Source of the DNA: Apibacter raozihei
GTDB lineage: Bacteria; Bacteroidota; Bacteroidia; Flavobacteriales; Weeksellaceae
NCBI RefSeq assembly: GCF_004014855.1
Contig: NZ_CP034930.1
Span: 2,647,716 to 2,711,715 of the forward strand
Direction: 5' to 3'
DNA: 64,000 bases
Shown: piece after piece, positions 1-64,000 of the stretch
How the letters are laid out: each line of letters begins with the position of its first letter
How positions within the stretch are numbered: position 1 is the first letter of the stretch
Position numbers and translations under genes: made by a program
Notes under the pieces: generated by a model
What the model saw: the letters and a program-made list of their open reading frames with translations, nothing else
Told to the model about the DNA's origin: nothing
Databases searched by the model: none

Positions 1-619
1 AAGCATTATATATGAATATTTTATTTCCAAACTTATTTAATAGGTCTTTATCCTTAATTAGTTCAACTTCATCTAAGGTTTTAAATAAATAATATCCGAC
101 TGAATCCGAATGTTTATTATTCTGATCCAAATATATACTTTTTTCGTAATACAAAAGAGCTAATGAAAAGTGAGAAAAATCTTTGTCTTTTATTTTATTA
201 GCATATTTAACCGAACTTTTATATTGCTTTAAACCCTCATCATTAAACCCTAACTTCATATAAGACAATGATAAAAAGCGATAAAATTTACTTATCGAAT
301 AATTATTTTTAATATTTTTAAAATTAACATTTTGCTCAATATCCGAAGACAGATTAATGACTTTTTCATATTGTCCTTTTCTGTAATAAAAAATTATAAT
401 ATAATTACCACTTTCTATAACCCCGTTATCGTAATGAATCTTTTTTGAATAATTATAAATACTTTTAAGTCTTATTATTGCCTGATCTGCTTTTATTGTA
501 TTTGAAAAATCCAGTTTACCGGTTTGATCAATTAGATTATCAATGGAGTCTTTATTTTTTTGTGTGTAAGAAAATTTTATTATAAATATAAAGAAGAAAA
601 TAAAGAAAAGAAATTTCAT
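1..619 (-). CDS. TPR protein, paralogue of the next gene (partial, cut by window edge)
   Basis: An open frame starts with ATG at 619-617 and runs off the left edge of the window, giving about 206 residues. The first 25 residues are a hydrophobic signal-like segment. The rest aligns over its whole length with the N-terminal part of the adjacent 636-2276 product: shared blocks include DFSNTIK, KIHYD, ESGNY, FYYRKGQYEK, KLGF and NKIFIYN. It therefore most likely encodes the same kind of protein, with periplasmic TPR-like helices, then a membrane helix and a cytoplasmic AraC-type domain, although the last two parts lie outside the window. It begins 16 bases after the stop of the upstream paralogue and is probably co-transcribed with it. 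The pair is a tandem duplication. Confidence 0.8.
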   Translation of the reverse strand, partial: MKFLFFIFFFIFIIKFSYTQKNKDSIDNLIDQTGKLDFSNTIKADQAIIRLKSIYNYSKKIHYDNGVIESGNYIIIFYYRKGQYEKVINLSSDIEQNVNFKNIKNNYSISKFYRFLSLSYMKLGFNDEGLKQYKSSVKYANKIKDKDFSHFSLALLYYEKSIYLDQNNKHSDSVGYYLFKTLDEVELIKDKDLLNKFGNKIFIYNA

Positions 620-635
620 ATTTATATATTTTCTT

Positions 636-2276
636 TTACGCAGTTTCCTTAGGAAAAATAGCTTCCTTTTTTAACCTTTCTATATAATAAGAAGGTGTTA
701 CTCCGTTTTCTTTTTTAAACGCTAAAATAAATACCTGGTGTGAAGCATATCCGCATTCTTCCGATAAATATTTTATTTTATATTGCCTGTATACAGGCTC
801 TTCATATAATTTATGAGTAATATATTTAATTCGTAAACCATTGATATAATTATTAAAAGATTTAAACTTATTTTCTTTAATAATTTCCGATAAATATTTA
901 GGGTTAGTGTTCAGAGAATGAGCCAGAGACGTTAGGGTAAGATCCTTTTTTAAAAATCCGTTGTACTGTTCAAACTTATCTAGTTTAGCCATGAGATGGT
1001 TTAATGTTTCATCAGATATTTTTGCTGTAGTTCGAATTATTGTATTTTCTTCGGGATTTTTATTCTCTGGTATCTGCTGTGAAAATACGTCTTTATTATC
1101 TTTTAACTTTTGAATAAGCTTTTTATAATTTTCATGAGTTTTTTTCTGATTATTTCTAACTTTTATATAAATAATAATAGAGACCAGTATAAGAATTACT
1201 GCCAGAAAAACTAAAATTTTTTGAGTTTGTTTCTGATTAGCTATTTTGTTGTTTTCTATAATTTTAGTTAACGGTTTTTGTATACTGTTAGCACCTTCTA
1301 AAGCGATACTATCACTGGTGAGAGTTAATAAATGCATATATTTTTTTGACTGTTCATGATCTCCTTTTTCCAGGTAAGACTTGGTAAGAATCTCATACAT
1401 TCTTTTTCTTTTATATGCGTTGGTGGGATTGTTTTTTTCTATATCCAAAGCTTTTTTTGTAAGTTCAATAGCTTTATCATAATTTTTTTCGGACAAATAA
1501 AAATCACTTAAAGTGAGCAGATATTCAACTTCATTAATGGCCAGCATTGGAGGCGATGTATTTTCATAGATTTTTTCTGATTTTGTAAAATACTCTCTTG
1601 CCAGTACAGTATCTTTAGGTTGGGCAACCTTTAAATAATAAACTGCAATACTGTTATAAATAAATATTTTATTAGCAAACCTTATAAGTTTTTCCTTATC
1701 TTTAATTGATTCAATTTCTTTAAGGCTTTTAAATAAATAATAACCTACAGAATCCGGATATTTATGAATTTCTGAAAAATATGAAGCCTGATCTTTATAG
1801 ATCAAAGCTAAAAGTAAATGAGCTTCTTCTTTATCTTGAATTTTTTGTGCTGATTTAAAAGTATTTTGATATTTTTTATCACCTTCTTCATCAAAACCTA
1901 ATTTTCTGTATGATAGAGCTAATAAACGATAAAATGAACTTACCAGATAAAAGTGAGTTGATTTCTTTAAATCCATATCAGTCTCCAATTCAGTTGCAAA
2001 ATGAATTAATTTTTCATACTGTCCTTTACGGTAATAAAAAGTCATTAAATAATTACCGCTTTCCAGCATTCCTTTATCATAATGTATTTTTTCGGAAAAT
2101 AAATAGATTTTTTTTAAATTTTCAATAGCTTGTTCAACTTTAATAGTATTAGAAAAATCTACTTTGGTAGTTTCCTTAATAACCTGCTCTATGGAATCAA
2201 TGGAGGATTTATTTATTTCTGCATTAGATATTTGCATTAGTATTAAAATACAGAATAAAGAAAAAAGTTTTTTCAT
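636..2276 (-). CDS. Membrane-anchored TPR regulator with C-terminal AraC-type HTH
   Basis: The 546-residue product has an N-terminal signal-like segment (about 1-20). A helical region with TPR-like repeats follows (about 40-325), then one strong transmembrane helix near 355-373, a charged linker, and a C-terminal AraC/HTH_18 domain (about 430-540) with two helix-turn-helix units. The layout is periplasmic sensor, one membrane span and cytoplasmic DNA-binding domain. It is a common flavobacterial regulator architecture that combines sensing and transcription control in one chain. The ligand and target genes cannot be told from sequence. The gene is followed after 16 bases by a paralogue in the same orientation. 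No typical TAnnTTTG element was found immediately upstream. Confidence 0.75.
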   Translation of the reverse strand: MKKLFSLFCILILMQISNAEINKSSIDSIEQVIKETTKVDFSNTIKVEQAIENLKKIYLFSEKIHYDKGMLESGNYLMTFYYRKGQYEKLIHFATELETDMDLKKSTHFYLVSSFYRLLALSYRKLGFDEEGDKKYQNTFKSAQKIQDKEEAHLLLALIYKDQASYFSEIHKYPDSVGYYLFKSLKEIESIKDKEKLIRFANKIFIYNSIAVYYLKVAQPKDTVLAREYFTKSEKIYENTSPPMLAINEVEYLLTLSDFYLSEKNYDKAIELTKKALDIEKNNPTNAYKRKRMYEILTKSYLEKGDHEQSKKYMHLLTLTSDSIALEGANSIQKPLTKIIENNKIANQKQTQKILVFLAVILILVSIIIYIKVRNNQKKTHENYKKLIQKLKDNKDVFSQQIPENKNPEENTIIRTTAKISDETLNHLMAKLDKFEQYNGFLKKDLTLTSLAHSLNTNPKYLSEIIKENKFKSFNNYINGLRIKYITHKLYEEPVYRQYKIKYLSEECGYASHQVFILAFKKENGVTPSYYIERLKKEAIFPKETA

Positions 2277-2369
2277 GCTATTATAATCTTGCGAATTTAT
2301 AATATATTTTTAAATGTTTAAAAACCTTCAATCATAAAACTTTCTTAAATTATAAATCTTCACAAAAAA

Positions 2370-2398
2370 TTAAGCCTGTAAATTATTTACAGGCTTAA
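2370..2398 (-). terminator. Rho-independent terminator
   Basis: A perfect 13-bp stem (TTAAGCCTGTAAA and its complement) encloses a 3-base loop. On the minus strand a run of six T follows. It lies just after the stop of the 2465-5101 gene and fits as the terminator of the two-gene surface-protein operon. Confidence 0.8.
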
Positions 2399-2464
2399 CA
2401 AATTCAAAAAAGTTAAAAATATTTACTATTAGATTTTATTTCATTAATACTATGATTTAGCTGT

Positions 2465-5101
2465 TTATTTTACCCAATATTGTACTATTCTTCCTTCTCC
2501 ATTATTAAATTTGTGAGGTCGCCAGTTTGCCCAGCCAGCCATACAATAACTTTGTCCGCCAAAATCATCATTACTGTTTGAACAAGTACCGATATGATGA
2601 TTTACCTGCATTTCACTATTCATATATAAACCAAATAAATCATTAATATACCTCTTATCAAAAGAAACAGTTTGTCCATTGCTCGAAGTATAGGAAAGAG
2701 TACCCGTACCCGCAAGATTGACACCTCCGTAAAATCCGGTAAAAAAATATGCAAAACTATAAAATCCCGGAGGAGTAGCAGCAAATGGTATTCCGCCAAA
2801 TGTATAAACAGCATTTGATGCAGAAGCTTTTACAAGAGAATTTCCAAAAACTTTACCTTCTGATGTATATTCATCTGACACATAGTTTCCCGTTGCAGGA
2901 TTACCACCTCCAAAAATTTTTACATTCCAGTAATTATCTTTTCCCCATACATCATCTGAAGGCGCTACGGTTGTACTTTCTACAATTTCAGGTGTTAAGG
3001 TTCCTGTATTTTGATGTCCTTTTTCTTTAATTGTAAACCTGTACTGATTATTTATATTACCTATATTGTTAACCACAGCACTAGGTACAGAAAAAGCATA
3101 TTCATTGAAAACTCCTGTTTCAGTTTTTACCGGATTTCTTTGTCCCTGAGTTGCTATCGATTCTGCCTGTGTCCTTTCAACAACTAATATTTGCCTTTCA
3201 GATAAAGATTTTACTAATGTCCATCCTCCGCCTTTCATATCACAATAGGTTTTAAATTTATTATTACTGGTATCTCTTACCCAATAATATCCATTTTGAG
3301 AATCCGGATTTGCATCTAATATTTCCGTACAACGATTAGCCGGATCTGTAAACGATCCTTTAGAACTATCCACTTTTACATTTATTATTCCAGAACAATC
3401 AGGTGTAACATCGATTAAGTTGAAACTTATAATTCCGGTTGTATTACCTATAGTCCCTTGGGCATATAAACGAATAGTCAAAGTAGAAGAATCTACAGCC
3501 AGGCTTCCGGAAGAAAATTTAAATCCATTCTCAGTTGTTGTTTCCAAAACCAAGTCTCCTTGTCCTGTAATTGTAACCGGAATATCTATATAATGCTGAG
3601 TAGTTGAAAATTCAGTTTGTTTGGTAATATATTTACCCGGGCCATAAGTTATTGAACTACAATCAACATTAGTTATTTTTGCAGCATCTGATTTTACATG
3701 AATTCCTGGTAGAATACATCCAATTACAGTACTTATATCATTAAACCGGATATCCGTTATTGCATCTACGCTTGTATCCGGAGCAACTGTTTCATTATGA
3801 TTTATCGGTATTCCCTGTCCTTCTAATTTCACCTGATAAACTCCCGTTTGATCAAAATTTCCGGATTTGTAAAAATAATAACCATTGGAAGTTGATAATT
3901 TTATAGCATACCTTCCTATACTGGTAATATTAATTTTTACTGTATATGTAGCCTGCGTATTACCGTTTAAAGATTCTCCTTTAATAAGAGGAGTATCGAC
4001 TGCATTTGTAACTATACCTCCAGTGGGGGCATTACAATCAACTAATTCAAAATCGGCATTACCCGGATCTCCACAAAGAGACAACCAGTTTTTTGATTTT
4101 TCACTGTAGTATCTGAAACAACCGGTATCAGGATTATAAAAGACAAGTCCGTCTATGGTAACCGGTAATAAATTTTTAGTAATTTTTGGTAATAATACTC
4201 CTTTGTCATCAGAAGCTACTTCTAATTGTGCGCCTTCACTCATGCTGGAATTTTTTCCAATTTTCATAGTCCCGATTACATCTAAAGTAGCCGTAGGAGC
4301 AGAGGTGTTTATTCCTGTTCTTCCTCCATTGGCATCTGTAATGCTAAGTATTTCCGATAGATTTTTACCAACACTAAAAGACAGATAGCGGTTTCCGATT
4401 GCTGTTCCTGTAGATACGTCTCCAAAGTTTATTCGCGCTACTGATCCGCCATGTACGGATGAGATACTTTGTATATGTATACCAAAATTATCGGTACGAT
4501 TTCCATAAGAATATCCATCCTGACCAATATTTATCCCTAATGCATGATTTGTTTCTTTTTTTGTTCTGGATGCATTTAAAAATAAATTTCCTTCTACCTG
4601 TAATTTAGAAGTCGGATTAGTTGTACCTATACCTACTCTGTTATTTTGAGCATCTACTGAAAAAGTATTCCCGTTTACTGAAAAAGCATTAAGCGTGGTT
4701 CCTCCGGAAAAAGAAAGAGTCTTACTGCCCAAAGTTACAATACGATCTTCTGTAAGGCTTCCGTTATTGTTATAAATATTCGGGGTGGTTCTAACCCAGG
4801 CAGTTCCGTTGTGATAATAATAGCCTATAGCATTTATGTTAACAGCCGAACCCGTTTGTGCGCCAGTAGCTATACTATTAATATAAACCAAAGTCGAAGC
4901 AGGTACTGAAGACATACTTTGCGCTCTCTGCCTGTCTATTCTGGGTATCAATAATCCCTCTGTCTTTGTACTTGTTCCTGTACTATTTAAGGCTGCTATA
5001 TCTATAGTAGCTGCAGGTGTTTCCGTATTAATCCCTAGCTGAGAGTAACCTGAAATGCTTAAAAACAAGAATATTATTATAAATATGTACTTAGTAATCA
5101 T
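2465..5101 (-). CDS. Secreted surface protein with fibrinogen-like C-terminal domain
   Basis: The 878-residue product has a signal peptide (about 1-20). Its N-terminal third has short repeats of the GIGTTNPTSKLQVEG type, as in tail-fibre-like and adhesin-like Bacteroidota proteins. A middle part of beta-rich modules follows (about 340-640). The C-terminal region (about 640-878) contains the C-D-M-K-G-G-G-W-T-L-V block typical of fibrinogen-related domains, and paired cysteines near the end. No type IX sorting domain is evident. It probably acts outside the cell in carbohydrate or surface binding, but this is inferred from domain type only. Residues 1 to about 345 are nearly identical to the protein encoded immediately upstream (5130-6176). 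The gap between the two genes is 28 bases, so they are likely one operon. Confidence 0.7.
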   Translation of the reverse strand: MITKYIFIIIFLFLSISGYSQLGINTETPAATIDIAALNSTGTSTKTEGLLIPRIDRQRAQSMSSVPASTLVYINSIATGAQTGSAVNINAIGYYYHNGTAWVRTTPNIYNNNGSLTEDRIVTLGSKTLSFSGGTTLNAFSVNGNTFSVDAQNNRVGIGTTNPTSKLQVEGNLFLNASRTKKETNHALGINIGQDGYSYGNRTDNFGIHIQSISSVHGGSVARINFGDVSTGTAIGNRYLSFSVGKNLSEILSITDANGGRTGINTSAPTATLDVIGTMKIGKNSSMSEGAQLEVASDDKGVLLPKITKNLLPVTIDGLVFYNPDTGCFRYYSEKSKNWLSLCGDPGNADFELVDCNAPTGGIVTNAVDTPLIKGESLNGNTQATYTVKINITSIGRYAIKLSTSNGYYFYKSGNFDQTGVYQVKLEGQGIPINHNETVAPDTSVDAITDIRFNDISTVIGCILPGIHVKSDAAKITNVDCSSITYGPGKYITKQTEFSTTQHYIDIPVTITGQGDLVLETTTENGFKFSSGSLAVDSSTLTIRLYAQGTIGNTTGIISFNLIDVTPDCSGIINVKVDSSKGSFTDPANRCTEILDANPDSQNGYYWVRDTSNNKFKTYCDMKGGGWTLVKSLSERQILVVERTQAESIATQGQRNPVKTETGVFNEYAFSVPSAVVNNIGNINNQYRFTIKEKGHQNTGTLTPEIVESTTVAPSDDVWGKDNYWNVKIFGGGNPATGNYVSDEYTSEGKVFGNSLVKASASNAVYTFGGIPFAATPPGFYSFAYFFTGFYGGVNLAGTGTLSYTSSNGQTVSFDKRYINDLFGLYMNSEMQVNHHIGTCSNSNDDFGGQSYCMAGWANWRPHKFNNGEGRIVQYWVK

Positions 5102-5129
5102 GTTAAATTCTAAAAATTACATTAATTAT

Positions 5130-6176
5130 TTATAAGCTTCCACAAAGGGATAACCATTTTTTCGATTTTTCGCTGTAATATTGGAAACATCCATTATCGG
5201 TGTTGTAATATAAAAGTCCATCTACTGCTGTAGATAATGAATTTTTAGCTATTCTGGGTAATAAAATCCCTTTATCATTTGAAGAAATTTCAAGTTCTAC
5301 AGCAGAATTAATATCAGAAGTACCGACAGACTGTCCAATTCTAGCCGTCCCTATTACATCTAAAGTAGCCGTAGGAGCCGAGGTGTTTATTCCTGTTCTT
5401 CCTCCGTTGGCATCTGTAATGCTAAGTATTTCCGATAGATTTTTGCCAACACTAAAAGACAGATAGCGGTTTCCGATTGCTGTTCCTGTAGATACGTCTC
5501 CAAAGTTTATTCGCGCTACTGATCCGCCATGTACGGATGAGGTACTTTGTATATGTATACCAAAATTATCGGTACGGTTTCCGTAGGAATATCCATCCTG
5601 ACCGATATTTATTCCTAATGCGTTATTTGTGTCTTTTTTTGTTCTGGATGCATTTAAAAATAAACTTCCTTCTACCTGTAATTTAGAAGTCGGATTAGTT
5701 GTACCTATACCTACTCTGTTATTCTGAGCGTCCACTGAAAAAGTATTCCCGTTTACTGAAAAAGCATTAAGCGTGGTTCCTCCGGAAAAAGAAAGAGTCT
5801 TACTTCCCAAAGTTACAATACGATCTTCTGTAAGACTTCCGTTATTGTTATAAATGCTAGTATTGAGTTTTACCCAGGCAGCTCCGTTGTAATAATAATA
5901 GCCTATAGTGTTCATGGTAGCAGTTGAACCCGTTTGTGTGCCTGTAGCTATACTATTAATGTAAACCAATGTCGAAACAGGTACTGAAGACATACTTTGC
6001 GCTTTCTGCCTGTCTATTCTGGGAATCAACAATCCCTCTGTCTTTGTACTTGTTCCTGTACTATTTAAAGCTGCTATGTCTAAAGTAGCTGCAGGTGTTT
6101 CCGTATTTATTCCCACCTGGGAATAAAGAAAAGTAGTTGAAATAAAACTTACAATCTTAAAAGTATTCATCTTCAT
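5130..6176 (-). CDS. Short paralogue of the adjacent surface protein (N-terminal module only)
   Basis: The 348-residue product has an N-terminal signal-like segment followed by the same repeat-rich adhesin or fibre-like module as the first 345 residues of the downstream gene. It ends at the shared motif with W-L-S-L-C-G, where the longer paralogue continues into its beta-rich and fibrinogen-like parts. The two N-terminal coding stretches (about 4300-5085 and 5370-6155) are nearly identical at the DNA level, including third positions, so recent duplication or gene conversion is likely. Its function is unknown. It could be a partner that assembles with the longer protein. A TAnnTTTG element lies 125 bases upstream. 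Confidence 0.7.
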   Translation of the reverse strand: MKMNTFKIVSFISTTFLYSQVGINTETPAATLDIAALNSTGTSTKTEGLLIPRIDRQKAQSMSSVPVSTLVYINSIATGTQTGSTATMNTIGYYYYNGAAWVKLNTSIYNNNGSLTEDRIVTLGSKTLSFSGGTTLNAFSVNGNTFSVDAQNNRVGIGTTNPTSKLQVEGSLFLNASRTKKDTNNALGINIGQDGYSYGNRTDNFGIHIQSTSSVHGGSVARINFGDVSTGTAIGNRYLSFSVGKNLSEILSITDANGGRTGINTSAPTATLDVIGTARIGQSVGTSDINSAVELEISSNDKGILLPRIAKNSLSTAVDGLLYYNTDNGCFQYYSEKSKKWLSLCGSL

Positions 6177-6300
6177 ATTATTTACATAAATTATTGTTGT
6201 ATAAAAAATGGATTGAAGTAAAAACCATGATTATTTAATTTCCATGATTTTTATCTTGTTCTTATTTTAAATAAAACTTGATTTTGATTTTCTTGCGATG

Positions 6301-6308
6301 CAAAATTA
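6301..6308 (-). promoter_or_regulatory. Bacteroidota-type -7 element for the 5130-6176 gene
   Basis: On the minus strand the bases read TAATTTTG, an exact match to the Bacteroidota -7 consensus TAnnTTTG. A TTTG block lies 25 bases further upstream, a little beyond the usual 19-21 spacing, so only the -7 part is firm. It would give a leader of about 115 bases. Confidence 0.4.
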
Positions 6309-6870
6309 CATACGAGTAGCTTACTTAAAAAGTCAAAGCATTCATATTTATTGAATTTATGAATTATGAATTTGTTTTTAAATTATTGTAATACAAATAT
6401 TTACATATATTTTTTTAAAAAAAAGGAAAACCTTTTTTCAATATGGAATATAGTCTGAGAATTTAACTATTCAGACAAAAACAGAGCCTTTACATTAACC
6501 TTGTATGATATATATTAATTGGAAAATTTCAACTAACTGTTTTAATCCAGAGAGCAATTTTGATCTTAAACTATTTTCTTTTTACTAGAATAGCTTTTAT
6601 AAATAAATCGTTGATTTGTTCATCCAGGCTCTTAAAATATTAGAAGACTAAGGTTAAAATTTGCTTTAAAAAACGTTTTAATAAAATAGTGACTTAAATA
6701 AATCCACCTTCTTTTATCCTTAAATTTTTCGATTTAGTAATAAGTAAACTATAAATATAGAGGAGGGGAGAACTTAATTTATAAATCAGGTTAATAAATT
6801 AAATTATTTAACATAAAAATGCTTAATTTTTATTATATTTAAAAATTAACAATCTGTAAAATTTTATAAA
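6309..6870. other. AT-rich intergenic region between divergent genes
   Basis: About 560 bases of very AT-rich sequence lie between the leftward surface-protein operon and the rightward metalloprotease gene. I see no open frame with convincing protein character, no RNA gene and no strong hairpin. It must carry the promoter of the metalloprotease gene, but no clear TTTG/TAnnTTTG pair stands out. Confidence 0.5.
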
Positions 6871-8565
6871 ATGGGAAAGATTTTTACTTTTAATGCATTA
6901 ACAATTATTATGCTTATACTTAATTCCTGTTCTTCAGATGATACTTTAATTACATCTGATACTAACATTGAACAAGGAAAAGAAAGTGACTGGTTAAAGT
7001 ATTCTAACGCCGAAGGGTATCTAGTTACGTTTGATAATAATTCTGAAAAATTATACTTAATAAGTAATGATACAGGATTATTTTTAGAAGGAGATATTAA
7101 AATTAAAGAAGATATTATACAAACAAAAGCCGCTGGTATTCCATTTATAAAATCTAAAAAATGGGTGAGCAATAAAATATATTATACATTTGATATAAAT
7201 ATACCCATGTCAGGCAAATCAGCAATATTAAATGCTATAAGAATTATCGAAAGTCAGGTTCCGGTTAAATTTTATGAAAGAAAAACAGAGAACAATTACA
7301 TACACTTTTTCAAAGGTAATGGTAATTGGTCTTATGTAGGAATGACAGGTGGAAAACAATATTTATCATTATATAACGATACAAACTTAGGAATCATAAC
7401 TCATGAAATTGGTCATGCTCTAGGACTTTTTCATGAGCAGACCAGATTAGATAGAGATAAGTACATAACAATTCATTGGAATAATATAACTGAAAATAAT
7501 AAGCATAATTTTGAAAAACACTCGGGTGGAAAATATGGACTGGATTATGGAGTATTTGATTTTAATTCGGTAATGTTATATGGTTCATTTTCTTTTAGTA
7601 CGAATAACAAGCCAACCATTACAAAAAAAAATGGACAAACTTTTGAATCTAATAGACAAAGTTTTTCATCTGGAGATATAGAAGCTCTAAAAATGATTTA
7701 TCCGACATTACAACTATCTCAAAATCTTGATTACGATGGAGATGGTAAAGCAGATGTAGCTTATAAAACATCATCGGGCATTTGGTATATAGATTATGCA
7801 AAAAATGGCTTTGGCAGCTGGGATGTTAGTTATAGTGGGTATGGAAGCATTGCTGATATACCTTGCCCGGCTGATTATGATGGAGACGGTAAAGCAGATT
7901 TAGCTTTAAGAACACCATCGGGAGTTTGGTTGATAGATTATGCGAAAAATGGCTTTGGTAAATGGGATGTTAGTTATAGTGGGTATGGAAGCAGTGTTGA
8001 CATTCCTTATCCTGCCGATTATGATGGGGACGGTAAAGCAGATTTAGCTCTAAGAACGCCATCGGGGGTATGGTTGATAGATTATGCAAAAAATGGCTTT
8101 GGTAGATGGGATGTTAGTTATCGTGGATATGGCAGCAGTGTTGATATTCCTTGCCCTGCCGATTATGATGGAGATGGTAAAACCGATTTAGCTTTAAGAA
8201 CACCATCGGGAGTTTGGTTAATAGATTATGCAAAAAATGGCTTTGGTAAATGGGATGTTAATTATGGAGGGTACGGCAGTAGTGTTGATATCCCTTGTCC
8301 GGCTGATTATGATGGAGATGGTAAAGCAGATTTAGCTTTAAGAACACCATCGGGAGTTTGGTTGATAGATTATGCGAAAAATGGCTTTGGTAGATGGGAT
8401 GTTAGTTATAGTGGGTATGGAAGTAGTAATGATGTTTCTTGTCCTGCCGATTATGATGGTGATGGTAAAGCAGACTTAGCTTTAACTTCTTATGGAAAAT
8501 GGCATGTAGATTATGCAAGAAATGGTTTTGGTAGATGGGATTATTCATATGTATTGAAATACTAA
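6871..8565 (+). CDS. Astacin-family (M12A) metalloprotease lipoprotein with C-terminal repeats
   Basis: The 564-residue product begins with a lipoprotein signal ending in L-N-S-C followed by SSDD. A serine/acid cluster after the lipidated cysteine resembles Bacteroidota surface-export signals, so display on the cell surface is likely. The protease domain carries HEIGHALGLFHEQTR with zinc ligands H178, H182 and H188 and catalytic E179. It also has a Met-turn S-V-M-L-Y around M235. These are the astacin signatures, with Leu where His or Tyr is more usual before the Tyr. From residue 287 to the end run six copies of a 48-residue module starting DYDGDGKAD, a DxDxDG calcium-loop motif as in VCBS/FG-GAP-like repeats. 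The family includes flavastacin of related bacteria. The substrate is unknown. A terminator follows 35 bases downstream. Confidence 0.88.
   Translation: MGKIFTFNALTIIMLILNSCSSDDTLITSDTNIEQGKESDWLKYSNAEGYLVTFDNNSEKLYLISNDTGLFLEGDIKIKEDIIQTKAAGIPFIKSKKWVSNKIYYTFDINIPMSGKSAILNAIRIIESQVPVKFYERKTENNYIHFFKGNGNWSYVGMTGGKQYLSLYNDTNLGIITHEIGHALGLFHEQTRLDRDKYITIHWNNITENNKHNFEKHSGGKYGLDYGVFDFNSVMLYGSFSFSTNNKPTITKKNGQTFESNRQSFSSGDIEALKMIYPTLQLSQNLDYDGDGKADVAYKTSSGIWYIDYAKNGFGSWDVSYSGYGSIADIPCPADYDGDGKADLALRTPSGVWLIDYAKNGFGKWDVSYSGYGSSVDIPYPADYDGDGKADLALRTPSGVWLIDYAKNGFGRWDVSYRGYGSSVDIPCPADYDGDGKTDLALRTPSGVWLIDYAKNGFGKWDVNYGGYGSSVDIPCPADYDGDGKADLALRTPSGVWLIDYAKNGFGRWDVSYSGYGSSNDVSCPADYDGDGKADLALTSYGKWHVDYARNGFGRWDYSYVLKY
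7729..8565 (+). repeat. Six tandem 144-bp coding repeats (DYDGDGKAD modules)
   Basis: Units start at 7729, 7873, 8017, 8161, 8305 and 8449 with an exact 144-bp period, encoding 48-residue modules with DYDGDGK, GVWLIDYAKNGFG and GYGSS blocks. Central copies are nearly identical in DNA, so copy-number change by slippage or recombination is likely. The last copy is shortened. Confidence 0.95.
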
Positions 8566-8600
8566 TAAAAATAGTTAGTACAATACTCTAACAATATCCT

Positions 8601-8637
8601 AAATCCGTCTCAATAATCTTGATGAGACGGATTTTTT
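8601..8637 (+). terminator. Rho-independent terminator after the astacin gene
   Basis: A 12-bp stem (AAATCCGTCTCA with its complement) and 10-base loop is followed by a T-rich tract. It lies 35 bases past the metalloprotease stop. Confidence 0.85.
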
Positions 8638-8749
8638 AATGTAGCCATGTAAATTTTAACTACTATATTTTAAATTGAATATTATATTTCAGTTTCTTTA
8701 ATTGGAGAAATTCTTAACTATTATTTTTCATATATTTTTACATTTAGTT

Positions 8750-9064
8750 CGGGTGTTAACCCAATCTTTAATGTAAAGACTGTAAATTTTTTAAACAAAC
8801 AGGTTTGGCCACGCGGCTATTTACACATAATGGCAAATTATAGGAAAACTTTGTAAAATGTGTTTGTCTCAGAAAAGTTTTATTTAGGCGAAGCCCGGAG
8901 CTTTTGCGCAGACATAATATAACATTATAGGAAAATGTGTAAATACTACCTTAATTTTGAAATATTTAATTATTCTATAATTTTCCTATAATTTCCTATA
9001 ATGTACTTGCATTATGTTACATAGCTTTGAGCTATTTATTTTTTAAAAGGGGAGGGAAAAAAAA
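8750..9064. repeat. Island repeat R, copy 1 (left boundary of the defence array)
   Basis: This non-coding stretch is closely similar to 12347-12710 and 16141-16448. Conserved parts include CGCGGCTATTTA, GGCAAATTATAGGAAAA, a long imperfect hairpin with outer arms TGTCT/AGACA and inner GGC-GAA-GCC, a second ATTATAGGAAAA, and a closing TTTTCCTATAA with TTATGTTACAT. Its left part lacks the first arm of the AATTTACAGC/GCTGTAAATT inverted repeat that copies 2 and 3 have, so it is truncated there. It ends with the palindrome ATAGCT-TTG-AGCTAT (9021-9035) and a purine-rich tract just before cargo 1. No protein is encoded. Confidence 0.85.
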
Positions 9065-9078
9065 ATTTATTTTGCAAT

Positions 9079-9903
9079 TTATTTTTTAAATTTAAAAATA
9101 TCATCAACAGGCATTGGGTTTGAAGAAAACTTTTCACCAATAGTAGTAGTTACATAAGCAGTTATTGTTACACCTTTGCCTATAAATTTTTCAAATTGTT
9201 TAAAAAAGCCTTCAACAAGTTTATATTTTATTTGATATTGTTCTCCATATTCCATCTTTATTGGAAATTCAATGTGATTTATAGATTCTACTAATTGAAA
9301 AGTATCAGCAGATCCTATCACAGGCTGGCTAATTGTAAAATAAGGAGCATGGAAATATCTATGCTCTTTAATAATATTTGTCACTGTTACTCCAATACAT
9401 ATTTCAGATATACCAAAACTATTAACTAATATATATATTGATAAATAAATATTGCTTTCAGAGATCTCTTTTTCTGGAATTGGAATATTGACCTCACTAC
9501 CAAGTTTTTTTAGAATTCTATCTGCCAGCTCTTCAGGTTGCATATTTTTAATATTAATAAAACCTATAGTAGATCTAAGGCCGTCTAATTCTGTATCATC
9601 AAATTTCACAGGTAAGATATATTCTTCCTTATTTTCAATTGATCTTGCTAATGCATTTCTAATTTCGAAATTTGTCCAAATTTTTTCTTTATAGAAAGAT
9701 GAAATAAATGGAATAAAATATTTTGATTGCCTTCTATATATGTAATCAAAATGAATTCCTAAATCTTTACCCCATAAATCTAATTCATCAAATTTATCGT
9801 AAAAGACAGATATTTTATTTTCCTTTAATATTAAAGCAACTTTTTCTACATATTCTCTATCTTCTCCGGCGAAAGATAAAGCAACTTGATATTTATATTC
9901 CAT
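9079..9903 (-). CDS. TIR-domain protein (cargo 1, third gene)
   Basis: The 274-residue product has an N-terminal TIR domain (about 1-140), recognised by YQVALSFAGEDREYVEKV, the FYDKFD and DLWG segments, and F-I-S-S-F-Y-K-E-K-I-W-T-N-F-E. E80 in the last segment is a plausible catalytic glutamate of NAD-consuming TIR enzymes. Residues from about 150 to the end form a beta-rich domain that I do not recognise and that could be a sensor or partner-binding part. It is the last gene of a three-gene unit behind the XRE regulator, starting 16 bases after the small membrane protein gene. The expected role is antiphage signalling or NAD depletion, based on family and neighbours. Enzymatic activity cannot be read from sequence. 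Confidence 0.75.
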   Translation of the reverse strand: MEYKYQVALSFAGEDREYVEKVALILKENKISVFYDKFDELDLWGKDLGIHFDYIYRRQSKYFIPFISSFYKEKIWTNFEIRNALARSIENKEEYILPVKFDDTELDGLRSTIGFINIKNMQPEELADRILKKLGSEVNIPIPEKEISESNIYLSIYILVNSFGISEICIGVTVTNIIKEHRYFHAPYFTISQPVIGSADTFQLVESINHIEFPIKMEYGEQYQIKYKLVEGFFKQFEKFIGKGVTITAYVTTTIGEKFSSNPMPVDDIFKFKK

Positions 9904-9919
9904 TATTTAATGTGTATTT

Positions 9920-10321
9920 TTAAATATAAAACATAATTAATAAACTTATGATTAATTGTGTACCATAAAAAAATATTAAGGTTTTTGATAAAAAACACTT
10001 GTAAAACATATTTTTATCTTTAGTAAATTCTGAAGTATTCATTGAAAAATCTATATTGTCATTATTTTGAATTAATCTAACTTTATCATATAAGCATCTG
10101 AATTTACGTTCTAATTGTAGAAAATATGCATTTAACATCCAAAAAATTAATAATGCAAAATAAGTTATTAGTATGTAATTTTTATTAGCATCTTTTGCCG
10201 CAAGAGCAAATAAAGCTGCTAACAAAGTAACACACCAACCTTTGACTATAAATGAATTTGTACTCATTCGAGTTATAGTATTCTGTATAAATTCCAGATG
10301 TTTAAGTTTTTTATCATTCAT
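9920..10321 (-). CDS. Small three-helix membrane protein (cargo 1, second gene)
   Basis: The 133-residue product has a charged N-terminal amphipathic stretch (HLEFIQNTITRMSTNSF) and hydrophobic helices near residues 25-43, 48-70 and 112-132. The second helix and a soluble loop of about 40 residues are joined by the LERKFRCLYDKVR segment. Its start codon overlaps the stop of the upstream TIR-like gene by 8 bases, a sign of translational coupling. Similar small membrane proteins next to TIR-like proteins occur in defence islands. The natural guess is a membrane-disrupting effector or anchor controlled by the neighbouring TIR proteins. I do not recognise a named family and give no symbol. Confidence 0.75.
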   Translation of the reverse strand: MNDKKLKHLEFIQNTITRMSTNSFIVKGWCVTLLAALFALAAKDANKNYILITYFALLIFWMLNAYFLQLERKFRCLYDKVRLIQNNDNIDFSMNTSEFTKDKNMFYKCFLSKTLIFFYGTQLIISLLIMFYI

Positions 10322-11135
10322 TTGAAAAAAATCTTTTATTTAGTGGATGTTGTGCGTATAAAGTGTCTAAAGCTTTTTCAGGATTACTAATGTTTTCTGA
10401 TGTTTTAAGCCAATTCAGTAGATCATGCGCATTTAGATTCATTAAATGTGAAAGCTCTACATTATAATCTATTAATAATTGTTGTTGATCACTTTCATTT
10501 AACATTTTCATTTGATTTGATGAAAATACTTTAACCTTTTGTTGTAAGCGTTTAGGCGTTTTCTTTTGTACAATTATTGAAGTGTTGATTTCTGAAAAAA
10601 TCCAAGGTGAATCAGTCTTATTATTAATTTCATTAGAAGTGGTGATAGAATTTGGAGTATTTAAAAACATAATACATTCGCAATTGTCAATCATTCTGTT
10701 TAAAGAGTTAGAAAGCATCATATGCACATGGGTTGTAGAATAATTTCTTTTTTCATAGTTATAATAACTATCACTATCTTTGCAATATCTATTATCAAAT
10801 TGTTTTAGTAAATTATCTGAATATCCCCAAACAGCTGAATCAATAAAAGTATAAATATTGAAAGCTTCATGAAAAAAACCTGCAAGAAGAAAAGCCCATT
10901 TTTCATCTTTATGAGAATGGGATAAAAAAATATGTGCTTTTACCTCAGGAAACCATTCACTAATAATTTTATCGCCATCTAGACGTTTATTATCTAATAA
11001 ATAATCGTCTAGAGTACTTTTTACTTTTGCTTTAGTATCATTAAAAATTTTCCCACCTATTTTAATGAGTTCATTTATAGTATTATCATTTATTTTTAGA
11101 TTAGATGGCATTGAAAGATTAAAACCCCTATACAT
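10314..11135 (-). CDS. TIR-like protein (cargo 1, first gene)
   Basis: The 273-residue product carries a TIR-like fold in its middle, starting at about residue 67 with A-H-I-F-L-S-H-S-H-K-D-E-K-W and continuing with a helix, an F-I-D-S strand and N-C-E-C-I-M-F-L-N-T. S-P-W-I-F-S-E follows, where E182 is the candidate catalytic glutamate. The N-terminal 60 residues are helical and the C-terminal 75 unassigned. The overall look is closer to ThsB/DUF1863-type TIR-like proteins than to the second TIR protein of this operon. It starts 18 bases after the XRE regulator stop, so the regulator and cargo form one transcript. Met at residue 9 is an alternative start. A role in phage sensing or signal-nucleotide production is inferred. 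Confidence 0.65.
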   Translation of the reverse strand: MYRGFNLSMPSNLKINDNTINELIKIGGKIFNDTKAKVKSTLDDYLLDNKRLDGDKIISEWFPEVKAHIFLSHSHKDEKWAFLLAGFFHEAFNIYTFIDSAVWGYSDNLLKQFDNRYCKDSDSYYNYEKRNYSTTHVHMMLSNSLNRMIDNCECIMFLNTPNSITTSNEINNKTDSPWIFSEINTSIIVQKKTPKRLQQKVKVFSSNQMKMLNESDQQQLLIDYNVELSHLMNLNAHDLLNWLKTSENISNPEKALDTLYAQHPLNKRFFSNE

Positions 11136-11153
11136 ATTAGCTGTATTATAAGT

Positions 11154-11567
11154 TTATTTCCCCTCAATCAACCTCTCCAACTTATCAATCATTTCTTTTT
11201 GTTGTTGAAGCATACGTTCGTAAAGTTCCACCATTTTATCAACAGGATTGAAGCTTGGTTGATAATTTAAAACTGCCGGATTTGTCATGGTGGCATTGTC
11301 ATTATTGTTTATTGTATTAGAAATGACATTTATAGCAAGCTCATCATCAAAATTTTTAATAGCTTCTGCAGGAACTTTTAAGATTTCCGCAATTTTCCCC
11401 AACACTTGATCATCTAATATTTCTTTAGATTCATAGTCAGATATGGAGGATTGGGAAACTCCCATATCAAAAGCCAACGCTTCCTGTTTTATTCCTAATA
11501 TTTCACGAAAACGTTTAATATTTCTGCCTTGGTGTATCTTTTTGGGTGTAGGGTTGTCTATAGTCAT
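11154..11567 (-). CDS. XRE-family regulator heading cargo 1
   Basis: The 137-residue product has an HTH_3 domain at about residues 14-67 (RFREILGIKQEALAFDMG, then VSQSSISDYESK), a linker, and a C-terminal helical tail that may form a coiled coil. A longer reading frame upstream of this ATG exists but overlaps the SymE-like gene and its promoter, and the second copy has a stop there, so I take the ATG at 11567. An 18-bp palindrome and TAnnTTTG elements lie directly upstream. Autorepression and repression of the cargo are therefore likely. The first 75 residues are almost identical to the 14959-15375 regulator, while the C-terminal parts diverge. Confidence 0.85.
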   Translation of the reverse strand: MTIDNPTPKKIHQGRNIKRFREILGIKQEALAFDMGVSQSSISDYESKEILDDQVLGKIAEILKVPAEAIKNFDDELAINVISNTINNNDNATMTNPAVLNYQPSFNPVDKMVELYERMLQQQKEMIDKLERLIEGK

Positions 11568-11571
11568 AAAG

Positions 11572-11603
11572 CAAATGTACAAATTTATCTTTGAGCTAAG
11601 ATA
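11572..11603 (-). promoter_or_regulatory. Promoter and operator of the cargo 1 regulator
   Basis: Two overlapping minus-strand matches to TAnnTTTG occur: TACATTTG at 11579-11572, only four bases before the ATG, and TAAATTTG at 11587-11580. They suggest a very short or leaderless mRNA. Abutting them at 11586-11603 is the palindrome TATCTT-TGAGCT-AAGATA, conserved in copy 2, a good candidate for the regulator's own binding site. Confidence 0.6.
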
Positions 11604-11721
11604 CAAAAAAATCAAATAAAATATGAGGTAAAAAATCAAAGATTTTTGGTAAAATATTAGCTTCCCAAATTGAGTATCGGGCAGGGTAGGGTTTCCTTTG
11701 CAGAAAGAAAAAATAAGTAAT

Positions 11722-11925
11722 ATGGAAGTTCGTAAATATAAAAGCAAAGCCAAAATACGCACTATAAAGGTATATGAAAGGGATTTTAAAAGAACCAGTT
11801 TCCGTTATGTTTCTTTTCCGGAAATACGTATGACAGGGAAATGGTTGCAGGATTCGGGTTTTAGAACCGGAGACCAGATATTAATCAAGCACAGTAAAAA
11901 ACGAATTGTGATTACTAAGGTTTGA
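11722..11925 (+). CDS. SymE-like toxin (unit 1)
   Basis: The 67-residue basic protein ends in a typical SymE-like core: S-F-P-E-I-R-M-T-G-K-W-L, a G-F-R-T-G-D turn, then I-L-I-K-H and R-I-V-I-T-K-V. SymE family proteins adopt an AbrB-like fold. The E. coli member is an SOS-induced toxin held in check by the antisense RNA SymR. Here the gene is divergent from an XRE regulator, and I see no LexA site or obvious antisense promoter. A TTG eight codons upstream could extend it, but the ATG is preferred. It is 63 of 67 residues identical to the unit 2 copy. Whether it is toxic is untested. Confidence 0.75.
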   Translation: MEVRKYKSKAKIRTIKVYERDFKRTSFRYVSFPEIRMTGKWLQDSGFRTGDQILIKHSKKRIVITKV

Positions 11926-12346
11926 ATAAAAATATTATGTTAAATAGGGAATAGTGAAAAGTGAATAAAAGAAAGGAGTTAATCAATTTTTATTAAAATT
12001 TTGAATTATTCTTTTGTCTTGGTACAAATGTTTTGCATTCTTGAACTCCTTAATAATTTATTAAAGCTGTGAAAAAAAGAAACAAAAATCAAGGCTGTAA
12101 GTGGATTTCAGCTTAAAAACTTCTTTAAAAAGCTGAAAGATTTTGAACTCACTAAGGCTCAAGGCATAAAATATTTTTAATATAGTTATTAATTTCATTC
12201 TTTTGTCTTGAAACAAAAGAATCAAAAATTCAAGAAAAATAAAAAACTCGCTTTCGCTCAAACATTTATTTTTCCTCATGTTTTCAAATTAAAAATATAA
12301 TAAAACACTTTAAAAGTCATTTAAAAAATAAAATTTCTTTTCTCAG
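11926..12346. repeat. Non-coding tail of unit 1, shared with unit 2
   Basis: This AT-rich tract follows symE and is homologous to 15734-16140. It begins with an element containing TTATGTTAAAT (11935-11945), the sequence of the XerD arm of dif. It also has a 26-bp hairpin at 12197-12222 (ATTCTTTTGT with its inverse), a TTTGTCTTG-TACAAATG block and repeated GCTGTGAAAAAAAGAA segments. The only sizeable frame, on the minus strand at 12061-12279, is low-complexity and I do not consider it a gene. Confidence 0.6.
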
Positions 12347-12710
12347 GTGTTGGCCAAAAAAATTAAACAGCACAGGCTGGCCGTGTGTGGGATTTGTTCA
12401 GAAAAATTTACAGCGTAATTTTTTATTGTAAAGGCTGTAAATTATTTAAACAAAACGGGTTGGCTGCGCGGCTATTTATACATAATGGCAAATTATAGGA
12501 AAACCCTGTAAAATGTGTTTGTCTCAGAAAAGTTTTATTTAGGCGAAGCCCGAAGCTTTTGCGTAGACATAATATAACATTATAGGAAAATGTGTAAATA
12601 CTGCCGTAATTTTGAAATGAATTATTTTCCTATAATGTTCTTGCATTATGTTACATAGCTTTGAGCTATTTAATTTTTAAAAGGGGAGAGGAAAAGAAAT
12701 TTTATTTACA
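12347..12710. repeat. Island repeat R, copy 2 (between the two cassettes)
   Basis: This is the full-length R copy. It starts TTGGCC, has inverted repeats AATTTACAGC (12407-12416) and GCTGTAAATT (12434-12443), then CGCGGCTATTTATA, CATAATGGCAAATTATAGG, the long hairpin around GGCGAAGCC (12542-12550), the second ATTATAGGAAAA, and a closing TTTTCCTATAA with TTATGTTACAT. The palindrome ATAGCT-TTG-AGCTAT is at 12655-12669. It is nearly identical to copies 1 and 3. Its position marks the end of unit 1 and the start of cargo 2. Confidence 0.85.
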
Positions 12711-12847
12711 TAAATCAGCTTAAATATATTGAACCATTAAATAAGCCCCGACTTTCTAAAATTACATTTCGTAATTGTTGTATGTCAATATTTTCTTAAT
12801 ATTTATTTAAATTTTCTTTCCAAAAGTTATGTTAATTAATATTTTAA

Positions 12848-13687
12848 TTATTTTAGATAAGTAATTGCTAAATTTAAATTTTTATATTCTTTTATTTTTT
12901 TTTCATCAAATGACATCCAAAAAACACTATCAATATTATCTTTTTCAAAGCCTATTTTCTTACATATAACTTCTAAAACTTTTATTAAATCTTTTCCATG
13001 TATAATGAATCTATAATCAATTTCCTCTGAACTTTTTATAAATTCATCTATTTCTTCAATCAAAAATTCTGGTTTAATTTTTAATTTTTCTGAATTTTGA
13101 ATTAATACTGCTATATATTTATTTTTGTCAATTTCTAACGTATTACCAACATATTTAATATATTTATTTAATTTTTCATTAGTATTATTGATTGATAAAT
13201 TTTTACCTTTTAATATAGAAAATTTTCGAACATATCCAAAATAAACAGATGAAATTAATAATTCAAATAAAGTAGTTGCATCTATTTTATTAGTTTTAAG
13301 CCCTATTTTTAAAAATTTATCTAAAAAAAATTGGTTCAATAGATATGATTCTAAATCTTTAAAATCTGTAATAATTATGTGTTTATTTATATTTGTTTCA
13401 TTTAAATCATAATCTCTATCAATAAAAAATTTAATATTCTCCATATCTGAAGGTACAATATTTGAAAAATGTAAAATCTTTCCTTTATTCCCCCCTTCAA
13501 CTGGATCCATTTCTATATTTTCAATTTCAATAATAATAGAGTTTTTATCTATTTTATCACATATAAACTCAAAAAAAAATCTATCTGTTATTCCCTCAAC
13601 AACCAAAAGCCTTCTTTCATTATCAAGTTCAAAAGACTTAATATGTGATTTTGGAGTTCGTTTTGGCCTTTCATTATAATCACTCAT
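12848..13687 (-). CDS. DUF4435 TOPRIM-like protein, AriB-like (cargo 2)
   Basis: The 279-residue product has a TOPRIM-like core: L-L-V-V-E-G-I-T-D-R with E31 and D35, F-F-I-D-R-D-Y-D with D90 and D92, and I-T-D-F-K-D-L-E-S-Y-L-L with D108, D111 and E113. This arrangement is that of DUF4435 proteins. When paired with an AAA ATPase as here, such a protein corresponds to AriB of the PARIS antiphage system, a nuclease released when phage anti-restriction proteins are sensed. In characterised PARIS it cleaves tRNA. The start overlaps the ATPase stop by 8 bases, so the two are coupled. The assignment to PARIS rests on gene pairing, size and motifs. A DUF4435 protein of another AAA system remains possible. 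Confidence 0.7.
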   Translation of the reverse strand: MSDYNERPKRTPKSHIKSFELDNERRLLVVEGITDRFFFEFICDKIDKNSIIIEIENIEMDPVEGGNKGKILHFSNIVPSDMENIKFFIDRDYDLNETNINKHIIITDFKDLESYLLNQFFLDKFLKIGLKTNKIDATTLFELLISSVYFGYVRKFSILKGKNLSINNTNEKLNKYIKYVGNTLEIDKNKYIAVLIQNSEKLKIKPEFLIEEIDEFIKSSEEIDYRFIIHGKDLIKVLEVICKKIGFEKDNIDSVFWMSFDEKKIKEYKNLNLAITYLK

Positions 13688-14924
13688 ATCTTTCGGTTAT
13701 AAGTGAATTAGGAAAGTTTTCGGCGATATCAGGAGAATGTGTTGCAAAAATCATTTGAGGAGAAGCATTACTAGCTATTGTTATTAATGAATTTACAAGT
13801 TTTCTTTGCCATGATATATGCATAGACATTTCAGGTTCATCAATTGCAATTACAGAACCTTTTACTTTAGTACATAATGCTAGTACTGTTAAATAAAGTA
13901 AATGATATTCCCCTGTACTTAATTCGTTTTCAGATATTTCATCTAACATTGAATTTAGAATATTTATTTTAAATCCATTTCCACTAATAGTAATCTTTTT
14001 ATCTGATAAATAATCATTTAATGTATTTTCAAAAACTAATAATCTGTTGGCCAAGCTTACTAATTCAAAGATTCGAGATTCATGTACATTAATGTAGGCA
14101 GAGATAATACTTAATTTTATTTGATTATTTTTAAAAGTTTCTATCTTATTTTTTAATTTTTTATAATCCCAATTTTCTCTATAAAGTTTTAATTGATTAA
14201 ACTTATATTGTTTTTCAATTTTTTCAAGTAAATTTAGCCTTTCTAATATTTTTTTATAGTCGAGTTCTATAACATTGTCAATATTGTCTAATATTTTATC
14301 AAATAAATCTGGTTCCTCAGTATGAAAATAATTAGAATAGTTTATTTGAGAATCTTTAATAAAATTTCGAATTTTATTATTTAAAAATGATTTATTTTGA
14401 AATTTTATTTTTTTTATTATTTCTTTATTTAGTTTTATTTTTTCACTTATAGATTCATCTTTAATATTTTTCTTTATAAGTCTTTCAGTATCTATAAATT
14501 CATAAGAAAATTTATCTAAATCCTTTCTATACTGTTCAGTAAAATTTTGTTTAGATAATATATTCTCAGGAGTATCTTCAAATTTATCATCTACATTTAA
14601 CTTAGCATTCAGTATTTTTTTATTTCCAGATCTATAAGTAACAAATAAATATTTTTGTTCCTCTAAAACTACTTTTTTAACAGTAATTCTATTAGAATTA
14701 GAGAATATTAGATGCGCATATTTAAATTTAGATTTTCTAAATTCATCAAAATCCAAAGTCATGAAACCATCAACCATTCTTAAAACTGTAGTTTTACCTA
14801 TACCATTTTTACCATAAATCATTATAACGTCTGCATTTGCACGTTCATGCTTATTAATGGTAAAATCAATTTTATGATTATATAAATCGAATAACCCCTC
14901 TATATAAAATTCCTTTATTTGCAT
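13680..14924 (-). CDS. AAA/ABC-type ATPase, AriA-like (cargo 2)
   Basis: The 414-residue product is an SMC/OLD-like ATPase. Walker A is G-K-N-G-I-G-K-T-T (about 38-46), and a long, lysine- and asparagine-rich helical insert spans about 130-290. The ABC signature is E-L-S-T-G-E-Y, Walker B with catalytic Glu is V-I-A-I-D-E-P-E (about 358-365), and the H-loop is F-A-T-H-S-P (H396). This is the AAA_15/AAA_21 type used in AriA of PARIS, where a multimer traps AriB until a trigger binds. The gene starts 34 bases after the XRE regulator stop and overlaps the DUF4435 gene by 8 bases. The region is more AT-rich than the flanking core genes, consistent with transfer. Confidence 0.72.
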   Translation of the reverse strand: MQIKEFYIEGLFDLYNHKIDFTINKHERANADVIMIYGKNGIGKTTVLRMVDGFMTLDFDEFRKSKFKYAHLIFSNSNRITVKKVVLEEQKYLFVTYRSGNKKILNAKLNVDDKFEDTPENILSKQNFTEQYRKDLDKFSYEFIDTERLIKKNIKDESISEKIKLNKEIIKKIKFQNKSFLNNKIRNFIKDSQINYSNYFHTEEPDLFDKILDNIDNVIELDYKKILERLNLLEKIEKQYKFNQLKLYRENWDYKKLKNKIETFKNNQIKLSIISAYINVHESRIFELVSLANRLLVFENTLNDYLSDKKITISGNGFKINILNSMLDEISENELSTGEYHLLYLTVLALCTKVKGSVIAIDEPEMSMHISWQRKLVNSLITIASNASPQMIFATHSPDIAENFPNSLITERYE

Positions 14925-14958
14925 ATAATTACATCGTTAAATTCTTTAGGCTCATTCA

Positions 14959-15375
14959 TCACTTTATCCTATCCAAAATATCCTTCATAAGTTGAGTTTT
15001 CTCTTTTTCGCTTTCTAACAAGCGTTCAAAAAGTTCCACTACTTTATCAAGAGGATTAAAGTTTGGTGAATTATTGATTATACTAGCGAATTGAGGGGTT
15101 GAATGGTCGTGATTGTTAAATGTATTTGCTATAACATTAATAGCTGAATCTTCATCAAAATTTTTAATTGCTTCTGCAGGAACTTTTAAGATTTCCGCAA
15201 TTTTTTCCAACACTTTATCATCAAGTGTTTCTTTAGATTCATAATCGGAAATGGAAGATTGGGAAACTCCCATATCAAAAGCCAAAGCTTCCTGTTTTAT
15301 ACCTAATATTTCACGAAAACGTTTAATATTTCTTCCCTGATGTATCTTTTTGGGTGTAGGGTTGTCTATAGTCAT
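14959..15375 (-). CDS. XRE-family regulator heading cargo 2
   Basis: The 138-residue product has the same HTH_3 domain (about 14-67) as the unit 1 regulator with only a few substitutions in the first 80 residues. It then diverges strongly in the asparagine-rich linker and the charged helical C-terminus. The conserved DNA-binding part and the conserved palindrome upstream suggest that both regulators can bind both operators. The divergent tail, which lies next to the cargo, may tune dimerisation or response. It leads the operon with the ATPase and DUF4435 genes. Confidence 0.85.
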   Translation of the reverse strand: MTIDNPTPKKIHQGRNIKRFREILGIKQEALAFDMGVSQSSISDYESKETLDDKVLEKIAEILKVPAEAIKNFDEDSAINVIANTFNNHDHSTPQFASIINNSPNFNPLDKVVELFERLLESEKEKTQLMKDILDRIK

Positions 15376-15379
15376 AAAG

Positions 15380-15411
15380 CAAATGTACTAATTTATCTTT
15401 GAGCTAAGATA
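15380..15411 (-). promoter_or_regulatory. Promoter and operator of the cargo 2 regulator
   Basis: The palindrome TATCTT-TGAGCT-AAGATA recurs exactly at 15394-15411. The TACATTTG -7 match close to the ATG is kept (minus strand, 15387-15380), but the second element seen in unit 1 reads TAAATTAG here, no longer a consensus match. Confidence 0.55.
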
Positions 15412-15529
15412 CAAAAAAATCAAATAAAATATAAGATAAATAATTAAATATTTTTGGTAAAATATCAGCATTCTAAATTGAATATCGGGCAGGGTAGGGC
15501 TTCCTTTGCAAAAAGAAAAAATCAGAAAT

Positions 15530-15733
15530 ATGGAAGTTAGTAAATATAAGAGTAAAGCTAAAATACGCACTATAAAGGTATATGAAAGAGATTTTAAAAG
15601 AACCAGTTTTCGTTATGTTTCTTTTCCGGAAATACGTATGGCAGGGAAATGGTTGCAGGATTCGGGTTTCAGAACCGGAGACCAAATACAAATCAAACAC
15701 ACCAAAAAACGAATTGTGATTACTAAGGTTTGA
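15530..15733 (+). CDS. SymE-like toxin (unit 2)
   Basis: The 67-residue product differs from the unit 1 copy at four positions (Ser4, Ala38, Gln54 and Thr58 replacing Arg, Thr, Leu and Ser). It keeps the S-F-P-E-I-R core and the R-I-V-I-T-K-V end. The upstream 90 bases, including an unusually G-rich stretch GGGCAGGGTAGGG just before the start region, are also conserved between units. Two nearly identical SymE-like genes 3.8 kb apart give direct homology for recombination across a whole cassette. Confidence 0.75.
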   Translation: MEVSKYKSKAKIRTIKVYERDFKRTSFRYVSFPEIRMAGKWLQDSGFRTGDQIQIKHTKKRIVITKV

Positions 15734-16140
15734 ATAAAAATATTATGTTAAATAGGGAATAGTGAAAAGTGAAGAAAAGAAAGGAGTTAATCAATTTTTA
15801 TTAAAATTTTGAATTATTCTTTTGTCTTGGTACAAATGCTTTGCATTCTTGAACTCCTTAAAAATTTATTAAAGCTGTGAAAAAAAGAATCAAAAATAAA
15901 GGCTGTAAGTGGATTTCAGCTTAAAAAACTTCTTTTCAAACATAAAATATTTTTAATATAGTTATTCATTTCATCATTCTTTTGTCTTGATACAAATGCT
16001 TTGCATTCTTGAACTCCATAAAATTTATTAAAGCTGTGAAAAAAAGAAACAAAAATTCAAGAAAAATAAAAACTCGCTATCGCTCAAACATTTATTTTTC
16101 GACATATCAATATCACATCAAAAAATAAAATTTCTTTTAT
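15734..16140. repeat. Non-coding tail of unit 2, shared with unit 1
   Basis: This is homologous to 11926-12346 with rearrangements. The TTTTGTCTTG-TACAAATGC-TTTGCATTCTTGAACTCC block and the following AAAGCTGTGAAAAAAAGAA stretch occur twice here (about 15818-15890 and 15979-16050). TTATGTTAAAT is again present just after symE (15743-15753). No gene is seen. Confidence 0.6.
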
Positions 16141-16448
16141 CAGGTGTTGGCCAAAAAATTAAACAGCACAGGCTGGCCGTGTGTGGGATTTGTTTAAAAA
16201 ATTTACAGCGTAATTTTATATTTTTAAAAGCTGTAAATTTTTTAGGCAAACCAGGTTAGCCGCGCGGCTATTTATACATAATGGCAAATTATAGGAAAAC
16301 CCTGTAAAATGTGTTTGTCTCAGAAAAGTTCTATTTAGGCGAAGCCCGGAGCTTTTGCGTAGACATAATATGACATTATAGGAAAATGTGTAATTACCGC
16401 CGTAAATTTGAAATATATAATTTTCCTATAATTTATATTATGTTAAAT
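16141..16448. repeat. Island repeat R, copy 3 (right boundary of the array)
   Basis: It is nearly identical to copy 2 from the TTGGCC start through the AATTTACAGC/GCTGTAAATT inverted repeat, the long hairpin and the two ATTATAGGAAAA motifs. It then departs from copies 1 and 2. Instead of TTATGTTACAT, the ATAGCT palindrome and the purine tract, it ends in a dif-like junction and passes into the flank of the next gene. Confidence 0.85.
16421..16448 (+). other. dif-like putative Xer recombination site
   Basis: The 28 bases read TTTTCCTATAA, a 6-base centre TTTATA, then TTATGTTAAAT. They match the E. coli dif sequence at 22 of 28 positions, including the entire 11-base XerD arm and ATAAT of the XerC side. 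Related pairs with 7- to 10-base centres occur inside the R copies. A functional Xer site is a hypothesis: in an AT-rich genome the XerD arm alone could occur by chance. Confidence 0.4.
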
Positions 16449-16500
16449 AGATAATTTGAATTTCTATCTCTCTACGTATATTATAAGACAACTTCTTACA

Positions 16501-16537
16501 ACAAACAAAACCATGCATATGGCATGGTTTTGTTTGT
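16501..16537 (-). terminator. Strong hairpin after the FISUMP-like gene
   Basis: An approximately 16-bp stem pairs ACAAACAAAACCATGC with its inverse around a short ATATG loop. It lies about 20 bases past the stop of the leftward 1.5-kDa-residue gene and separates it from the island. Confidence 0.75.
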
Positions 16538-16556
16538 GAATTTAGTTTACTACTAT

Positions 16557-19500
16557 TTATTGCTTCAAAATTTTAACCATAATCTCAGAATTATTAACTC
16601 TAATTAAATAATAACCTGTTTTTAAAGAAGATACATCTGTTTGTTTGTTTTGAAATTTTCCTTCTTTTACAAGCTGTCCGGACAAATTATAAATCTGATA
16701 GTAATAATCTTTACTATCATTTACCTCAATATTAAGAATGTCTTTAACAGGATTAGGATATAAAACAAGTTTCTCGTTCTTTATATCTTCTTGTACTGCT
16801 TCTTGTGTAAAATAGGCTTTAGCTTCATAAGTAGCGTTTCTGGATACGGGAATTCCCGGCAGCGGGCCTCTTGATACACCATTGTCTTCCTGTTTTATAC
16901 ATCTACAATTCATTGCAGCATAAGGATCTACATTTGTGTATTTAACAAGAATCCGGGAAAACTGATCAAAATGCATATAAGTTCCCCTACCCGTAAATAT
17001 ATCATGTAAATTAGCATACCAGATTCCACTTCCTAAAGCAGGATTAATGATACTACTCAGACCATCTTTACTAAGTACTCTTCTTTTACCTCTGATATAT
17101 CCTTTCGGATAATTTCCTGTATTATATTCACTATTATTAAAGACAAAACCTACTGTATTGTTATAAGCTTTATCTACTGGTCTGGGTAGGTGGTAAATAA
17201 CAGAACCGTAATAACCTTGTTCAGAATTACCTACCGGTTGTCCTTCTTTATTCACATAAGTAACATATTCCCGATTATTTTTTAAGCTCCAGGGAGAGGA
17301 TTTTATAGGACCCGTTACAGTCTCTGGAATTCTCCATCCATTAGGACAAGGATCAAATACAGATTTGTTTCCTCCCAATCCCCATCTTTCAGGATACAGA
17401 CCGTGATATCCTGTGTCTAACAACCAATCCGAACCCAGCATATAATAATCATTTGGGCGAGTTGGATATACTACATTAGGCATCATGAACTTTAAAGGAT
17501 TTGCCACGGAATATCCAAGAATTTTTTCGATTCTTACATCTATCTTGTCACTGGAATTTATATTGTTTTTATAGGTGTTGTAATTAACAATCTGGCTGGA
17601 ATTATACATGTTTTCTGTTAAAGTTGAATAAGTTACGGTTCCATTATTGTTTCTTCCTAAATACACGTTAAATTTGCTATTACTTGGAGCTATTTTAGTA
17701 AAAGTCGGTAAAGGATCTTTTCTTCCCCATTGGTAATGTAAACCTTGAGAATTATTTAATTGTAATAATACATTGGAACCAGACTGATATTGATTATAAA
17801 CTGTTGGCATAACATCAATAGCTCCCAGATTCCTATCCATAATTTTCGTTTTCATAATGGTACCATACTGTGTATAATTTACGTAGTTGTCCGTAGTTAT
17901 GGGTTCATCATTTACATAGGTAAGAGAACTAACCTCACTGTTAGTAACCCATATGTGCCAACTCCAGTAAACAGGATTATCAATGGAGCCATTGTGTAAT
18001 GTAATTAACGCATTACCGGATTTGTTGGCATTGATTTTTACATTTATATTGGCTTCTTTAGAAGCCGGATTATCAACAGTCAATTGAGTTATTAATTCAT
18101 TATTGTCTGCCCAAAGTACATTTGCTTTCAGATTATTAAAACTTACTGGATTTAAAATCTGTGTGTTGCCTAAATAGTTACTTTGCACCGAAAAAGCCTT
18201 ACTTACAGGTATTGAAATGAGCTGATCTGTTGGTGATTTTGTAATCATGTAAGCATTAGGATTATCCAGACCCGCTGTATACGTTTCATTTTCAGTGAAG
18301 AATCTCGTTTCAAAATTATAATTGTTTTTTTCAAATAAAGGATCTTTTATACATCTGCAAGCATGGGCATTATTGGTAGGAAAATCATCTGCTGGCTTAT
18401 ATAAATAGAGTCCGTGAACATTAGGATAATTTAAAAAGTCTGGCTGTTTGTTAATTTGATCGGTAGAAGGAATTAATCTCAAAGCACTGGCTACAGAAGA
18501 AATTTCCCCGAAAGTTGTCATGGTTGAAGTCCATAAATAAGTTTCAAGATGGTCTGTATGTGATGCTTTTGAATGGTATCTGACATCTCCACTTGCACCC
18601 CTTCCTATCCAACCAGTTCCTGGAAAAATTCCCATATTATTACCTGCTACATTGGTCATATCAAAGCCGTATTGAGGGTATATTTTTATACCAGCAAGAT
18701 AAGGTTTCAAATTAGATAATCCTGGACTAATATTAGATCCATCAGTATTAAAATTTGATAAAGAATTGCTTGACTTAGGTCCAAATGGAGTAAAATCCAT
18801 TCTTAATTTTTTTTCTGCAGAAGCCGCCAGTAAAGAAGGAAGCCTCCACCCATTGGGACATGGATCATAAGAAGATTTATTACGGTAAGGCTGAGGCTGA
18901 GGCTGAGTCTCTTTAATCTCTGGTGCCTGCACTCCAAAAGAGTTGTCAGACCATAAATTAACTTTACTTAATTCATGAGTTTGTAGTCCCGGAACTATCC
19001 CAAACCAATTATAATAGTACAAAACTGAATCATATGTACCATAAACAGATGGTGAGACAGTACCATCATCAGTAACATAAATTAAGCTCAAGGGATTTTT
19101 AACGGATAGTCTTATATTATCTGTAATATTTGCTACTGTTTTATAAATAAATTTTGTAGAGTTGGTCAAACTTTTGTAATCGTTAAATGGACTGTTAGGA
19201 AACTTTACTACAGCCAAACCCTCATCATGAACAATTTTCCCTAAACTTCCGGATACTTGATAATAATTAGCATCAGTTGTGGTTAAAGGAGGAAACGGAT
19301 CTTTTCTTCCCCACTGGTACATGAGTCCACCATTCCTATTCCATCCTTCTCCTGTAAATGAATTTCCCAGAGCTCCTAGGTTTCTATCCATCCACCCCCA
19401 TTCAGAATCAGGAATCTTTTCTATAGTTCCATCACTTAATTCTCTTTTTACATCATCAAAACTTTTATATGTCGAGCCATTCGTTGGGTCATTTGTTACC

Positions 19501-21137
19501 CACACGTGCCACGACCAATAAATTTCCCCATTTACTTTATAAGCAATAACAGCATTTCCTTTTTTTACATTATTTACGGGTACTTTTATTTCTGCTTCTT
19601 CTCCACTGCCTATAATATCCAGCTTGTAATTCTCTTTAGATCTTATAAGTCCCATAGTGTCTTCCCATAAAACATCAGCAGTTATTTCTCCAGTAGGAAT
19701 GTCGATACCTTTCATGTAATTTCCGTTTTTCCACATTTCATAGGCTTTTTTTACGGGAATGTAAAATCCGTTTACACTAATTCCATTTTTATCTTTACCC
19801 GTAAAAATATAACTATTGGGTGCTTTTTTCCAATCCACAAGATCGCTCTTTGCTCCCGGATTGATTGTAATACAGCTAGTTTCATTGGAATTATTCAAAT
19901 CACCAAAAATACCTACATAGTTAATAAACTTTTTTATTTCCTTTTCAATTTCTGTCAAAGGAGAGGAAGTTCCGTTCCAGCCAGCTGTTACCTTTCTGTT
20001 TCTAATAGCTCCTATTCCATAAATGGATGCTTTTGAGGTATTACTTAAAAAGAAATTTTCAGATCCAGGCCCTCTGTCTTTTTCATACAAACGTGGATAT
20101 CCATAATGATTTACTGTATTATAGTTGCTGATTGCATTGATAGTAATATAACTACTGTTGGATTTATATATTCTTAAACCGGTTGATTTACTTATAACAA
20201 TCACTACAGGTTCCTGATTAGTAATTATATCTGTAAGTTTTTGATTAATATAGTTGTATAGATTATAGTATCTGTTGATTAAAGCATTAGGATTAGTAAA
20301 GTCTAAATAGCCTCTTCCAGCCTGTTCTCCTCCTTCTTCCAAAGGTAATGCCCAATTACTAAAGTTAACAAAAAAACCTGCATCAGAAAATTTACCTGCA
20401 AACATATAAACAGGGTCATGATAAGAATATTCGAAAGGACTTAATTCGCTTCCCTGATAAATATACTTTTGAGTGTTCGCCAATATTGTAAGGTTATTAG
20501 GATTTTCAATGTTGATTACCGGTGCTTTAGGGTTAGAGGTATTTAATGTTCCGGTAGCATTAATTGACAAAGCTATATTATCTAATTTTTTGTGTAAGTG
20601 CAGAGAGGTTACTCTATCTTTTATACTTTTTACAGTGCCATCTTGATTTAACACAACAGTTTCGTTTGTTTTGGGGGTAAACAAATAAGTATAATCATTT
20701 TCGTTGAGCTGACATTGCCCTGTTGTATAATCTGATTGTTTGTAATGATATACTGTCTTTTGCCAAATTATAGACTGCCAATTTGAAAGATTGGTATTAG
20801 AGCTCAATTCAATTTTAACATTCTGCTTGTTAATATTAGATGCGGGCAATTCGAAACTAGCAGTTAAATTTTGATTAAATTCATTAGTCGCTGCAAATGT
20901 TTTATCCCATGCTGAAACCCAGTTTCCTGAAGAATTCTTATATTTAATTGTAATAACAACCTGGTCGGAAGTCACAGGTTTGGTAAAATTGCCTGTAATA
21001 ACGACTGCTCCTTTTTGATTAATGGTTTGCGTAATTTCGATATTTGAGTCTAAATCTACAACGTTTTGAGATAAACAAGGTATATAAATAAAACCCAAAA
21101 TTAAAAGTACAAACTTTGAAATAATTTTATTTTTCAT
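16557..21137 (-). CDS. Large type IX-secreted FISUMP-like protein
   Basis: The product has about 1526 residues from the preferred ATG at 21137. An upstream Met eight codons earlier would spoil the signal peptide. After the signal peptide come beta-rich N-terminal modules (to about 480) and then two related halves. Each half contains Y-W-S-W-H-(V/I)-W-V-T-N, M-D-R-N-L-G-A, Y-Q-W-G-R-K-D-P, D-P-C-P-N-G-W-R and C-R-C-I-K blocks, the landmarks of FISUMP-type (TIGR02145) proteins. The last 75 residues (L-V-L-Y-P-N-P-V, then L-K-T-G-Y-Y-L-I-R and V-K-I-L-K) are a type A type IX secretion sorting domain. The protein is thus predicted to cross the outer membrane and be anchored or released. Its function is unknown, and the internal halves look like an old duplication. 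Confidence 0.85.
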   Translation of the reverse strand: MKNKIISKFVLLILGFIYIPCLSQNVVDLDSNIEITQTINQKGAVVITGNFTKPVTSDQVVITIKYKNSSGNWVSAWDKTFAATNEFNQNLTASFELPASNINKQNVKIELSSNTNLSNWQSIIWQKTVYHYKQSDYTTGQCQLNENDYTYLFTPKTNETVVLNQDGTVKSIKDRVTSLHLHKKLDNIALSINATGTLNTSNPKAPVINIENPNNLTILANTQKYIYQGSELSPFEYSYHDPVYMFAGKFSDAGFFVNFSNWALPLEEGGEQAGRGYLDFTNPNALINRYYNLYNYINQKLTDIITNQEPVVIVISKSTGLRIYKSNSSYITINAISNYNTVNHYGYPRLYEKDRGPGSENFFLSNTSKASIYGIGAIRNRKVTAGWNGTSSPLTEIEKEIKKFINYVGIFGDLNNSNETSCITINPGAKSDLVDWKKAPNSYIFTGKDKNGISVNGFYIPVKKAYEMWKNGNYMKGIDIPTGEITADVLWEDTMGLIRSKENYKLDIIGSGEEAEIKVPVNNVKKGNAVIAYKVNGEIYWSWHVWVTNDPTNGSTYKSFDDVKRELSDGTIEKIPDSEWGWMDRNLGALGNSFTGEGWNRNGGLMYQWGRKDPFPPLTTTDANYYQVSGSLGKIVHDEGLAVVKFPNSPFNDYKSLTNSTKFIYKTVANITDNIRLSVKNPLSLIYVTDDGTVSPSVYGTYDSVLYYYNWFGIVPGLQTHELSKVNLWSDNSFGVQAPEIKETQPQPQPYRNKSSYDPCPNGWRLPSLLAASAEKKLRMDFTPFGPKSSNSLSNFNTDGSNISPGLSNLKPYLAGIKIYPQYGFDMTNVAGNNMGIFPGTGWIGRGASGDVRYHSKASHTDHLETYLWTSTMTTFGEISSVASALRLIPSTDQINKQPDFLNYPNVHGLYLYKPADDFPTNNAHACRCIKDPLFEKNNYNFETRFFTENETYTAGLDNPNAYMITKSPTDQLISIPVSKAFSVQSNYLGNTQILNPVSFNNLKANVLWADNNELITQLTVDNPASKEANINVKINANKSGNALITLHNGSIDNPVYWSWHIWVTNSEVSSLTYVNDEPITTDNYVNYTQYGTIMKTKIMDRNLGAIDVMPTVYNQYQSGSNVLLQLNNSQGLHYQWGRKDPLPTFTKIAPSNSKFNVYLGRNNNGTVTYSTLTENMYNSSQIVNYNTYKNNINSSDKIDVRIEKILGYSVANPLKFMMPNVVYPTRPNDYYMLGSDWLLDTGYHGLYPERWGLGGNKSVFDPCPNGWRIPETVTGPIKSSPWSLKNNREYVTYVNKEGQPVGNSEQGYYGSVIYHLPRPVDKAYNNTVGFVFNNSEYNTGNYPKGYIRGKRRVLSKDGLSSIINPALGSGIWYANLHDIFTGRGTYMHFDQFSRILVKYTNVDPYAAMNCRCIKQEDNGVSRGPLPGIPVSRNATYEAKAYFTQEAVQEDIKNEKLVLYPNPVKDILNIEVNDSKDYYYQIYNLSGQLVKEGKFQNKQTDVSSLKTGYYLIRVNNSEIMVKILKQ

Positions 21138-21375
21138 ACTTATATTTTTTTTGTAATACATTTTTTTACATGATTAAAAAATCATTTAAAAGTACATATT
21201 ATATATTAAATCTATAATAATATAGATTAATTTAATATTTTAAAGTATAAAATAACTTAATTTATATATTATAATATTTAAATAAAATTTATTAGATCAA
21301 ATAATTAAAGTAAATAGAATTAATTTTTAAGTTTCAGGTTTTCATAAAATTTTAAAAATATATTGAAATAATAAA

Positions 21376-21398
21376 CCCGGATGATATAATCATCCGGG
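21376..21398 (-). terminator. Rho-independent terminator after the acyltransferase
   Basis: A 10-bp perfect stem (CCCGGATGAT with its inverse) with a 3-base loop lies about 35 bases after the stop at 21432. The rest of 21138-21431 is AT-rich spacer without other features. Confidence 0.7.
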
Positions 21399-21431
21399 CA
21401 TGCTAATAAATAAATTGTAACAACTATATTT

Positions 21432-22541
21432 CTAAAGAAATTTTTTCTTTAACCAATTTCTCATAGGAATATCAAATAACTTCATAGTAACATAACCCAA
21501 AATGATGGATAATACTACAACTAGTAAACCGTAAGGCCAGGATTCTTCAAAACTCAATTTGTTATTTGCCACCCAGGCCATGTATATATTAATCAACGGG
21601 AAATGAGTAATATAAACGGGGTATGAAATATCTCCCAAAAATTTACAAACAGCAGAAGATTTTGCACCAATTACCTTTCCTCCGGCTCCTAACCAAATAA
21701 TAAAAGGAAACATAACCATTAAACATAAACATTCATAAATCCTGTTAGGTATATCTCCTAATCTTGGAACAGAAAGTAAAGCAACTAATAAAATAGATGA
21801 AATAAGAAATGCATTGGGAATATATTTAAGTTTAGCTGTACGTGACAATAAAAGTCCGGCTAAAAATGGAAATGATAAACGTATAAAGCCAATTTTGAGC
21901 TGAACAGGATCGTCTATTGCCCATCCGCCTATAATATCTCCGATTTCATTGGTAAAAGCGTAATGGATGGTAAATCCGGCAGCAATAATCACCAGAAGGC
22001 CAAGTACCATTTTAGAAACCCTGCGAAGAACTAATGCATAAGCTATGTTTGCTATATATTCAAAAAATAAAGACCAGGCCGGTCCGTTTAACGGATACAT
22101 TTCATTCCAGCCACGAATGTCTCCACCTTTACCAACGGGAATTAATAAACATCCTAATATAGTAATAAGAATTAAACGCCACCAAGGTGTCTGTGATATA
22201 CCTACCCAGTGCAATGCCGGCGAATCCTGAAAATAAAAAAGTAATGCTCCAATAATAGAACCAATAATAATCATGGGTTGCAAACGTATAATCCTACGCT
22301 TAAAAAAGTCCAGCAAACTCATTTTTTGCCATCGGTCATCATAGGCATATCCTATAACAAATCCGGATAAAAGAAAGAAAAAGTCAACAGCTAAATATCC
22401 GTGATTGATCATTTGTAAAGCATGATCACCTCCCGAATAAATTTCAAGAACGTGAAAAAACACTACTAAAATGGCTGCTACTCCCCTAAGTCCGTCAAGT
22501 ATTACGTAATGGGGTTTTGATTTTTTAATGTCTAAATTCAT
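21432..22541 (-). CDS. Acyltransferase family 3 (OafA/YrhL-like) membrane protein
   Basis: The product has about 369 residues from the ATG at 22541. A longer frame adds 41 hydrophobic residues, but these lie over the promoter. The N-terminus shows the family hallmark L-D-G-L-R-G followed by a histidine in V-V-F-F-H-V. About ten hydrophobic helices follow with D-F-F-F-L-L-S-G-F-V and a basic R-R-I-I-R-L-Q-P loop. Such enzymes move acetyl or other acyl groups onto sugars of surface polysaccharides or peptidoglycan from the cytoplasmic membrane. No glycan genes are adjacent, so the acceptor is unknown. Confidence 0.85.
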   Translation of the reverse strand: MNLDIKKSKPHYVILDGLRGVAAILVVFFHVLEIYSGGDHALQMINHGYLAVDFFFLLSGFVIGYAYDDRWQKMSLLDFFKRRIIRLQPMIIIGSIIGALLFYFQDSPALHWVGISQTPWWRLILITILGCLLIPVGKGGDIRGWNEMYPLNGPAWSLFFEYIANIAYALVLRRVSKMVLGLLVIIAAGFTIHYAFTNEIGDIIGGWAIDDPVQLKIGFIRLSFPFLAGLLLSRTAKLKYIPNAFLISSILLVALLSVPRLGDIPNRIYECLCLMVMFPFIIWLGAGGKVIGAKSSAVCKFLGDISYPVYITHFPLINIYMAWVANNKLSFEESWPYGLLVVVLSIILGYVTMKLFDIPMRNWLKKKFL

Positions 22542-22601
22542 AGTAATTTCTTTATTTATGGTTAGTTTTAGCAAGTAACACAAAGATGTGTCCCTCTGAC
22601 A

Positions 22602-22609
22602 CAAATATA
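22602..22609 (-). promoter_or_regulatory. -7 element for the acyltransferase gene
   Basis: The minus strand reads TATATTTG, an exact TAnnTTTG match, about 60 bases upstream of the chosen ATG. It supports the internal start, because it lies inside the longer frame. No clear -33 TTTG at the usual distance was found. Confidence 0.45.
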
Positions 22610-22754
22610 TTAAAAAAACTAAAATAAATATTGTAAAAACAAAATTCAGGTAAAAATCATGCAATTTTATTGTTAAAACGTGTTCCAGTGCCTAAAGAAA
22701 TTACTTTTTTTAAAGAAGTATAGTCTGATAATAAGATATTTAAAAACTTAAACA

Positions 22755-22797
22755 TAAAAAAAGTCAAAAAGAAACTCTTTTCTTTTTGACTTTTTTA
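22755..22797 (-). terminator. Terminator of the redox operon
   Basis: A long A/T-rich hairpin pairs AAAAAAGTCAAAAAGAAA with its inverse around a CTC-centred loop. Uridine-rich ends on both strands would let it work in either direction. It lies 60 bases after the cupin gene, the last of the operon. Confidence 0.75.
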
Positions 22798-22855
22798 TCT
22801 ATTCACCCGCCAAAAGTAAATCATGATCTACTTTAAACAGCAAATTTTAAATTAA

Positions 22856-23275
22856 CTATTGTTGAACAGCTAAATATTCTTCATCAGTAACGGGGCTCAG
22901 CCAAACAGCCGATCCTTTACTGATGCAGGTGCTAATGGCTATATGTGTAAACTCACTATTGGGAGTGGCTCCGTGCCAGTGAATAATATCGGGTTGAATT
23001 TCAACAACATCTCCATTTTTTAATTTCTGTGCTGATTTACCTTTTTCCTGATAATAGCCCTCTCCTGCCGTACACAACAAAATCTGTCCGCCAGGGTGAG
23101 AATGCCAGCTGTTTCTTACTCCTGCTTCAAAAGTTACATTACCTATAGTTATATCAAAATCTTTTCCGTTTTCCATTAACATCTCCAGCCAGGCCGTTCC
23201 GCTAAAATTATCATTTTCCAGCGGAGATCCCTTAGGAAATGGTTGTTGTGATATATTTTCGTTTTGTGTATTCAT
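22856..23275 (-). CDS. Cupin-domain protein (last gene of redox operon)
   Basis: The 139-residue cytoplasmic product is built around a single cupin_2 barrel. The first motif is W-H-S-H-P-G-G-Q with two metal-binding His, and the second is Q-P-D-I-I-H-W-H-G-A. A conserved E-G-Y-Y-Q-E-K-G strand lies between them. It resembles the small cupins often linked to carboxymuconolactone decarboxylase-like proteins and aldo-keto reductases in Bacteroidota. The substrate is unknown. A lipoprotein version with more than half its residues identical is encoded at 63508-64000. It starts 33 bases after the alcohol dehydrogenase stop. Confidence 0.8.
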   Translation of the reverse strand: MNTQNENISQQPFPKGSPLENDNFSGTAWLEMLMENGKDFDITIGNVTFEAGVRNSWHSHPGGQILLCTAGEGYYQEKGKSAQKLKNGDVVEIQPDIIHWHGATPNSEFTHIAISTCISKGSAVWLSPVTDEEYLAVQQ

Positions 23276-23308
23276 TTTATTCTTTTCATTTAGCTCATTA
23301 TTACAATA

Positions 23309-24367
23309 TTAATTAGCTTGTGCTAAAGAAGACATATCTATAACGAAACGGTATTTTACATCTCCTTTTTCCAAGCGCTCAAATGCTGTATTTACCTCAT
23401 CAATGGAAATCATTTCAATATCTGCCTTTATATTATGTTCGGCACAAAAATTAATTACCTCCTGAGTTTCGGCTATTCCCCCGATATTGGAGCCGGAAAA
23501 ACTTTTCCTTCCGTTTACTACATTAAAGGCTCCTATTTCCAAAGGTGCATTGGGTAAACCTACCAACACAAGAGATCCGTCTACTTTAAGCAGGTTAATG
23601 TACTCATTTACGTCATGACTTGCAGATACCGTATCCAGAATCATATCTTGTTTCGGACAATTTTTCATTTGCTCCTTGTCTGTAGATAAAACTACCTCGT
23701 CAGCCCCCAGACGCTTTGCATCTTCTGCTTTAGCCTGTGAAGTTGTAAAAACGGTAACCTCAGCACCCATTGCCTTTGCTATTTTAATAGCCATATGCCC
23801 CAGACCGCCAATACCAATTATTCCTACATTTTTACCCGGACCTGTTTTCCAATGTTTTAAAGGTGAATAAACTGTAATTCCTGCACAAAGAATGGGCGCT
23901 GCACTTGGTAAATCTAGATTTTCGGGAATATGTACTACATAATTTTCATCTACGACGATACTTTCGGAAAATCCTCCATAGGTTATTCCTCCATGTTTTT
24001 TATCCGGAGAATTAAATACGACAGTCCAGCCGTTATCACAAAATTGTTCTTCTCCCTCATGACAATGGTCACATTCCCGGCAACTGTCCACAATACAACC
24101 TACACCTGCCAAATCACCTACCTTAAACTTGCTTACGCCCTCTCCTACTTTTTTTACTCTCCCGACTATTTCATGCCCGGGTACAACCGGATATAAGGTT
24201 CCTCCCCAATCATTATGTACGCTGTGCAGATCGGAATGACAAATACCACAGTACAAAATTTCTATCTCCACGTCTTTTACGTCAACTTCTCTTCGTTCTA
24301 TTTTCATGCCTTTTAAAGGCTCTATTGATGCTTCTGTTCCAAAAGCTTTTACTTGTTTAGTGTCCAT
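23309..24367 (-). CDS. Zinc-dependent NAD(P) alcohol dehydrogenase (YahK-like)
   Basis: The 352-residue medium-chain dehydrogenase has the catalytic zinc site C-G-I-C-H-S-D and G-H-E-I-V-G-R-V near the N-terminus. The structural zinc cysteines lie in C-R-E-C-D-H-C-H-E-G-E-E-Q-F-C, and the Rossmann motif is G-I-G-G-L-G-H (about 184-190). The pattern matches the cinnamyl-alcohol-dehydrogenase/YahK group, which reduces a broad range of aldehydes, usually with NADPH. Its place in an operon with three aldo-keto reductases suggests removal of reactive carbonyls. It starts 13 bases after the upstream reductase stop. Confidence 0.88.
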   Translation of the reverse strand: MDTKQVKAFGTEASIEPLKGMKIERREVDVKDVEIEILYCGICHSDLHSVHNDWGGTLYPVVPGHEIVGRVKKVGEGVSKFKVGDLAGVGCIVDSCRECDHCHEGEEQFCDNGWTVVFNSPDKKHGGITYGGFSESIVVDENYVVHIPENLDLPSAAPILCAGITVYSPLKHWKTGPGKNVGIIGIGGLGHMAIKIAKAMGAEVTVFTTSQAKAEDAKRLGADEVVLSTDKEQMKNCPKQDMILDTVSASHDVNEYINLLKVDGSLVLVGLPNAPLEIGAFNVVNGRKSFSGSNIGGIAETQEVINFCAEHNIKADIEMISIDEVNTAFERLEKGDVKYRFVIDMSSLAQAN

Positions 24368-24380
24368 ATATTATATTGTT

Positions 24381-25232
24381 TTAATTCTTTTTTATCATGG
24401 TAGAAAACCATTTAATCATTGCCGGATCCCTATGATCAAAAAATAGGCTTTTATGAGTATCCATCGTTTTTATAGCTTCCATATCTTCTCCTGACAGTTC
24501 AAAATCAAAAAGCTGGATATTTTCTTTCAGTCGTTCTTTTTTTACGGATTTAGGTATTACCACTACTTCTCGCTGAATTAACCATCTTAATACGACCTGG
24601 GCTACAGATTTGTTATATTTATTTGCTATTTTCACAAGAACCGGCTGGGTGAACATATCATTTCTTCCTTCAGCAAATGAGGCCCAGGATTCTATCTGTA
24701 TACCGTTTTCTTTTAAAAATTCCTGATCACTTATGCGTTGATAAAAAGGATGAGTCTCAATCTGGTTTACTGCAGGAACAACCGTATGATTTACTATTAT
24801 ATCCATTACTCTGTCCGGATGAAAATTACTCACACCTATGGCTTTAATCTTTCCACTTTTATATAATTCTTCCATAGCTCTCCAGGATCCATGAACATCA
24901 CCATAAGGTTGATGTATTAAATATAAATCCAGATAATCTGTCTGTAATTTATTGATGGATTCTTCAAATGCTTCTTTGGTTTTTTCATATCCGGTATGGG
25001 ATATCCATAATTTGGTAGTCAGAAATAACTGATTACGTTCAATTCCGCTTTCTTTGATAGCCTGTCCTACTGCTTCTTCGTTATGATATGCAGCTGCTGT
25101 ATCTATAGAACGGTAACCGGTTTGAAGCGCATCCAGTACAGTATTTTTACATTGTTCGTATTCAGGTATCTGATAAACGCCCAGTCCTAACATAGGCATT
25201 TCTATTCCATTATTTAATTGTATTGTTTTCAT
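24381..25232 (-). CDS. Aldo-keto reductase (DkgA-like group)
   Basis: The 283-residue TIM-barrel reductase has the catalytic tetrad visible as D and Y in S-I-D-T-A-A-A-Y-H-N-E, K in L-T-T-K-L-W and H in Y-L-I-H-Q-P. The signature G-V-S-N-F-H-P is present, as is the C-terminal cofactor motif V-V-I-P-K-S-V. This is the 2,5-diketo-gluconate reductase type of the family, which reduces small aldehydes and ketones with NADPH. It differs clearly from the two larger reductases at the front of the same operon. The spacing to its neighbours is 6 bases upstream and 13 bases downstream. Confidence 0.88.
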   Translation of the reverse strand: MKTIQLNNGIEMPMLGLGVYQIPEYEQCKNTVLDALQTGYRSIDTAAAYHNEEAVGQAIKESGIERNQLFLTTKLWISHTGYEKTKEAFEESINKLQTDYLDLYLIHQPYGDVHGSWRAMEELYKSGKIKAIGVSNFHPDRVMDIIVNHTVVPAVNQIETHPFYQRISDQEFLKENGIQIESWASFAEGRNDMFTQPVLVKIANKYNKSVAQVVLRWLIQREVVVIPKSVKKERLKENIQLFDFELSGEDMEAIKTMDTHKSLFFDHRDPAMIKWFSTMIKKN

Positions 25233-25238
25233 TGCTGA

Positions 25239-25640
25239 TTAATTTTGATAGGGATATTTTTTAAAAAGTATATTCATCATCGTCTCATCCAAGGCATACA
25301 TATCCACCAGCTTTAATGATTTAACCATTTTTAGTGTGGATGTCTTGTATTTAATAAAATGCTCAGTTTTCAGATGTTTTTCATACTCAGCTTTATTCGC
25401 ATAAATTTCAAGTATTCTGAACTGAGTGCTATCTTCTTTCATATATAAGGGAAATATGGAAATAACACCTTTTTCCAACTTTACCGACGCTGCCGATTCT
25501 TCTTTCAAAATAATTTTGTACTGAGAAAGGTATTCCGGATAAATTTCCAGTTCAGAAATACGTAATATAGGGTGATCATTATTTTGAGAATATCCTAATG
25601 AGCCCATAATTACACTGATTATTAATAGGATTGTTTTCAT
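25239..25640 (-). CDS. Exported antibiotic-biosynthesis-monooxygenase-like (ABM) protein
   Basis: The 133-residue product starts with a signal peptide of about 18 residues ending in G-Y-S-Q. The mature part looks like a dimeric alpha-beta barrel of the ABM/YgiN type: I-L-R-I-S-E-L-E-I-Y-P, then V-I-S-I-F-P-L-Y, F-R-I-L-E-I-Y-A-N-K-A-E-Y-E-K-H and a terminal helix with T-E-H-F-I-K-Y-K. Family members act on quinones or remove small toxic groups, or have no known activity. Export to the periplasm is unusual for the family, but such versions exist in this phylum. It begins 5 bases after the preceding gene. Confidence 0.65.
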   Translation of the reverse strand: MKTILLIISVIMGSLGYSQNNDHPILRISELEIYPEYLSQYKIILKEESAASVKLEKGVISIFPLYMKEDSTQFRILEIYANKAEYEKHLKTEHFIKYKTSTLKMVKSLKLVDMYALDETMMNILFKKYPYQN

Positions 25641-25645
25641 ATAAA

Positions 25646-26422
25646 TTATTTAGGGGGTAAAATTTCATTCAGACAACTTATTGCATTCAAAGCACGGGGG
25701 TATCCAATATAAGGAATAAGCTGGGTTATCAAACTGATTAAAACAGCACGGTCGTTTCCCACTTCAACATTACCTAAAATATGACCTTTCATTTGATTTT
25801 CTGTCCCTCCCATAGCCAGCAAAAAAGTAAAAGTTGCCATTTCACGCGTTTTTAAATCTAGTCCACCCCGGGACACAAAATCTCCAAAACAATTAGATGA
25901 TAAAAATCTTTGTATATGGAGTAAGTCAGCAGGAGAATTTTCATACATTTTTTCTATCGTTGCTCCAAAAATTTTCTTTTGCAGAGCCAATCCTTTTTCA
26001 AAACGATTTTCACTTACAGTTTCCGCTCGTTTCTCTAAAGGAAGCGGTATTTCCAATTCTTCAAAAATAGTATTGGTTATATAAATATACTCAATAATTT
26101 TGGATATTCCTAGATAAGGTACCGCTTGATATAAAATTTCTTTAATTTCAGCTGGTTGAGTATCGGTATTTAAGGCTGCGTGAACAAAATGTTTAAACTC
26201 GGTGGGTGAATTGGTTCCCAATGTGGATGCCAGTATCATGAGCACCCGTTTTTTAGTTCCCAGCTTATCATGTTCCAGTATTTCATCAAAAGCAAAATTG
26301 GCGACTATTTCTGCAAGTTCTGGATCTGTTTGAAGCATATCCGATTCATAACCAGGCCATAACTCCTCATAATTGATAATTGCTTGTGATGTTATATTTA
26401 TTTTCTTTTTATTCTTGCTCAT
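25646..26422 (-). CDS. Carboxymuconolactone decarboxylase/AhpD-like protein
   Basis: The 258-residue protein holds two AhpD-like helical repeats. The first is around residues 50-110 with H-A-A-L-N-T-D-T-Q-P-A-E-I-K-E, and the second around 165-245 with K-T-R-E-M-A-T-F-T-F-L-L-A-M-G-G, then G-H-I-L-G-N and Q-L-I-P-Y-I-G-Y-P. The CxxC redox pair of true AhpD is missing, so peroxidase-type chemistry is not indicated. Proteins of this type often sit beside a small cupin and aldo-keto reductases, as here. The reaction is unknown. Confidence 0.8.
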   Translation of the reverse strand: MSKNKKKINITSQAIINYEELWPGYESDMLQTDPELAEIVANFAFDEILEHDKLGTKKRVLMILASTLGTNSPTEFKHFVHAALNTDTQPAEIKEILYQAVPYLGISKIIEYIYITNTIFEELEIPLPLEKRAETVSENRFEKGLALQKKIFGATIEKMYENSPADLLHIQRFLSSNCFGDFVSRGGLDLKTREMATFTFLLAMGGTENQMKGHILGNVEVGNDRAVLISLITQLIPYIGYPRALNAISCLNEILPPK

Positions 26423-26451
26423 TATAAACTAATTATTTACTATTATTAAGT

Positions 26452-27027
26452 TTAATCAGGCTTACTTATTCCTAAATTCTCATTTACATATAAACCCGGA
26501 TCATTTATTATACGACTAATAAAATCTGCAATGCTTTTTCTTGATAAAGCGTTTCCTGTTTCGGGTTCACCTTTACGAGTAATTTGGTAATTTATTTCAT
26601 CTTCATTTGTAAACCAATTGGGACGAAGGATCGTATACTTTAAACCAGAACTTTCAATCAAATCAGTTAATATCCTATAAGGCAATAGTATAGACTTTAA
26701 TGGTTGATCATAAATACCTATTGAGCTTACAGCTACAATTCGATACACACCTGATGCTTTCATTGCTCTGATACAATTGTTTATCATGGCTTCCAAATCT
26801 CCGGAAAGATTTACATATACGATATCCTGACCAATCATTGCTTTTTCGATATCCGGATAATTCATTGCATCGCCTTTGATTAGCGTGCAATTTTCAGTTT
26901 CTTTAACTGAAAGTTTTTCAGGATTTCGGGCAAAGAGAGTAATCGTATTAAACTTATCTTTTTTTAAAGCTTGAATGACTGGCCGAGCCAGGCTTCCCGT
27001 TGCTCCTATGATTAAAATTTTAGGCAT
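26452..27027 (-). CDS. NAD(P)-binding epimerase-like protein
   Basis: The 191-residue single-domain Rossmann protein has the dinucleotide motif I-I-G-A-T-G-S-L-A-R at the N-terminus. An F-A-R-N cofactor-selecting strand is followed by V-A-V-S-S-I-G-I-Y and Y-T-I-L-R-P-N-W-F. It belongs to the atypical short-chain dehydrogenase/NmrA-like group (NAD(P)-binding, PF13460 type). The usual Tyr-x-x-x-Lys pair is absent, so it may be a redox sensor or a reductase of unknown substrate. It lies in the middle of the redox operon. Confidence 0.8.
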   Translation of the reverse strand: MPKILIIGATGSLARPVIQALKKDKFNTITLFARNPEKLSVKETENCTLIKGDAMNYPDIEKAMIGQDIVYVNLSGDLEAMINNCIRAMKASGVYRIVAVSSIGIYDQPLKSILLPYRILTDLIESSGLKYTILRPNWFTNEDEINYQITRKGEPETGNALSRKSIADFISRIINDPGLYVNENLGISKPD

Positions 27028-27090
27028 GTTAACGTTACTAAATAAATTATAAATTTGTTATGAAACAGCTTGAAAGGCAAAAGTTGCAAA

Positions 27091-28086
<996 letters not shown>

Positions 28087-28107
28087 TTAGATTTTTAGAT
28101 TTTTTAT

Positions 28108-29097
<990 letters not shown>

Positions 29098-29237
29098 TTA
29101 TCGAATTATATTAGTTATATTTAGTACTTTTATTTCTGGTTACAAATTTCAGGAGAGTTAGCATTTTTATCCTTATACGAATTACTGCTTTTTATACCCA
29201 TATCACTGATTGGGATAATTATGTGTTTTCTAATACC

Positions 29238-29245
29238 TACATTTG
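29238..29245 (+). promoter_or_regulatory. -7 element for the AraC-family regulator
   Basis: TACATTTG matches TAnnTTTG exactly and lies 22 bases before the ATG at 29268. A TTG block lies 25 bases further upstream. The short leader is normal for this phylum. Confidence 0.45.
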
Positions 29246-29267
29246 TATCAGTAAAAAATAGTTGACC

Positions 29268-30164
29268 ATGGGTGAAATAGTTAATTTAAACAGTGTAGAT
29301 GCATATAATAAATTGAGAGGTATTAAAACCCTGCATCCGCTAATCAGCGTTATAGATTTATCTCAAGCTAAGTCTATTCCGGCTCAAACGTATAATTTCG
29401 GATTGTATGCCATATATCTGAAAGAACTTAATTGTGGAGAGCTGAAATATGGTAGAAGTCATTATGATTATCAGGAAGGAACTTTGGTTTTTGTTGCTCC
29501 GGGTCAGGTAATGGGTATACAACCTAACACTACTAAGTATGAGCCTAAGGGCTGGGCTTTGATTTTTCATCCGGAACTGATTAAAGGAACTTCTTTAGGA
29601 AAGCATATTCAAAATTATTCTTTCTTTTCTTATGATGTTAATGAAGCTTTACATCTTTCCGATAAAGAAAGGCAGATAGTATTGGATTGCATGGGAAATA
29701 TTCAATATGAAATTGAACAGTCTATAGATAAGCACAGCAAGACATTAATAGCTTCTAATATTGAGCTATTCCTTAATTACTGTACCCGATTTTATGACAG
29801 GCAGTTTATTACCCGAGATAATGCTAATAAAGGAATTTTGGAAAGGTTTGAAAGAGTATTAAACCAATATTTTGAATCTGACAAACCTCTCAATATCGGA
29901 TTACCCTCCGTAGGCTATTGTGCTGATGAGCTACACTTGTCTGCTAATTATTTTGGTGATCTGATAAAAAAAGAAACCGGAAAATCTGCACAGGAATATA
30001 TACATCTTAAGGTTATTGATTTAGCTAAAGAAAAAATATTCAATGTGGGTAAATCTATCAGTGAAGTGGCTTATGAACTAGGCTTTAAGTACCCACAGCA
30101 CTTTACCCGCTTATTTAAGCAAAAGGTCGGCGTGTCTCCTAATGAGTATCGAAATCTGAATTAA
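29268..30164 (+). CDS. AraC-family transcriptional regulator
   Basis: The product has 298 residues from the ATG at 29268 (a TTG two codons upstream is a less likely start). The N-terminal half is a cupin-like sensing domain with F-V-A-P-G-Q-V and G-W-A-L-I-F-H-P. The C-terminal 100 residues are an HTH_18 domain, first helix pair around L-H-L-S-A-N-Y-F-G-D-L-I-K, second around I-S-E-V-A-Y-E-L-G-F, ending in G-V-S-P-N-E-Y-R. Regulators of this type commonly control neighbouring aldo-keto reductase or dehydrogenase genes. The divergent redox operon is the obvious target. Its stop overlaps the convergent next gene by 4 bases. Confidence 0.88.
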   Translation: MGEIVNLNSVDAYNKLRGIKTLHPLISVIDLSQAKSIPAQTYNFGLYAIYLKELNCGELKYGRSHYDYQEGTLVFVAPGQVMGIQPNTTKYEPKGWALIFHPELIKGTSLGKHIQNYSFFSYDVNEALHLSDKERQIVLDCMGNIQYEIEQSIDKHSKTLIASNIELFLNYCTRFYDRQFITRDNANKGILERFERVLNQYFESDKPLNIGLPSVGYCADELHLSANYFGDLIKKETGKSAQEYIHLKVIDLAKEKIFNVGKSISEVAYELGFKYPQHFTRLFKQKVGVSPNEYRNLN

Positions 30165-30904
30165 TTGTTGCTCTCTGAATTTGAAATTTGTTTATTTGTT
30201 GGGTTTATTTTATCTGCAATTATAGAATCAATTAGATTTTCTTTACCTAACAGATAGGCAGATTTGAGATTCAGTATATATTTTTGAGCAGACGATAGTT
30301 CTTCCTGGTATTTTTTTACATTCATCTGGTTTAAATAATATAATACCATGAATAATATAGAAAATACTACCAAAACTACTGCTAATAAAACAGATGGATT
30401 TATATCTTGAGAATAAGGCAGTTGTGAAAAATTATTCCCATAAATCCAATCGGCAAACATAACGGCACAGGACAAAATTAATAAACCAATTGCTGCCATA
30501 TAATGAATAATTGAATATTTATTTAATTGATCTATCCTGTATTTGCTTTCGGTAATATAATGTTCAAACTCCCATTCTAATTTTTCCCAGTTGCTATTTC
30601 CTGCATATTTTTTTACTGAGGCAGATGTTTTATTCATATAAGTAAACACCAGATATTCCCATCCTACTCCAATTCCCAACACTATTAATATACCTATGAT
30701 GGAAAGTAAGCTGTAAAATACATTCTGAATTACATGAAAGTAAAAGCCTAATACAATAAGTACAATTACAACAAATGCAAAAAAGTAAGCTTTGGTATTT
30801 CCATAGTTTTTACTTTTTATGTGTGCTAATTCTTCATTTACTTTCTCTTTTCCTGAATTCCAGGAATCTTCTATTCTTTTTTTATCAAAAACTATCTTTT
30901 TCAT
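30161..30904 (-). CDS. Four-helix membrane protein of unknown function
   Basis: The 247-residue protein has four predicted membrane helices in two pairs, near residues 40-58 and 62-88, then 132-153 and 170-191. A charged soluble segment of about 40 residues separates the pairs, and a long charged helical tail follows. The N-terminal 35 residues are rich in Lys and Glu and may form a coiled coil. I recognise no family. It converges on the AraC regulator gene with a 4-base overlap of stop regions, and lies 43 bases after pgeF-like gene starts in the opposite reading order, so it may be co-transcribed with the polyphenol-oxidase-family gene. Confidence 0.7.
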   Translation of the reverse strand: MKKIVFDKKRIEDSWNSGKEKVNEELAHIKSKNYGNTKAYFFAFVVIVLIVLGFYFHVIQNVFYSLLSIIGILIVLGIGVGWEYLVFTYMNKTSASVKKYAGNSNWEKLEWEFEHYITESKYRIDQLNKYSIIHYMAAIGLLILSCAVMFADWIYGNNFSQLPYSQDINPSVLLAVVLVVFSILFMVLYYLNQMNVKKYQEELSSAQKYILNLKSAYLLGKENLIDSIIADKINPTNKQISNSESNN

Positions 30905-30947
30905 ATTATGTATTTAATAAATATCGTTAGTAATTAAAATTTTAAAA

Positions 30948-31754
30948 TTATAGCAAAACTCCTCCCGTAAGCATTCTTCCGGAGTTTAATGTCTGTCTTC
31001 TGGCTGAAAAAAACCTTTCTGAATCTTTGTATGTACATATACCGGATATTTCTATATGTGAATCTAAAAGTCCGGCTTCTAAAAGTAGAAAACGGTTAGC
31101 TTTCCATAAATCTATATGATGTTTTTCTGATTCTTTGTTTATTTTACTTATTATGGACAGATTGAAATTTGCAGATACAAATTCTTCAACTACTTCACTG
31201 CCTACTTCAAAATGTTCTATAGAGATAGACGGACCTATAGCGGCTAGGATATTTTCCGGTTTACAATTAAATTTTTCGACCATCAATTTCACGGTTTCTC
31301 CCGCTATATTGGAAACTGTACCCCTCCAGCCTGCATGAACAGTACCCAGCGTTTTGTTTACAGGATCGTATAGCAATACAGGAACACAATCTGCAGTAGT
31401 AATTCCTATACATATTCCTTTTTGATTAGTTACTAATGCGTCAACTCCCTTCAGAATTTCCAAAGATTTCGCATTTTTATCTAATAAAAAACTTTTATCT
31501 ATAACTGCTACCTTATTACTATGAGTAAGCCGCGGTATAAAAATTTGATCTACTGAAATTTTTAATTTATCGGATAGAATTTTTTTATTTTTTTCTATAT
31601 TGTTCGGTTCATCTCCAGATGATATTCCAAAATTGAATGAGGAATAATTTCCTGAGCTTACTCCGCCCCATAGCGTAGTTGTAAAATGTATCAGGGATTT
31701 ATACCCTGAGAAACTGGAATATGTATAAAAACTTTTGTCCGAAATTGTATTCAT
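30948..31754 (-). CDS. pgeF: Peptidoglycan editing factor / polyphenol oxidase family (YfiH)
   Basis: The 268-residue YfiH/DUF152 protein carries metal-site residues in T-T-A-D-C-V-P-V, T-V-H-A-G-W-R-G, and near the C-terminus I-C-T-Y-K-D-S and F-F-S-A-R-R. A-A-I-G-P-S-I precedes the last part. The E. coli protein is a cytoplasmic hydrolase that removes wrongly incorporated serine from peptidoglycan precursors, and related proteins show laccase or purine-nucleoside activity. The length is normal for the family. Confidence 0.88.
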   Translation of the reverse strand: MNTISDKSFYTYSSFSGYKSLIHFTTTLWGGVSSGNYSSFNFGISSGDEPNNIEKNKKILSDKLKISVDQIFIPRLTHSNKVAVIDKSFLLDKNAKSLEILKGVDALVTNQKGICIGITTADCVPVLLYDPVNKTLGTVHAGWRGTVSNIAGETVKLMVEKFNCKPENILAAIGPSISIEHFEVGSEVVEEFVSANFNLSIISKINKESEKHHIDLWKANRFLLLEAGLLDSHIEISGICTYKDSERFFSARRQTLNSGRMLTGGVLL

Positions 31755-31841
31755 AGTTCTTTATATCATCTTACTACTTACAATAATTATTCTATTTTCT
31801 TCAAATTGAAAAAAAAATCGAAAGTTTTTATATTTACATAC

Positions 31842-31916
31842 TGATTTATAACGTTTTGGCTGCTTAAAATCTTTAATTTTTTTACTAATAAAGTGAATGT
31901 TAAATGTTATAAATCA
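31842..31916. repeat. Inverted repeat downstream of polA
   Basis: TGATTTATAAC (31842-31852) and its exact inverse GTTATAAATCA (31906-31916) enclose 53 AT-rich bases. It sits between the polA stop and the pgeF-like gene start and could fold in mRNA, but it lacks the shape of a classic terminator. Confidence 0.4.
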
Positions 31917-31924
31917 ATGCTATA

Positions 31925-34747
31925 TTAATGTGCTTCCAGCCAATTCTGTCCATTCCCTACTTCTACTAATAATGGAACTTCAATTTTAATTGCATTTTCC
32001 ATGGTATTTTTAATCAGTACGGAAACTTCCGTTACTTCTTCATCTGGTGCGTCAAACACGAGTTCATCATGAACCTGAAGCAGTAATTTAGTTTGTAGTT
32101 TCCTTTGATTTAACAGCTCATGTATTTGAATCATGGCTATTTTTATTATATCGGCTGCTGTGCCCTGTATAGGAGCATTGACAGCATTTCGTTCTGCATG
32201 AGATCTGACAATAGCATTACCGGAATGAATGTCCGGTAAATATCTTCTCCGACCGAGAAGTGTTTCTACATAACCGTTTTTCCTTGCTACTTCTACCTGT
32301 TCTGCCATATATTTTTTTAATACCGGATACGCTTCATAATAAGCATCAATCAACGTTTTAGATTCGCTTCTGGAGAGTCCTGTCTGTTCACTTAATCCAA
32401 AGGCGGATACTCCGTAAATAATTCCGAAATTGACAGTTTTAGCATGTGAGCGTTGTTCGCGGGTTACCTGCTCCATAGGAGTGTTAAAGACTTTGGCAGC
32501 AGTAGACCTGTGAAAATCTTCTCCATTGTTAAAGGAGGCTATCATCGCCGGATCTTTACTCATGGCAGCTATAATCCGAAGTTCAATTTGCGAGTAGTCA
32601 GCAGAAATAATTTTATGACCCAAATCCTTTGCTATAAAAGCTTTTCTTACCTCTTGTCCGCGTTGTGTACGGATAGGAATATTCTGAAGGTTAGGATTAT
32701 TGGAAGCTAGCCGTCCGGTGGCAGCTACGGTTTGGGCAAAAGTTGTATGCACACGTCCGGTTACCGAATTTACTTCTCCGGGTAATGCATCCACATAGGT
32801 CGATTTCAGCTTTTGGAGCTGCCGATATTCCAGCAATAAATCAATAATTGTGTGCTTATGTGCTAATTTTAGTAAAACATCTTCACCGGTAGCGTATTGA
32901 CCGGTCTTGGTTTTTTTAGGTTTGTCTCCTAGTTTCAGTTTATCAAAAATTATATCTCCCAGCTGCTTAGGTGAATTTATATTAAATTCTTCTCCGGCAA
33001 GGGTATAAATTTCCTTTTCAAGCCTGACCAAATCTCCTTCCAAACCTTTGGACATTTCATTTAATGCATCTATATCCAGGTTAATTCCCTGCCACTCCAT
33101 ATCTGCCAAAACTCTCATTAGTGGCATTTCAATTTCTCCAAAAAGTTTTTTTAAATTATCTTTATCGAGCTGAGGATCGAATTTGTTTTTTAATTGCAAC
33201 GTTATATCGGAATCTTCAACGGCATATTCTTTTTGTTCTTCCAAAGGAACTGAGGAAAATATTTTTTGATTTTTTCCTTTTTTACCAATAAGTGTTTCTA
33301 TAGGGACAGGTTTGTATCCGAGTTCAGTTTCTGCTAAAATATCCATTCCATGACGTCCGTCCGGATTAATAAGATAGTGGGCAATCATGGTATCGAAAAG
33401 CGTGCCTTTTACCTCAAGATGATACCTGCGCAATACTTTGCAATCATATTTCAGGTTTTGTCCCACTTTAATGACGGTTTCCATTTCGAAAAATGGTCGT
33501 AATATTTCTATAAATTCAGCAGTTTTATCTTCGTTTTCGGGATCAAAAGGAATATAATAACCTTTGGCCTGTTCGTAAGAAAAAGAAATTCCTACTAATC
33601 GGGCAATCATGGAATCGGTAGATGTGGTTTCAGTATCAAAACAAACCACCGGTTGTTTTAACAGTTTATCTGTAAGCAGCTTTACTGCCATTGGAGTTTC
33701 AACTAACTGATAAAAATGTTCTGTATTTTCAATAGTTTTCCAATGAGAGTTTTCAGCTGTTTGTTCTTCATTTTCTACTGAATCGAAAAGTGAGGTTTGC
33801 TGTGGATTAGAATTCTTTTTGGTATTGGAAACAGTTTCAGTTTCCTGGCCAGACATCAGGTTGTATGTTTTTTGAAAATTTTGAATCATGTTTCTGAATT
33901 CAAGATTTTCAAATATGTTTATCACTTCTTCAACGTTAGGATTATCTACTGTAAATTCTTCGTAATGAAATTCAATGGGTACATTGGTTTCAATGGTAGC
34001 CAATCGTTTGGATAGTATGCCTAGTTCTTTATTTTCTTCTATTTTTTCTTTTATTTTTCCTTTTAGTTCAGAAGTATGAGCAAAAAGGTTTTCCATGCTG
34101 CCATATTCTTTAATAAACTGCTTTGCCGTTTTTTCTCCTACTCCGGGAAGCCCCGGTATATTATCCACACTATCTCCCATCATACCTAAAAAGTCGATCA
34201 CTTGTAAAGGGTCTGTTACTTCAAATTTCTCTTTTACTTTTTCGATATCCCAAATTTCTATATCATTTCCACGAGAGGCTGGTTTATAGACAAATATATT
34301 TTCGGAAACTAATTGGGCATAATCTTTATCCGAAGTCATCATATAGGTCGTATAGCCTTCTTTTTCAGCCATTTTAGCTAATGTACCAATTACATCATCG
34401 GCTTCATAGCCTTCTTTCCACATACAAGGAATATGCAGTGCTTTAAGAAGTTGTTGTATATAGGGAACAGCTATACGTATGGCTTCAGGAGTTTCTTCTC
34501 TGTTTGCTTTGTATTCTTTATATTCCTGATGGCGAAATGTTTCACCTACATCAAAAACAACCGCCAAGTGTGTTGGTTTCTCTTTTTTTAGTAAATCAAA
34601 CAGGGTATTGGTGAATCCGAAAATAGCGGATGTATTTATTCCTTTAGAATTTATTCTTGGATTTTTAATAAAAGCATAATAGGCTCTGAATATTAATGCA
34701 TAAGCGTCCAGAAGAAAAAGTTTTTTTTCGCAGTCCTGAGTCGTCAT
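31925..34747 (-). CDS. polA: DNA polymerase I
   Basis: The 940-residue product has all three domains. The 5'-3' exonuclease covers about 1-300 (Y-E-A-D-D-V-I-G-T, T-S-D-K-D-Y-A-Q and D-F-L-G-M-M-G-D-S-V-D-N). The 3'-5' exonuclease has C-F-D-T-E-T-T-S (about 370), so proofreading residues appear intact. The polymerase domain has motif A S-A-D-Y-S-Q-I-E-L-R, motif B R-S-H-A-K-T-V-N-F-G-I-I-Y-G and motif C Q-V-H-D-E-L-V-F-D. It works in Okazaki fragment processing and excision repair. The length is typical for the phylum. Confidence 0.97.
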   Translation of the reverse strand: MTTQDCEKKLFLLDAYALIFRAYYAFIKNPRINSKGINTSAIFGFTNTLFDLLKKEKPTHLAVVFDVGETFRHQEYKEYKANREETPEAIRIAVPYIQQLLKALHIPCMWKEGYEADDVIGTLAKMAEKEGYTTYMMTSDKDYAQLVSENIFVYKPASRGNDIEIWDIEKVKEKFEVTDPLQVIDFLGMMGDSVDNIPGLPGVGEKTAKQFIKEYGSMENLFAHTSELKGKIKEKIEENKELGILSKRLATIETNVPIEFHYEEFTVDNPNVEEVINIFENLEFRNMIQNFQKTYNLMSGQETETVSNTKKNSNPQQTSLFDSVENEEQTAENSHWKTIENTEHFYQLVETPMAVKLLTDKLLKQPVVCFDTETTSTDSMIARLVGISFSYEQAKGYYIPFDPENEDKTAEFIEILRPFFEMETVIKVGQNLKYDCKVLRRYHLEVKGTLFDTMIAHYLINPDGRHGMDILAETELGYKPVPIETLIGKKGKNQKIFSSVPLEEQKEYAVEDSDITLQLKNKFDPQLDKDNLKKLFGEIEMPLMRVLADMEWQGINLDIDALNEMSKGLEGDLVRLEKEIYTLAGEEFNINSPKQLGDIIFDKLKLGDKPKKTKTGQYATGEDVLLKLAHKHTIIDLLLEYRQLQKLKSTYVDALPGEVNSVTGRVHTTFAQTVAATGRLASNNPNLQNIPIRTQRGQEVRKAFIAKDLGHKIISADYSQIELRIIAAMSKDPAMIASFNNGEDFHRSTAAKVFNTPMEQVTREQRSHAKTVNFGIIYGVSAFGLSEQTGLSRSESKTLIDAYYEAYPVLKKYMAEQVEVARKNGYVETLLGRRRYLPDIHSGNAIVRSHAERNAVNAPIQGTAADIIKIAMIQIHELLNQRKLQTKLLLQVHDELVFDAPDEEVTEVSVLIKNTMENAIKIEVPLLVEVGNGQNWLEAH

Positions 34748-34772
34748 TCGTATATATCTTTATATTTCAATT

Positions 34773-34780
34773 CAAATATA
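34773..34780 (-). promoter_or_regulatory. -7 element of polA
   Basis: The minus strand reads TATATTTG, an exact TAnnTTTG match, 26 bases before the polA start. Confidence 0.5.
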
Positions 34781-34848
34781 AGATATTTATAAAAAAAATA
34801 GGTTTTCTACAGTTAATAAAACTCAGATTTTTCTACCTAAAAGCAAAA

Positions 34849-34874
34849 AAACTTACTTTAAAAAAAGTAAGTTT
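34849..34874 (-). terminator. Rho-independent terminator
   Basis: An 11-bp stem AAACTTACTTT with its inverse has a short A-rich loop. On the minus strand a seven-T run follows. It ends the transcript of the 36002/34911 gene pair. Confidence 0.8.
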
Positions 34875-34910
34875 AAATTTTTTACTATATAAATATTGAA
34901 ATGGATTAAG

Positions 34911-35912
34911 TTAATCCAGTCCATTTAAAAAGATATCTAATATTTTTCGATCTGCTTTATCAAAAACCGTATTTCTAAAATAATTTTCCTCGTATCGTAT
35001 CTGGTCTAAAGTACCTTTTATATCTACAGAATACTCTTTAATCTCTGATAAATATAAATCACAAAGCTGGCCGGCATAATCTCTAGCATGTTTTTTTAGT
35101 GAACTATTTTTAAATACAGATACTTTTTGATCTAGTTCTTTGCAATAAACCGGGAGTCCTTCCCAATAGGGAGAATCTTTTTCTAATTGATCAACTGCTA
35201 AATTTGCACTTTCTATTTTTAAAGTTTTGTATTGAGAATTATAGTGTGTAAATCCTACAGATGCAGAATCAACAGCTACTGAATCTTCATCGTATCCATC
35301 ATAAGGTATGGCTACCGAATCAGCAGCCATAGAGATATTCCGTTCATCTAAATCTTCCTTTATCTTGGTTACGATTTTTTTCCAATCCAGAGAAATGGAT
35401 GAATTTGTTTTATTTATGGATTTTAACACATAAAATAGTCCTTCATTTTTAGATTCTAATTTTACTATTAGTCCTTTTATATTTCTATTAGTAACTGGTA
35501 ATATTCCTAGTAAATCTATCTGGTTATTTTCTGATATACACATTCTAAATTCTGATTCATTTTTATCTTTAATTTGTACATCATAATAATTGCAAGATAT
35601 TCCGTTTATTTTATCTTTATCAATAGTTTTACTTAATGTAAAAGAAGGTATGGAATCTGCTATACTATATCTTTGCTGAAAATTTGCTGTTCCATCTAAA
35701 TCGACTTCTAAAGGAACGAATAACTGATCTTTTAATAACATTTTTTTATATCCCATATCCACTACATTCCCATTAGGAGAATAATATAGATTTAGCTCTA
35801 TTGAATCTTCATCAAAATTCAGCTCATATACTAATTTATGAGTGAAATTTATTTTTTCTTGCTGAGCCATAGAAAAAATTGGAAGTAGTAAGGCAAATAA
35901 TATTTTTTTCAT
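34911..35912 (-). CDS. Secreted lineage-specific protein, paralogue A
   Basis: The 333-residue product has a signal peptide of 16 residues (ending S-M-A-Q). The mature part is a GLPGLI-like or DUF-type beta domain (K-I-N-F-T-H-K-L-V-Y-E-L, S-P-N-G-N-V, G-I-S-C-N-Y-Y-D), then a linker rich in Asp, Ser and Val. A conserved C-terminal helical domain ends it (Y-W-E-G-L-P-V-Y-C-K-E-L-D-Q-K-V, A-G-Q-L-C-D-L-Y-L-S-E). It is a close tandem paralogue of 36002-37030. I do not recognise the family with certainty. The two cysteines near the C-terminus are shared and may pair in the periplasm. Confidence 0.7.
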   Translation of the reverse strand: MKKILFALLLPIFSMAQQEKINFTHKLVYELNFDEDSIELNLYYSPNGNVVDMGYKKMLLKDQLFVPLEVDLDGTANFQQRYSIADSIPSFTLSKTIDKDKINGISCNYYDVQIKDKNESEFRMCISENNQIDLLGILPVTNRNIKGLIVKLESKNEGLFYVLKSINKTNSSISLDWKKIVTKIKEDLDERNISMAADSVAIPYDGYDEDSVAVDSASVGFTHYNSQYKTLKIESANLAVDQLEKDSPYWEGLPVYCKELDQKVSVFKNSSLKKHARDYAGQLCDLYLSEIKEYSVDIKGTLDQIRYEENYFRNTVFDKADRKILDIFLNGLD

Positions 35913-36001
35913 AGTTATATCTTTCAGTTATTTGCTATTTCTTAATATTAAATTTTAAATTTCCCAATATATAACAAACTTTTTTGTAAATAGATTTTAA
36001 A

Positions 36002-37030
36002 TTAATCTAATTCATTAAGAAAACTATCAAGTATTTTTCGATCTGTTTTATCAAAAACCGTATTTCTAAAATAGTTTTCTTCATAACGTATCTGGTCTAA
36101 CGTTCCTTTTACATCAAAGGAGTATTCTATTATTTCTGATAAATATAAATCACAGAGCTGGCCCGCATAATTTCTAGCGTGTTCTCTTAGAGAACTATTT
36201 TTAAATATAGATACTTTTTGATCTAATTCTTTACAATAAACCGGAAGGCCATCCCAGTAAGGCGAATCAATCTCTAATTGGTCTACTGCTAAATTCGTAT
36301 TTTCTAAATTTGAAATTTTATATTCAGAATTATAATCAGGAAAATTGATATCATAATCTTCATCTTCATAGTCTTCATAATCTTCATCTTCATAGTCTTC
36401 ATAATCTTCATAATCTTCATAATCAATTGACGTATCTATTGAATCAACTACATAAGTTTTTCTTTCATTTAATTGTTCTTTTACTCTAGCTGAAGTTTTT
36501 TGCCAATCAATAGAAATAGATGAATTTATTTTATTTATAGATTTTAACTCATAACTCTCTTTTTCTCCGACAATTATCTTTACTATTAATCCCTTTATAT
36601 TTTTATTAATAACTGGTAATGAAGCCAGCATATCTATTGGATTGTTTTCAGCAATACACATTTTTATTTGCTCTCTTTTTTGTTTTACTACTAAAAAATC
36701 ATAATAATTGCAGGATATACCATTGGCATTATCTCCTTTATTTGTTTTTTGTAAGGTAAAGGAAGAAATAGAGTCTGCAAAAACATTAACTGGAAAAGTT
36801 GCAACTCCATCAAGACCAATCTTTACTAATAAGGATAGCTGATCTTTGAGTAATATATTAACGTCATATATTTCTAGTACACTTCCATTAGGAGAAAAAT
36901 ATAGATCAATGTCTTTTGTACCATATTCTTCATTGAATTCATAACTTAATTTGTGTGTGAAATTTATTTTTTCTTGTTGGGCTATTATTAAAGCTGGAAG
37001 TAATAATAGTATTAAGAGTGATTTTTTCAT
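36002..37030 (-). CDS. Secreted lineage-specific protein, paralogue B
   Basis: The 342-residue product has the same signal peptide, N-terminal beta domain and C-terminal Y-C-K-E-L-D-Q-K-V/A-G-Q-L-C-D-L-Y domain as the adjacent gene. The linker contains an expanded Asp-Tyr-Glu-rich tract (about residues 201-226) that the paralogue lacks. The genes are 89 bases apart and face the same way. The function is unknown. Confidence 0.7.
   Translation of the reverse strand: MKKSLLILLLLPALIIAQQEKINFTHKLSYEFNEEYGTKDIDLYFSPNGSVLEIYDVNILLKDQLSLLVKIGLDGVATFPVNVFADSISSFTLQKTNKGDNANGISCNYYDFLVVKQKREQIKMCIAENNPIDMLASLPVINKNIKGLIVKIIVGEKESYELKSINKINSSISIDWQKTSARVKEQLNERKTYVVDSIDTSIDYEDYEDYEDYEDEDYEDYEDEDYDINFPDYNSEYKISNLENTNLAVDQLEIDSPYWDGLPVYCKELDQKVSIFKNSSLREHARNYAGQLCDLYLSEIIEYSFDVKGTLDQIRYEENYFRNTVFDKTDRKILDSFLNELD
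36351..36424 (-). repeat. Short tandem repeat coding for Asp-Tyr-Glu tract
   Basis: The DNA is built from 9-base units of the TCATAATCT/TCATAGTCT type with TTCATC variants. It encodes repeated D-Y-E with E-D inserts. Such a tract is prone to slippage and to length change between isolates. Confidence 0.85.
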
Positions 37031-37235
37031 ATTTTTAAATTTATTTTGTTTTAAGAGTTAGTTTATCATCAATTAATATTTAAAAAAATGACATATTATC
37101 ATATTTATAAATATGAATATAATTAAAAGTAATAACGTAAACAAAATCAAAAAAGTGTATTACTTTATTAAAAATATTTTAATTATATGCACGTAATCTT
37201 ACAAAATGTTTATACTTTTAATAAATATTAGTAAA

Positions 37236-37628
37236 TTATTTCAACGTATCTTTTATTTTTTTAAATCTTTCTTCCAGCATTTTGTGTGCATCAAATTCTT
37301 TAGATCCAGAAGCTTTAGAGGCAAAACTTGCAAAATTTAAACCGGCACCGAATAAAGATAAAGCTCCGTTTGACAGATCATTATTTTTAAGATTTTGCAA
37401 AGCATCTTCTAAAAAGTTATTACTTTCTTCTAAGTGACAGTCTGCTATATATTTATCTCCTAAATAATACAAGCGAATATTATTTATAATCATGTCAGCT
37501 GTTTCTTCAGAAATCCCTCCATCAATTTTCAGAAGTATTTCATTAATAGGCTTAACCAGCTGAGCATACTGTGCAGGAAATTGGTCACAGGCTTCAGCTA
37601 TTTGTTTTCTTAATTCTTTAGATTGCAT
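37236..37628 (-). CDS. Hypothetical helical cytoplasmic protein
   Basis: The 130-residue product has no signal peptide or membrane helix and is predicted mostly helical. Its only notable stretch is the small-residue-rich S-L-F-G-A-G-L-N-F-A-S-F-A-S-K-A-S near residue 90, followed by a charged end. It follows the SH3-like gene by 16 bases in the same direction, so the two are probably co-transcribed. I recognise no family. Confidence 0.55.
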   Translation of the reverse strand: MQSKELRKQIAEACDQFPAQYAQLVKPINEILLKIDGGISEETADMIINNIRLYYLGDKYIADCHLEESNNFLEDALQNLKNNDLSNGALSLFGAGLNFASFASKASGSKEFDAHKMLEERFKKIKDTLK

Positions 37629-37644
37629 AGTTTAAGGTTTTTTG

Positions 37645-38523
37645 TTATTTAATTATATAATTTTTCCCATTCCAGATGTATATTTGTTTTTTAGTGCTTT
37701 TAGAAAAAATATTATTAGATGTATTTTCGGAAGCACTTTCATCGTTAACCTGAATTATTTCAGTTTTTTTTATTATTTGATTTGGCTTTCCACCTTTTTC
37801 ATTGGGGAAAATAAATTTTTCTTCATATGAATAAACTCCAGCATCGCTGACTGTATACCGGGAAGGCAAATCCAGTAATTGTTTTCCATTCCAGGCAAAA
37901 TAGTAGTAATTAGTAGGAATAGCGCAGGCTCCACCTATAAACTCAAGACGTACTATCGTATGTATGTGGGTAAGTCCCAAATTTCCAAAGGCTTTAAAAG
38001 AGATGAAATTTTGTAATGTATCTGTTGTGAAAATTTTTTTAGCCACTTGTTGATTATTTTTTATTACTTTCAGTTCCACTCTGTACTTTTCATTTTCGTA
38101 CAATGTACCTTCTGAGTCTCTTTCCTGTATTTTCTCTTTAGCACTTATTCCCATCATAAACTGAATGTCTCCTTTTTTTATTAAATATGTACTTAAATTT
38201 CCCCTCCATACATATCCAAACGATTCTTTAGATTGTTTATAATACTTTATTGGTAACCATTCAGCAGTTAAACCATCAGATGTATAGACTGCTTTATTAT
38301 ATTTTTGGTCCGAATCATTTATTATAAAAACTTTCTCAGCTGTTAATAGCTTATCTTTTATTTTAAAATTTATGCCGGGTCCTTCTCTTATATTTGCTAC
38401 ATCAGAAAACACATACATGGTATCTGAATAAAATTCCAGTATAGGGGTTATTTCCTGTGCTTTGATTAAAAACATACTGATAAAACTTAACCATAAAATT
38501 ATTATTTTTAAATTTTTACTCAT
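37645..38523 (-). CDS. Exported protein with SH3-like N-terminal domain
   Basis: The 292-residue product has a signal peptide (about 1-22, ending K-A-Q). It is followed by a bacterial SH3-type module seen in V-A-N-I-R-E-G-P-G-I-N-F-K-I and a following W-L-P-I-K-Y-Y strand. The remaining 180 residues are beta-rich with no recognised domain. SH3b modules often bind peptidoglycan or peptides, so a periplasmic role is plausible. Confidence 0.65.
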   Translation of the reverse strand: MSKNLKIIILWLSFISMFLIKAQEITPILEFYSDTMYVFSDVANIREGPGINFKIKDKLLTAEKVFIINDSDQKYNKAVYTSDGLTAEWLPIKYYKQSKESFGYVWRGNLSTYLIKKGDIQFMMGISAKEKIQERDSEGTLYENEKYRVELKVIKNNQQVAKKIFTTDTLQNFISFKAFGNLGLTHIHTIVRLEFIGGACAIPTNYYYFAWNGKQLLDLPSRYTVSDAGVYSYEEKFIFPNEKGGKPNQIIKKTEIIQVNDESASENTSNNIFSKSTKKQIYIWNGKNYIIK

Positions 38524-38564
38524 TAGTTAATTATAGATAATTTTTTATTATATATAAAAATATA

Positions 38565-38597
38565 AAAAATCAGTTAATAATGTATTAACTGATTTTT
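38565..38597 (-). terminator. Rho-independent terminator
   Basis: A 14-bp stem AAAAATCAGTTAAT with its inverse has a 5-base loop, with T-rich sequence on both sides. It lies between the 38789-39889 gene and the SH3-like gene and can serve leftward transcripts. Confidence 0.75.
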
Positions 38598-38627
38598 ACT
38601 TATTTTAAAAACTGTTAAATTATATGC

Positions 38628-38730
38628 TCAGATTTTGGTGGATATCATTTCCATAATGCTGAAGTTCCAATCATACAATTTATTACGAACTATCTGATCA
38701 TTTTCTGTTGGTATGCTGAGACCGGGTTAC
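38628..38730 (-). pseudogene. Decayed prfA fragment
   Basis: On the minus strand from 38730 the translation V-T-R-S-Q-H-T-N-R-K matches prf[11 protein letters not shown] and then meets a stop. In a shifted frame Q-I-V-R-N-K-L-Y-D matches [10 protein letters not shown] and fades out. At the DNA level ATTTATTACGAA and neighbouring blocks are shared with the intact gene about 1.5 kb to the right. It is a small broken copy of the region after the GGQ loop of release factor 1, with a stop and an indel, so it cannot be functional. Confidence 0.7.
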
Positions 38731-38788
38731 TTATATGTAGTTAATAATCATTTAATTATGGCTTACATAATATAGTTTATAATTTTTA

Positions 38789-39889
38789 TTATGGATTCAT
38801 TACCCCTAAATAATTAAAAGGTAAATAAGCTATAAGTAAAAAAAATAAAAAATAAATTTTATTATTCAATAGGTCTATTTTTGCACTGGTTTTATGTTCG
38901 TTAACTAAAAAAATAGTCATAAAAATTAAAAACATATATAAAGACATGTTAGAAAACCACCGGAGAGTGTCCCAACCTAAAAAAAACATCAAAAAATTAA
39001 AAATTATAGGAAATAATATGTTATAAAAATATTTTGATAAATTGATTTCATAAAGTTGTGAAATATTATTGAGAAATATATAAATCGAAAATAAAATTCC
39101 AATTCCTAAAGGCCAAAAAATGGTATGACTAAAGTTATAACTTATTGACTTTCTAATATCTTGAATTTGATTTCCAGTTATCAAATTTTTTTCAAAAATA
39201 ATATCATCATTTCGAATTGAACTATCAATTTTTCCTTTTATATAAAATAAATAATCATCATAATCACTGATATAAATCGAACCATAATTTTTAATTAAAA
39301 TTATGATAGCAAGATATGTAATTAATAATAAAGTTATAAATATCCAATCTTTTTTTAATGTAATTATTTGCCTGAGCATGGCAATACTTATAAGAGATGG
39401 AATACACATGAATAAAAAACCTTCATGTATAAACAACAGAACAGGAGAAAATAATAAGAGAATTTTTCCAAATTTTATGGATGTAATAATTAAAAGTCCA
39501 CAATAAATAATCCCTAATATATCAAATTTTAAATCAAACCACAAATTTTTGGCTAAGGCAGGACATAAAAAAAAACAACTAATAATTAAATAATCAATTA
39601 TTTTATCTTTAAAATTTATTTTATCTAGTATTTTACATAGTATGAATAAAAGAGATATGAGTAATAATTTATTAAATGTAATAACAAACCTTTCATTAAT
39701 TTTTATAGGTACATAATTCATTATGGTTCCTATTAAACCTCTTTTTATAAATCCATAACTGTAATCATAAAGATAATATTGAATCATGTATATGGAAGAA
39801 AAATGTTCATGTAATCTATACATATAAAACAAAATAAAAACGAAGCCTAATAAAAAATTTTCAGGTCTTTTTAATTTCAAAAATGTCAT
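38789..39889 (-). CDS. Polytopic membrane protein (EpsG/Wzy-like)
   Basis: The product has about 366 residues from the ATG at 39889; a TTG five codons upstream also opens the frame. It shows about nine or ten hydrophobic helices with a long soluble loop near residues 205-260. The motif Y-G-F-I-K-R-G-L-I-G-T close to the first helices is typical of a group of membrane proteins related to EpsG or O-antigen polymerases. Composition is very rich in Ile, Leu and Phe. Neighbouring genes do not reveal a glycan pathway. It starts 23 bases after the prfA stop and may be co-transcribed with it. Confidence 0.6.
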   Translation of the reverse strand: MTFLKLKRPENFLLGFVFILFYMYRLHEHFSSIYMIQYYLYDYSYGFIKRGLIGTIMNYVPIKINERFVITFNKLLLISLLFILCKILDKINFKDKIIDYLIISCFFLCPALAKNLWFDLKFDILGIIYCGLLIITSIKFGKILLLFSPVLLFIHEGFLFMCIPSLISIAMLRQIITLKKDWIFITLLLITYLAIIILIKNYGSIYISDYDDYLFYIKGKIDSSIRNDDIIFEKNLITGNQIQDIRKSISYNFSHTIFWPLGIGILFSIYIFLNNISQLYEINLSKYFYNILFPIIFNFLMFFLGWDTLRWFSNMSLYMFLIFMTIFLVNEHKTSAKIDLLNNKIYFLFFLLIAYLPFNYLGVMNP

Positions 39890-39912
39890 TTCATATAATA
39901 TCAATAGTTTTA

Positions 39913-40992
39913 CTAATTCTCCTGTCCTTTTAACTTTTCAGCATTATCTGCAATTTTTACAGATTCAATCATTTCATCAATATCACCATTCATAAAATTA
40001 TCCAAATTATAGATAGATTTGTTAATTCTGTGATCGGTCACCCTTCCTTGTGGATAATTGTAGGTTCTGATTTTAGCAGATCTGTCTCCGGTTGAAACCA
40101 TCGTTTTTCTGTGAGCTGATATTTTATCGAGATGTTCCTGCAATTTCATATCATATAATTTATTACGAAGCATCTGCAAAGCCATTTCCCTGTTCGCATG
40201 TTGAGATCGGGCAACCTGACATTGAATCATAATTCCTGTAGGTTTATGAAATAACTGAACTTTAGTTTCTACCTTATTTACATTTTGTCCTCCTGCTCCG
40301 CTTGATCGTGCAGTTTGAAATTCTAAATCTGCAGGATTAATTTCAACGTCAACTTCCTCTGCTTCCGGAAGTACGGCTACCGTAATGGCCGAAGTATGTA
40401 CCCTCCCTTGAGATTCAGTTTCAGGAACTCTTTGTACCCGATGAACACCGGATTCAAATTTCATAATTCCGTATGCGCCTTCCCCACTTACATTGATAAT
40501 CATTTCTTTATAGCCTTTCACACTGCCTTCTGTAGCATCAGCTACCTCAAAATTCCAGCCTTTTTGCCTCCAGTACATGGTATACATACGGAAAATATCT
40601 TCAACAAATATGGCTGATTCATCACCTCCGGTTCCTGCTCTAAGTTCTACTGTTATATTTTTATCATCTTCCGGATCTTTAGGTATCAACATGAATTTTA
40701 TATTATCTTCCATCTCCGGAATTTGACTTATGGCTTGATTTTTTTCCTCTTTTGCCAACTCTGTCATTTCAGGATCTCCTCCATCTTTAATAATCTGATC
40801 TGCTTCGGATATTGTATTTAAAAGTGATTGATATTGTTTGTAAATATCTACAATTTTACCTAAATCTTTATATTCTTTATTAAGTTGCGCATATCTTTTT
40901 TGATCGGATATGATATCCGGTTGTATAATTAAATCGGAAACTTCATCAAATCTCTGTTTAATGGCTTCTAATTTGGGTACTAAATCTGACAT
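39913..40992 (-). CDS. prfA: Peptide chain release factor 1
   Basis: The 359-residue class I release factor reads UAA and UAG. It carries the catalytic loop [11 protein letters not shown] and the tripeptide anticodon region with [15 protein letters not shown]. The C-terminal part is R-N-K-L-Y-D-M-K and [18 protein letters not shown]. Length and motifs are normal for a bacterial release factor 1. No frameshift is present, as expected for prfA and unlike many prfB genes. Confidence 0.97.
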
Positions 40993-41013
40993 ATCTATTA
41001 TTTACTAAGTGTG

Positions 41014-41046
41014 CAAATGTACGAAAATATTCGTGTATTTAATCAA
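41014..41046 (-). promoter_or_regulatory. Promoter of prfA
   Basis: The minus strand has TTG at 41046-41044, a 22-base spacer, and TACATTTG at 41021-41014, close to the Bacteroidota pattern TTTG-N19-21-TAnnTTTG. The distance to the ATG is 21 bases. Confidence 0.55.
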
Positions 41047-41086
41047 GCAGGAACTGTGCTGTGATATTTATCGTTAAAGCTTTAAA

Positions 41087-41548
41087 TTATATGATATAAA
41101 GAAAAATTACTGTTTTAAAAAGAGATATAAAGTCTAATAAATTTTGAGTGCAATTTTTTTCAGACAATATACCTATAGATTGTAAAAAACAATAAACAAG
41201 CATGATAACCAAAAAGTATTTTAAGCCTCCCAGAAACATTCCTGCGAGTTTATTGGTAAAATCCAGTCCTATGGCTCTAAGAGCCTGTTCTATCATACGG
41301 GATATAAATTTTACAGATAAAAATACCAGGGTAAGAGTCAATGAGAAACTTATCCAGGTAGAAGATTGGGAAGATACTAAGTTATATTCTATAAAGAAAG
41401 CCTGCGTTTTACCTAAAAAAAATAATGCAATTAAATAACCTAAAATTAAGCCTAGAAGTGAAGAAATTTGTTTTAAAAAGCCTCGTATATAGCCAAATAT
41501 CACTCCAAGAAATGTAAACCCTAGTAATATATATTCGGGAAAACTCAT
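41087..41548 (-). CDS. CvpA-family membrane protein
   Basis: The 153-residue product has four hydrophobic helices and a family-typical start (L-G-F-T-F-L-G-V-I-F-G-Y-I-R-G-F, then L-G-L-I-L-G-Y). The central basic loop I-S-R-M-I-E-Q-A-L-R leads into the F-T-N-K-L-A-G-M-F-L-G-G-L-K motif. CvpA proteins are inner-membrane proteins linked to colicin V production and envelope stress tolerance. The start overlaps the pheA stop by 4 bases. Confidence 0.85.
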   Translation of the reverse strand: MSFPEYILLGFTFLGVIFGYIRGFLKQISSLLGLILGYLIALFFLGKTQAFFIEYNLVSSQSSTWISFSLTLTLVFLSVKFISRMIEQALRAIGLDFTNKLAGMFLGGLKYFLVIMLVYCFLQSIGILSEKNCTQNLLDFISLFKTVIFLYII

Positions 41549-42378
41549 ATTTCAATTTTATGCTGTATATATTCTCCTAAAATATGTAAAAAACCAGTTT
41601 CTTTTCTAATTTCCTCTAATGATTTATAATAATGATCATATCCTTTTTTTTCAGATACTACATCTACATGAAATGAGTACTCAAAGACTGAACCTGTTAA
41701 GGGTACTGATTGTATTTTTGTCATATTCATTTCATTTTCAGCTAAAATATTCAACACTTTGGCCAAACTTCCCATTTCATGTTTAACCGTAAAATATAAA
41801 GATGCTTTGTTAAAATGTTTTATTTTTTCCGGCTTTTTAGATAATAGGTAAAAACGAGTAAAATTATCAGTTATATCGTGAATATTTTCTTGTAATATTT
41901 TCAGGTTATACATTTCTGCTGCTAATATTGAACCTATCGAAGCTATACCTTTTAATTGATTTATTTGAATATTCTTTGCACAGGTAGCTGTATCATCTTT
42001 TGCCAATAATTTCCAATCGGGATGTAATTCCAGAAAATTTTCGCATTGTAATAACGCCATGGGATGTGTCTGAACTTCAGAAATGGATTCTAAGGTCTCT
42101 GATTCCAATGCTAACAGGTTGTGTTTTATTGGTAGGGCTATTTCTCCAACAATATGCAAATTATTTTTAGTTATTAAATTGTAGTTGGGAAGAATGGTAC
42201 CTGCAATTGAATTTTCAATGGCCATCATACCATAATCTACTTGATTGCTTGTTACAGATTTTACCAAAGAATTAAAAGTAGGGCTATCTACCACTTTTAC
42301 AGCTTCCTCTTTAAAAAATTTAACTACTGCTTCGTGATGAAAGGATCCTTTAATTCCTTGAATAACTACTGATTTCAT
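41545..42378 (-). CDS. pheA: Prephenate dehydratase
   Basis: The 277-residue protein has a catalytic dehydratase domain (about 1-180, including M-A-I-E-N-S-I-A-G-T and the T-D-N-F-T-R-F catalytic motif). The regulatory ACT domain lies at about 190-275 with E-Y-S-F-H-V-D-V. It converts prephenate to phenylpyruvate in phenylalanine synthesis, and the ACT domain usually gives feedback inhibition by phenylalanine. There is no chorismate mutase part, so it is the monofunctional form. It is coupled with the CvpA-like gene and divergent from an ABC ATPase gene. Confidence 0.93.
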   Translation of the reverse strand: MKSVVIQGIKGSFHHEAVVKFFKEEAVKVVDSPTFNSLVKSVTSNQVDYGMMAIENSIAGTILPNYNLITKNNLHIVGEIALPIKHNLLALESETLESISEVQTHPMALLQCENFLELHPDWKLLAKDDTATCAKNIQINQLKGIASIGSILAAEMYNLKILQENIHDITDNFTRFYLLSKKPEKIKHFNKASLYFTVKHEMGSLAKVLNILAENEMNMTKIQSVPLTGSVFEYSFHVDVVSEKKGYDHYYKSLEEIRKETGFLHILGEYIQHKIEI

Positions 42379-42449
42379 AAATTATGTTTAATCTTTTTCG
42401 TTTTATTAATATCTTTACAGAAAATAATACATTTATACACAGGATAAAA

Positions 42450-43145
42450 ATGTCTGTAAAAGTACAAAATCTTACTAAAAAATATAAGAAGCAAGTTGCT
42501 TTAAATGCTATTTCGCTGGAAATAAAAAAGGGGGAAATTGTAGGGTTACTGGGTCCTAATGGAGCGGGTAAAACGACAATGATGCGTTCTATCGTTGGAT
42601 CACTATCCTGGGATGAGGGAACTATTTTAATAAATGGTATTGATAACTGCCTTCAACCTGACAAAACCAAAGCAATGGTGGGATATCTTCCTGAAAATAA
42701 CCCTCTGTATCCGGATATGTATGTTAAGGAATATCTTCGTTTTGTTGCTGATATTCATAAGACTAACAAAAGTAAAATTAATGGAATTATTGAAAAAGTA
42801 GGCCTTAATCAGGAACAAAATAAAAAAATCAGTCAGTTATCTAAGGGGTATAAACAAAGGGTTGGCTTAGCACAAGCAATAATTTTTGATCCGGAAATAT
42901 TGATACTTGATGAACCGACTAACGGATTGGATCCTAATCAGATTATAGAAATCAGACAACTTATTCATGAACTGGGTAAAGAAAAAACAGTCATTTTATC
43001 CACTCATATTATGCAGGAAGTAGAAGCTCTATGTTCAAGAGTTATACTTTTAAATAAAGGAACAATTATCCAAGATAAAAGTATTGAAGAATTTAAAGAT
43101 ACTTATTCTAATCTGGAAGAAGCGTTTTTTGAATATACACATTGA
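42450..43145 (+). CDS. ABC transporter ATP-binding protein, GldA-like
   Basis: The product has 231 residues from the ATG at 42450; an upstream in-frame extension of 22 residues is not family-like. Walker A is G-P-N-G-A-G-K-T-T, the signature is Q-L-S-K-G-Y-K-Q-R, Walker B is I-L-I-L-D-E-P-T-N-G-L-D-P-N, and the H-loop is L-S-T-H-I-M. The sequence resembles the gliding-motility ATPase GldA and YtrB-type ATPases, which need separate membrane subunits. None are adjacent, and the protein is shorter than full-length GldA, so I give no symbol. Confidence 0.85.
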   Translation: MSVKVQNLTKKYKKQVALNAISLEIKKGEIVGLLGPNGAGKTTMMRSIVGSLSWDEGTILINGIDNCLQPDKTKAMVGYLPENNPLYPDMYVKEYLRFVADIHKTNKSKINGIIEKVGLNQEQNKKISQLSKGYKQRVGLAQAIIFDPEILILDEPTNGLDPNQIIEIRQLIHELGKEKTVILSTHIMQEVEALCSRVILLNKGTIIQDKSIEEFKDTYSNLEEAFFEYTH

Positions 43146-43222
43146 TCATTCATTCATTAAAAAATTGAATTATGATAATTAACGGTAATTATTTCGGTAG
43201 TTATATTTGTTATACCAATTAA

Positions 43223-43843
43223 TTATAAAAAAAATTCATCTTCCGAAGTCAAATACGTATCATCAGAAGTATCTTCAAAATATAAACTGTAAATAACTTC
43301 CGATGTTTTTTCTTCGTAATTATTTTTCATTTCTGACTTGTTCTGCAAAGTTTTAGATGTTTTTTTTATCTGCTTACCGCTTACCATCGGTTGATCAATA
43401 TAGGATGCTTTCAAATTATCTGATTCTTCTTTTTCCTTTGTTTCCATACTTATATATTTATTAGCTATAGAGTTGTTAACAGATGAATCGTTATTTGTTT
43501 TGTTTAATTTAACTATTTTAGTGTTATCAGCTTGTTCCGTTTGATTAAAATAAAGAATTCCTAAACCTATAAATATAACAAGACATGCAGCAATAGATGT
43601 CCAATATATTTTTTTATTAAATAATGGAATTATTTTCTTATGATTTATTGATTTTTGAACAGGCACTATTTTATCTGCAATTGAACTCTCCAACTCATCA
43701 AAATATCGATCTGGAACTGTAAAGGGATTACCGTTTTTTTTATTTATAGTTGAATGTAAAATTTTATTTTCTAACTCAGAAAAATATCCTTCCGGAGTTT
43801 TAAATGGTTGTGAACCTGTTGGTTTATTTAAATAATCTTTCAT
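43223..43843 (-). CDS. Probable anti-sigma factor with one membrane helix
   Basis: The 206-residue product has an N-terminal cytoplasmic part with two similar short motifs (F-K-T-P-E-G-Y-F-S-E-L-E and F-T-V-P-D-R-Y-F-D-E-L-E). A single transmembrane helix near 75-95 and a low-complexity periplasmic tail rich in Ser, Lys, Asn and Asp follow. It overlaps the upstream ECF sigma gene by 4 bases. That pairing, and the membrane topology, suggest it binds and restrains the sigma factor. Confidence 0.7.
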   Translation of the reverse strand: MKDYLNKPTGSQPFKTPEGYFSELENKILHSTINKKNGNPFTVPDRYFDELESSIADKIVPVQKSINHKKIIPLFNKKIYWTSIAACLVIFIGLGILYFNQTEQADNTKIVKLNKTNNDSSVNNSIANKYISMETKEKEESDNLKASYIDQPMVSGKQIKKTSKTLQNKSEMKNNYEEKTSEVIYSLYFEDTSDDTYLTSEDEFFL

Positions 43844-44382
43844 TTTTCGACGTTTTTTAAAAGATATTCTTCAATTTTTTTTGTTGCATGATGATAGGAA
43901 GCTTTTAATGCTCCAACAGAAGTTTCCAATATTTCAGATATTTCTTCGTACTTCATATCATCAAAATATTTCATATTAAATACAATTCTTTGTTTTTCAG
44001 GAAGTTTAGCAACGGCCAATTGTAATTTTAATTGAATATCATCTCCTGTAAAATAATTATCGTCTTCCAGATTAGAAGATAATTGGGCTACTAATTCTTC
44101 ACTATTAACATTTTTCTTTTTAGCTGCACTATTTAAAAAATTAATTGATTCATTAGTCGCTATTCTGTAAATCCATGTTTTAAGGCTTGAATCTCCTTTA
44201 AAAGATTTTAAATTCTGAAAAATTTTAATAAAAACATTTTGAGTAACATCATCCGAGTCGTCGTGATTAAGCAAAATCTTCCTTATATGCCAATATACCG
44301 GCTTACTATATTGTTTAACCAATATGGAAAAGCCTTTCTCAATATCTTTTTCTATCAGCAGTAGTAATTCTTTTTCTTCCAT
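43840..44382 (-). CDS. ECF RNA polymerase sigma factor
   Basis: The 180-residue protein has sigma region 2 (D-D-V-T-Q-N-V-F-I-K-I-F-Q-N-L, then F-K-G-D-S-S-L-K-T-W-I-Y-R-I-A-T-N). Region 4 has L-P-E-K-Q-R-I-V-F-N-M-K-Y-F and Y-E-E-I-S-E-I-L-E-T-S-V-G-A-L-K. It is of the sigma-70/ECF (sigma-24) type. The downstream gene, overlapping by 4 bases, is the likely anti-sigma factor. No target promoter motif was identified. Confidence 0.92.
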   Translation of the reverse strand: MEEKELLLLIEKDIEKGFSILVKQYSKPVYWHIRKILLNHDDSDDVTQNVFIKIFQNLKSFKGDSSLKTWIYRIATNESINFLNSAAKKKNVNSEELVAQLSSNLEDDNYFTGDDIQLKLQLAVAKLPEKQRIVFNMKYFDDMKYEEISEILETSVGALKASYHHATKKIEEYLLKNVEK

Positions 44383-44471
44383 TTCTTAACTTAACTTATA
44401 GACAATAGATATTCAAAAAAGTTTAATCTGATTTATTATTTACTTACTTCTAAGATTTAACCAGACAATTT

Positions 44472-45647
44472 TTATACAAAAGAATCGAGTTTTTTACCGT
44501 TAACAATAATCCATTCATCCAACTGAAAATCTGCCATAAGACCCAGCTTAGGAAAATCTGATACTTTAGAATAAAAGCTTCTTCCTTCAGCATCGTATTC
44601 GCTGTGTGCATAAAAATGAGATAAATCACCTATTTCTTCAATTTTAGCACTAAAGGATATTTCTTCATCTCCAGATTTAATCGATTCTGCATATTGAATG
44701 CCTAAATCTGCTACCCGGTTGCTGTTGGTGCTTAATCGTACATTTCGATATATAATATCATAATAAGAAATTGAATTTTCAGGAATTTTTAAATATTCTT
44801 CATGTTGATCTTCCCATTTATATTCAGTAGATGCGTAATATAAAGCAGTTATCAATGCCAATGAAAAATATTTTCTTGTTTTTTTTCTTTGATAATCATC
44901 AGGATAGTGGCCTGCTTCAAATAATAAGGTAGGAATTCCTGATTTTTGAATATTGTCCCCCGAGGAACGTGGATAAAACTCATCGGTAAACCTTGAAATT
45001 TTATCTGGTAAAATACAGGTCAATTCACGGTAAATATGAGCAATAATTCCCATAGATTTTTTTCGTATATCTGTTATTTCCCTACCTTCTGATACTGAAG
45101 GAGATAAAAACGCTAATGTAGCAGGTTCTTTTTTCCCTTTAACTCCAAATATTGTTCTTTGGTCATGCAGGTTAAATGCTAAATGATAATTTTTTTCACT
45201 TATTATTTGTTTTAATACATGCATTTCTATAGAAGATTCAGCTATATAGTCCCTGTTTATATCAATACCTTCTATATTTCTTCGGGTCCAAACCTCTGAT
45301 CCATCCGGATTAAGCATAAAAATAATATCTACTGTAAACTCGCTGAGAATTGCGTGTACGATATTTCCTTCGGACGATAAAAATTTAAGCAAATCTAGAG
45401 CGCTTAAAGTTCCGGTTGTTTCATTACCGTGCATTTGAGTCCACATGATAGCACATCTTTTTCCTTTACCCAAAGTAAGTTTGTAAATGGGTTTATTTAA
45501 AACAGATTTCCCAACCTGCACCAGTTGGTTTTTATAATTTGCATTTAAAAATTCATTCAGCTTTTTAGGATTGACATATCTAGTATTAAAATTATCTTCA
45601 TATTGAAAGTTATTGTCTAATTCTTTAATATCAAAATCTGTTTTCAT
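44472..45647 (-). CDS. M14-family zinc carboxypeptidase
   Basis: The 391-residue product has zinc ligands in M-W-T-Q-M-H-G-N-E-T-T and a later His in F-N-L-H-D-Q-R. The substrate-binding block is M-L-N-P-D-G-S-E-V-W-T-R-R, followed by G-I-D-I-N-R-D-Y. The candidate catalytic Glu lies in L-L-F-E-A-G-H-Y-P-D-D. The group covers cytoplasmic and exported peptidases acting on peptide or cell-wall substrates. No signal peptide is visible, so this one may act in the cytoplasm. A beta-rich C-terminal domain of about 100 residues is unassigned. Confidence 0.88.
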   Translation of the reverse strand: MKTDFDIKELDNNFQYEDNFNTRYVNPKKLNEFLNANYKNQLVQVGKSVLNKPIYKLTLGKGKRCAIMWTQMHGNETTGTLSALDLLKFLSSEGNIVHAILSEFTVDIIFMLNPDGSEVWTRRNIEGIDINRDYIAESSIEMHVLKQIISEKNYHLAFNLHDQRTIFGVKGKKEPATLAFLSPSVSEGREITDIRKKSMGIIAHIYRELTCILPDKISRFTDEFYPRSSGDNIQKSGIPTLLFEAGHYPDDYQRKKTRKYFSLALITALYYASTEYKWEDQHEEYLKIPENSISYYDIIYRNVRLSTNSNRVADLGIQYAESIKSGDEEISFSAKIEEIGDLSHFYAHSEYDAEGRSFYSKVSDFPKLGLMADFQLDEWIIVNGKKLDSFV

Positions 45648-45660
45648 ATCTAATTTTTTA

Positions 45661-45668
45661 CAAATATA
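45661..45668 (-). promoter_or_regulatory. -7 element of the M14 peptidase gene
   Basis: The minus strand reads TATATTTG, an exact TAnnTTTG, 14 bases from the ATG. It lies 25 bases from the nearest ACATTTGTAA repeat, so the XRE regulator to the right might influence this gene too. Confidence 0.5.
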
Positions 45669-45692
45669 AATTAAAATAAAGCTACAGCCTCG

Positions 45693-45964
45693 TTACATTT
45701 GTATATTACAAATGTAATCATAGCCTTAACGCTATTTCACATTTGTAAACAAACATATATGACAGTATGTCTTGTTATGCTTGATTTTATAGCAACTATA
45801 TAACCTAAGTAACTTAAATTGCTATATACTAGTTATTTAACATGTTATATATTAACTATTGGTTTAAGTTAAGTTTAAGTTGTATGCAGTTGTGAACTTA
45901 AAAATTATTCTTAAATTTGTATTTATATATATTATTTACATTTGTAAATAATTAACATTTGTAA
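45693..45964. promoter_or_regulatory. Cluster of ACATTTGTAA operator-like repeats
   Basis: Direct copies of ACATTTGTAA stand at 45739-45748, 45938-45947 and 45955-45964, and a perfect inverted pair TTACATTTGT (45693-45702) and ACAAATGTAA (45708-45717) lies with a 5-base centre. The last two copies are 17 bases apart and end 3 bases before the start of the XRE gene. The cluster is the likely operator of that regulator. Confidence 0.65.
45890..45919 (+). promoter_or_regulatory. Promoter of the XRE-family regulator gene
   Basis: TTG at 45890-45892, a 19-base spacer and TAAATTTG at 45912-45919 fit the phylum consensus well. A second TAnnTTTG, TACATTTG, lies at 45937-45944 inside one of the repeats. 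The start codon follows about 50 bases after the first -7 element. Confidence 0.65.
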
Positions 45965-45967
45965 AAC

Positions 45968-46468
45968 ATGGATATTTCTAAACGTATAACTTCTTTAATA
46001 AATATACTAGGTTTGTCACCTGGTGAATTTGCTGATAAAATTAATGTTCAGAGATCCGGAATTTCCCATATAACTTCCGGAAGAAATAAACCCTCTTTAG
46101 ATTTTTTAGAAAGGACATTAAAAGTATTTCCTGAGGTTAATTCTGATTGGTTGATTTTAGGGAAAGGTTCTCCTGTAAAAAATAGAGATACTGAAATTTT
46201 TTCTTCATTGAATACTGATGAAGAATTGAAAGAATCTAAAAAATCACCTTCCGTTTTATTTGAGGATAATGATACCGTGCATAATCCTGATCTTTTTTCG
46301 CAAACCATCATACCTTCCTCTACATTCAATATTTCAAAAGAAAAAAAAGAAATTTCTCCTGACGAGAATGTCAGAGAAGACAGCAAGGAAATAAATAAAG
46401 AAGACAAGAAGATTAAAAAAATAATAATTTTATATTCAGATCATAGTTTTGAAGTGTATGACAACTAA
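45968..46468 (+). CDS. XRE-family transcriptional regulator
   Basis: The 166-residue product has an N-terminal HTH_3/bacteriophage CI-like domain (about 5-65: L-G-L-S-P-G-E-F-A-D-K-I, then V-Q-R-S-G-I-S-H-I-T-S-G-R-N-K-P-S-L, W-L-I-L-G-K-G). A disordered, Ser/Glu/Lys-rich linker of 80 residues follows, and a short beta end, I-I-I-L-Y-S-D-H-S-F-E-V. This compact form is common in Flavobacteriia. It probably binds the ACATTTGTAA sites around its own promoter. The signal it answers is unknown. Confidence 0.85.
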   Translation: MDISKRITSLINILGLSPGEFADKINVQRSGISHITSGRNKPSLDFLERTLKVFPEVNSDWLILGKGSPVKNRDTEIFSSLNTDEELKESKKSPSVLFEDNDTVHNPDLFSQTIIPSSTFNISKEKKEISPDENVREDSKEINKEDKKIKKIIILYSDHSFEVYDN

Positions 46469-46482
46469 AATTATTATAAAAA

Positions 46483-46513
46483 AAAAGAGCAACATTAGAA
46501 ATGTTGCTCTTTT
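46483..46513. terminator. Bidirectional terminator between XRE gene and rplS
   Basis: The stem AAAAGAGCAACAT with its exact inverse and a short loop has A and T runs on both sides. It lies between convergent genes and suits both. Confidence 0.88.
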
Positions 46514-46538
46514 ATTTTTTGCATAAAGCCGAAAATTA

Positions 46539-46895
46539 TTAAGACCCGAATCTGGCGTCTTTAATTCTTGCTTTCTTACCTCTAAGATTTCTGAAGTAAT
46601 AAATTCTTGCTCTTCTAACTTTACCTTTACGGTTAACTTCAATTTTTTGAAGAGCAGGCATATTAATAGGGAATACTCTTTCCACACCAACCTCACCACT
46701 CATTTTTCTGATGGTAAAAGTTTTAGTAGCTCCCGTACCTTTAACCTGAATAACAACACCTTTAAAGAACTGAGTTCTAGTTTTGTTACCCTCTTTAATT
46801 TCATAATAAACAGTAATAGTATCCCCTGCGTTAAACTCAGGAAATTCTTTTTTTGTAATGTACTTATCCTGTACGTACTTAATTAATGGTTCCAT
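46539..46895 (-). CDS. rplS: 50S ribosomal protein L19
   Basis: The 118-residue product has the family pattern: F-N-A-G-D-T-I-T-V-Y-Y-E-I-K-E-G, R-T-Q-F-F-K-G-V-V-I-Q, F-T-I-R-K-M-S-G-E-V-G-V-E-R-V-F-P and the basic end R-R-A-R-I-Y-Y-F-R-N-L-R-G-K-K-A. It sits at the 30S-50S interface. The gene is alone rather than in an rpsP-rimM-trmD-rplS operon, which is usual in this phylum. Confidence 0.97.
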   Translation of the reverse strand: MEPLIKYVQDKYITKKEFPEFNAGDTITVYYEIKEGNKTRTQFFKGVVIQVKGTGATKTFTIRKMSGEVGVERVFPINMPALQKIEVNRKGKVRRARIYYFRNLRGKKARIKDARFGS

Positions 46896-46967
46896 TTATA
46901 AAAATATAAATTAGTTTAAAGTTGAATAACATTCACGTACTTCGTCAGAGGTTAATCAATCAGGTTG

Positions 46968-46998
46968 CAAAATTAAGCAATTAATTTTAACCTACAAA
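46968..46998 (-). promoter_or_regulatory. Promoter of rplS (near-perfect Bacteroidota consensus)
   Basis: The minus strand has TTTG at 46998-46995, exactly 19 bases, and TAATTTTG at 46975-46968, which matches TTTG-N19-21-TAnnTTTG fully. The leader is about 65 bases. Confidence 0.75.
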
Positions 46999-47016
46999 TA
47001 CTTTTTATTATCTATC

Positions 47017-47823
47017 TTACTTCTTGGACTTTTTTATTTTTTCACTGATTTTCTTTGCTCTTTTTTCACTGTCGGGGTGACTGGAAAACATTTTAGATTG
47101 CAAACTTTTATCAGAACCAGCCTTTTTTTCCATTTCAGCAAATTTGGTAAATCCAGTTACCAGAGCCTGCGGATCTTTTCCTATAGAAACTAAAAATTTG
47201 TATGCGTAATCATCCGCAGCAGATTCCTGAGTCTGCGAAAACTGAGCTCCTGTTAAATTTTGGGCAACGGTTCCAATATCAGAATTAACCATAGCAGATA
47301 CAGAACCTTGAGTATCTCCCGCATATTTGGCTGCAGCTTCAGTTAAAAGGGCTTGTTTGAATGCTTTTTTAGAATGCTCTAATTTAACATGACCTATTTC
47401 GTGTCCTATAATTCCTAATAGTTCATCATCTGTCATTATATCCATAAGAGATGAAAAAACACGAACACTGCCATCCGGACAAGCAAAAGCATTAATATCA
47501 GTTACATAATAAACTTTATAATTTAAATTCAGCCCATCATAATTTTTATAGGGTCCGAATATCCTTTCCAAACGCTCTGCATAAGCTTTCTTTTTTTTAT
47601 CTTTATCCTTAGTCGAACAAACCGGATTGTTTTCATCCATATACTTAACAGATTTTGCAGCTGCGCTTGCTATTTCTTCATCTGAAACGGTAAGAGCTTT
47701 AGAAACATTTTTCACTGCATCTATCTTTCCCTTCCCTATGCTAGTTTTTCCTATTTTAATTTGAGCACTAATACCAGAACACAGTAAACAGGCAACCGAT
47801 AATGTAAATAAAACTTTTTTCAT
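47017..47823 (-). CDS. Exported M48-family metalloprotease
   Basis: The 268-residue product has a signal peptide (about 1-20, ending G-I-S-A-Q). The peptidase M48 domain has the zinc motif I-I-G-H-E-I-G-H-V, with the third ligand Glu in Q-E-S-A-A-D-D-Y-A. It ends in a short, H-P-D-S-E-K-R-A-containing segment, typical of LoiP/YggG-like periplasmic peptidases involved in envelope protein quality control. A highly charged K-D-K-D-K-K-K-K insert lies near residue 75. Confidence 0.9.
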   Translation of the reverse strand: MKKVLFTLSVACLLCSGISAQIKIGKTSIGKGKIDAVKNVSKALTVSDEEIASAAAKSVKYMDENNPVCSTKDKDKKKKAYAERLERIFGPYKNYDGLNLNYKVYYVTDINAFACPDGSVRVFSSLMDIMTDDELLGIIGHEIGHVKLEHSKKAFKQALLTEAAAKYAGDTQGSVSAMVNSDIGTVAQNLTGAQFSQTQESAADDYAYKFLVSIGKDPQALVTGFTKFAEMEKKAGSDKSLQSKMFSSHPDSEKRAKKISEKIKKSKK

Positions 47824-47999
47824 AATAAGTAAAATTATTTATTTGTTTAATAAAACAAATATGGCATTTTTTTTTATATTAATTAGTATACATTAATTAT
47901 TTTTCCCTAATTAATCTAAATACTTAATGAATAAAAATTCTATTGAATGACACTTAAAAAAAATTAAATTTCTTCTATGAATATATGAGTATAAATAAA

Positions 48000-48031
48000 C
48001 AACCGCTTAAAAATTACTCTTTAAGCGGTTG
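48000..48031 (-). terminator. Rho-independent terminator after ychF
   Basis: A 12-bp stem CAACCGCTTAAA with its inverse and an 8-base loop is followed on the minus strand by a T-rich tract. It lies 30 bases past the ychF stop. Confidence 0.8.
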
Positions 48032-48060
48032 TTTTAAAATATTTTTATTTTTTGAAAATG

Positions 48061-49152
48061 CTAGACATTAAATCTGAAATGCATCACATCACCATCTTTT
48101 ACAATATATTCTTTTCCTTCAACGGATAATTTTCCTGCTTCTTTTACTTTTGCTTCAGAGCCATAGGTAACAAAATCTTCATAAGCAATTACTTCTGCCC
48201 GAATAAATCCTTTTTCAAAATCTGTATGAATAACTCCGGCTGCCTGAGGTGCTGTCCATCCTTTTTGAATAGTCCAGGCCCTTACTTCTTTTACTCCCGC
48301 AGTAAAATAAGTTTGTAAATCCAACAATCTATATGCCTGACGTATTAAGCGGTTAACTCCTGGTTCTTCAAGTCCCAGTTCTTCCAAAAATATCTGTCTT
48401 TCCTCATAGGTATCCAGTTCGGAAATATCTGCTTCGATTTGTGCAGCTAATACAATGACTTCGGCTTTTTCATCTTTAACTTTTTCTTTTACCTGATCCA
48501 CAAACTCATTGCCATCTTTGGCTGACTTTTCATCTACATTGCAGACATATAAGATAGGTTTGAATGTAAGTAATTGAAGTTCTGATATAACGGAATAAGT
48601 AGTATCATCAGTTTCAAATTCCCTGGCATTTTTTCCTTGTTCAATAAATACGATTAATTTTTCCAGTACGGAAACTACAATCTGTTCTTCTTTGTTACCT
48701 GCCTTAGCTGCTCTTTTAGATTTATCCAGTCTTTTTTCTATCGTATCCAAGTCTTTAAGCTGTAACTCTATATCAATAATCTCTTTATCTCTTACCGGAT
48801 TGATAGAGCCCTCTACATGGGTAATATTATCATCTTGAAAACATCTCAATACATGTATAATGGCATTGGTTTCTCTGATATTTGCAAGAAACTGATTCCC
48901 TAATCCCTCTCCTTTACTGGCTCCTTTAACCAAACCTGCAATGTCCACAATCTCAACAACCGCCGGAAGTACTCTCTCCGGATTTACAAGCTCTTCCAGT
49001 TTATTTAAGCGGGGATCCGGAACCGATACTGTTCCTACATTAGGTTCAATAGTACAAAACGGATAATTTGCCGATTGCGCTTTTGCATTAGATAAACAAT
49101 TAAATAAAGTAGACTTTCCTACATTGGGTAAACCAACAATTCCACATTTCAT
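48061..49152 (-). CDS. ychF: Redox-regulated ATPase YchF (Obg-like)
   Basis: The 363-residue product has the G1 loop G-L-P-N-V-G-K-S-T and G3 D-I-A-G-L-V-K-G-A. N-V-D-E stands where most GTPases have NKxD, which fits the ATP preference of YchF. A coiled-coil insert spans about 130-200, and the C-terminal TGS domain contains H-T-D-F-E-K-G-F-I-R-A-E-V. The protein binds ribosomes and affects stress and translation. Length is standard. Confidence 0.96.
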   Translation of the reverse strand: MKCGIVGLPNVGKSTLFNCLSNAKAQSANYPFCTIEPNVGTVSVPDPRLNKLEELVNPERVLPAVVEIVDIAGLVKGASKGEGLGNQFLANIRETNAIIHVLRCFQDDNITHVEGSINPVRDKEIIDIELQLKDLDTIEKRLDKSKRAAKAGNKEEQIVVSVLEKLIVFIEQGKNAREFETDDTTYSVISELQLLTFKPILYVCNVDEKSAKDGNEFVDQVKEKVKDEKAEVIVLAAQIEADISELDTYEERQIFLEELGLEEPGVNRLIRQAYRLLDLQTYFTAGVKEVRAWTIQKGWTAPQAAGVIHTDFEKGFIRAEVIAYEDFVTYGSEAKVKEAGKLSVEGKEYIVKDGDVMHFRFNV

Positions 49153-49169
49153 ATCTTGAAAAATTTGTG

Positions 49170-49177
49170 CAAAGATA
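49170..49177 (-). promoter_or_regulatory. -7 element of ychF
   Basis: The minus strand reads TATCTTTG, an exact TAnnTTTG match, 17 bases from the ATG. A weak TTCG -33 element lies 18 bases further upstream. Confidence 0.5.
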
Positions 49178-49372
49178 GAAATATTTTATTCTTACCGAAC
49201 AGTATATCTTATCGAATCTTTAATAATAAATTTTTACTATTTTTAATATTTGTAATTTAGGCTAAAGTTTCTGTTTTACACACTTATTTCTTAAAAAAGA
49301 CAGATAAAGGCAATAAAAAAACAGCCTTTCAGGTTAAACCACAGAAATTAAGCTGTTTACTTACTATATATT

Positions 49373-51100
49373 ATGATAATGAATGTTAAAGCTATACTCA
49401 AGAATTCGAAGATTAATTTTTATATTTTCTTACTCTCAGTCAATGTTCAAGCCCAAAATACAAACCGTTGTGATCTTATAAATGAAGAATTTGCCACTGT
49501 GTTTTCGGGATCAAACTCACTACGTGACGCAGGCGGGGTTGAAGAAATAATAATGAATGATAAATTACATATTCAGGGAGTTCCCGGTTCAAATATACTT
49601 ATCGGCAGCAAAGAATATACTATTCCTGATTCCGGATATTTATTAGTTACTGAAAAGTTTCCGATAGCTACTCATGAATATTCAGATAAAATTGTAAAAA
49701 TCAAATCTGATAACCCTAATACATTTATTCGGGTTGAAAGAAACAATCCCTACAGTAACAGCAGCTTTACGCTGATACCTAAATCGATGTGGGGGAAAGA
49801 TTATTTAGTTCCCGGATATCCGGATCAATCGAAAAAATATAAAGTACAAAGTTTCATAGATATTTTTTCTATAAATAAAAAGAAAACACAGGTAACTATA
49901 AAAGATTCAAACGGTGCAATTGTTGAAAAAATTAGTTTAAAGGCAGGACAAAACTATGAATTTAACAGTATCGAGGATCTTACCGGTTATTCGGTAGAAG
50001 CATCAGATATCGTAGGAGTAATCAGTGGTAATCATTGTTTGCGAATATCTGCTGCCTGCGATCATACTGCATTAATGTTAAAAGATAATACGCATTTAGA
50101 TAAAAAATTTTATAATCCCGGAAGTTCATTTTTTAGTTCTACTACTATCCATAGAATAGTCGCGTCAAAAAATCAAACAACTGTACAAATTGATAAATCA
50201 CAAACTAAAACGCTAAATAAGGGAGAATTTTATCAGTATACTCATGAAAATCCACATACAATAGAATCTTCATCTCCGGTACTGGCTTATTCTATATTTG
50301 ACAAAAGGGCTTTAGGTTCTCCGGAATATTCCCTGGATCCATCTATTTACTTCATTCCTTCTGAAAATCAAGCAGTTAATCTCGCACAGTTCTCTTTTCC
50401 AGAATATATGATTTATTCCAAAGATATAAAGGTTATAATGAGAAGTGACATGACAGATTATTTATTATTAGATAATACCCCCTTATCTGTAGATTGGAAA
50501 ACGTTTAGTGCTGATACCTCTTTATCAACTGCTACCCTCGAACTATCCGATTTACACCTTCATACTTTATCTGTATCCAATAAAAAGGCATATTTTATAC
50601 CTATTATGATGGCTCGTGGCTGGGACGTAAGCCTGGCAAGCTTAATTAAAGATGGATTTACTAATTTAAAATCAGGTGAAAACCCTCCTTGCCCGTTACT
50701 TATACATAATGGAATGAATGCTTGGGAACATAAAAATGCTGAAATTCAGGAAATACGACCTAAAGACATAATTTTGAATGATTTTCATCAACCCATCATT
50801 GTAGAAAAAGAGGAGATTGAACTTCTTGTATTTGATAATGCAGAAGAAGACGGAGACATCATATCCGTTTATTTGAATGATCAGCTGGTATATCCTGATG
50901 TTAATGTCTTAAAATCGGGTACTATTTTGAAATTTACACTGGAAAAAGGAAAAAATAACATCATTATTAAAGCGGAAAATGAAGGAAGAATATATCCTAA
51001 TACAGCCGGGCTTACTTTTGATGACGGAACCACCCGGCAAACTATAATTCTTCATAATAGAAAGGGACAAAGCAAAAATCTAACTATTATCTCTAAGTGA
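49373..51100 (+). CDS. Secreted IgGFc-binding-like protein
   Basis: The 575-residue product (or 573 from the second ATG at 49379) has an N-terminal hydrophobic signal, V-N-V-Q-A-Q. The long beta-rich region resembles the IgGFc-binding N-terminal domain: S-M-W-G-K-D-Y-L-V-P-G-Y, K-A-G-Q-N-Y-E-F-N, I-V-G-V-I-S-G-N-H-C, S-S-P-V-L-A-Y-S-I-F and Y-F-I-P-S-E-N. Such domains are found in secreted and adhesive bacterial proteins. No type IX sorting domain or lipobox is visible, so the localisation route is unclear. It is isolated between ychF (divergent) and the thioredoxin genes (convergent). Confidence 0.65.
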   Translation: MIMNVKAILKNSKINFYIFLLSVNVQAQNTNRCDLINEEFATVFSGSNSLRDAGGVEEIIMNDKLHIQGVPGSNILIGSKEYTIPDSGYLLVTEKFPIATHEYSDKIVKIKSDNPNTFIRVERNNPYSNSSFTLIPKSMWGKDYLVPGYPDQSKKYKVQSFIDIFSINKKKTQVTIKDSNGAIVEKISLKAGQNYEFNSIEDLTGYSVEASDIVGVISGNHCLRISAACDHTALMLKDNTHLDKKFYNPGSSFFSSTTIHRIVASKNQTTVQIDKSQTKTLNKGEFYQYTHENPHTIESSSPVLAYSIFDKRALGSPEYSLDPSIYFIPSENQAVNLAQFSFPEYMIYSKDIKVIMRSDMTDYLLLDNTPLSVDWKTFSADTSLSTATLELSDLHLHTLSVSNKKAYFIPIMMARGWDVSLASLIKDGFTNLKSGENPPCPLLIHNGMNAWEHKNAEIQEIRPKDIILNDFHQPIIVEKEEIELLVFDNAEEDGDIISVYLNDQLVYPDVNVLKSGTILKFTLEKGKNNIIIKAENEGRIYPNTAGLTFDDGTTRQTIILHNRKGQSKNLTIISK

Positions 51101-51141
51101 TTGTACATCCGTTAAAAAACTTACGGAGCAAAAAATTTAAC

Positions 51142-51666
51142 TTAAAAGTTTAATTGTGCCCAATCTCTGGCGCCTTCAATTTTCTCTTTTACGTTTCCTT
51201 TTTCATCAATTAAAAAAGTAGTAGGAAAAGCTCTTGCAAGAAGTGCTGCATCTATAGGACTTACTGCCTCGTAGACAGGAAATGAATAGTTATTTTTTCT
51301 TAAATATTGTTCAACCAAAGCCCTGTCATCTTTCATATATATCAATACAAACTGTATTTCATTCTTTTTCTTCTCATAAAGCTTTTGTATTTCCGGCATT
51401 TCTTCCACACAGACAGGACACCAGGTACCCCAGTAATTTAAAAATATTTTTTTACCCTTAAATTCTTTAAAATTAACATCTTGAGCATTAACCCCTTTTA
51501 AATCAATCGAATATTGCTGATCCGAAAGTTTATCTATTGTTGAAAACTGACTTTGAGCATTGGTTGATTGCATTTTTTCCAATACTTTTCTTAAGGGAGA
51601 GAAAAGTAAAGCAATAACAATGATAATAAATAAAAAATTTACTATATAAATAGGTTTTATTTTCAT
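51142..51666 (-). CDS. TlpA-like thiol-disulfide oxidoreductase
   Basis: The 174-residue product has an N-terminal membrane anchor (about 7-25) and an extracytoplasmic thioredoxin fold. It carries the redox site N-Y-W-G-T-W-C-P-V-C-V-E-E-M-P, and the cis-Pro region is A-R-A-F-P-T-T-F-L-I-D. It is of the TlpA/ResA group, which reduces periplasmic disulfides, for example in cytochrome c or metal-centre assembly. It starts 12 bases after the preceding thioredoxin-family gene, so they form a pair. Confidence 0.88.
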   Translation of the reverse strand: MKIKPIYIVNFLFIIIVIALLFSPLRKVLEKMQSTNAQSQFSTIDKLSDQQYSIDLKGVNAQDVNFKEFKGKKIFLNYWGTWCPVCVEEMPEIQKLYEKKKNEIQFVLIYMKDDRALVEQYLRKNNYSFPVYEAVSPIDAALLARAFPTTFLIDEKGNVKEKIEGARDWAQLNF

Positions 51667-51678
51667 AAAAGCAGTTTA

Positions 51679-52284
51679 TTATACTCCTTGAATAAGATGC
51701 AAGATCTCATGAGATATGGTTTGTCCTTTATCAGTATTGTAAAAATTTTGTAAATCTTTGGCAAAATCATCATGTGTATAAGTTTCCGGCTGAGCTTTAT
51801 ACTTATCCAGAAAAGGTTGTAAAGGCTTGGGGCGCGGTCCCCAATGAGCAATTTCTTTAAAATCCTGATCTAATATAATAACGATAGGTATTGCTTTTCC
51901 TCCCCGGGTAAGGTATTTATTTATCAAACGTTCATCCTTGTCCCTGAAAAATATTTTTAATTCAATCTTATCAGAAGACTCTGCGAGCTTGTTTACTACA
52001 GGTACACTTTGTGCAGCATCGCCACACCAACCCTCAGAAATAACAAGTATATTTATTTTTTTGGAAATAGATTTTAATCCGGCCACTGTAGCCTCATCTA
52101 ACTTAATAGTTTTATCATTTCTGTGAATTCTGCTTAAATTCAAATGAATATAGTCTGCAAGTTTTCTTTTTTCTTCGTCTTCAGAGTTTTTATCCTGCTC
52201 TTCCTGCTGAGTAATTAACTCTTTATATTCTTGATAAGTAACCGATTGATTCCAGAAATAGTGTAAATCTATAGTATTTTCCAT
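51679..52284 (-). CDS. Thioredoxin-family protein with W-C-G-D-A site
   Basis: The 201-residue cytoplasmic protein has a thioredoxin-like fold whose active-site position reads S-E-G-W-C-G-D-A-A-Q, with one cysteine instead of CxxC. The cis-Pro segment is G-G-K-A-I-P-I-V-I-I-L. This matches the Thioredoxin_9-like group. A single cysteine can support thiol transfer or binding of low-molecular-weight thiols, but the usual two-cysteine reductase cycle is unlikely. It is followed by the TlpA-like gene. Confidence 0.82.
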   Translation of the reverse strand: MENTIDLHYFWNQSVTYQEYKELITQQEEQDKNSEDEEKRKLADYIHLNLSRIHRNDKTIKLDEATVAGLKSISKKINILVISEGWCGDAAQSVPVVNKLAESSDKIELKIFFRDKDERLINKYLTRGGKAIPIVIILDQDFKEIAHWGPRPKPLQPFLDKYKAQPETYTHDDFAKDLQNFYNTDKGQTISHEILHLIQGV

Positions 52285-52366
52285 TATTATTTTATTAGTT
52301 TATGTATCTTAATTTTATTTCATTGATTAGTAAACATTAAAAAACTTATAATTGTCTGATACAATC

Positions 52367-53428
52367 TTATAGCTTCCTAACTTTATTAAGTAATGAAAAG
52401 TCTGCAAGTATCATCGCAGCTAATGCTTCTACAATAGGCACGGCTCTGGGAACTACACAAGGATCATGCCTTCCTTTTCCATGAATAACTGTGGCTTTTC
52501 CGTGTTCGTCTATAGTAGACTGTTCTTTCATTATGGTAGCAACCGGTTTGAAGGCAACATTAAAAATTATATCCATACCGTTTGATATTCCTCCCTGAAT
52601 TCCTCCTGAATTATTGGTTATCGTTTTGCCTCCTTCTATAAAAGCATCATTGAGTTCGGAACCTGTATGCTCAGTTCCGTTAAAACCACTTCCTATTTCA
52701 AAACCTTTTGCGGCATTAATGCTCATCATGGCATGGGCCAGGCGGGCTGATAATTTATCAAAAATAGGTTCACCAAAACCAACAGGCACATTTTTTATAA
52801 CACAGGTTACTACTCCTCCTATGGTATCTCCATTCTTTTTTATTTCTGATATACGCTGAATCATTTTCTCAGCGGTATCGTTATCCGGACAGCGGACAAT
52901 ATTATTTTCTGCTTCTGACAAATCTAATTCATTGTATGGCTTTTCCAACTTAATGGTTCCCACAGAAGAAACATAAGCATTTATCTCAATATCTGCAATT
53001 AATTGCTTGCACAAAGCTCCTGCTGCTACCCAGTTGGCCGTTTCACGGGCTGAAGTTCTCCCTCCTCCCCGATGATCTCTGATTCCATATTTTTGAAAGT
53101 ACGTATAATCAGCATGTGAAGGCCTGAAAACCTGAGTGTTATGTTCGTAATCCTTAGATTTTTGATTGGTATTTTTTATTAAAAAACCAATGGATTGACC
53201 GGTTGTTTTTCCTTCAAAAATACCGGAAAAAAATTCCACTACATCATCTTCTTTCCTTTGAGTAACAATTTTAGACTGACCCGGACGTCTTCTGTCCAGT
53301 TCTTTTTGTATACATTCAAAATTTACAGTCAACCCTGCCGGAAATCCATCAATAATTCCACCAATAGCGGGTCCATGACTCTCTCCAAATGTCGTAAGTT
53401 TTATTATTTTTCCTAGCTCATTAAACAT
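52367..53428 (-). CDS. aroC: Chorismate synthase
   Basis: The 353-residue product has family signatures [24 protein letters not shown] and [20 protein letters not shown]. The C-terminal block is [15 protein letters not shown]. It forms chorismate from EPSP with reduced FMN, the last step of the shikimate pathway, and supplies prephenate for the nearby pheA product. Length is normal. Confidence 0.97.
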
Positions 53429-53433
53429 AAAGA

Positions 53434-53466
53434 CAAATATAAGGAAAAATTAAATCGTAGCACCAA
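53434..53466 (-). promoter_or_regulatory. Promoter of aroC
   Basis: The minus strand has TTG at 53466-53464, a 22-base spacer and TATATTTG at 53441-53434. The -7 part is exact, six bases before the ATG, so the message is nearly leaderless. Confidence 0.5.
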
Positions 53467-53662
53467 GTGTTTTTCTTAGCTTTTCAACAAAATTTATCTG
53501 ACAAACTTTTAGGATCAACTCAGATAAAAGCTATTCAATACTAATTTTATAACTCATATATAGTATAACGGCTAAGTACTGGTATATAAAATTTTTTAGT
53601 GTCTGAAAGGTCTGATACAATCGTAAAACTCCCCGTAGCAATATCTTCTAAAGCAATAAAAA

Positions 53663-54016
53663 TTAGTCAGCCTCATGATTCTCTATATGTCCTTTGTCTG
53701 TTACTTTGATAATTCCCCCTGTAGCACAGGGGCAAACAGAAGTGTCTAATAAAACTTTATATCCGTTCAGCTCGTCTTTCGTTGTAGTTTGCTGCCAGGA
53801 TATCGGAGCTGCTTTACAAGGAAGAAATCCTCCGGGTACAGGTTTTAATTTACATAAACCGAAAGGCTTTATATGAGTCTGGGATTCTTTATCTTGTTCT
53901 GTAGCTATGGCCTTATTTTCAATAAAGAAAAAATTCTGGCTGGTTACATGTAATTCCGTCTCAATAGTTCCCTGGTTACATTGTAACAAAGCTTTTTCTG
54001 TTATTTTTTGCGCCAT
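53663..54016 (-). CDS. DUF4280 (PAAR-like) T6SS tip protein
   Basis: The 117-residue protein has the DUF4280 pattern of small beta-structured proteins: early L-L-Q-C-N-Q-G, central F-G-L-C-K-L-K-P-V-P and L-P-C-K-A-A-P-I-S-W, and the end S-V-C-P-C-A-T-G-G-I-I. Several Cys may bind a metal, as in PAAR tips. In Bacteroidota T6SS clusters DUF4280 proteins cap the VgrG spike. It is the third gene of the VgrG cassette, 23 bases after the lipoprotein stop. Confidence 0.85.
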   Translation of the reverse strand: MAQKITEKALLQCNQGTIETELHVTSQNFFFIENKAIATEQDKESQTHIKPFGLCKLKPVPGGFLPCKAAPISWQQTTTKDELNGYKVLLDTSVCPCATGGIIKVTDKGHIENHEAD

Positions 54017-54039
54017 TATTTATTTTTTTAAATCAGGTT

Positions 54040-54888
54040 TTAATTATCCAATAAAAACCGAGAGGTAAATCCATTCGTGTCTTTTTTATCATTTTTTGCA
54101 ATAGAAATATTGTGCTTACGGGCATAGTCTTCAAATTGTTTTTGCTCAAACTCTTCCCATTCTTCCCGGGTATAATCTTTCCCTTCATAGGTTTTATAAA
54201 CCCCGGAAGCCTCTTTATCTTCAGCCCCGTCTATTTTTACTTTTCCGGTTTCTCCATCCATTACATAATTTAAGGGTAAAAAAGCCGGAGGCTCACCGAA
54301 TTCAGGAAAGTTTTTTGGGTCAGTATTAGGAATTCCTTTCACGATAGAAATTATCCAATACTTCTCTTTATTTTGTTCTCCAAAATATAGATTAAAAACG
54401 GCATTTCCATCTTCATCTATTCGTCCTTCTCCGGTTTTTAGGTTAATATAGCCCTTTTCCTGTAAAAATTCCAACACCTGCTGGGGTTTGATTTTCCCGA
54501 ATTTCTGGTCTTCATTTACCTCTTTGATTAAATTTCCTTTTTCATCGTAGTATTGGGAAATTCCTACTTTTACATTTTCTCCTATATAGGTTTCTTTTAA
54601 CTTTAAATTTCCATTGGCATAATATTCTTTATATATAGTTAAAAAGGAAGGGGAAGGTAGTCGTTCATATTGAAATCCTTTTTTATCCTTAATAAATCCT
54701 ATAGAAAATATTGTATTGCCATTAGGTAAAGTAAATTCATCAGATCCTTTATTAGTTTTTTCATATATATTAAAATCAAATTTTTCTATCATTGTAACAT
54801 TTTTTGTATTGGGTTTACTTTCTTTTTGTTCCTGTCCCCGGCATCCGGTTAGCATAAATATAATAAGTAGAAATGTTATTTTTTTCAT
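54040..54888 (-). CDS. Lipoprotein of the VgrG cassette (possible immunity protein)
   Basis: The 282-residue product has a lipoprotein signal with the lipobox L-T-G-C (Cys18). MORN-like/YwqK-type strands follow (E-Y-Y-A-N-G-N-L-K-L-K-E, then Q-Y-Y-D-E-K-G-N-L-I-K), then a mixed region with G-K-V-K-I-D-G and a charged end. It starts 2 bases after the stop of the VgrG-metalloprotease gene. The position, and a periplasmic location facing incoming effectors, suggest it could protect the producer. This is inference: immunity has not been tested, and an accessory role is possible. Confidence 0.65.
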   Translation of the reverse strand: MKKITFLLIIFMLTGCRGQEQKESKPNTKNVTMIEKFDFNIYEKTNKGSDEFTLPNGNTIFSIGFIKDKKGFQYERLPSPSFLTIYKEYYANGNLKLKETYIGENVKVGISQYYDEKGNLIKEVNEDQKFGKIKPQQVLEFLQEKGYINLKTGEGRIDEDGNAVFNLYFGEQNKEKYWIISIVKGIPNTDPKNFPEFGEPPAFLPLNYVMDGETGKVKIDGAEDKEASGVYKTYEGKDYTREEWEEFEQKQFEDYARKHNISIAKNDKKDTNGFTSRFLLDN

Positions 54889-54890
54889 AT

Positions 54891-57800
54891 TTAACGTATT
54901 TTAGAATTAAGAATTTTCCATTGCCATAAAAATAAGCAAAATCTATCTATACCTATATGGTGACTATAATCCAATAAGTTATTAGTTTTATAGACTTCAT
55001 AGGTATAATGGGCAGAAGCAGATCTGCCGTCAAAGGTATGAGGAAGATTCATGGCGTGCATGGTTTCATGAGCAACCGTAGCCTTATTGTGCGATGCAAA
55101 ATAAACTCCGAACTGAGAGTTGAAATACGAAAAACCGTTCCAATTTGCCTCTTCGCCTATAAAATACATGCGATAATAAGAATCATATTTAGTTCCAAAC
55201 TGGTCTTTCAGTTTCTTTTCCAGATAATCCTTTAACCCCGCCTGTTTGGTTATTTTATAACCGCGGGTCTTTCCGTCTGCTAAAAGTTCGTAAGTACAAA
55301 ACTTCTTTTTAAACTCATTACCTAATAAACTTCCAGTACAATCTAAGTCCTCTTCTACAATACTGGGAATAACCAAAGCCTGATTAAAATTCTGCTTAAA
55401 AAAATCTTTGCTTCCAGATTTAATAGCTCCTTTTTTAATTGATTTATTTGCATCAGTCCATACCTTTACAAAAACCACATCAATTTTCTTTTGGTAAGCG
55501 GCTGTATTGGGGTGTAATTTCAGTGCTCCACATATTTCTCCGTCTGCTTTTACGTATAGTATTTGTTCTTTAGGAGATTCTTTTTTACAAGTTATTTTAA
55601 AATAATTGAACTTATCGTATTTCCCTTTTCTTATATCTCCTATTTCTTTTAGGTTTAAGGTAAAATACTCAGATCCTTTTTTATCTTTAAATTCAAAGGT
55701 CAGTTTTTTGGGCTTTTCTTCTATTTGTATTTTCAAATTAAATAAGGCCGATCTTCCCTGCAAAAGAGTTAACACAGGAACAGGGTATAAATAAGGTTCT
55801 TTTTTTCTGTTTTTTCCTTTTCCCGTCCATTTGTCTTTCCATGAAATATTCAGGCTTGTATAACTTCGTAAAAGTTTATTATACATTTTCATGTCTTTTA
55901 TAAAGTTGGAGTTCCAGCTGTTGGTATTTTTAAATACAGTAACATTATCCGCTTCATAATATTTACCCATAATATTTCCGAACCAGTTATCCCCTTTCTG
56001 TCCGCTATCTCCGGCCCTCAACCAGTCAAAACCGAAATCAGGATTGTCTTTATATTTATCATGTGGTCTAAACATTACCACACATTTAGCCTTTATTTCT
56101 TCACGCTGGGGTTCATAGGCATTACTTATATTACTCAAAGAATTTTTAGTTTCTCCTTTCATTTCAGCTACACCCTGAGAGTTTAACGTAGCTAACTCAT
56201 CGGAATGTAAAAATAGTTTCTGTCCTCCTTGTACAAAGGTTTCCGGGCTTTCAATTTTTATTTCATTTGCAGAGGATAGTAAGGCTTTTCCTGCCTGGGT
56301 ATGGTAATAATTACTCACCAGCTGCTGCATAAACGGAGTGTTGATGAACATCTTTTGCATAATATCCAGCGTAGCCCGGTTTCCTACCGTAAAATGCAAG
56401 TCATTTCCTACCTGCATTTTCATATTATCTCCAGCTGTTATTTCTATATCTTTGGGTGCATTTACTTTAATATTTCCCTCTCCATCCATGAACATTTTAT
56501 TTCCGCTGGGATCTTCTATCATTATAGAGCCCTGACCTTCGGCATCGTTAAATACAATCTTGGCTCCGCTTCTCGTTTGTATCACTTTTATATCGTTTCC
56601 TTGGGTATAATAAGCGGCAATCTCCCCTCCGTTATAGGCGGTTCCTAATACAACGGGACACTCCGCATTACCTCCCTGAAACGCACATAACACGGTTTCT
56701 CCTATCTCCGGATTCATATAGGTACCCTTGCCTGTTCCGGCATGGGGCTGTATCACCTGTATCCAGGGAGATTGCTGATTGTTCGGTTTCTGCCAGACAA
56801 ACTGTACCCGTACCCTACCCATCTTTAACGGATCCTGATTATCCGTTACCGTGGCATGTTGCAACTCGGCTTTAGGGAAGCAGGCAGCATTGTAGTAAGG
56901 TGGGACACTTAAATCTTTAGGTACACCGGTAAAACTGTTGATATAGCCCCCGCCATCCGAAAATTCATGAATTATCTCCAGAATCCGGTACGATTCTATC
57001 GGAGTTACCCCTGTTTTAAAAACTTTGTGACCCGGCATCCAAGCATTCATCTTTGCGATGTCGCCCACCCGTAAGTGAGGGTTATTGCTCGTAGCTTCTA
57101 CATACACCAGGTTTTGTTTATGCTGCCTTTCCCTAAGTACCTGATGCTCTATTTCCTGCTGGTGTTGATGCATAAGACTCCCCAGATAATGTCCGGTGGG
57201 AGAAACCGTAAACAAACCTTCGCTGGTATTGGAGGCTGAACGCTGGAATGGATTTTCCGAACTTTGTACTCTTAAGTGAGAAGAGTCTATCGTATAAGAT
57301 GAATTTTGTTGGGGATCGTAACCTGTATAACTGAATTTTTGAGGCAGGGTTTTGAGCTGAACATCGTAGTCGTAAACATCTTCTCCTTCCAATACTTCCA
57401 CTATGCGGCTCCCCCAGCTACTGAAGTGGTATTGTTCTCCTGAATAATAAAAATATTCTCCAAACCTTTCCGACAGATGGCATAAAAACTCAAAATCGCT
57501 CTGATTATACTGTACGATATAGCTTAAGCTTTCTTTAAAATAAGGGTTTACTTTAAAGCGAATTAAATCCTGAGGATACCCTCGGGTGACTTCTTGTATT
57601 ATCTCTTCAAAGGTTTTGTCTTCAAAACTACGGCAATGAAGGCCATTTTCCATAAGCACTGAGGGGGATGTTCCCTGAAGTATCACATGGCGGATTCCCT
57701 TATTTTTCCTGCTGGAAATGCTAGAAATAACACCCGTCCATACAGATGCCGTTTTCCCGAACTGTCGAAATTCAAAAGTTATGTGACTCCCTAAATACTC

Positions 57801-58085
57801 ACGCGAATTCTCTAAAAGATATCCGTCCGATTCTCCGAAATCATCCGGATCCGCTATAAGGGTAAATTCATGTTCCCCCTTGATTCGTTCCACTAACCTT
57901 AGTTCTATATGCGTGTGAGTAAAAAATGGTTGGCTCTTAATATGAACTCTTATATGAACCAGATGCGAATCTCCATAACGATTGTCTTTACTGCCTCCGT
58001 AACGGGCGTAATATTTTTTTTCTTCTTCTTCCGGTAAAAGGCGAAACGGAAGACCGGCAAAATCTTCGGGATCATACGTTATCAT
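54891..58085 (-). CDS. VgrG spike protein with C-terminal metzincin-like effector domain
   Basis: The 1064-residue product starts with the Bacteroidota VgrG/gp27-like region (about 1-380), then a gp5-like OB fold (about 400-500: K-M-G-R-V-R-V-Q-F-V-W, E-I-G-E-T-V-L-C-A-F-Q-G-G-N). A beta-helical needle follows to about 640 with I-M-I-E-D-P-S-G-N-K and similar repeats. The C-terminal 420 residues form an extra domain ending in H-E-T-M-H-A-M-N-L-P-H (His1006, Glu1007, His1010, His1016). The spacing is that of a metzincin zinc site with Asn in place of the usual Gly, followed by a Met-turn-like N-L-L-D-Y-S. It is probably a specialised VgrG that delivers a peptidase by type VI secretion. It heads an operon with a lipoprotein and a DUF4280 tip protein. 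Confidence 0.88.
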   Translation of the reverse strand: MITYDPEDFAGLPFRLLPEEEEKKYYARYGGSKDNRYGDSHLVHIRVHIKSQPFFTHTHIELRLVERIKGEHEFTLIADPDDFGESDGYLLENSREYLGSHITFEFRQFGKTASVWTGVISSISSRKNKGIRHVILQGTSPSVLMENGLHCRSFEDKTFEEIIQEVTRGYPQDLIRFKVNPYFKESLSYIVQYNQSDFEFLCHLSERFGEYFYYSGEQYHFSSWGSRIVEVLEGEDVYDYDVQLKTLPQKFSYTGYDPQQNSSYTIDSSHLRVQSSENPFQRSASNTSEGLFTVSPTGHYLGSLMHQHQQEIEHQVLRERQHKQNLVYVEATSNNPHLRVGDIAKMNAWMPGHKVFKTGVTPIESYRILEIIHEFSDGGGYINSFTGVPKDLSVPPYYNAACFPKAELQHATVTDNQDPLKMGRVRVQFVWQKPNNQQSPWIQVIQPHAGTGKGTYMNPEIGETVLCAFQGGNAECPVVLGTAYNGGEIAAYYTQGNDIKVIQTRSGAKIVFNDAEGQGSIMIEDPSGNKMFMDGEGNIKVNAPKDIEITAGDNMKMQVGNDLHFTVGNRATLDIMQKMFINTPFMQQLVSNYYHTQAGKALLSSANEIKIESPETFVQGGQKLFLHSDELATLNSQGVAEMKGETKNSLSNISNAYEPQREEIKAKCVVMFRPHDKYKDNPDFGFDWLRAGDSGQKGDNWFGNIMGKYYEADNVTVFKNTNSWNSNFIKDMKMYNKLLRSYTSLNISWKDKWTGKGKNRKKEPYLYPVPVLTLLQGRSALFNLKIQIEEKPKKLTFEFKDKKGSEYFTLNLKEIGDIRKGKYDKFNYFKITCKKESPKEQILYVKADGEICGALKLHPNTAAYQKKIDVVFVKVWTDANKSIKKGAIKSGSKDFFKQNFNQALVIPSIVEEDLDCTGSLLGNEFKKKFCTYELLADGKTRGYKITKQAGLKDYLEKKLKDQFGTKYDSYYRMYFIGEEANWNGFSYFNSQFGVYFASHNKATVAHETMHAMNLPHTFDGRSASAHYTYEVYKTNNLLDYSHHIGIDRFCLFLWQWKILNSKIR

Positions 58086-58636
58086 GAAATCAGTTTATTA
58101 ACATTTATAAAAAATCAAATTATTTAAATACCAAAAATAAAAATTATTTTCAAGATAATAATTAAAATAAAATTAGATTTTTATTAAAAATTAAATCAAT
58201 GTTATACAAATTAAACAAAATAATAAGGATATTACTTTATTAAAAAGTATAATTATATTTGATAAGAAATATGCTTTTGTTGACTATCGGTAAGCAATAT
58301 TTCACGGTGAAATACACATGGGCTCGTTCCTAATTATTTGTATTTAAAAAGAAATAAAATCAACCGCCAAACCGTCCTTACAATTAATGCCATTTTGACA
58401 TTATTTCTACTTCGTATTTTTAAATATTTATTTTCAGAAAAATAGTAATGGAATATTCAACACTATCTTATTCATTTATAGCTTCTTTATTTACATAATA
58501 GCATAGGTTTATAACAATTCTAATATGAACATAGAAATCATCTATATATTTTAAGATATGAGGCATGGTTATTGGTGAATTTTAATGAGAAACAATGGTT
58601 ACTAATACCATTAAACTAAAATTATAATTTATAAAT
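58086..58636. other. Intergenic region between VgrG and gnd
   Basis: About 550 AT-rich bases carry the promoters of two divergent transcripts. I see no gene here. The most distinctive element is the palindrome TATTTCAC-G-GTGAAATA at 58298-58314, which could be a regulator site. No exact TAnnTTTG element was found on either strand. Confidence 0.5.
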
Positions 58637-59533
58637 ATGAAAATTGGATTTGTAGGATTAGGAAAAATGGGCGGTAAAATGGTAGAACGCCTTTTAGATC
58701 ATGGACATGAAGTTGTAGTTTATAATTTAACAGCTAAGGAAGTGGAAGAAGCTGCTGCAAAAGGCGCAATTCCTGCTTCCGACCTACAAGATCTGGTTGG
58801 AAAGCTTGAAGGAAGAAAGCTTATCTGGCTTATGGTTCCCGCAGGTAAGCCTGTGGATGAAAATATTGCGGAATTAACAAAACTACTGGGTAAAGGAGAT
58901 ATTATCGTAGATGGTGGAAACAGCTATTGGAGAGAAACTGTAGAACGTGGGAAAAAAGTTAAGGAATCCGGAATACACTATCTGGACTGTGGTACCAGTG
59001 GGGGTGTTTGGGGACTTCAAAACGGTTATTGTCTTATGTATGGAGGAGATAAGGATGCTTGCGATTTTGCTGAACCTATATTTAAAAGTCTTGCCCCCGA
59101 GAATGGCTATTTACGATGCGGTGAAAGCGGTTCCGGGCACATGGTAAAAATGGTTCATAACGGTATTGAATACGGAATGATGCAGGCCTATGCCGAAGGA
59201 TTTGAAATTATGAAAAATTCTCCTTACGATGTAGATTTGGAAAAAATATCTAAAGTATGGATGCAGGGTTCGGTGGTTCGTTCCTGGTTATTAGAACTGA
59301 TTGGAAATGCCTTAGACGGTAACGAAAATCTGGAGGGTATCAAAGATTATGTTGCTGATAGTGGAGAAGGTAGATGGACCGTACAGACAGCTATGGACTT
59401 TGATGTTCCTGCGCATGTAATTACAGCTTCTTTATTTACCCGTTTCGAATCCAGACAGGAATCATCATTTGCCATGAAATTATTGGCTGCTATGAGAAAC
59501 CAGTTTGGTGGACATGAAGTAAAAAAAGATTAA
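58637..59533 (+). CDS. gnd: 6-phosphogluconate dehydrogenase (decarboxylating, short type)
   Basis: The 298-residue product has the Rossmann motif G-F-V-G-L-G-K-M-G, the substrate loop D-C-G-T-S-G-G-V-W-G and the catalytic K-M-V-H-N-G-I-E-Y-G-M region. It is the short form (about 300 residues) as opposed to the 470-residue enterobacterial enzyme. Members of this form often prefer NAD. It makes ribulose 5-phosphate in the oxidative pentose phosphate pathway. It is the first gene of an operon with zwf and pgl. Confidence 0.92.
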   Translation: MKIGFVGLGKMGGKMVERLLDHGHEVVVYNLTAKEVEEAAAKGAIPASDLQDLVGKLEGRKLIWLMVPAGKPVDENIAELTKLLGKGDIIVDGGNSYWRETVERGKKVKESGIHYLDCGTSGGVWGLQNGYCLMYGGDKDACDFAEPIFKSLAPENGYLRCGESGSGHMVKMVHNGIEYGMMQAYAEGFEIMKNSPYDVDLEKISKVWMQGSVVRSWLLELIGNALDGNENLEGIKDYVADSGEGRWTVQTAMDFDVPAHVITASLFTRFESRQESSFAMKLLAAMRNQFGGHEVKKD

Positions 59534-59559
59534 AATTTAGTATAAATTACTATTTATAA

Positions 59560-61095
59560 ATGTCTCAAAAAAATATTAAAAACCAAATATTAGTGATTTT
59601 TGGAGCCTCCGGAGATCTTACATACAGAAAACTAATTCCTGCTTTGTTTGATCTTTATAAGCAAAAATCACTACCTGAAAAATTTGCTATTTTAGGGGTT
59701 GCCAGAAGTGCATTTACGGATGAATCGTTCCGTGAAAAAATGAAAGATGGAATTATTCAGTTTGCCAATGGAAAACAGGATCCAGAAGAAGATATTTCAT
59801 CTTTTTTAAATAAACTGCATTATCTTTCTATCAATACTGATCAGGAAGAAGAATATGTAAAACTGAAAGAGAGGCTTGAAAGTCTCGACAAAACGGAATT
59901 TACTGAAGGAAACTACATCTTTTATTTATCTACTCCCCCTACCCTATACCCGCTGATACCTAAATTTTTAGCAAATCAGGGGTTAAATAAAGAAGAGGAA
60001 TTTTTCCGAAGAATAATCATTGAAAAACCTTTTGGTACGGATTATAAATCAGCTGTTGATTTAAATGAACTATTAAAGGAAGATTACAGAGAAGATCAAA
60101 TCTATAGAATTGATCATTATCTGGGTAAGGAAACGGTTCAGAATTTGTTGGTTACGCGTTTTGCCAATGGTATCTATGAACCGCTCTGGAATCGAAATTA
60201 TATTCATCATGTAGAAATTACCGCTGCCGAAAGTTTAGGTATCGAAAACAGAGGAAGTTATTACGATCATTCCGGAGCTTTACGGGATATGGTTCAAAAC
60301 CATTTAATGCAATTATTGGCTCTGGTGGCTATGGAGCCTCCGATGTCCATTGAATCTGAAGCCGTCAGAAACGAAAAATTAAAGGTTTTTCAGGCTTTAC
60401 GTCCCTTAAAGGATGATGATTTGTTTAAAAATGTGATTCGGGGTCAATACACGTCTGCTAATATCAAGGGACAATATGTTAAAGGATACAGGGAAGAAAA
60501 AGATGTAGCTCCCGATTCCCGAACAGAAACCTATATTGCCATGAAACTATTTATAGACAATTGGCGATGGGCAGATGTACCTTTTTATTTAAGAACCGGA
60601 AAAAGATTACCCACCCGGGCATCTGAAATAGTCATTCATTTTCGTCCGGCTCCGCAAAGGTTATTCCCTGAAATTGCAGATTCCAGTAGTGACAGTAATC
60701 AGCTGATTCTACGAATTCAACCCGATGAAGGAATACTTTTGAAAACCCGAATGAAAGTTCCCGGAAACGGATATCAGGTTAAAAATGTAAATATTAATTT
60801 TCATTATTCGGATTTACAAAATACGTATGTTCCCGATGCTTATGAAAGACTGCTTCTGGATTGTATGACAGGTGATTCTACCCTATATATAAGAGGAGAT
60901 GCTGTGGAAGCTACCTGGAAATACGTGCAACCGATTTTGGATTTCTGGGATAAAACTCCGGATGCTCCGCTATACGGCTATCCTGCAGGTTCCTGGGGGC
61001 CTGTACAAGCTGATGACCTAATTGAAGCTTGTGGATACGGATGGAGATATCCTTGTAAAAATTTATCCGATGATGGTATATATTGTGAATTATGA
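59560..61095 (+). CDS. zwf: Glucose-6-phosphate 1-dehydrogenase
   Basis: The 511-residue product has the dinucleotide site F-G-A-S-G-D-L-T-Y-R-K and active-site motif R-I-D-H-Y-L-G-K-E. Also present are E-K-P-F-G-T-D and the C-terminal G-D-S-T-L-Y-I-R-G-D-A-V-E. It oxidises glucose 6-phosphate to the lactone. It starts 26 bases after gnd and overlaps pgl by 4 bases, so the three enzymes of the pathway are made together. Confidence 0.97.
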   Translation: MSQKNIKNQILVIFGASGDLTYRKLIPALFDLYKQKSLPEKFAILGVARSAFTDESFREKMKDGIIQFANGKQDPEEDISSFLNKLHYLSINTDQEEEYVKLKERLESLDKTEFTEGNYIFYLSTPPTLYPLIPKFLANQGLNKEEEFFRRIIIEKPFGTDYKSAVDLNELLKEDYREDQIYRIDHYLGKETVQNLLVTRFANGIYEPLWNRNYIHHVEITAAESLGIENRGSYYDHSGALRDMVQNHLMQLLALVAMEPPMSIESEAVRNEKLKVFQALRPLKDDDLFKNVIRGQYTSANIKGQYVKGYREEKDVAPDSRTETYIAMKLFIDNWRWADVPFYLRTGKRLPTRASEIVIHFRPAPQRLFPEIADSSSDSNQLILRIQPDEGILLKTRMKVPGNGYQVKNVNINFHYSDLQNTYVPDAYERLLLDCMTGDSTLYIRGDAVEATWKYVQPILDFWDKTPDAPLYGYPAGSWGPVQADDLIEACGYGWRYPCKNLSDDGIYCEL

Positions 61096-61817
61096 TAAAA
61101 GAAAATATAAACGTTTATAAAGATACACAAGATCTGAGTGAAGGATTCACTCTGTTTTTACTCAAATTACTGGAGGTTTATCCGCATGTAAATATTTCAT
61201 TGTCCGGGGGCTCTACTCCTAAAGTCTTGTTTGACTATTGGGCTGAGCATTGTAAAGAAAGAATTGACTGGAATAAAATTTCTTTTTTCTGGGGAGACGA
61301 ACGCTGTGTTTCTCCCGATGATGAAATGAGTAATTTTAAAATGACTAAAGAACATTTATTTGATCAATTACCCCAAATTAAAGATAATTCAATTTTCAGA
61401 ATTAAAGGAGAATCTAATCCTGATGATGAAGCCGTAAGATACAGTAAAATTCTTGCTACAGAATTATTAACCAAAAATTCTATTCCTAGTTTTGAGCTGG
61501 TCGTACTCGGAATGGGAGATGATGGTCATACAGCATCAATTTTTCCCAATCAGATCCAGCTTTGGAATGAAAAGTCCAGTTGCGTAGTTGCTTCACACCC
61601 AGAAACCGGAAAGCAAAGAATCAGCCTTACAGGAACCGTTATTAATAAAGCACAACATGTTGCTTTTCTTGTAACAGGTGAGAATAAAGCAGAAAAAATA
61701 AAAGAAATGATCGAAAACAGATCGGTTGCTAAATCTAAATATCCCGCAGCTCTAGTTAATCCGGAACAAGGATACTTATATTGGTTTCTGGATGAAAAAG
61801 CTGCTTCGCTACTATAG
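61092..61817 (+). CDS. pgl: 6-phosphogluconolactonase
   Basis: The 241-residue protein of the NagB-like fold (DevB type) has S-L-S-G-G-S-T-P-K, F-F-W-G-D-E-R-C-V and L-G-M-G-D-D-G-H-T-A-S-I-F-P. It hydrolyses the lactone to 6-phosphogluconate, linking the zwf and gnd reactions. Its start overlaps the end of zwf by 4 bases. Confidence 0.95.
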   Translation: MIKENINVYKDTQDLSEGFTLFLLKLLEVYPHVNISLSGGSTPKVLFDYWAEHCKERIDWNKISFFWGDERCVSPDDEMSNFKMTKEHLFDQLPQIKDNSIFRIKGESNPDDEAVRYSKILATELLTKNSIPSFELVVLGMGDDGHTASIFPNQIQLWNEKSSCVVASHPETGKQRISLTGTVINKAQHVAFLVTGENKAEKIKEMIENRSVAKSKYPAALVNPEQGYLYWFLDEKAASLL

Positions 61818-61832
61818 AAATGATATCAATAT

Positions 61833-61867
61833 AAAAAAAAGAGATAGCTTAAACTATCTCTTTTTTT
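61833..61867 (+). terminator. Rho-independent terminator of the gnd-zwf-pgl operon
   Basis: The stem AGAGATAG with CTATCTCT, extended by A and T runs on either side, gives a 15-bp pairing with a seven-T tail. It lies 16 bases after the pgl stop. Confidence 0.88.
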
Positions 61868-62025
61868 ATATCTCTTATTTATCTATTTATCAATGAAGCT
61901 TATGATGCTGTATGATTTTTTTGCAGAAAGGATGGAATTTAAAACACAATTGATATTTAACAACTTACGCATTAGTGTATCAAATAGGTAACAAAACCTT
62001 TCAGTATTTATATTAATTTTATGCC

Positions 62026-62589
62026 CTACCAGTCTGCATACTCTTTTTTTACGCCTCCCTCACCTTTTATAGTTTGCGCCAAAGATTCTACCGATTCTTG
62101 CATTTTTTCTACTAAAGCGTTAAAAGCTTCTTCTTGTGCCTTCTTGGTCATAGCAGGTGCTCGCTTGTCTGTAATAGGTAAGTAATTTGCGATTGCATAC
62201 TCATATTTATCATCTAAATAAGATGAACTATTAGGTATGATAGTCGTTGCAGTACAAATTATACGGGCTCTACCGTCTTTAATATCTATCCTAAGTATGT
62301 GATACGCATTTGTTTTCCAAGTTCCAAGAAGAAATGTAGTCATATTTAAATACAACCCCTTGCCTATGACTAAACCACCTTCCTTATCATCTGTTTGAAT
62401 TACAGAATTTGCACTACCATATGAACGCGTAAAATAAGATTTTACACGTTTATAAATTTCATCTTTGGTCTCCCCTATATTCTCAATAGTTTTAGTAACT
62501 ACAATATTACCATCTTCTACTTCATATTTACTCTGAGATATACCTAGACTGGAAGTTAATAGGACTAATAATAAAATAAATTTTCTCAT
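62026..62589 (-). CDS. Exported DUF4468 domain protein
   Basis: The product has 187 residues from the ATG at 62589, which gives a clean signal peptide (M-R-K-F-I-L-L-L-V-L-L, ending I-S-Q). An ATG nine codons earlier (62616) overlaps the stop of the small membrane frame upstream as TAATG and could allow coupled translation. The mature part fits DUF4468 with TBP-like fold: V-V-T-K-T-I-E-N-I-G, Y-F-T-R-S-Y-G, I-L-R-I-D-I-K-D-G-R-A-R-I. The role is unknown. Confidence 0.75.
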   Translation of the reverse strand: MRKFILLLVLLTSSLGISQSKYEVEDGNIVVTKTIENIGETKDEIYKRVKSYFTRSYGSANSVIQTDDKEGGLVIGKGLYLNMTTFLLGTWKTNAYHILRIDIKDGRARIICTATTIIPNSSSYLDDKYEYAIANYLPITDKRAPAMTKKAQEEAFNALVEKMQESVESLAQTIKGEGGVKKEYADW

Positions 62590-62615
62590 ATTTTTATTGA
62601 TAAGATTACTCAACA

Positions 62616-62858
62616 TTATTTTTTATGTACAATAATTCTTACTACATCATCTATACTTACAAAAAGAGACATCCACAACCAATTAAACAAGCCAATAATA
62701 AGTATTATTCCTATATATAAATACTGCATTGGATCTTCATATATAACTCCAGCAACAATAAAAATAATTGCTCCTATAAAATGGAGTATTACTAATAAGG
62801 CTGAAATAGAATTACACCACCCGGCTAATTTCCCCGATTTTTTTACCTTAATTTTAAT
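62616..62858 (-). CDS. Small two-helix membrane protein without a normal start codon
   Basis: The frame from 62858 to the TAA at 62618-62616 encodes about 80 residues. They include K-K-S-G-K-L-A-G-W-C-N-S, a hydrophobic helix (L-L-V-I-L-H-F-I-G-A-I-I-F-I-V-A-G), Y-E-D-P-M-Q-Y, a second helix (I-G-I-I-L-I-I-G-L-F-N-W) and the end V-R-I-I-V-H-K-K. There is no in-frame ATG, GTG or TTG near the beginning, so initiation would need ATT at 62858 or 62852, or the start was lost by mutation. A TATATTTG promoter element lies just upstream. I read it as a real or recently damaged gene. Confidence 0.4.
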   Translation of the reverse strand: MKIKVKKSGKLAGWCNSISALLVILHFIGAIIFIVAGVIYEDPMQYLYIGIILIIGLFNWLWMSLFVSIDDVVRIIVHKK

Positions 62859-62873
62859 AGTTTATCAGATAAA

Positions 62874-62881
62874 CAAATATA
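62874..62881 (-). promoter_or_regulatory. -7 element upstream of the small membrane frame and DUF4468 gene
   Basis: The minus strand reads TATATTTG, an exact TAnnTTTG. The predicted transcript would begin about 10 bases before the ATT codons of the small frame. Confidence 0.4.
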
Positions 62882-62957
62882 GGATAAAATATTTTATTTA
62901 ATTGACATACTAAATAAAACTCCGATACATCATATAAAGATTAAACATCTTTCATAT

Positions 62958-63172
62958 TTACCAAAATGGTTCAAATTTAGGATCTGGATTATTAGACCAA
63001 CAAATAATATGATATTTATCTTCTTTATGTTCTATTATTTCTTTAATTAAAGTACCGTTACAATTATCTAATAGATAAACCTTCCGCCATTCAATAAAAG
63101 CTTTTTCATTGATTTTTTAGATTTGAAAGCCATTTATATATTCCTGATATATACTGTCGCCGGTAACATTAG
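62958..63172 (-). pseudogene. Degraded small gene of unknown function
   Basis: On the minus strand one frame reads N-V-T-G-D-S-I-Y-Q-E-Y-I-N-G-F-Q-I, a stop, then K-I-N-E-K-A-F-I-E-W-R-K-V-Y-L-L-D-N-C-N-G-T-L and on to N-N-P-D-P-K-F-E-P-F-W and the terminal TAA at 62960-62958. The protein-like residue choice on both sides of the stop suggests a small gene with a nonsense mutation and no surviving start. No family was recognised. Confidence 0.4.
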
Positions 63173-63507
63173 GCTAGTTATTCTTTCGCACTCATAAAAG
63201 TTAGGTGAAGTCGTAAACTCACTTAATCTCATGGTCTAAGCTTAAACAAAAAGTAGATAATTCGTATAGGAAGAAGATTCGTTATTATTTAACTTTAAAG
63301 ATATCAAATTATCATTTTCTTCATTTTTATCATTTCTCCTTACGTGTATTATTTATCAAACTTTCGTAATCATACTAATTTCTGAATTCTCTATTTGCTC
63401 TCTATACTTGTATCTATTTCTTTGTTTTAGTTGGGAGATAAATTGAATCATAACTCATTCAAAACAATAGTCTTGTATTCCTGAAATTTTCATAATTATA
63501 AATAGGA
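63173..63507. other. Intergenic stretch without recognisable features
   Basis: About 335 bases of AT-rich sequence with only short frames (for example a 31-codon minus-strand frame around 63360-63455). I see no RNA gene, promoter match or convincing hairpin. It may hold further remnants of the decayed neighbour. Confidence 0.4.
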
Positions 63508-64000
63508 TTATTTTCTGTAACTATTATATTCTTTTTCTGTAACCGGATCTAGCCAAACAACAGAACCCTTATGGGCTTGGGTTGTGATCGCAATATGTGT
63601 AAAATCACTATCAGGGCTTGCACCATGCCAATGCACTACATTAGGCAATATCTCAACTACATCTCCTTTGTGAAGTAATCTTATGGGTTGACCTTTTTCC
63701 TGATAGTATCCTTCGCCATCTGTACATAACAATATCTGACCTCCTGGATGAGAGTGCCAATTGTTGCGAACTCCTGGTTCAAAAACGACATTACCGATGG
63801 TCAGATCAAAATTATCTTTATCTTTCATCAACATTTGTAACCAAGCCTCGCCACTGAAGTAATCATTATTAATTATCTCTCCTTTAGGAAATATTTGATT
63901 TTTGGTTTCATTACTATTTACTGTCATAGCTTCTTTTTTGTCTGATGTATTGCAACATCCTGTAATTAATACAGTCAAACCTATGAGGAATATTGATTTA
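63508..64000 (-). CDS. Cupin-domain lipoprotein (partial, start beyond window)
   Basis: The frame is still open at the right edge. The codons before the first internal TTG read K-S-I-F-L-I-G-L-T-V-L-I-T-G-C, a lipoprotein signal with lipobox I-T-G-C, so the true start lies past 64000. After the lipidated cysteine and a polar linker comes a single cupin barrel with W-H-S-H-P-G-G-Q and N-V-V-H-W-H-G-A. It is closely related to the cytoplasmic cupin at 22856-23275. The pair shows the same domain used in two compartments. The function is unknown. Confidence 0.8.
   Translation of the reverse strand, partial: KSIFLIGLTVLITGCCNTSDKKEAMTVNSNETKNQIFPKGEIINNDYFSGEAWLQMLMKDKDNFDLTIGNVVFEPGVRNNWHSHPGGQILLCTDGEGYYQEKGQPIRLLHKGDVVEILPNVVHWHGASPDSDFTHIAITTQAHKGSVVWLDPVTEKEYNSYRK

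Follow-up and report, generated by a model that had tools for sequence, protein, structure and literature searches.

The window analysed here, a 64,000-nucleotide stretch of the Apibacter raozihei chromosome, contains an array of two consecutive units that begins exactly at the predicted chromosomal dif site; a chassis is common to both units, and their cargo is unrelated (Table 1). The array is probably a tandem set of small defence cassettes anchored at dif, with units inserted by Xer recombination, cargo swapped, and expression controlled by an XRE regulator. With differing, mostly defence, cargo, the chassis recurs in a second Apibacter and in both Elizabethkingia and Flavobacterium; 43 genomes of a genus (g5) taken here as Chryseobacterium also have it, all at one site. 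The presence of swappable defence sets at or near dif points to a possible part of the host Xer recombinase in building them. More tentatively, these loci might belong to a dif-based cassette system in which host Xer and a CTXphi-like attachment region stack defence operons at the terminus, each behind an interchangeable XRE-SymE pair, with related genera keeping a single plug-in slot near dif.

Table 1. Features of the array, with positions counted from the first letter of the window.
Feature	Position	Strand	Evidence
R copy 1, trailing end	8761..9088	-	nhmmer E 7.3e-82; repeat families D2/D5
Inverted dif-like M3 in R1	8819..8848	+	dif-like site search
Inverted dif-like M2 in R1	8906..8935	+	dif-like site search
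dif-like M1, 10-bp centre, in R1	8991..9023	-	dif-like site search
Cargo A TIR protein	9079..9903	-	Pfam TIR_2 E 3.5e-14
Cargo A small protein, putative membrane	9920..10321	-	PADLOC PDC-M50A E 1.2e-50; Pfam DUF2270 below cut-off
Cargo A ThsB-like TIR	10314..11135	-	PADLOC ThsB E 1.8e-78
XRE regulator, unit 1	11154..11570	-	Pfam HTH_3 E 1.9e-11
Divergent promoter region, unit 1	11571..11721	.	inverted repeat TATCTT-TGAGCT-AAGATA at 11586-11603
SymE-like gene, unit 1, shared ATG 11722	11698..11925	+	Pfam PF08845 41.9 bits
Unit 1 non-coding tail	11926..12410	.	repeat families D4, D6, D8-D10, D13, D15
R copy 2, between units	12411..12712	-	nhmmer E 2.7e-86; repeat families D2/D5
Inverted dif-like M3 in R2	12474..12503	+	dif-like site search
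Inverted dif-like M2 in R2	12561..12590	+	dif-like site search
dif-like M1, 10-bp centre, in R2	12625..12657	-	dif-like site search
Cargo B AriB-like DUF4435/TOPRIM-like	12848..13687	-	PADLOC AriB E 3.8e-13
Cargo B AriA-like ATPase (PARIS-like)	13680..14924	-	PDB AriA chains E 7.6e-15; PADLOC AriA E 1.1e-21
XRE regulator, unit 2	14959..15375	-	Pfam HTH_3 E 1.5e-12
Divergent promoter region, unit 2	15376..15529	.	inverted repeat TATCTT-TGAGCT-AAGATA at 15394-15411
SymE-like gene, unit 2, shared ATG 15530	15506..15733	+	Pfam PF08845 44.3 bits, cut-off 29
Unit 2 non-coding tail	15734..16205	.	repeat families D4, D6, D8-D10, D13, D15
R copy 3 (holds dif)	16206..16463	-	nhmmer R profile, E 2.1e-68
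Inverted dif-like M3 in R3	16270..16299	+	dif-like site search
Inverted dif-like M2 in R3	16357..16386	+	dif-like site search
Predicted chromosomal dif, outer (leading) array edge	16421..16449	-	TATTTAACATAATATAAATTATAGGAAAA; motif copy number; GC skew

The dif site and the R repeats

The site at the leading edge of the array is predicted to be the chromosomal dif by every test made here, namely sequence, motif copy number, and skew. The motif is present, mostly once, in 302 of the 316 genomes of the family; two matches occur in 7 genomes, and a reversed control gives one match in 8 (manual count). GC skew changes sign near dif, and the switch is not sharp, since skew is about zero (-0.002, -0.012) in the 36 kb just left of the site. 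An earlier note on this DNA had put the right edge of the array at 16448, within one base of the end of dif (16421-16449), and had missed the site itself, which explains the position of the array.

A repeat, R, occurs as three direct copies at the unit edges (at 8767, 12422, and 16218 in a repeat search). Over 219 bp, the first copy is 90% identical to the second and 86% to the third, in line with the near-identity described in the earlier note, and the tails are repeated too. The unit order given there (R, cargo, XRE, divergent SymE, tail) is as described, with the minus strand as the reading direction; read on that strand, a unit runs R, tail, SymE/XRE, and cargo, followed by R. A fourth, decayed R lies outside the window at G000:C1:2636864.

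Nine dif-like sites, dif included, lie in the window, all within R and three to a copy, versus 0.3 in shuffles of the window. The centres of the three sites are 10, 7, and 7 bp long. When the minus strand of R was folded, M1 paired with M2 (z -2.2; 5 of 200 shuffles as good), and the plus strand gave z -1.8 (12 of 200). As its centre is 10 bp long, M1 should recombine poorly as duplex DNA. An intact dif on one side and an altered site on the other were found at the edges in two further Apibacter genomes (G008 and G004), as well as in the leading and trailing sites of the window. An attachment region carrying dif-like sites is a better reading of R than simple homology at the flanks. Three other identities for R were rejected: an integron site, because an integron integrase was not found; transposon ends, because the array edges are direct and not inverted; and a known RNA, because comparison with Rfam gave no family near threshold and two sub-threshold leader matches.

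Chassis and cargo of the two units

Counted from the shared ATG, the SymE products are identical at 63 of 67 residues, the same count as reported before. The XREs, said to be nearly identical over their DNA-binding halves, share 76 of 83 aligned residues over the first 84, versus 24 of 50 over the rest; their linker is variable, and inspection by eye predicts a coiled tail. That the inverted repeat in each divergent promoter region is used as an operator is a guess. With respect to the SymE/SymR type I toxin-antitoxin system, the SymE domain is present (PF08845, 44.3 bits), but the window SymE reaches only 31.9 bits against the NCBIfam SymE equivalog, with its cut-off of 132.

Cargo A and cargo B gave no blastp match to each other better than E 0.027, consistent with the claim that they are unrelated. 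At the level of sequence, cargo B has the composition of PARIS, an AriA-like ATPase with a putative AriB partner; the ATPase matches AriA in PDB, and the AriB match is moderate, with no match in PDB. In cargo A, a TIR protein matches the ThsB models of Thoeris, and a search for ThsA among the scanned cargo A proteins gave no match. The label "membrane" for the small cargo A protein follows the earlier note and the reading of its PADLOC neighbours.

Distribution and the Chryseobacterium slot

Three genera have the chassis at dif or close to it. Within Apibacter, G008 has three units, one with a broken XRE, and G004 and G002 have unit remnants. Unit number, which had been expected to vary between strains, does vary between the Apibacter species compared (two in the window, three in G008), each species being represented by one genome. 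R and the chassis recur at dif in Elizabethkingia, where R with its three-site pattern adjoins the chassis in 2 of 3 loci; the pattern is kept between Apibacter and Elizabethkingia, and the DNA between the sites differs. Among the loci examined, strong R matches came only from these two genera, and an R profile search of the Chryseobacterium loci examined gave no match. In 8 loci, the DNA immediately after dif is R or chassis material.

In Chryseobacterium, 36 of 36 genomes measured have a single XRE-SymE pair at a distance of 1.7-12.7 kb from dif, always on the same side and in the same orientation, among the dif matches listed (genomes up to about G156 were measured; G052 and G110 have two motif matches, of which the intact-core one was taken). 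SymE is far from dif in 14 further SymE genomes, again among the dif matches listed; 8 of these have no matching XRE, 1 pairs with a different HTH, and the other five are G063, G064, G053, G081, and G118, as judged from the ORFs listed. More broadly, dif was found within the examined DNA of 26 of 31 XRE loci with a divergent SymE vs. 0 of 49 without, the latter including 17 from Flavobacterium or other families, in which dif may differ, and 9 covered over less than 17 kb; for the family only, the counts are 26 of 29 vs. 0 of 32. The five SymE-XRE loci without dif in the examined DNA are L107, L118, L120, L127, and L131, with dif about 200 bp outside it in L120. XRE loci without a divergent SymE were rejected as members of the same system on the basis of the 0 of 49. 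Species share one ancestral site, so the counts are not independent events.

Of 60 SymE loci, 46 have the XRE pair; leaving out L229 and L245, which have a different HTH, and L228, where the contig ends, gives the 43 Chryseobacterium slots. Because 24 of the 60 are on contigs equal in length to those of named loci, the two sets overlap. Thirty-eight slots are occupied, by 23 unrelated cargo types that differ between species (frames below 60 aa were not counted, and a resident gene of 703-704 aa was left out of cargo, so L223 counts as empty). PADLOC defence models, scanned with one or two proteins per cargo type, matched 15 of 22 types (L224 was not among the 22) and 16 of 27 proteins; in the control they matched 2 of 20 random genes, taken from the Apibacter genome and not from Chryseobacterium. 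The 7 scanned types without a match would, if the cassette reading is true, be candidates for new systems; slots with unannotated cargo include L190, L191, L206, L214, and L225. The site is a defence hotspot in that different defence genes lie between conserved flanks in different species, and the prediction of many different defence genes between the same flanks is borne out by the recurrence of the chassis with many cargoes across genera.

The common flank breaks off close to the end of the XRE gene, at a median of -6 bp from its stop codon (range -163 to +93, in 251 of 253 pairs of named loci; homology blocks more than 400 bp past XRE were not counted), and returns just ahead of the next resident gene. 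This is the pattern expected from swapping by recombination between flanks, as the earlier note had proposed. In 37 of 38 slots, the first cargo gene has the same strand as XRE, and its median start is 49.5 bp beyond the XRE stop. The similarity of cargo does not have to track that of the flanks: cargo is 96% identical between L201 and L220, where DNA at the ArsR gene is 88% and that 1.5-3 kb beyond 69% identical, and 97% between L195 and L215, vs. 90% at ArsR and 85% beyond. The conserved stretch before the ArsR gene was rejected as a recombination site, as it looks by eye like that gene's own promoter plus repeats. The XREs of the slots share a set of discrete linker types. Cargo-specific XRE tails were considered and rejected, with linker type shared in 5 of 24 same-cargo pairs vs. 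81 of 606 different-cargo pairs (permutation p 0.21). The XRE comparisons covered the slots other than two of the 43 in which XRE is broken, and their 796 different-cargo pairs include empty slots.

Mechanism, alternatives, and related systems

In the proposed mechanism, a unit would comprise R as attachment region, the SymE-like gene, the divergent XRE, and a swappable defence operon behind XRE, and would enter at dif via host Xer recombination in the manner of CTXphi/RS1. With the intact dif left outside and altered dif-like sites inside, units would stack in one orientation. XRE would set the expression of whatever cargo is behind it, and SymE may be a co-regulated DNA-binding or toxic partner, possibly one that stabilises the locus. 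In Chryseobacterium, a single old chassis would stay near dif, and its cargo would be exchanged through homologous recombination in the interval from the XRE gene to the next resident gene; this slot is kilobases from dif, R was not matched in the loci examined, and Xer would not be needed. The whole genome contains one tyrosine recombinase match (PF00589), at 68.8 kb, which, assuming a circular record, is 0.7 Mb from dif. It falls short of the cut-off for XerC (264 bits, cut-off 335), for XerD (230 bits, cut-off 330), and for integron integrase (82 bits, cut-off 265). Among 9 unit proteins scanned in Pfam, neither an integrase (PF00589) nor replication, capsid, or packaging families were found. 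No excision, circle, or insertion of a unit was seen, and a search for an empty site in the dif flanks of 30 loci and in hydrolase loci gave no clear case.

The alternative that survives best is a terminus defence hotspot without cassette insertion, which we regard as possible but rather unlikely. Here the dif region would tolerate foreign DNA, XRE-SymE would be an old resident, defence operons would be exchanged by ordinary homologous recombination, the Apibacter tandem would come from unequal crossing over between chassis copies, and the sites in R would be old phage leftovers. The Chryseobacterium slots, which differ between species with no R match and are dif-proximal in all 36 genomes measured (among the dif matches listed), fit this account, and the tandem chassis repeats of the window could recombine with each other. 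By itself, however, it does not account for the conservation of the three-site pattern in both Apibacter and Elizabethkingia despite differing DNA between the sites, or for the position of R or chassis directly after dif in the 8 loci.

A domesticated, decayed ssDNA phage or RS1-like satellite is improbable; XRE would then descend from a phage repressor and R from an attachment region, and defence genes would have replaced phage genes. The layout of R resembles that described for CTXphi, ssDNA phages of Bacteroidota, including Flavobacterium, have been inferred in the literature to use dif, and XRE weakly matches the RstR repressor model (E 9.3e-5, 22.7 bits vs. a cut-off of 80) and, below cut-off, the phage CI repressor. 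However, the repressor matches stay under cut-off, which is common for generic helix-turn-helix matches, a replication or capsid family appears in 0 of the 9 unit proteins, and viral contigs gave 12 candidate stretches for an XRE relative, none confirmed, and no exact match to one R motif. A single segmental duplication, after which the copies diverged and genes were replaced without any underlying system, would suit a window of only two units but is highly improbable, as the case of an arrangement found only here or always with the same cargo is contradicted by its recurrence with other cargo in G008, Elizabethkingia, Flavobacterium, and the 43 Chryseobacterium slots.

Cassettes inserted by Xer at dif would resemble IMEX and CTXphi as described, with an edge at dif, dif-like sites in the element, an intact dif to one side with an altered site opposite, and no integrase gene within it; the tandem units recall CTXphi (PMC5357621, PMC4246890, PMC9765430). 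Unlike those elements, the units, whose use of Xer is putative, are ~4 kb, show no phage or conjugation genes, and carry defence operons behind XRE-SymE. In the CTXphi attachment region, too, the dif-like sites are inverted, one of them has a lengthened centre, and they can pair when single-stranded, but it is described with two sites 90 bp apart, whereas R has three, 34 and 121 bp apart; nor were the replication and phage genes of CTXphi/RS1 found among the 9 unit proteins (Pfam). Acinetobacter pdif modules, also small and bounded by Xer-type sites, are described as resistance modules (PMC7399989), whereas the array has its sites at the chromosomal dif and cargo that is mostly defence. If the cassette reading is true, the range of Xer-exploiting elements, which has phages, islands, and resistance modules, would come to include immunity.

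Variable defence genes at fixed sites also characterise cDHS1 and cDHS2 of Pseudomonas aeruginosa, an unrelated lineage; SymE occurs often in cDHS1, where an addiction module has been suggested as its role, and the description differs in having no common XRE before the cargo and no dif link (PMC10250203). Integrons share the cassette arrays, with SymE a common cassette in those of Xanthomonas (PMC12444791), but here there is no integron integrase, the sites are dif-like, and each unit has its own promoter and regulator. If true, this would be an integron-like immunity library without an integrase of its own, leaving dif usable for the next unit. Regulators encoded with diverse immune operons (BrxR, CapK/CapS) or restriction-modification loci (RptR) are described as a WYL protein, a kinase plus STAS-like protein, and a small repressor, respectively (PMC9122601, PMC13373217, PMC12255303), whereas here XRE is paired with SymE at or near dif; a search of XRE for the WYL domain of BrxR (Pfam, E 0.01) matched only helix-turn-helix and repressor models.

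To the open question of how defence genes come together and are exchanged, the array brings a precise address (dif) and candidates for the recombinase (Xer) and the attachment site (R), along with a common control module. If the reading is true, new defence systems could be sought in the genomes of these genera by reading the genes behind XRE near dif. On plasmids, two distant XREs were found in Parabacteroides.

Array units and remnants in Apibacter

Read on the minus strand, the leading half of the array runs R3, non-coding tail, SymE2/XRE2, AriA-like ATPase, AriB-like protein and R2, and the trailing half runs from R2 through a tail, SymE1/XRE1, TIR, membrane protein and TIR to R1. Repeat and protein comparison bore out an earlier description of closely matching R repeats, SymE and XRE proteins alongside unrelated cargo. 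The leading cargo matches AriA of PARIS in PDB (E = 7.6e-15) and AriB in PADLOC (3.8e-13), and the trailing cargo includes a ThsB-like TIR protein (PADLOC, 1.8e-78).

An uncultured Apibacter genome (G008) has three tandem units, the first with a broken XRE. Its cargo comprises a run of near-identical Imm26-like genes in unit 1, a membrane-like gene that matched no PADLOC model, and the defence candidate PDC-S42. Genome G004 retains one R with SymE and XRE fragments, and G002 retains R with a broken XRE beyond two resident genes. The window's own genome (G000) contains a decayed R upstream of a hydrolase gene, 27 kb from the chromosomal dimer-resolution site dif; the same hydrolase gene adjoins the array or remnants in G008, G004, and G002. 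In G010 (genus g2), whose genome has a single dif match, a short R-like match sits ~2.2 kb from it, a hint of remnants in one more genus. A second SymE-XRE pair in G008 (L107) is ~38 kb from the array, and its next gene is on the opposite strand.

Coordinates of features, and cargo matches by locus (L numbers; best in PADLOC or Pfam).
Locus or genome	Position	Feature or match	E-value
Window	16421-16449 (-)	dif
Window	6871-8565	Tandem-repeat protein
Window	2465-6176	Paralogous gene pair
G000	2636864	Decayed R
G000	G000:C1:68836-69321	Tyrosine recombinase
G008	L028:10466-12877	Unit 1 cargo
L107	G008:C3:56865-57625	Second SymE-XRE pair
G010	G010:C22:147098-147133	R-like match
G010	G010:C22:144930	dif match
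L216		Gabija GajA	1.8e-228
L205		KAP PDC-S20	5e-173
L189		PDC-M37	2e-154
L209		CAP12-type TIR PDC-S35	1.5e-84
L201		nSTAND3 PDC-S73	1.5e-72
L196		PtuA-type ATPase	4e-61
L193		PDC-S39	3e-43
L213		OLD	2e-26
L195		AbiH	5e-26 (Pfam)
L200		HNH nuclease	1e-22
L192		HerA with NurA
L221		Ppl
L188, L207		Schlafen AlbA
L194		GHKL-ATPase protein; weak restriction match	2e-7
L161 (outside Chryseobacterium)		Shedu
L131 (outside Chryseobacterium)		DzbA/DzbB
L098/L099 (Elizabethkingia)		PDC-M38A and HerA

The dif site and the R repeats

In eight loci from two genera, R or chassis material (SymE, XRE) begins immediately after the dif motif CTATTTAACATAATATWAATTATAGG, one copy of which has a single mismatch, and the DNA ahead of the motif looks unrelated. 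An intact SymE-XRE pair follows in five (the window, G008, L098, L141, and L161), and remnants or R only in G004, G002, and G001. The motif arms presumably match the E. coli dif site. Allowing up to two mismatches, the 24-base motif is present in 302 of 316 family genomes, with two matches in 7; a reversed control gave one match in 8 genomes. GC skew, measured on sampled 20-kb stretches of G000, is positive in 9 of 10 stretches between 1.155 and 2.62 Mb, negative in 8 of 11 elsewhere, and near zero in the 36 kb immediately left of dif; the sign changes close to dif (2.664 Mb) and to its antipode (1.018 Mb). The 6-bp motif centre agrees with a review description of dif, and published work infers the use of dif-type sites by Bacteroidota phages.

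Among 80 loci found by scanning named genomes with XRE, dif lies within the examined DNA of 26 of the 31 with a divergent SymE vs. 0 of 49 without (26 of 29 vs. 0 of 32 for loci placed in the family by record title), and the Chryseobacterium pair lies at 1690-12702 bp, always to one side of dif and with XRE in one sense, in 36 of 36 genomes with both on one contig among the matches listed; these counts are of relatives with one ancestral site, not of independent events. The divergent-SymE loci without dif in the examined DNA are L107, two from Flavobacterium (L118 and L131), L120, where dif is ~200 bp farther out, and L127, with no dif among the matches listed.

The pattern CATAA-N4-11-TTATAGG occurs nine times in the window, dif included and always inside R, compared to a mean of 0.3 and a maximum of 2 in 60 shuffles. 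Every R combines a forward site (M1) with two inverted sites (M2 and M3), and M1 of R3 is dif itself. Inner arms (TTATAGG) are perfect and outer arms degenerate; centres are 10 bp in M1 and 7 bp in M2 and M3, with gaps of 34 and 121 bp between sites. Elizabethkingia R copies retain the three-site pattern with different intervening DNA. M1 is predicted to pair with M2 in single-stranded R (z -2.2; opposite strand, -1.8). According to passages on CTXphi (PMC5357621, PMC4246890, PMC9765430), its two inverted sites are 90 bp apart, with centres of 12 bp (attP1) and 5-7 bp (attP2), they pair in the single strand, and bases beside the XerC arm set exchange. Inner and trailing R sites diverge from dif left of ATTATA, which by analogy may be what a CTXphi-type exchange would leave.

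A cargo slot in Chryseobacterium

Divergent SymE-XRE pairs number 33, in 31 of the 80 XRE loci. A second set, of 60 SymE loci fetched by genome, has the divergent pair in 46; the HTH protein differs in two (L229, L245). One common site with a downstream ArsR-type gene accounts for 43 loci of genus g5, here read as Chryseobacterium (one genome per species), and the slot between XRE and ArsR is occupied in 38 and empty in 5. The slots hold 72 cargo proteins in 48 families, and the occupied ones form 23 types without any common protein (blastp E 1e-5), the largest with n = 5. In 37 of 38 occupied slots, cargo opens with a gene on the same strand as XRE; the median start is 49.5 bp past the XRE stop. 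Among pairs of 23 named loci, the DNA homology block includes the XRE start in 251 of 253 and ends, at the median, 6 bp short of the XRE stop codon (range -163 to +93). Homology restarts ~45-70 bp upstream of the start of ArsR; in loci with a resident 703-aa gene in between, it restarts ahead of that gene instead.

Flank identity was compared for 24 same-cargo pairs vs. 796 other pairs, the latter including empty slots, and averaged 89.1% vs. 88.3% at ArsR and 76.1% vs. 76.0% at 1.5-3 kb beyond it. Cargo is closer than flanks in L201/L220 (96% protein identity; flank DNA 88% at ArsR, 69% farther out) and L195/L215 (97%; 90% and 85%), which fits transfer into the slot; such closeness is absent from most same-cargo pairs.

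Judged by sequence matches, cargo behind the chassis is mostly defence. With 22 of the 23 types scanned (the L224 type was left out), a PADLOC model matched at 1e-5 in 15 types and 16 of 27 proteins; L186, L190, L191, L203, L206, L214, and L225 had no such match. Of 20 random genes from the Apibacter genome, two matched, each a subtilase. Flavobacterium L118 encodes a TIR protein 81% identical to the window's TIR, and its third gene encodes a Roc-COR-TIR protein.

A second SymE class, in family members (L087-L097, L229, L245), lacks this XRE and is clustered with several small HTH genes, near groEL in some genomes; wherever the distance was determined, it is far from dif. L088 and L090 also carry a gene that by eye resembles a recombinase.

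Entry, exchange and control

A genome might be expected to encode XerC as well as XerD. The search of G000 found one tyrosine recombinase, with XerC as best model and a score below the XerC cut-off, and none in the array, which leaves host Xer as the natural candidate to drive insertion at dif. Units would enter at dif through host Xer. Cargo swapping in Chryseobacterium, which like Apibacter belongs to the Weeksellaceae, looks like homologous recombination between flanks, for which Xer is not needed.

XRE promoters are strongly conserved ahead of differing cargo, those of Apibacter contain an inverted repeat, and XRE may control the cargo. Between its DNA-binding half and tail, XRE has a segment of few discrete types common to several genera (L106-L230, Apibacter) and not linked to cargo; in seven Apibacter XREs, identity to the best match from another genus is 80-96% for this segment and 61-76% for the DNA-binding half.

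Among the literature matches listed, which scarcely cover preprints, we recognised no description of a dif-linked XRE-SymE defence arrangement. Excerpts of published work separately describe SymE in defence loci (PMC10250203), regulators common to diverse defence operons (PMC9122601, PMC13373217, PMC12255303), and IMEX (PMC5357621, PMC4246890, PMC9765430).

In the window, a protein with 144-bp tandem repeats adjoins the array, and two adjacent paralogous genes share 84% identity across 329 residues.
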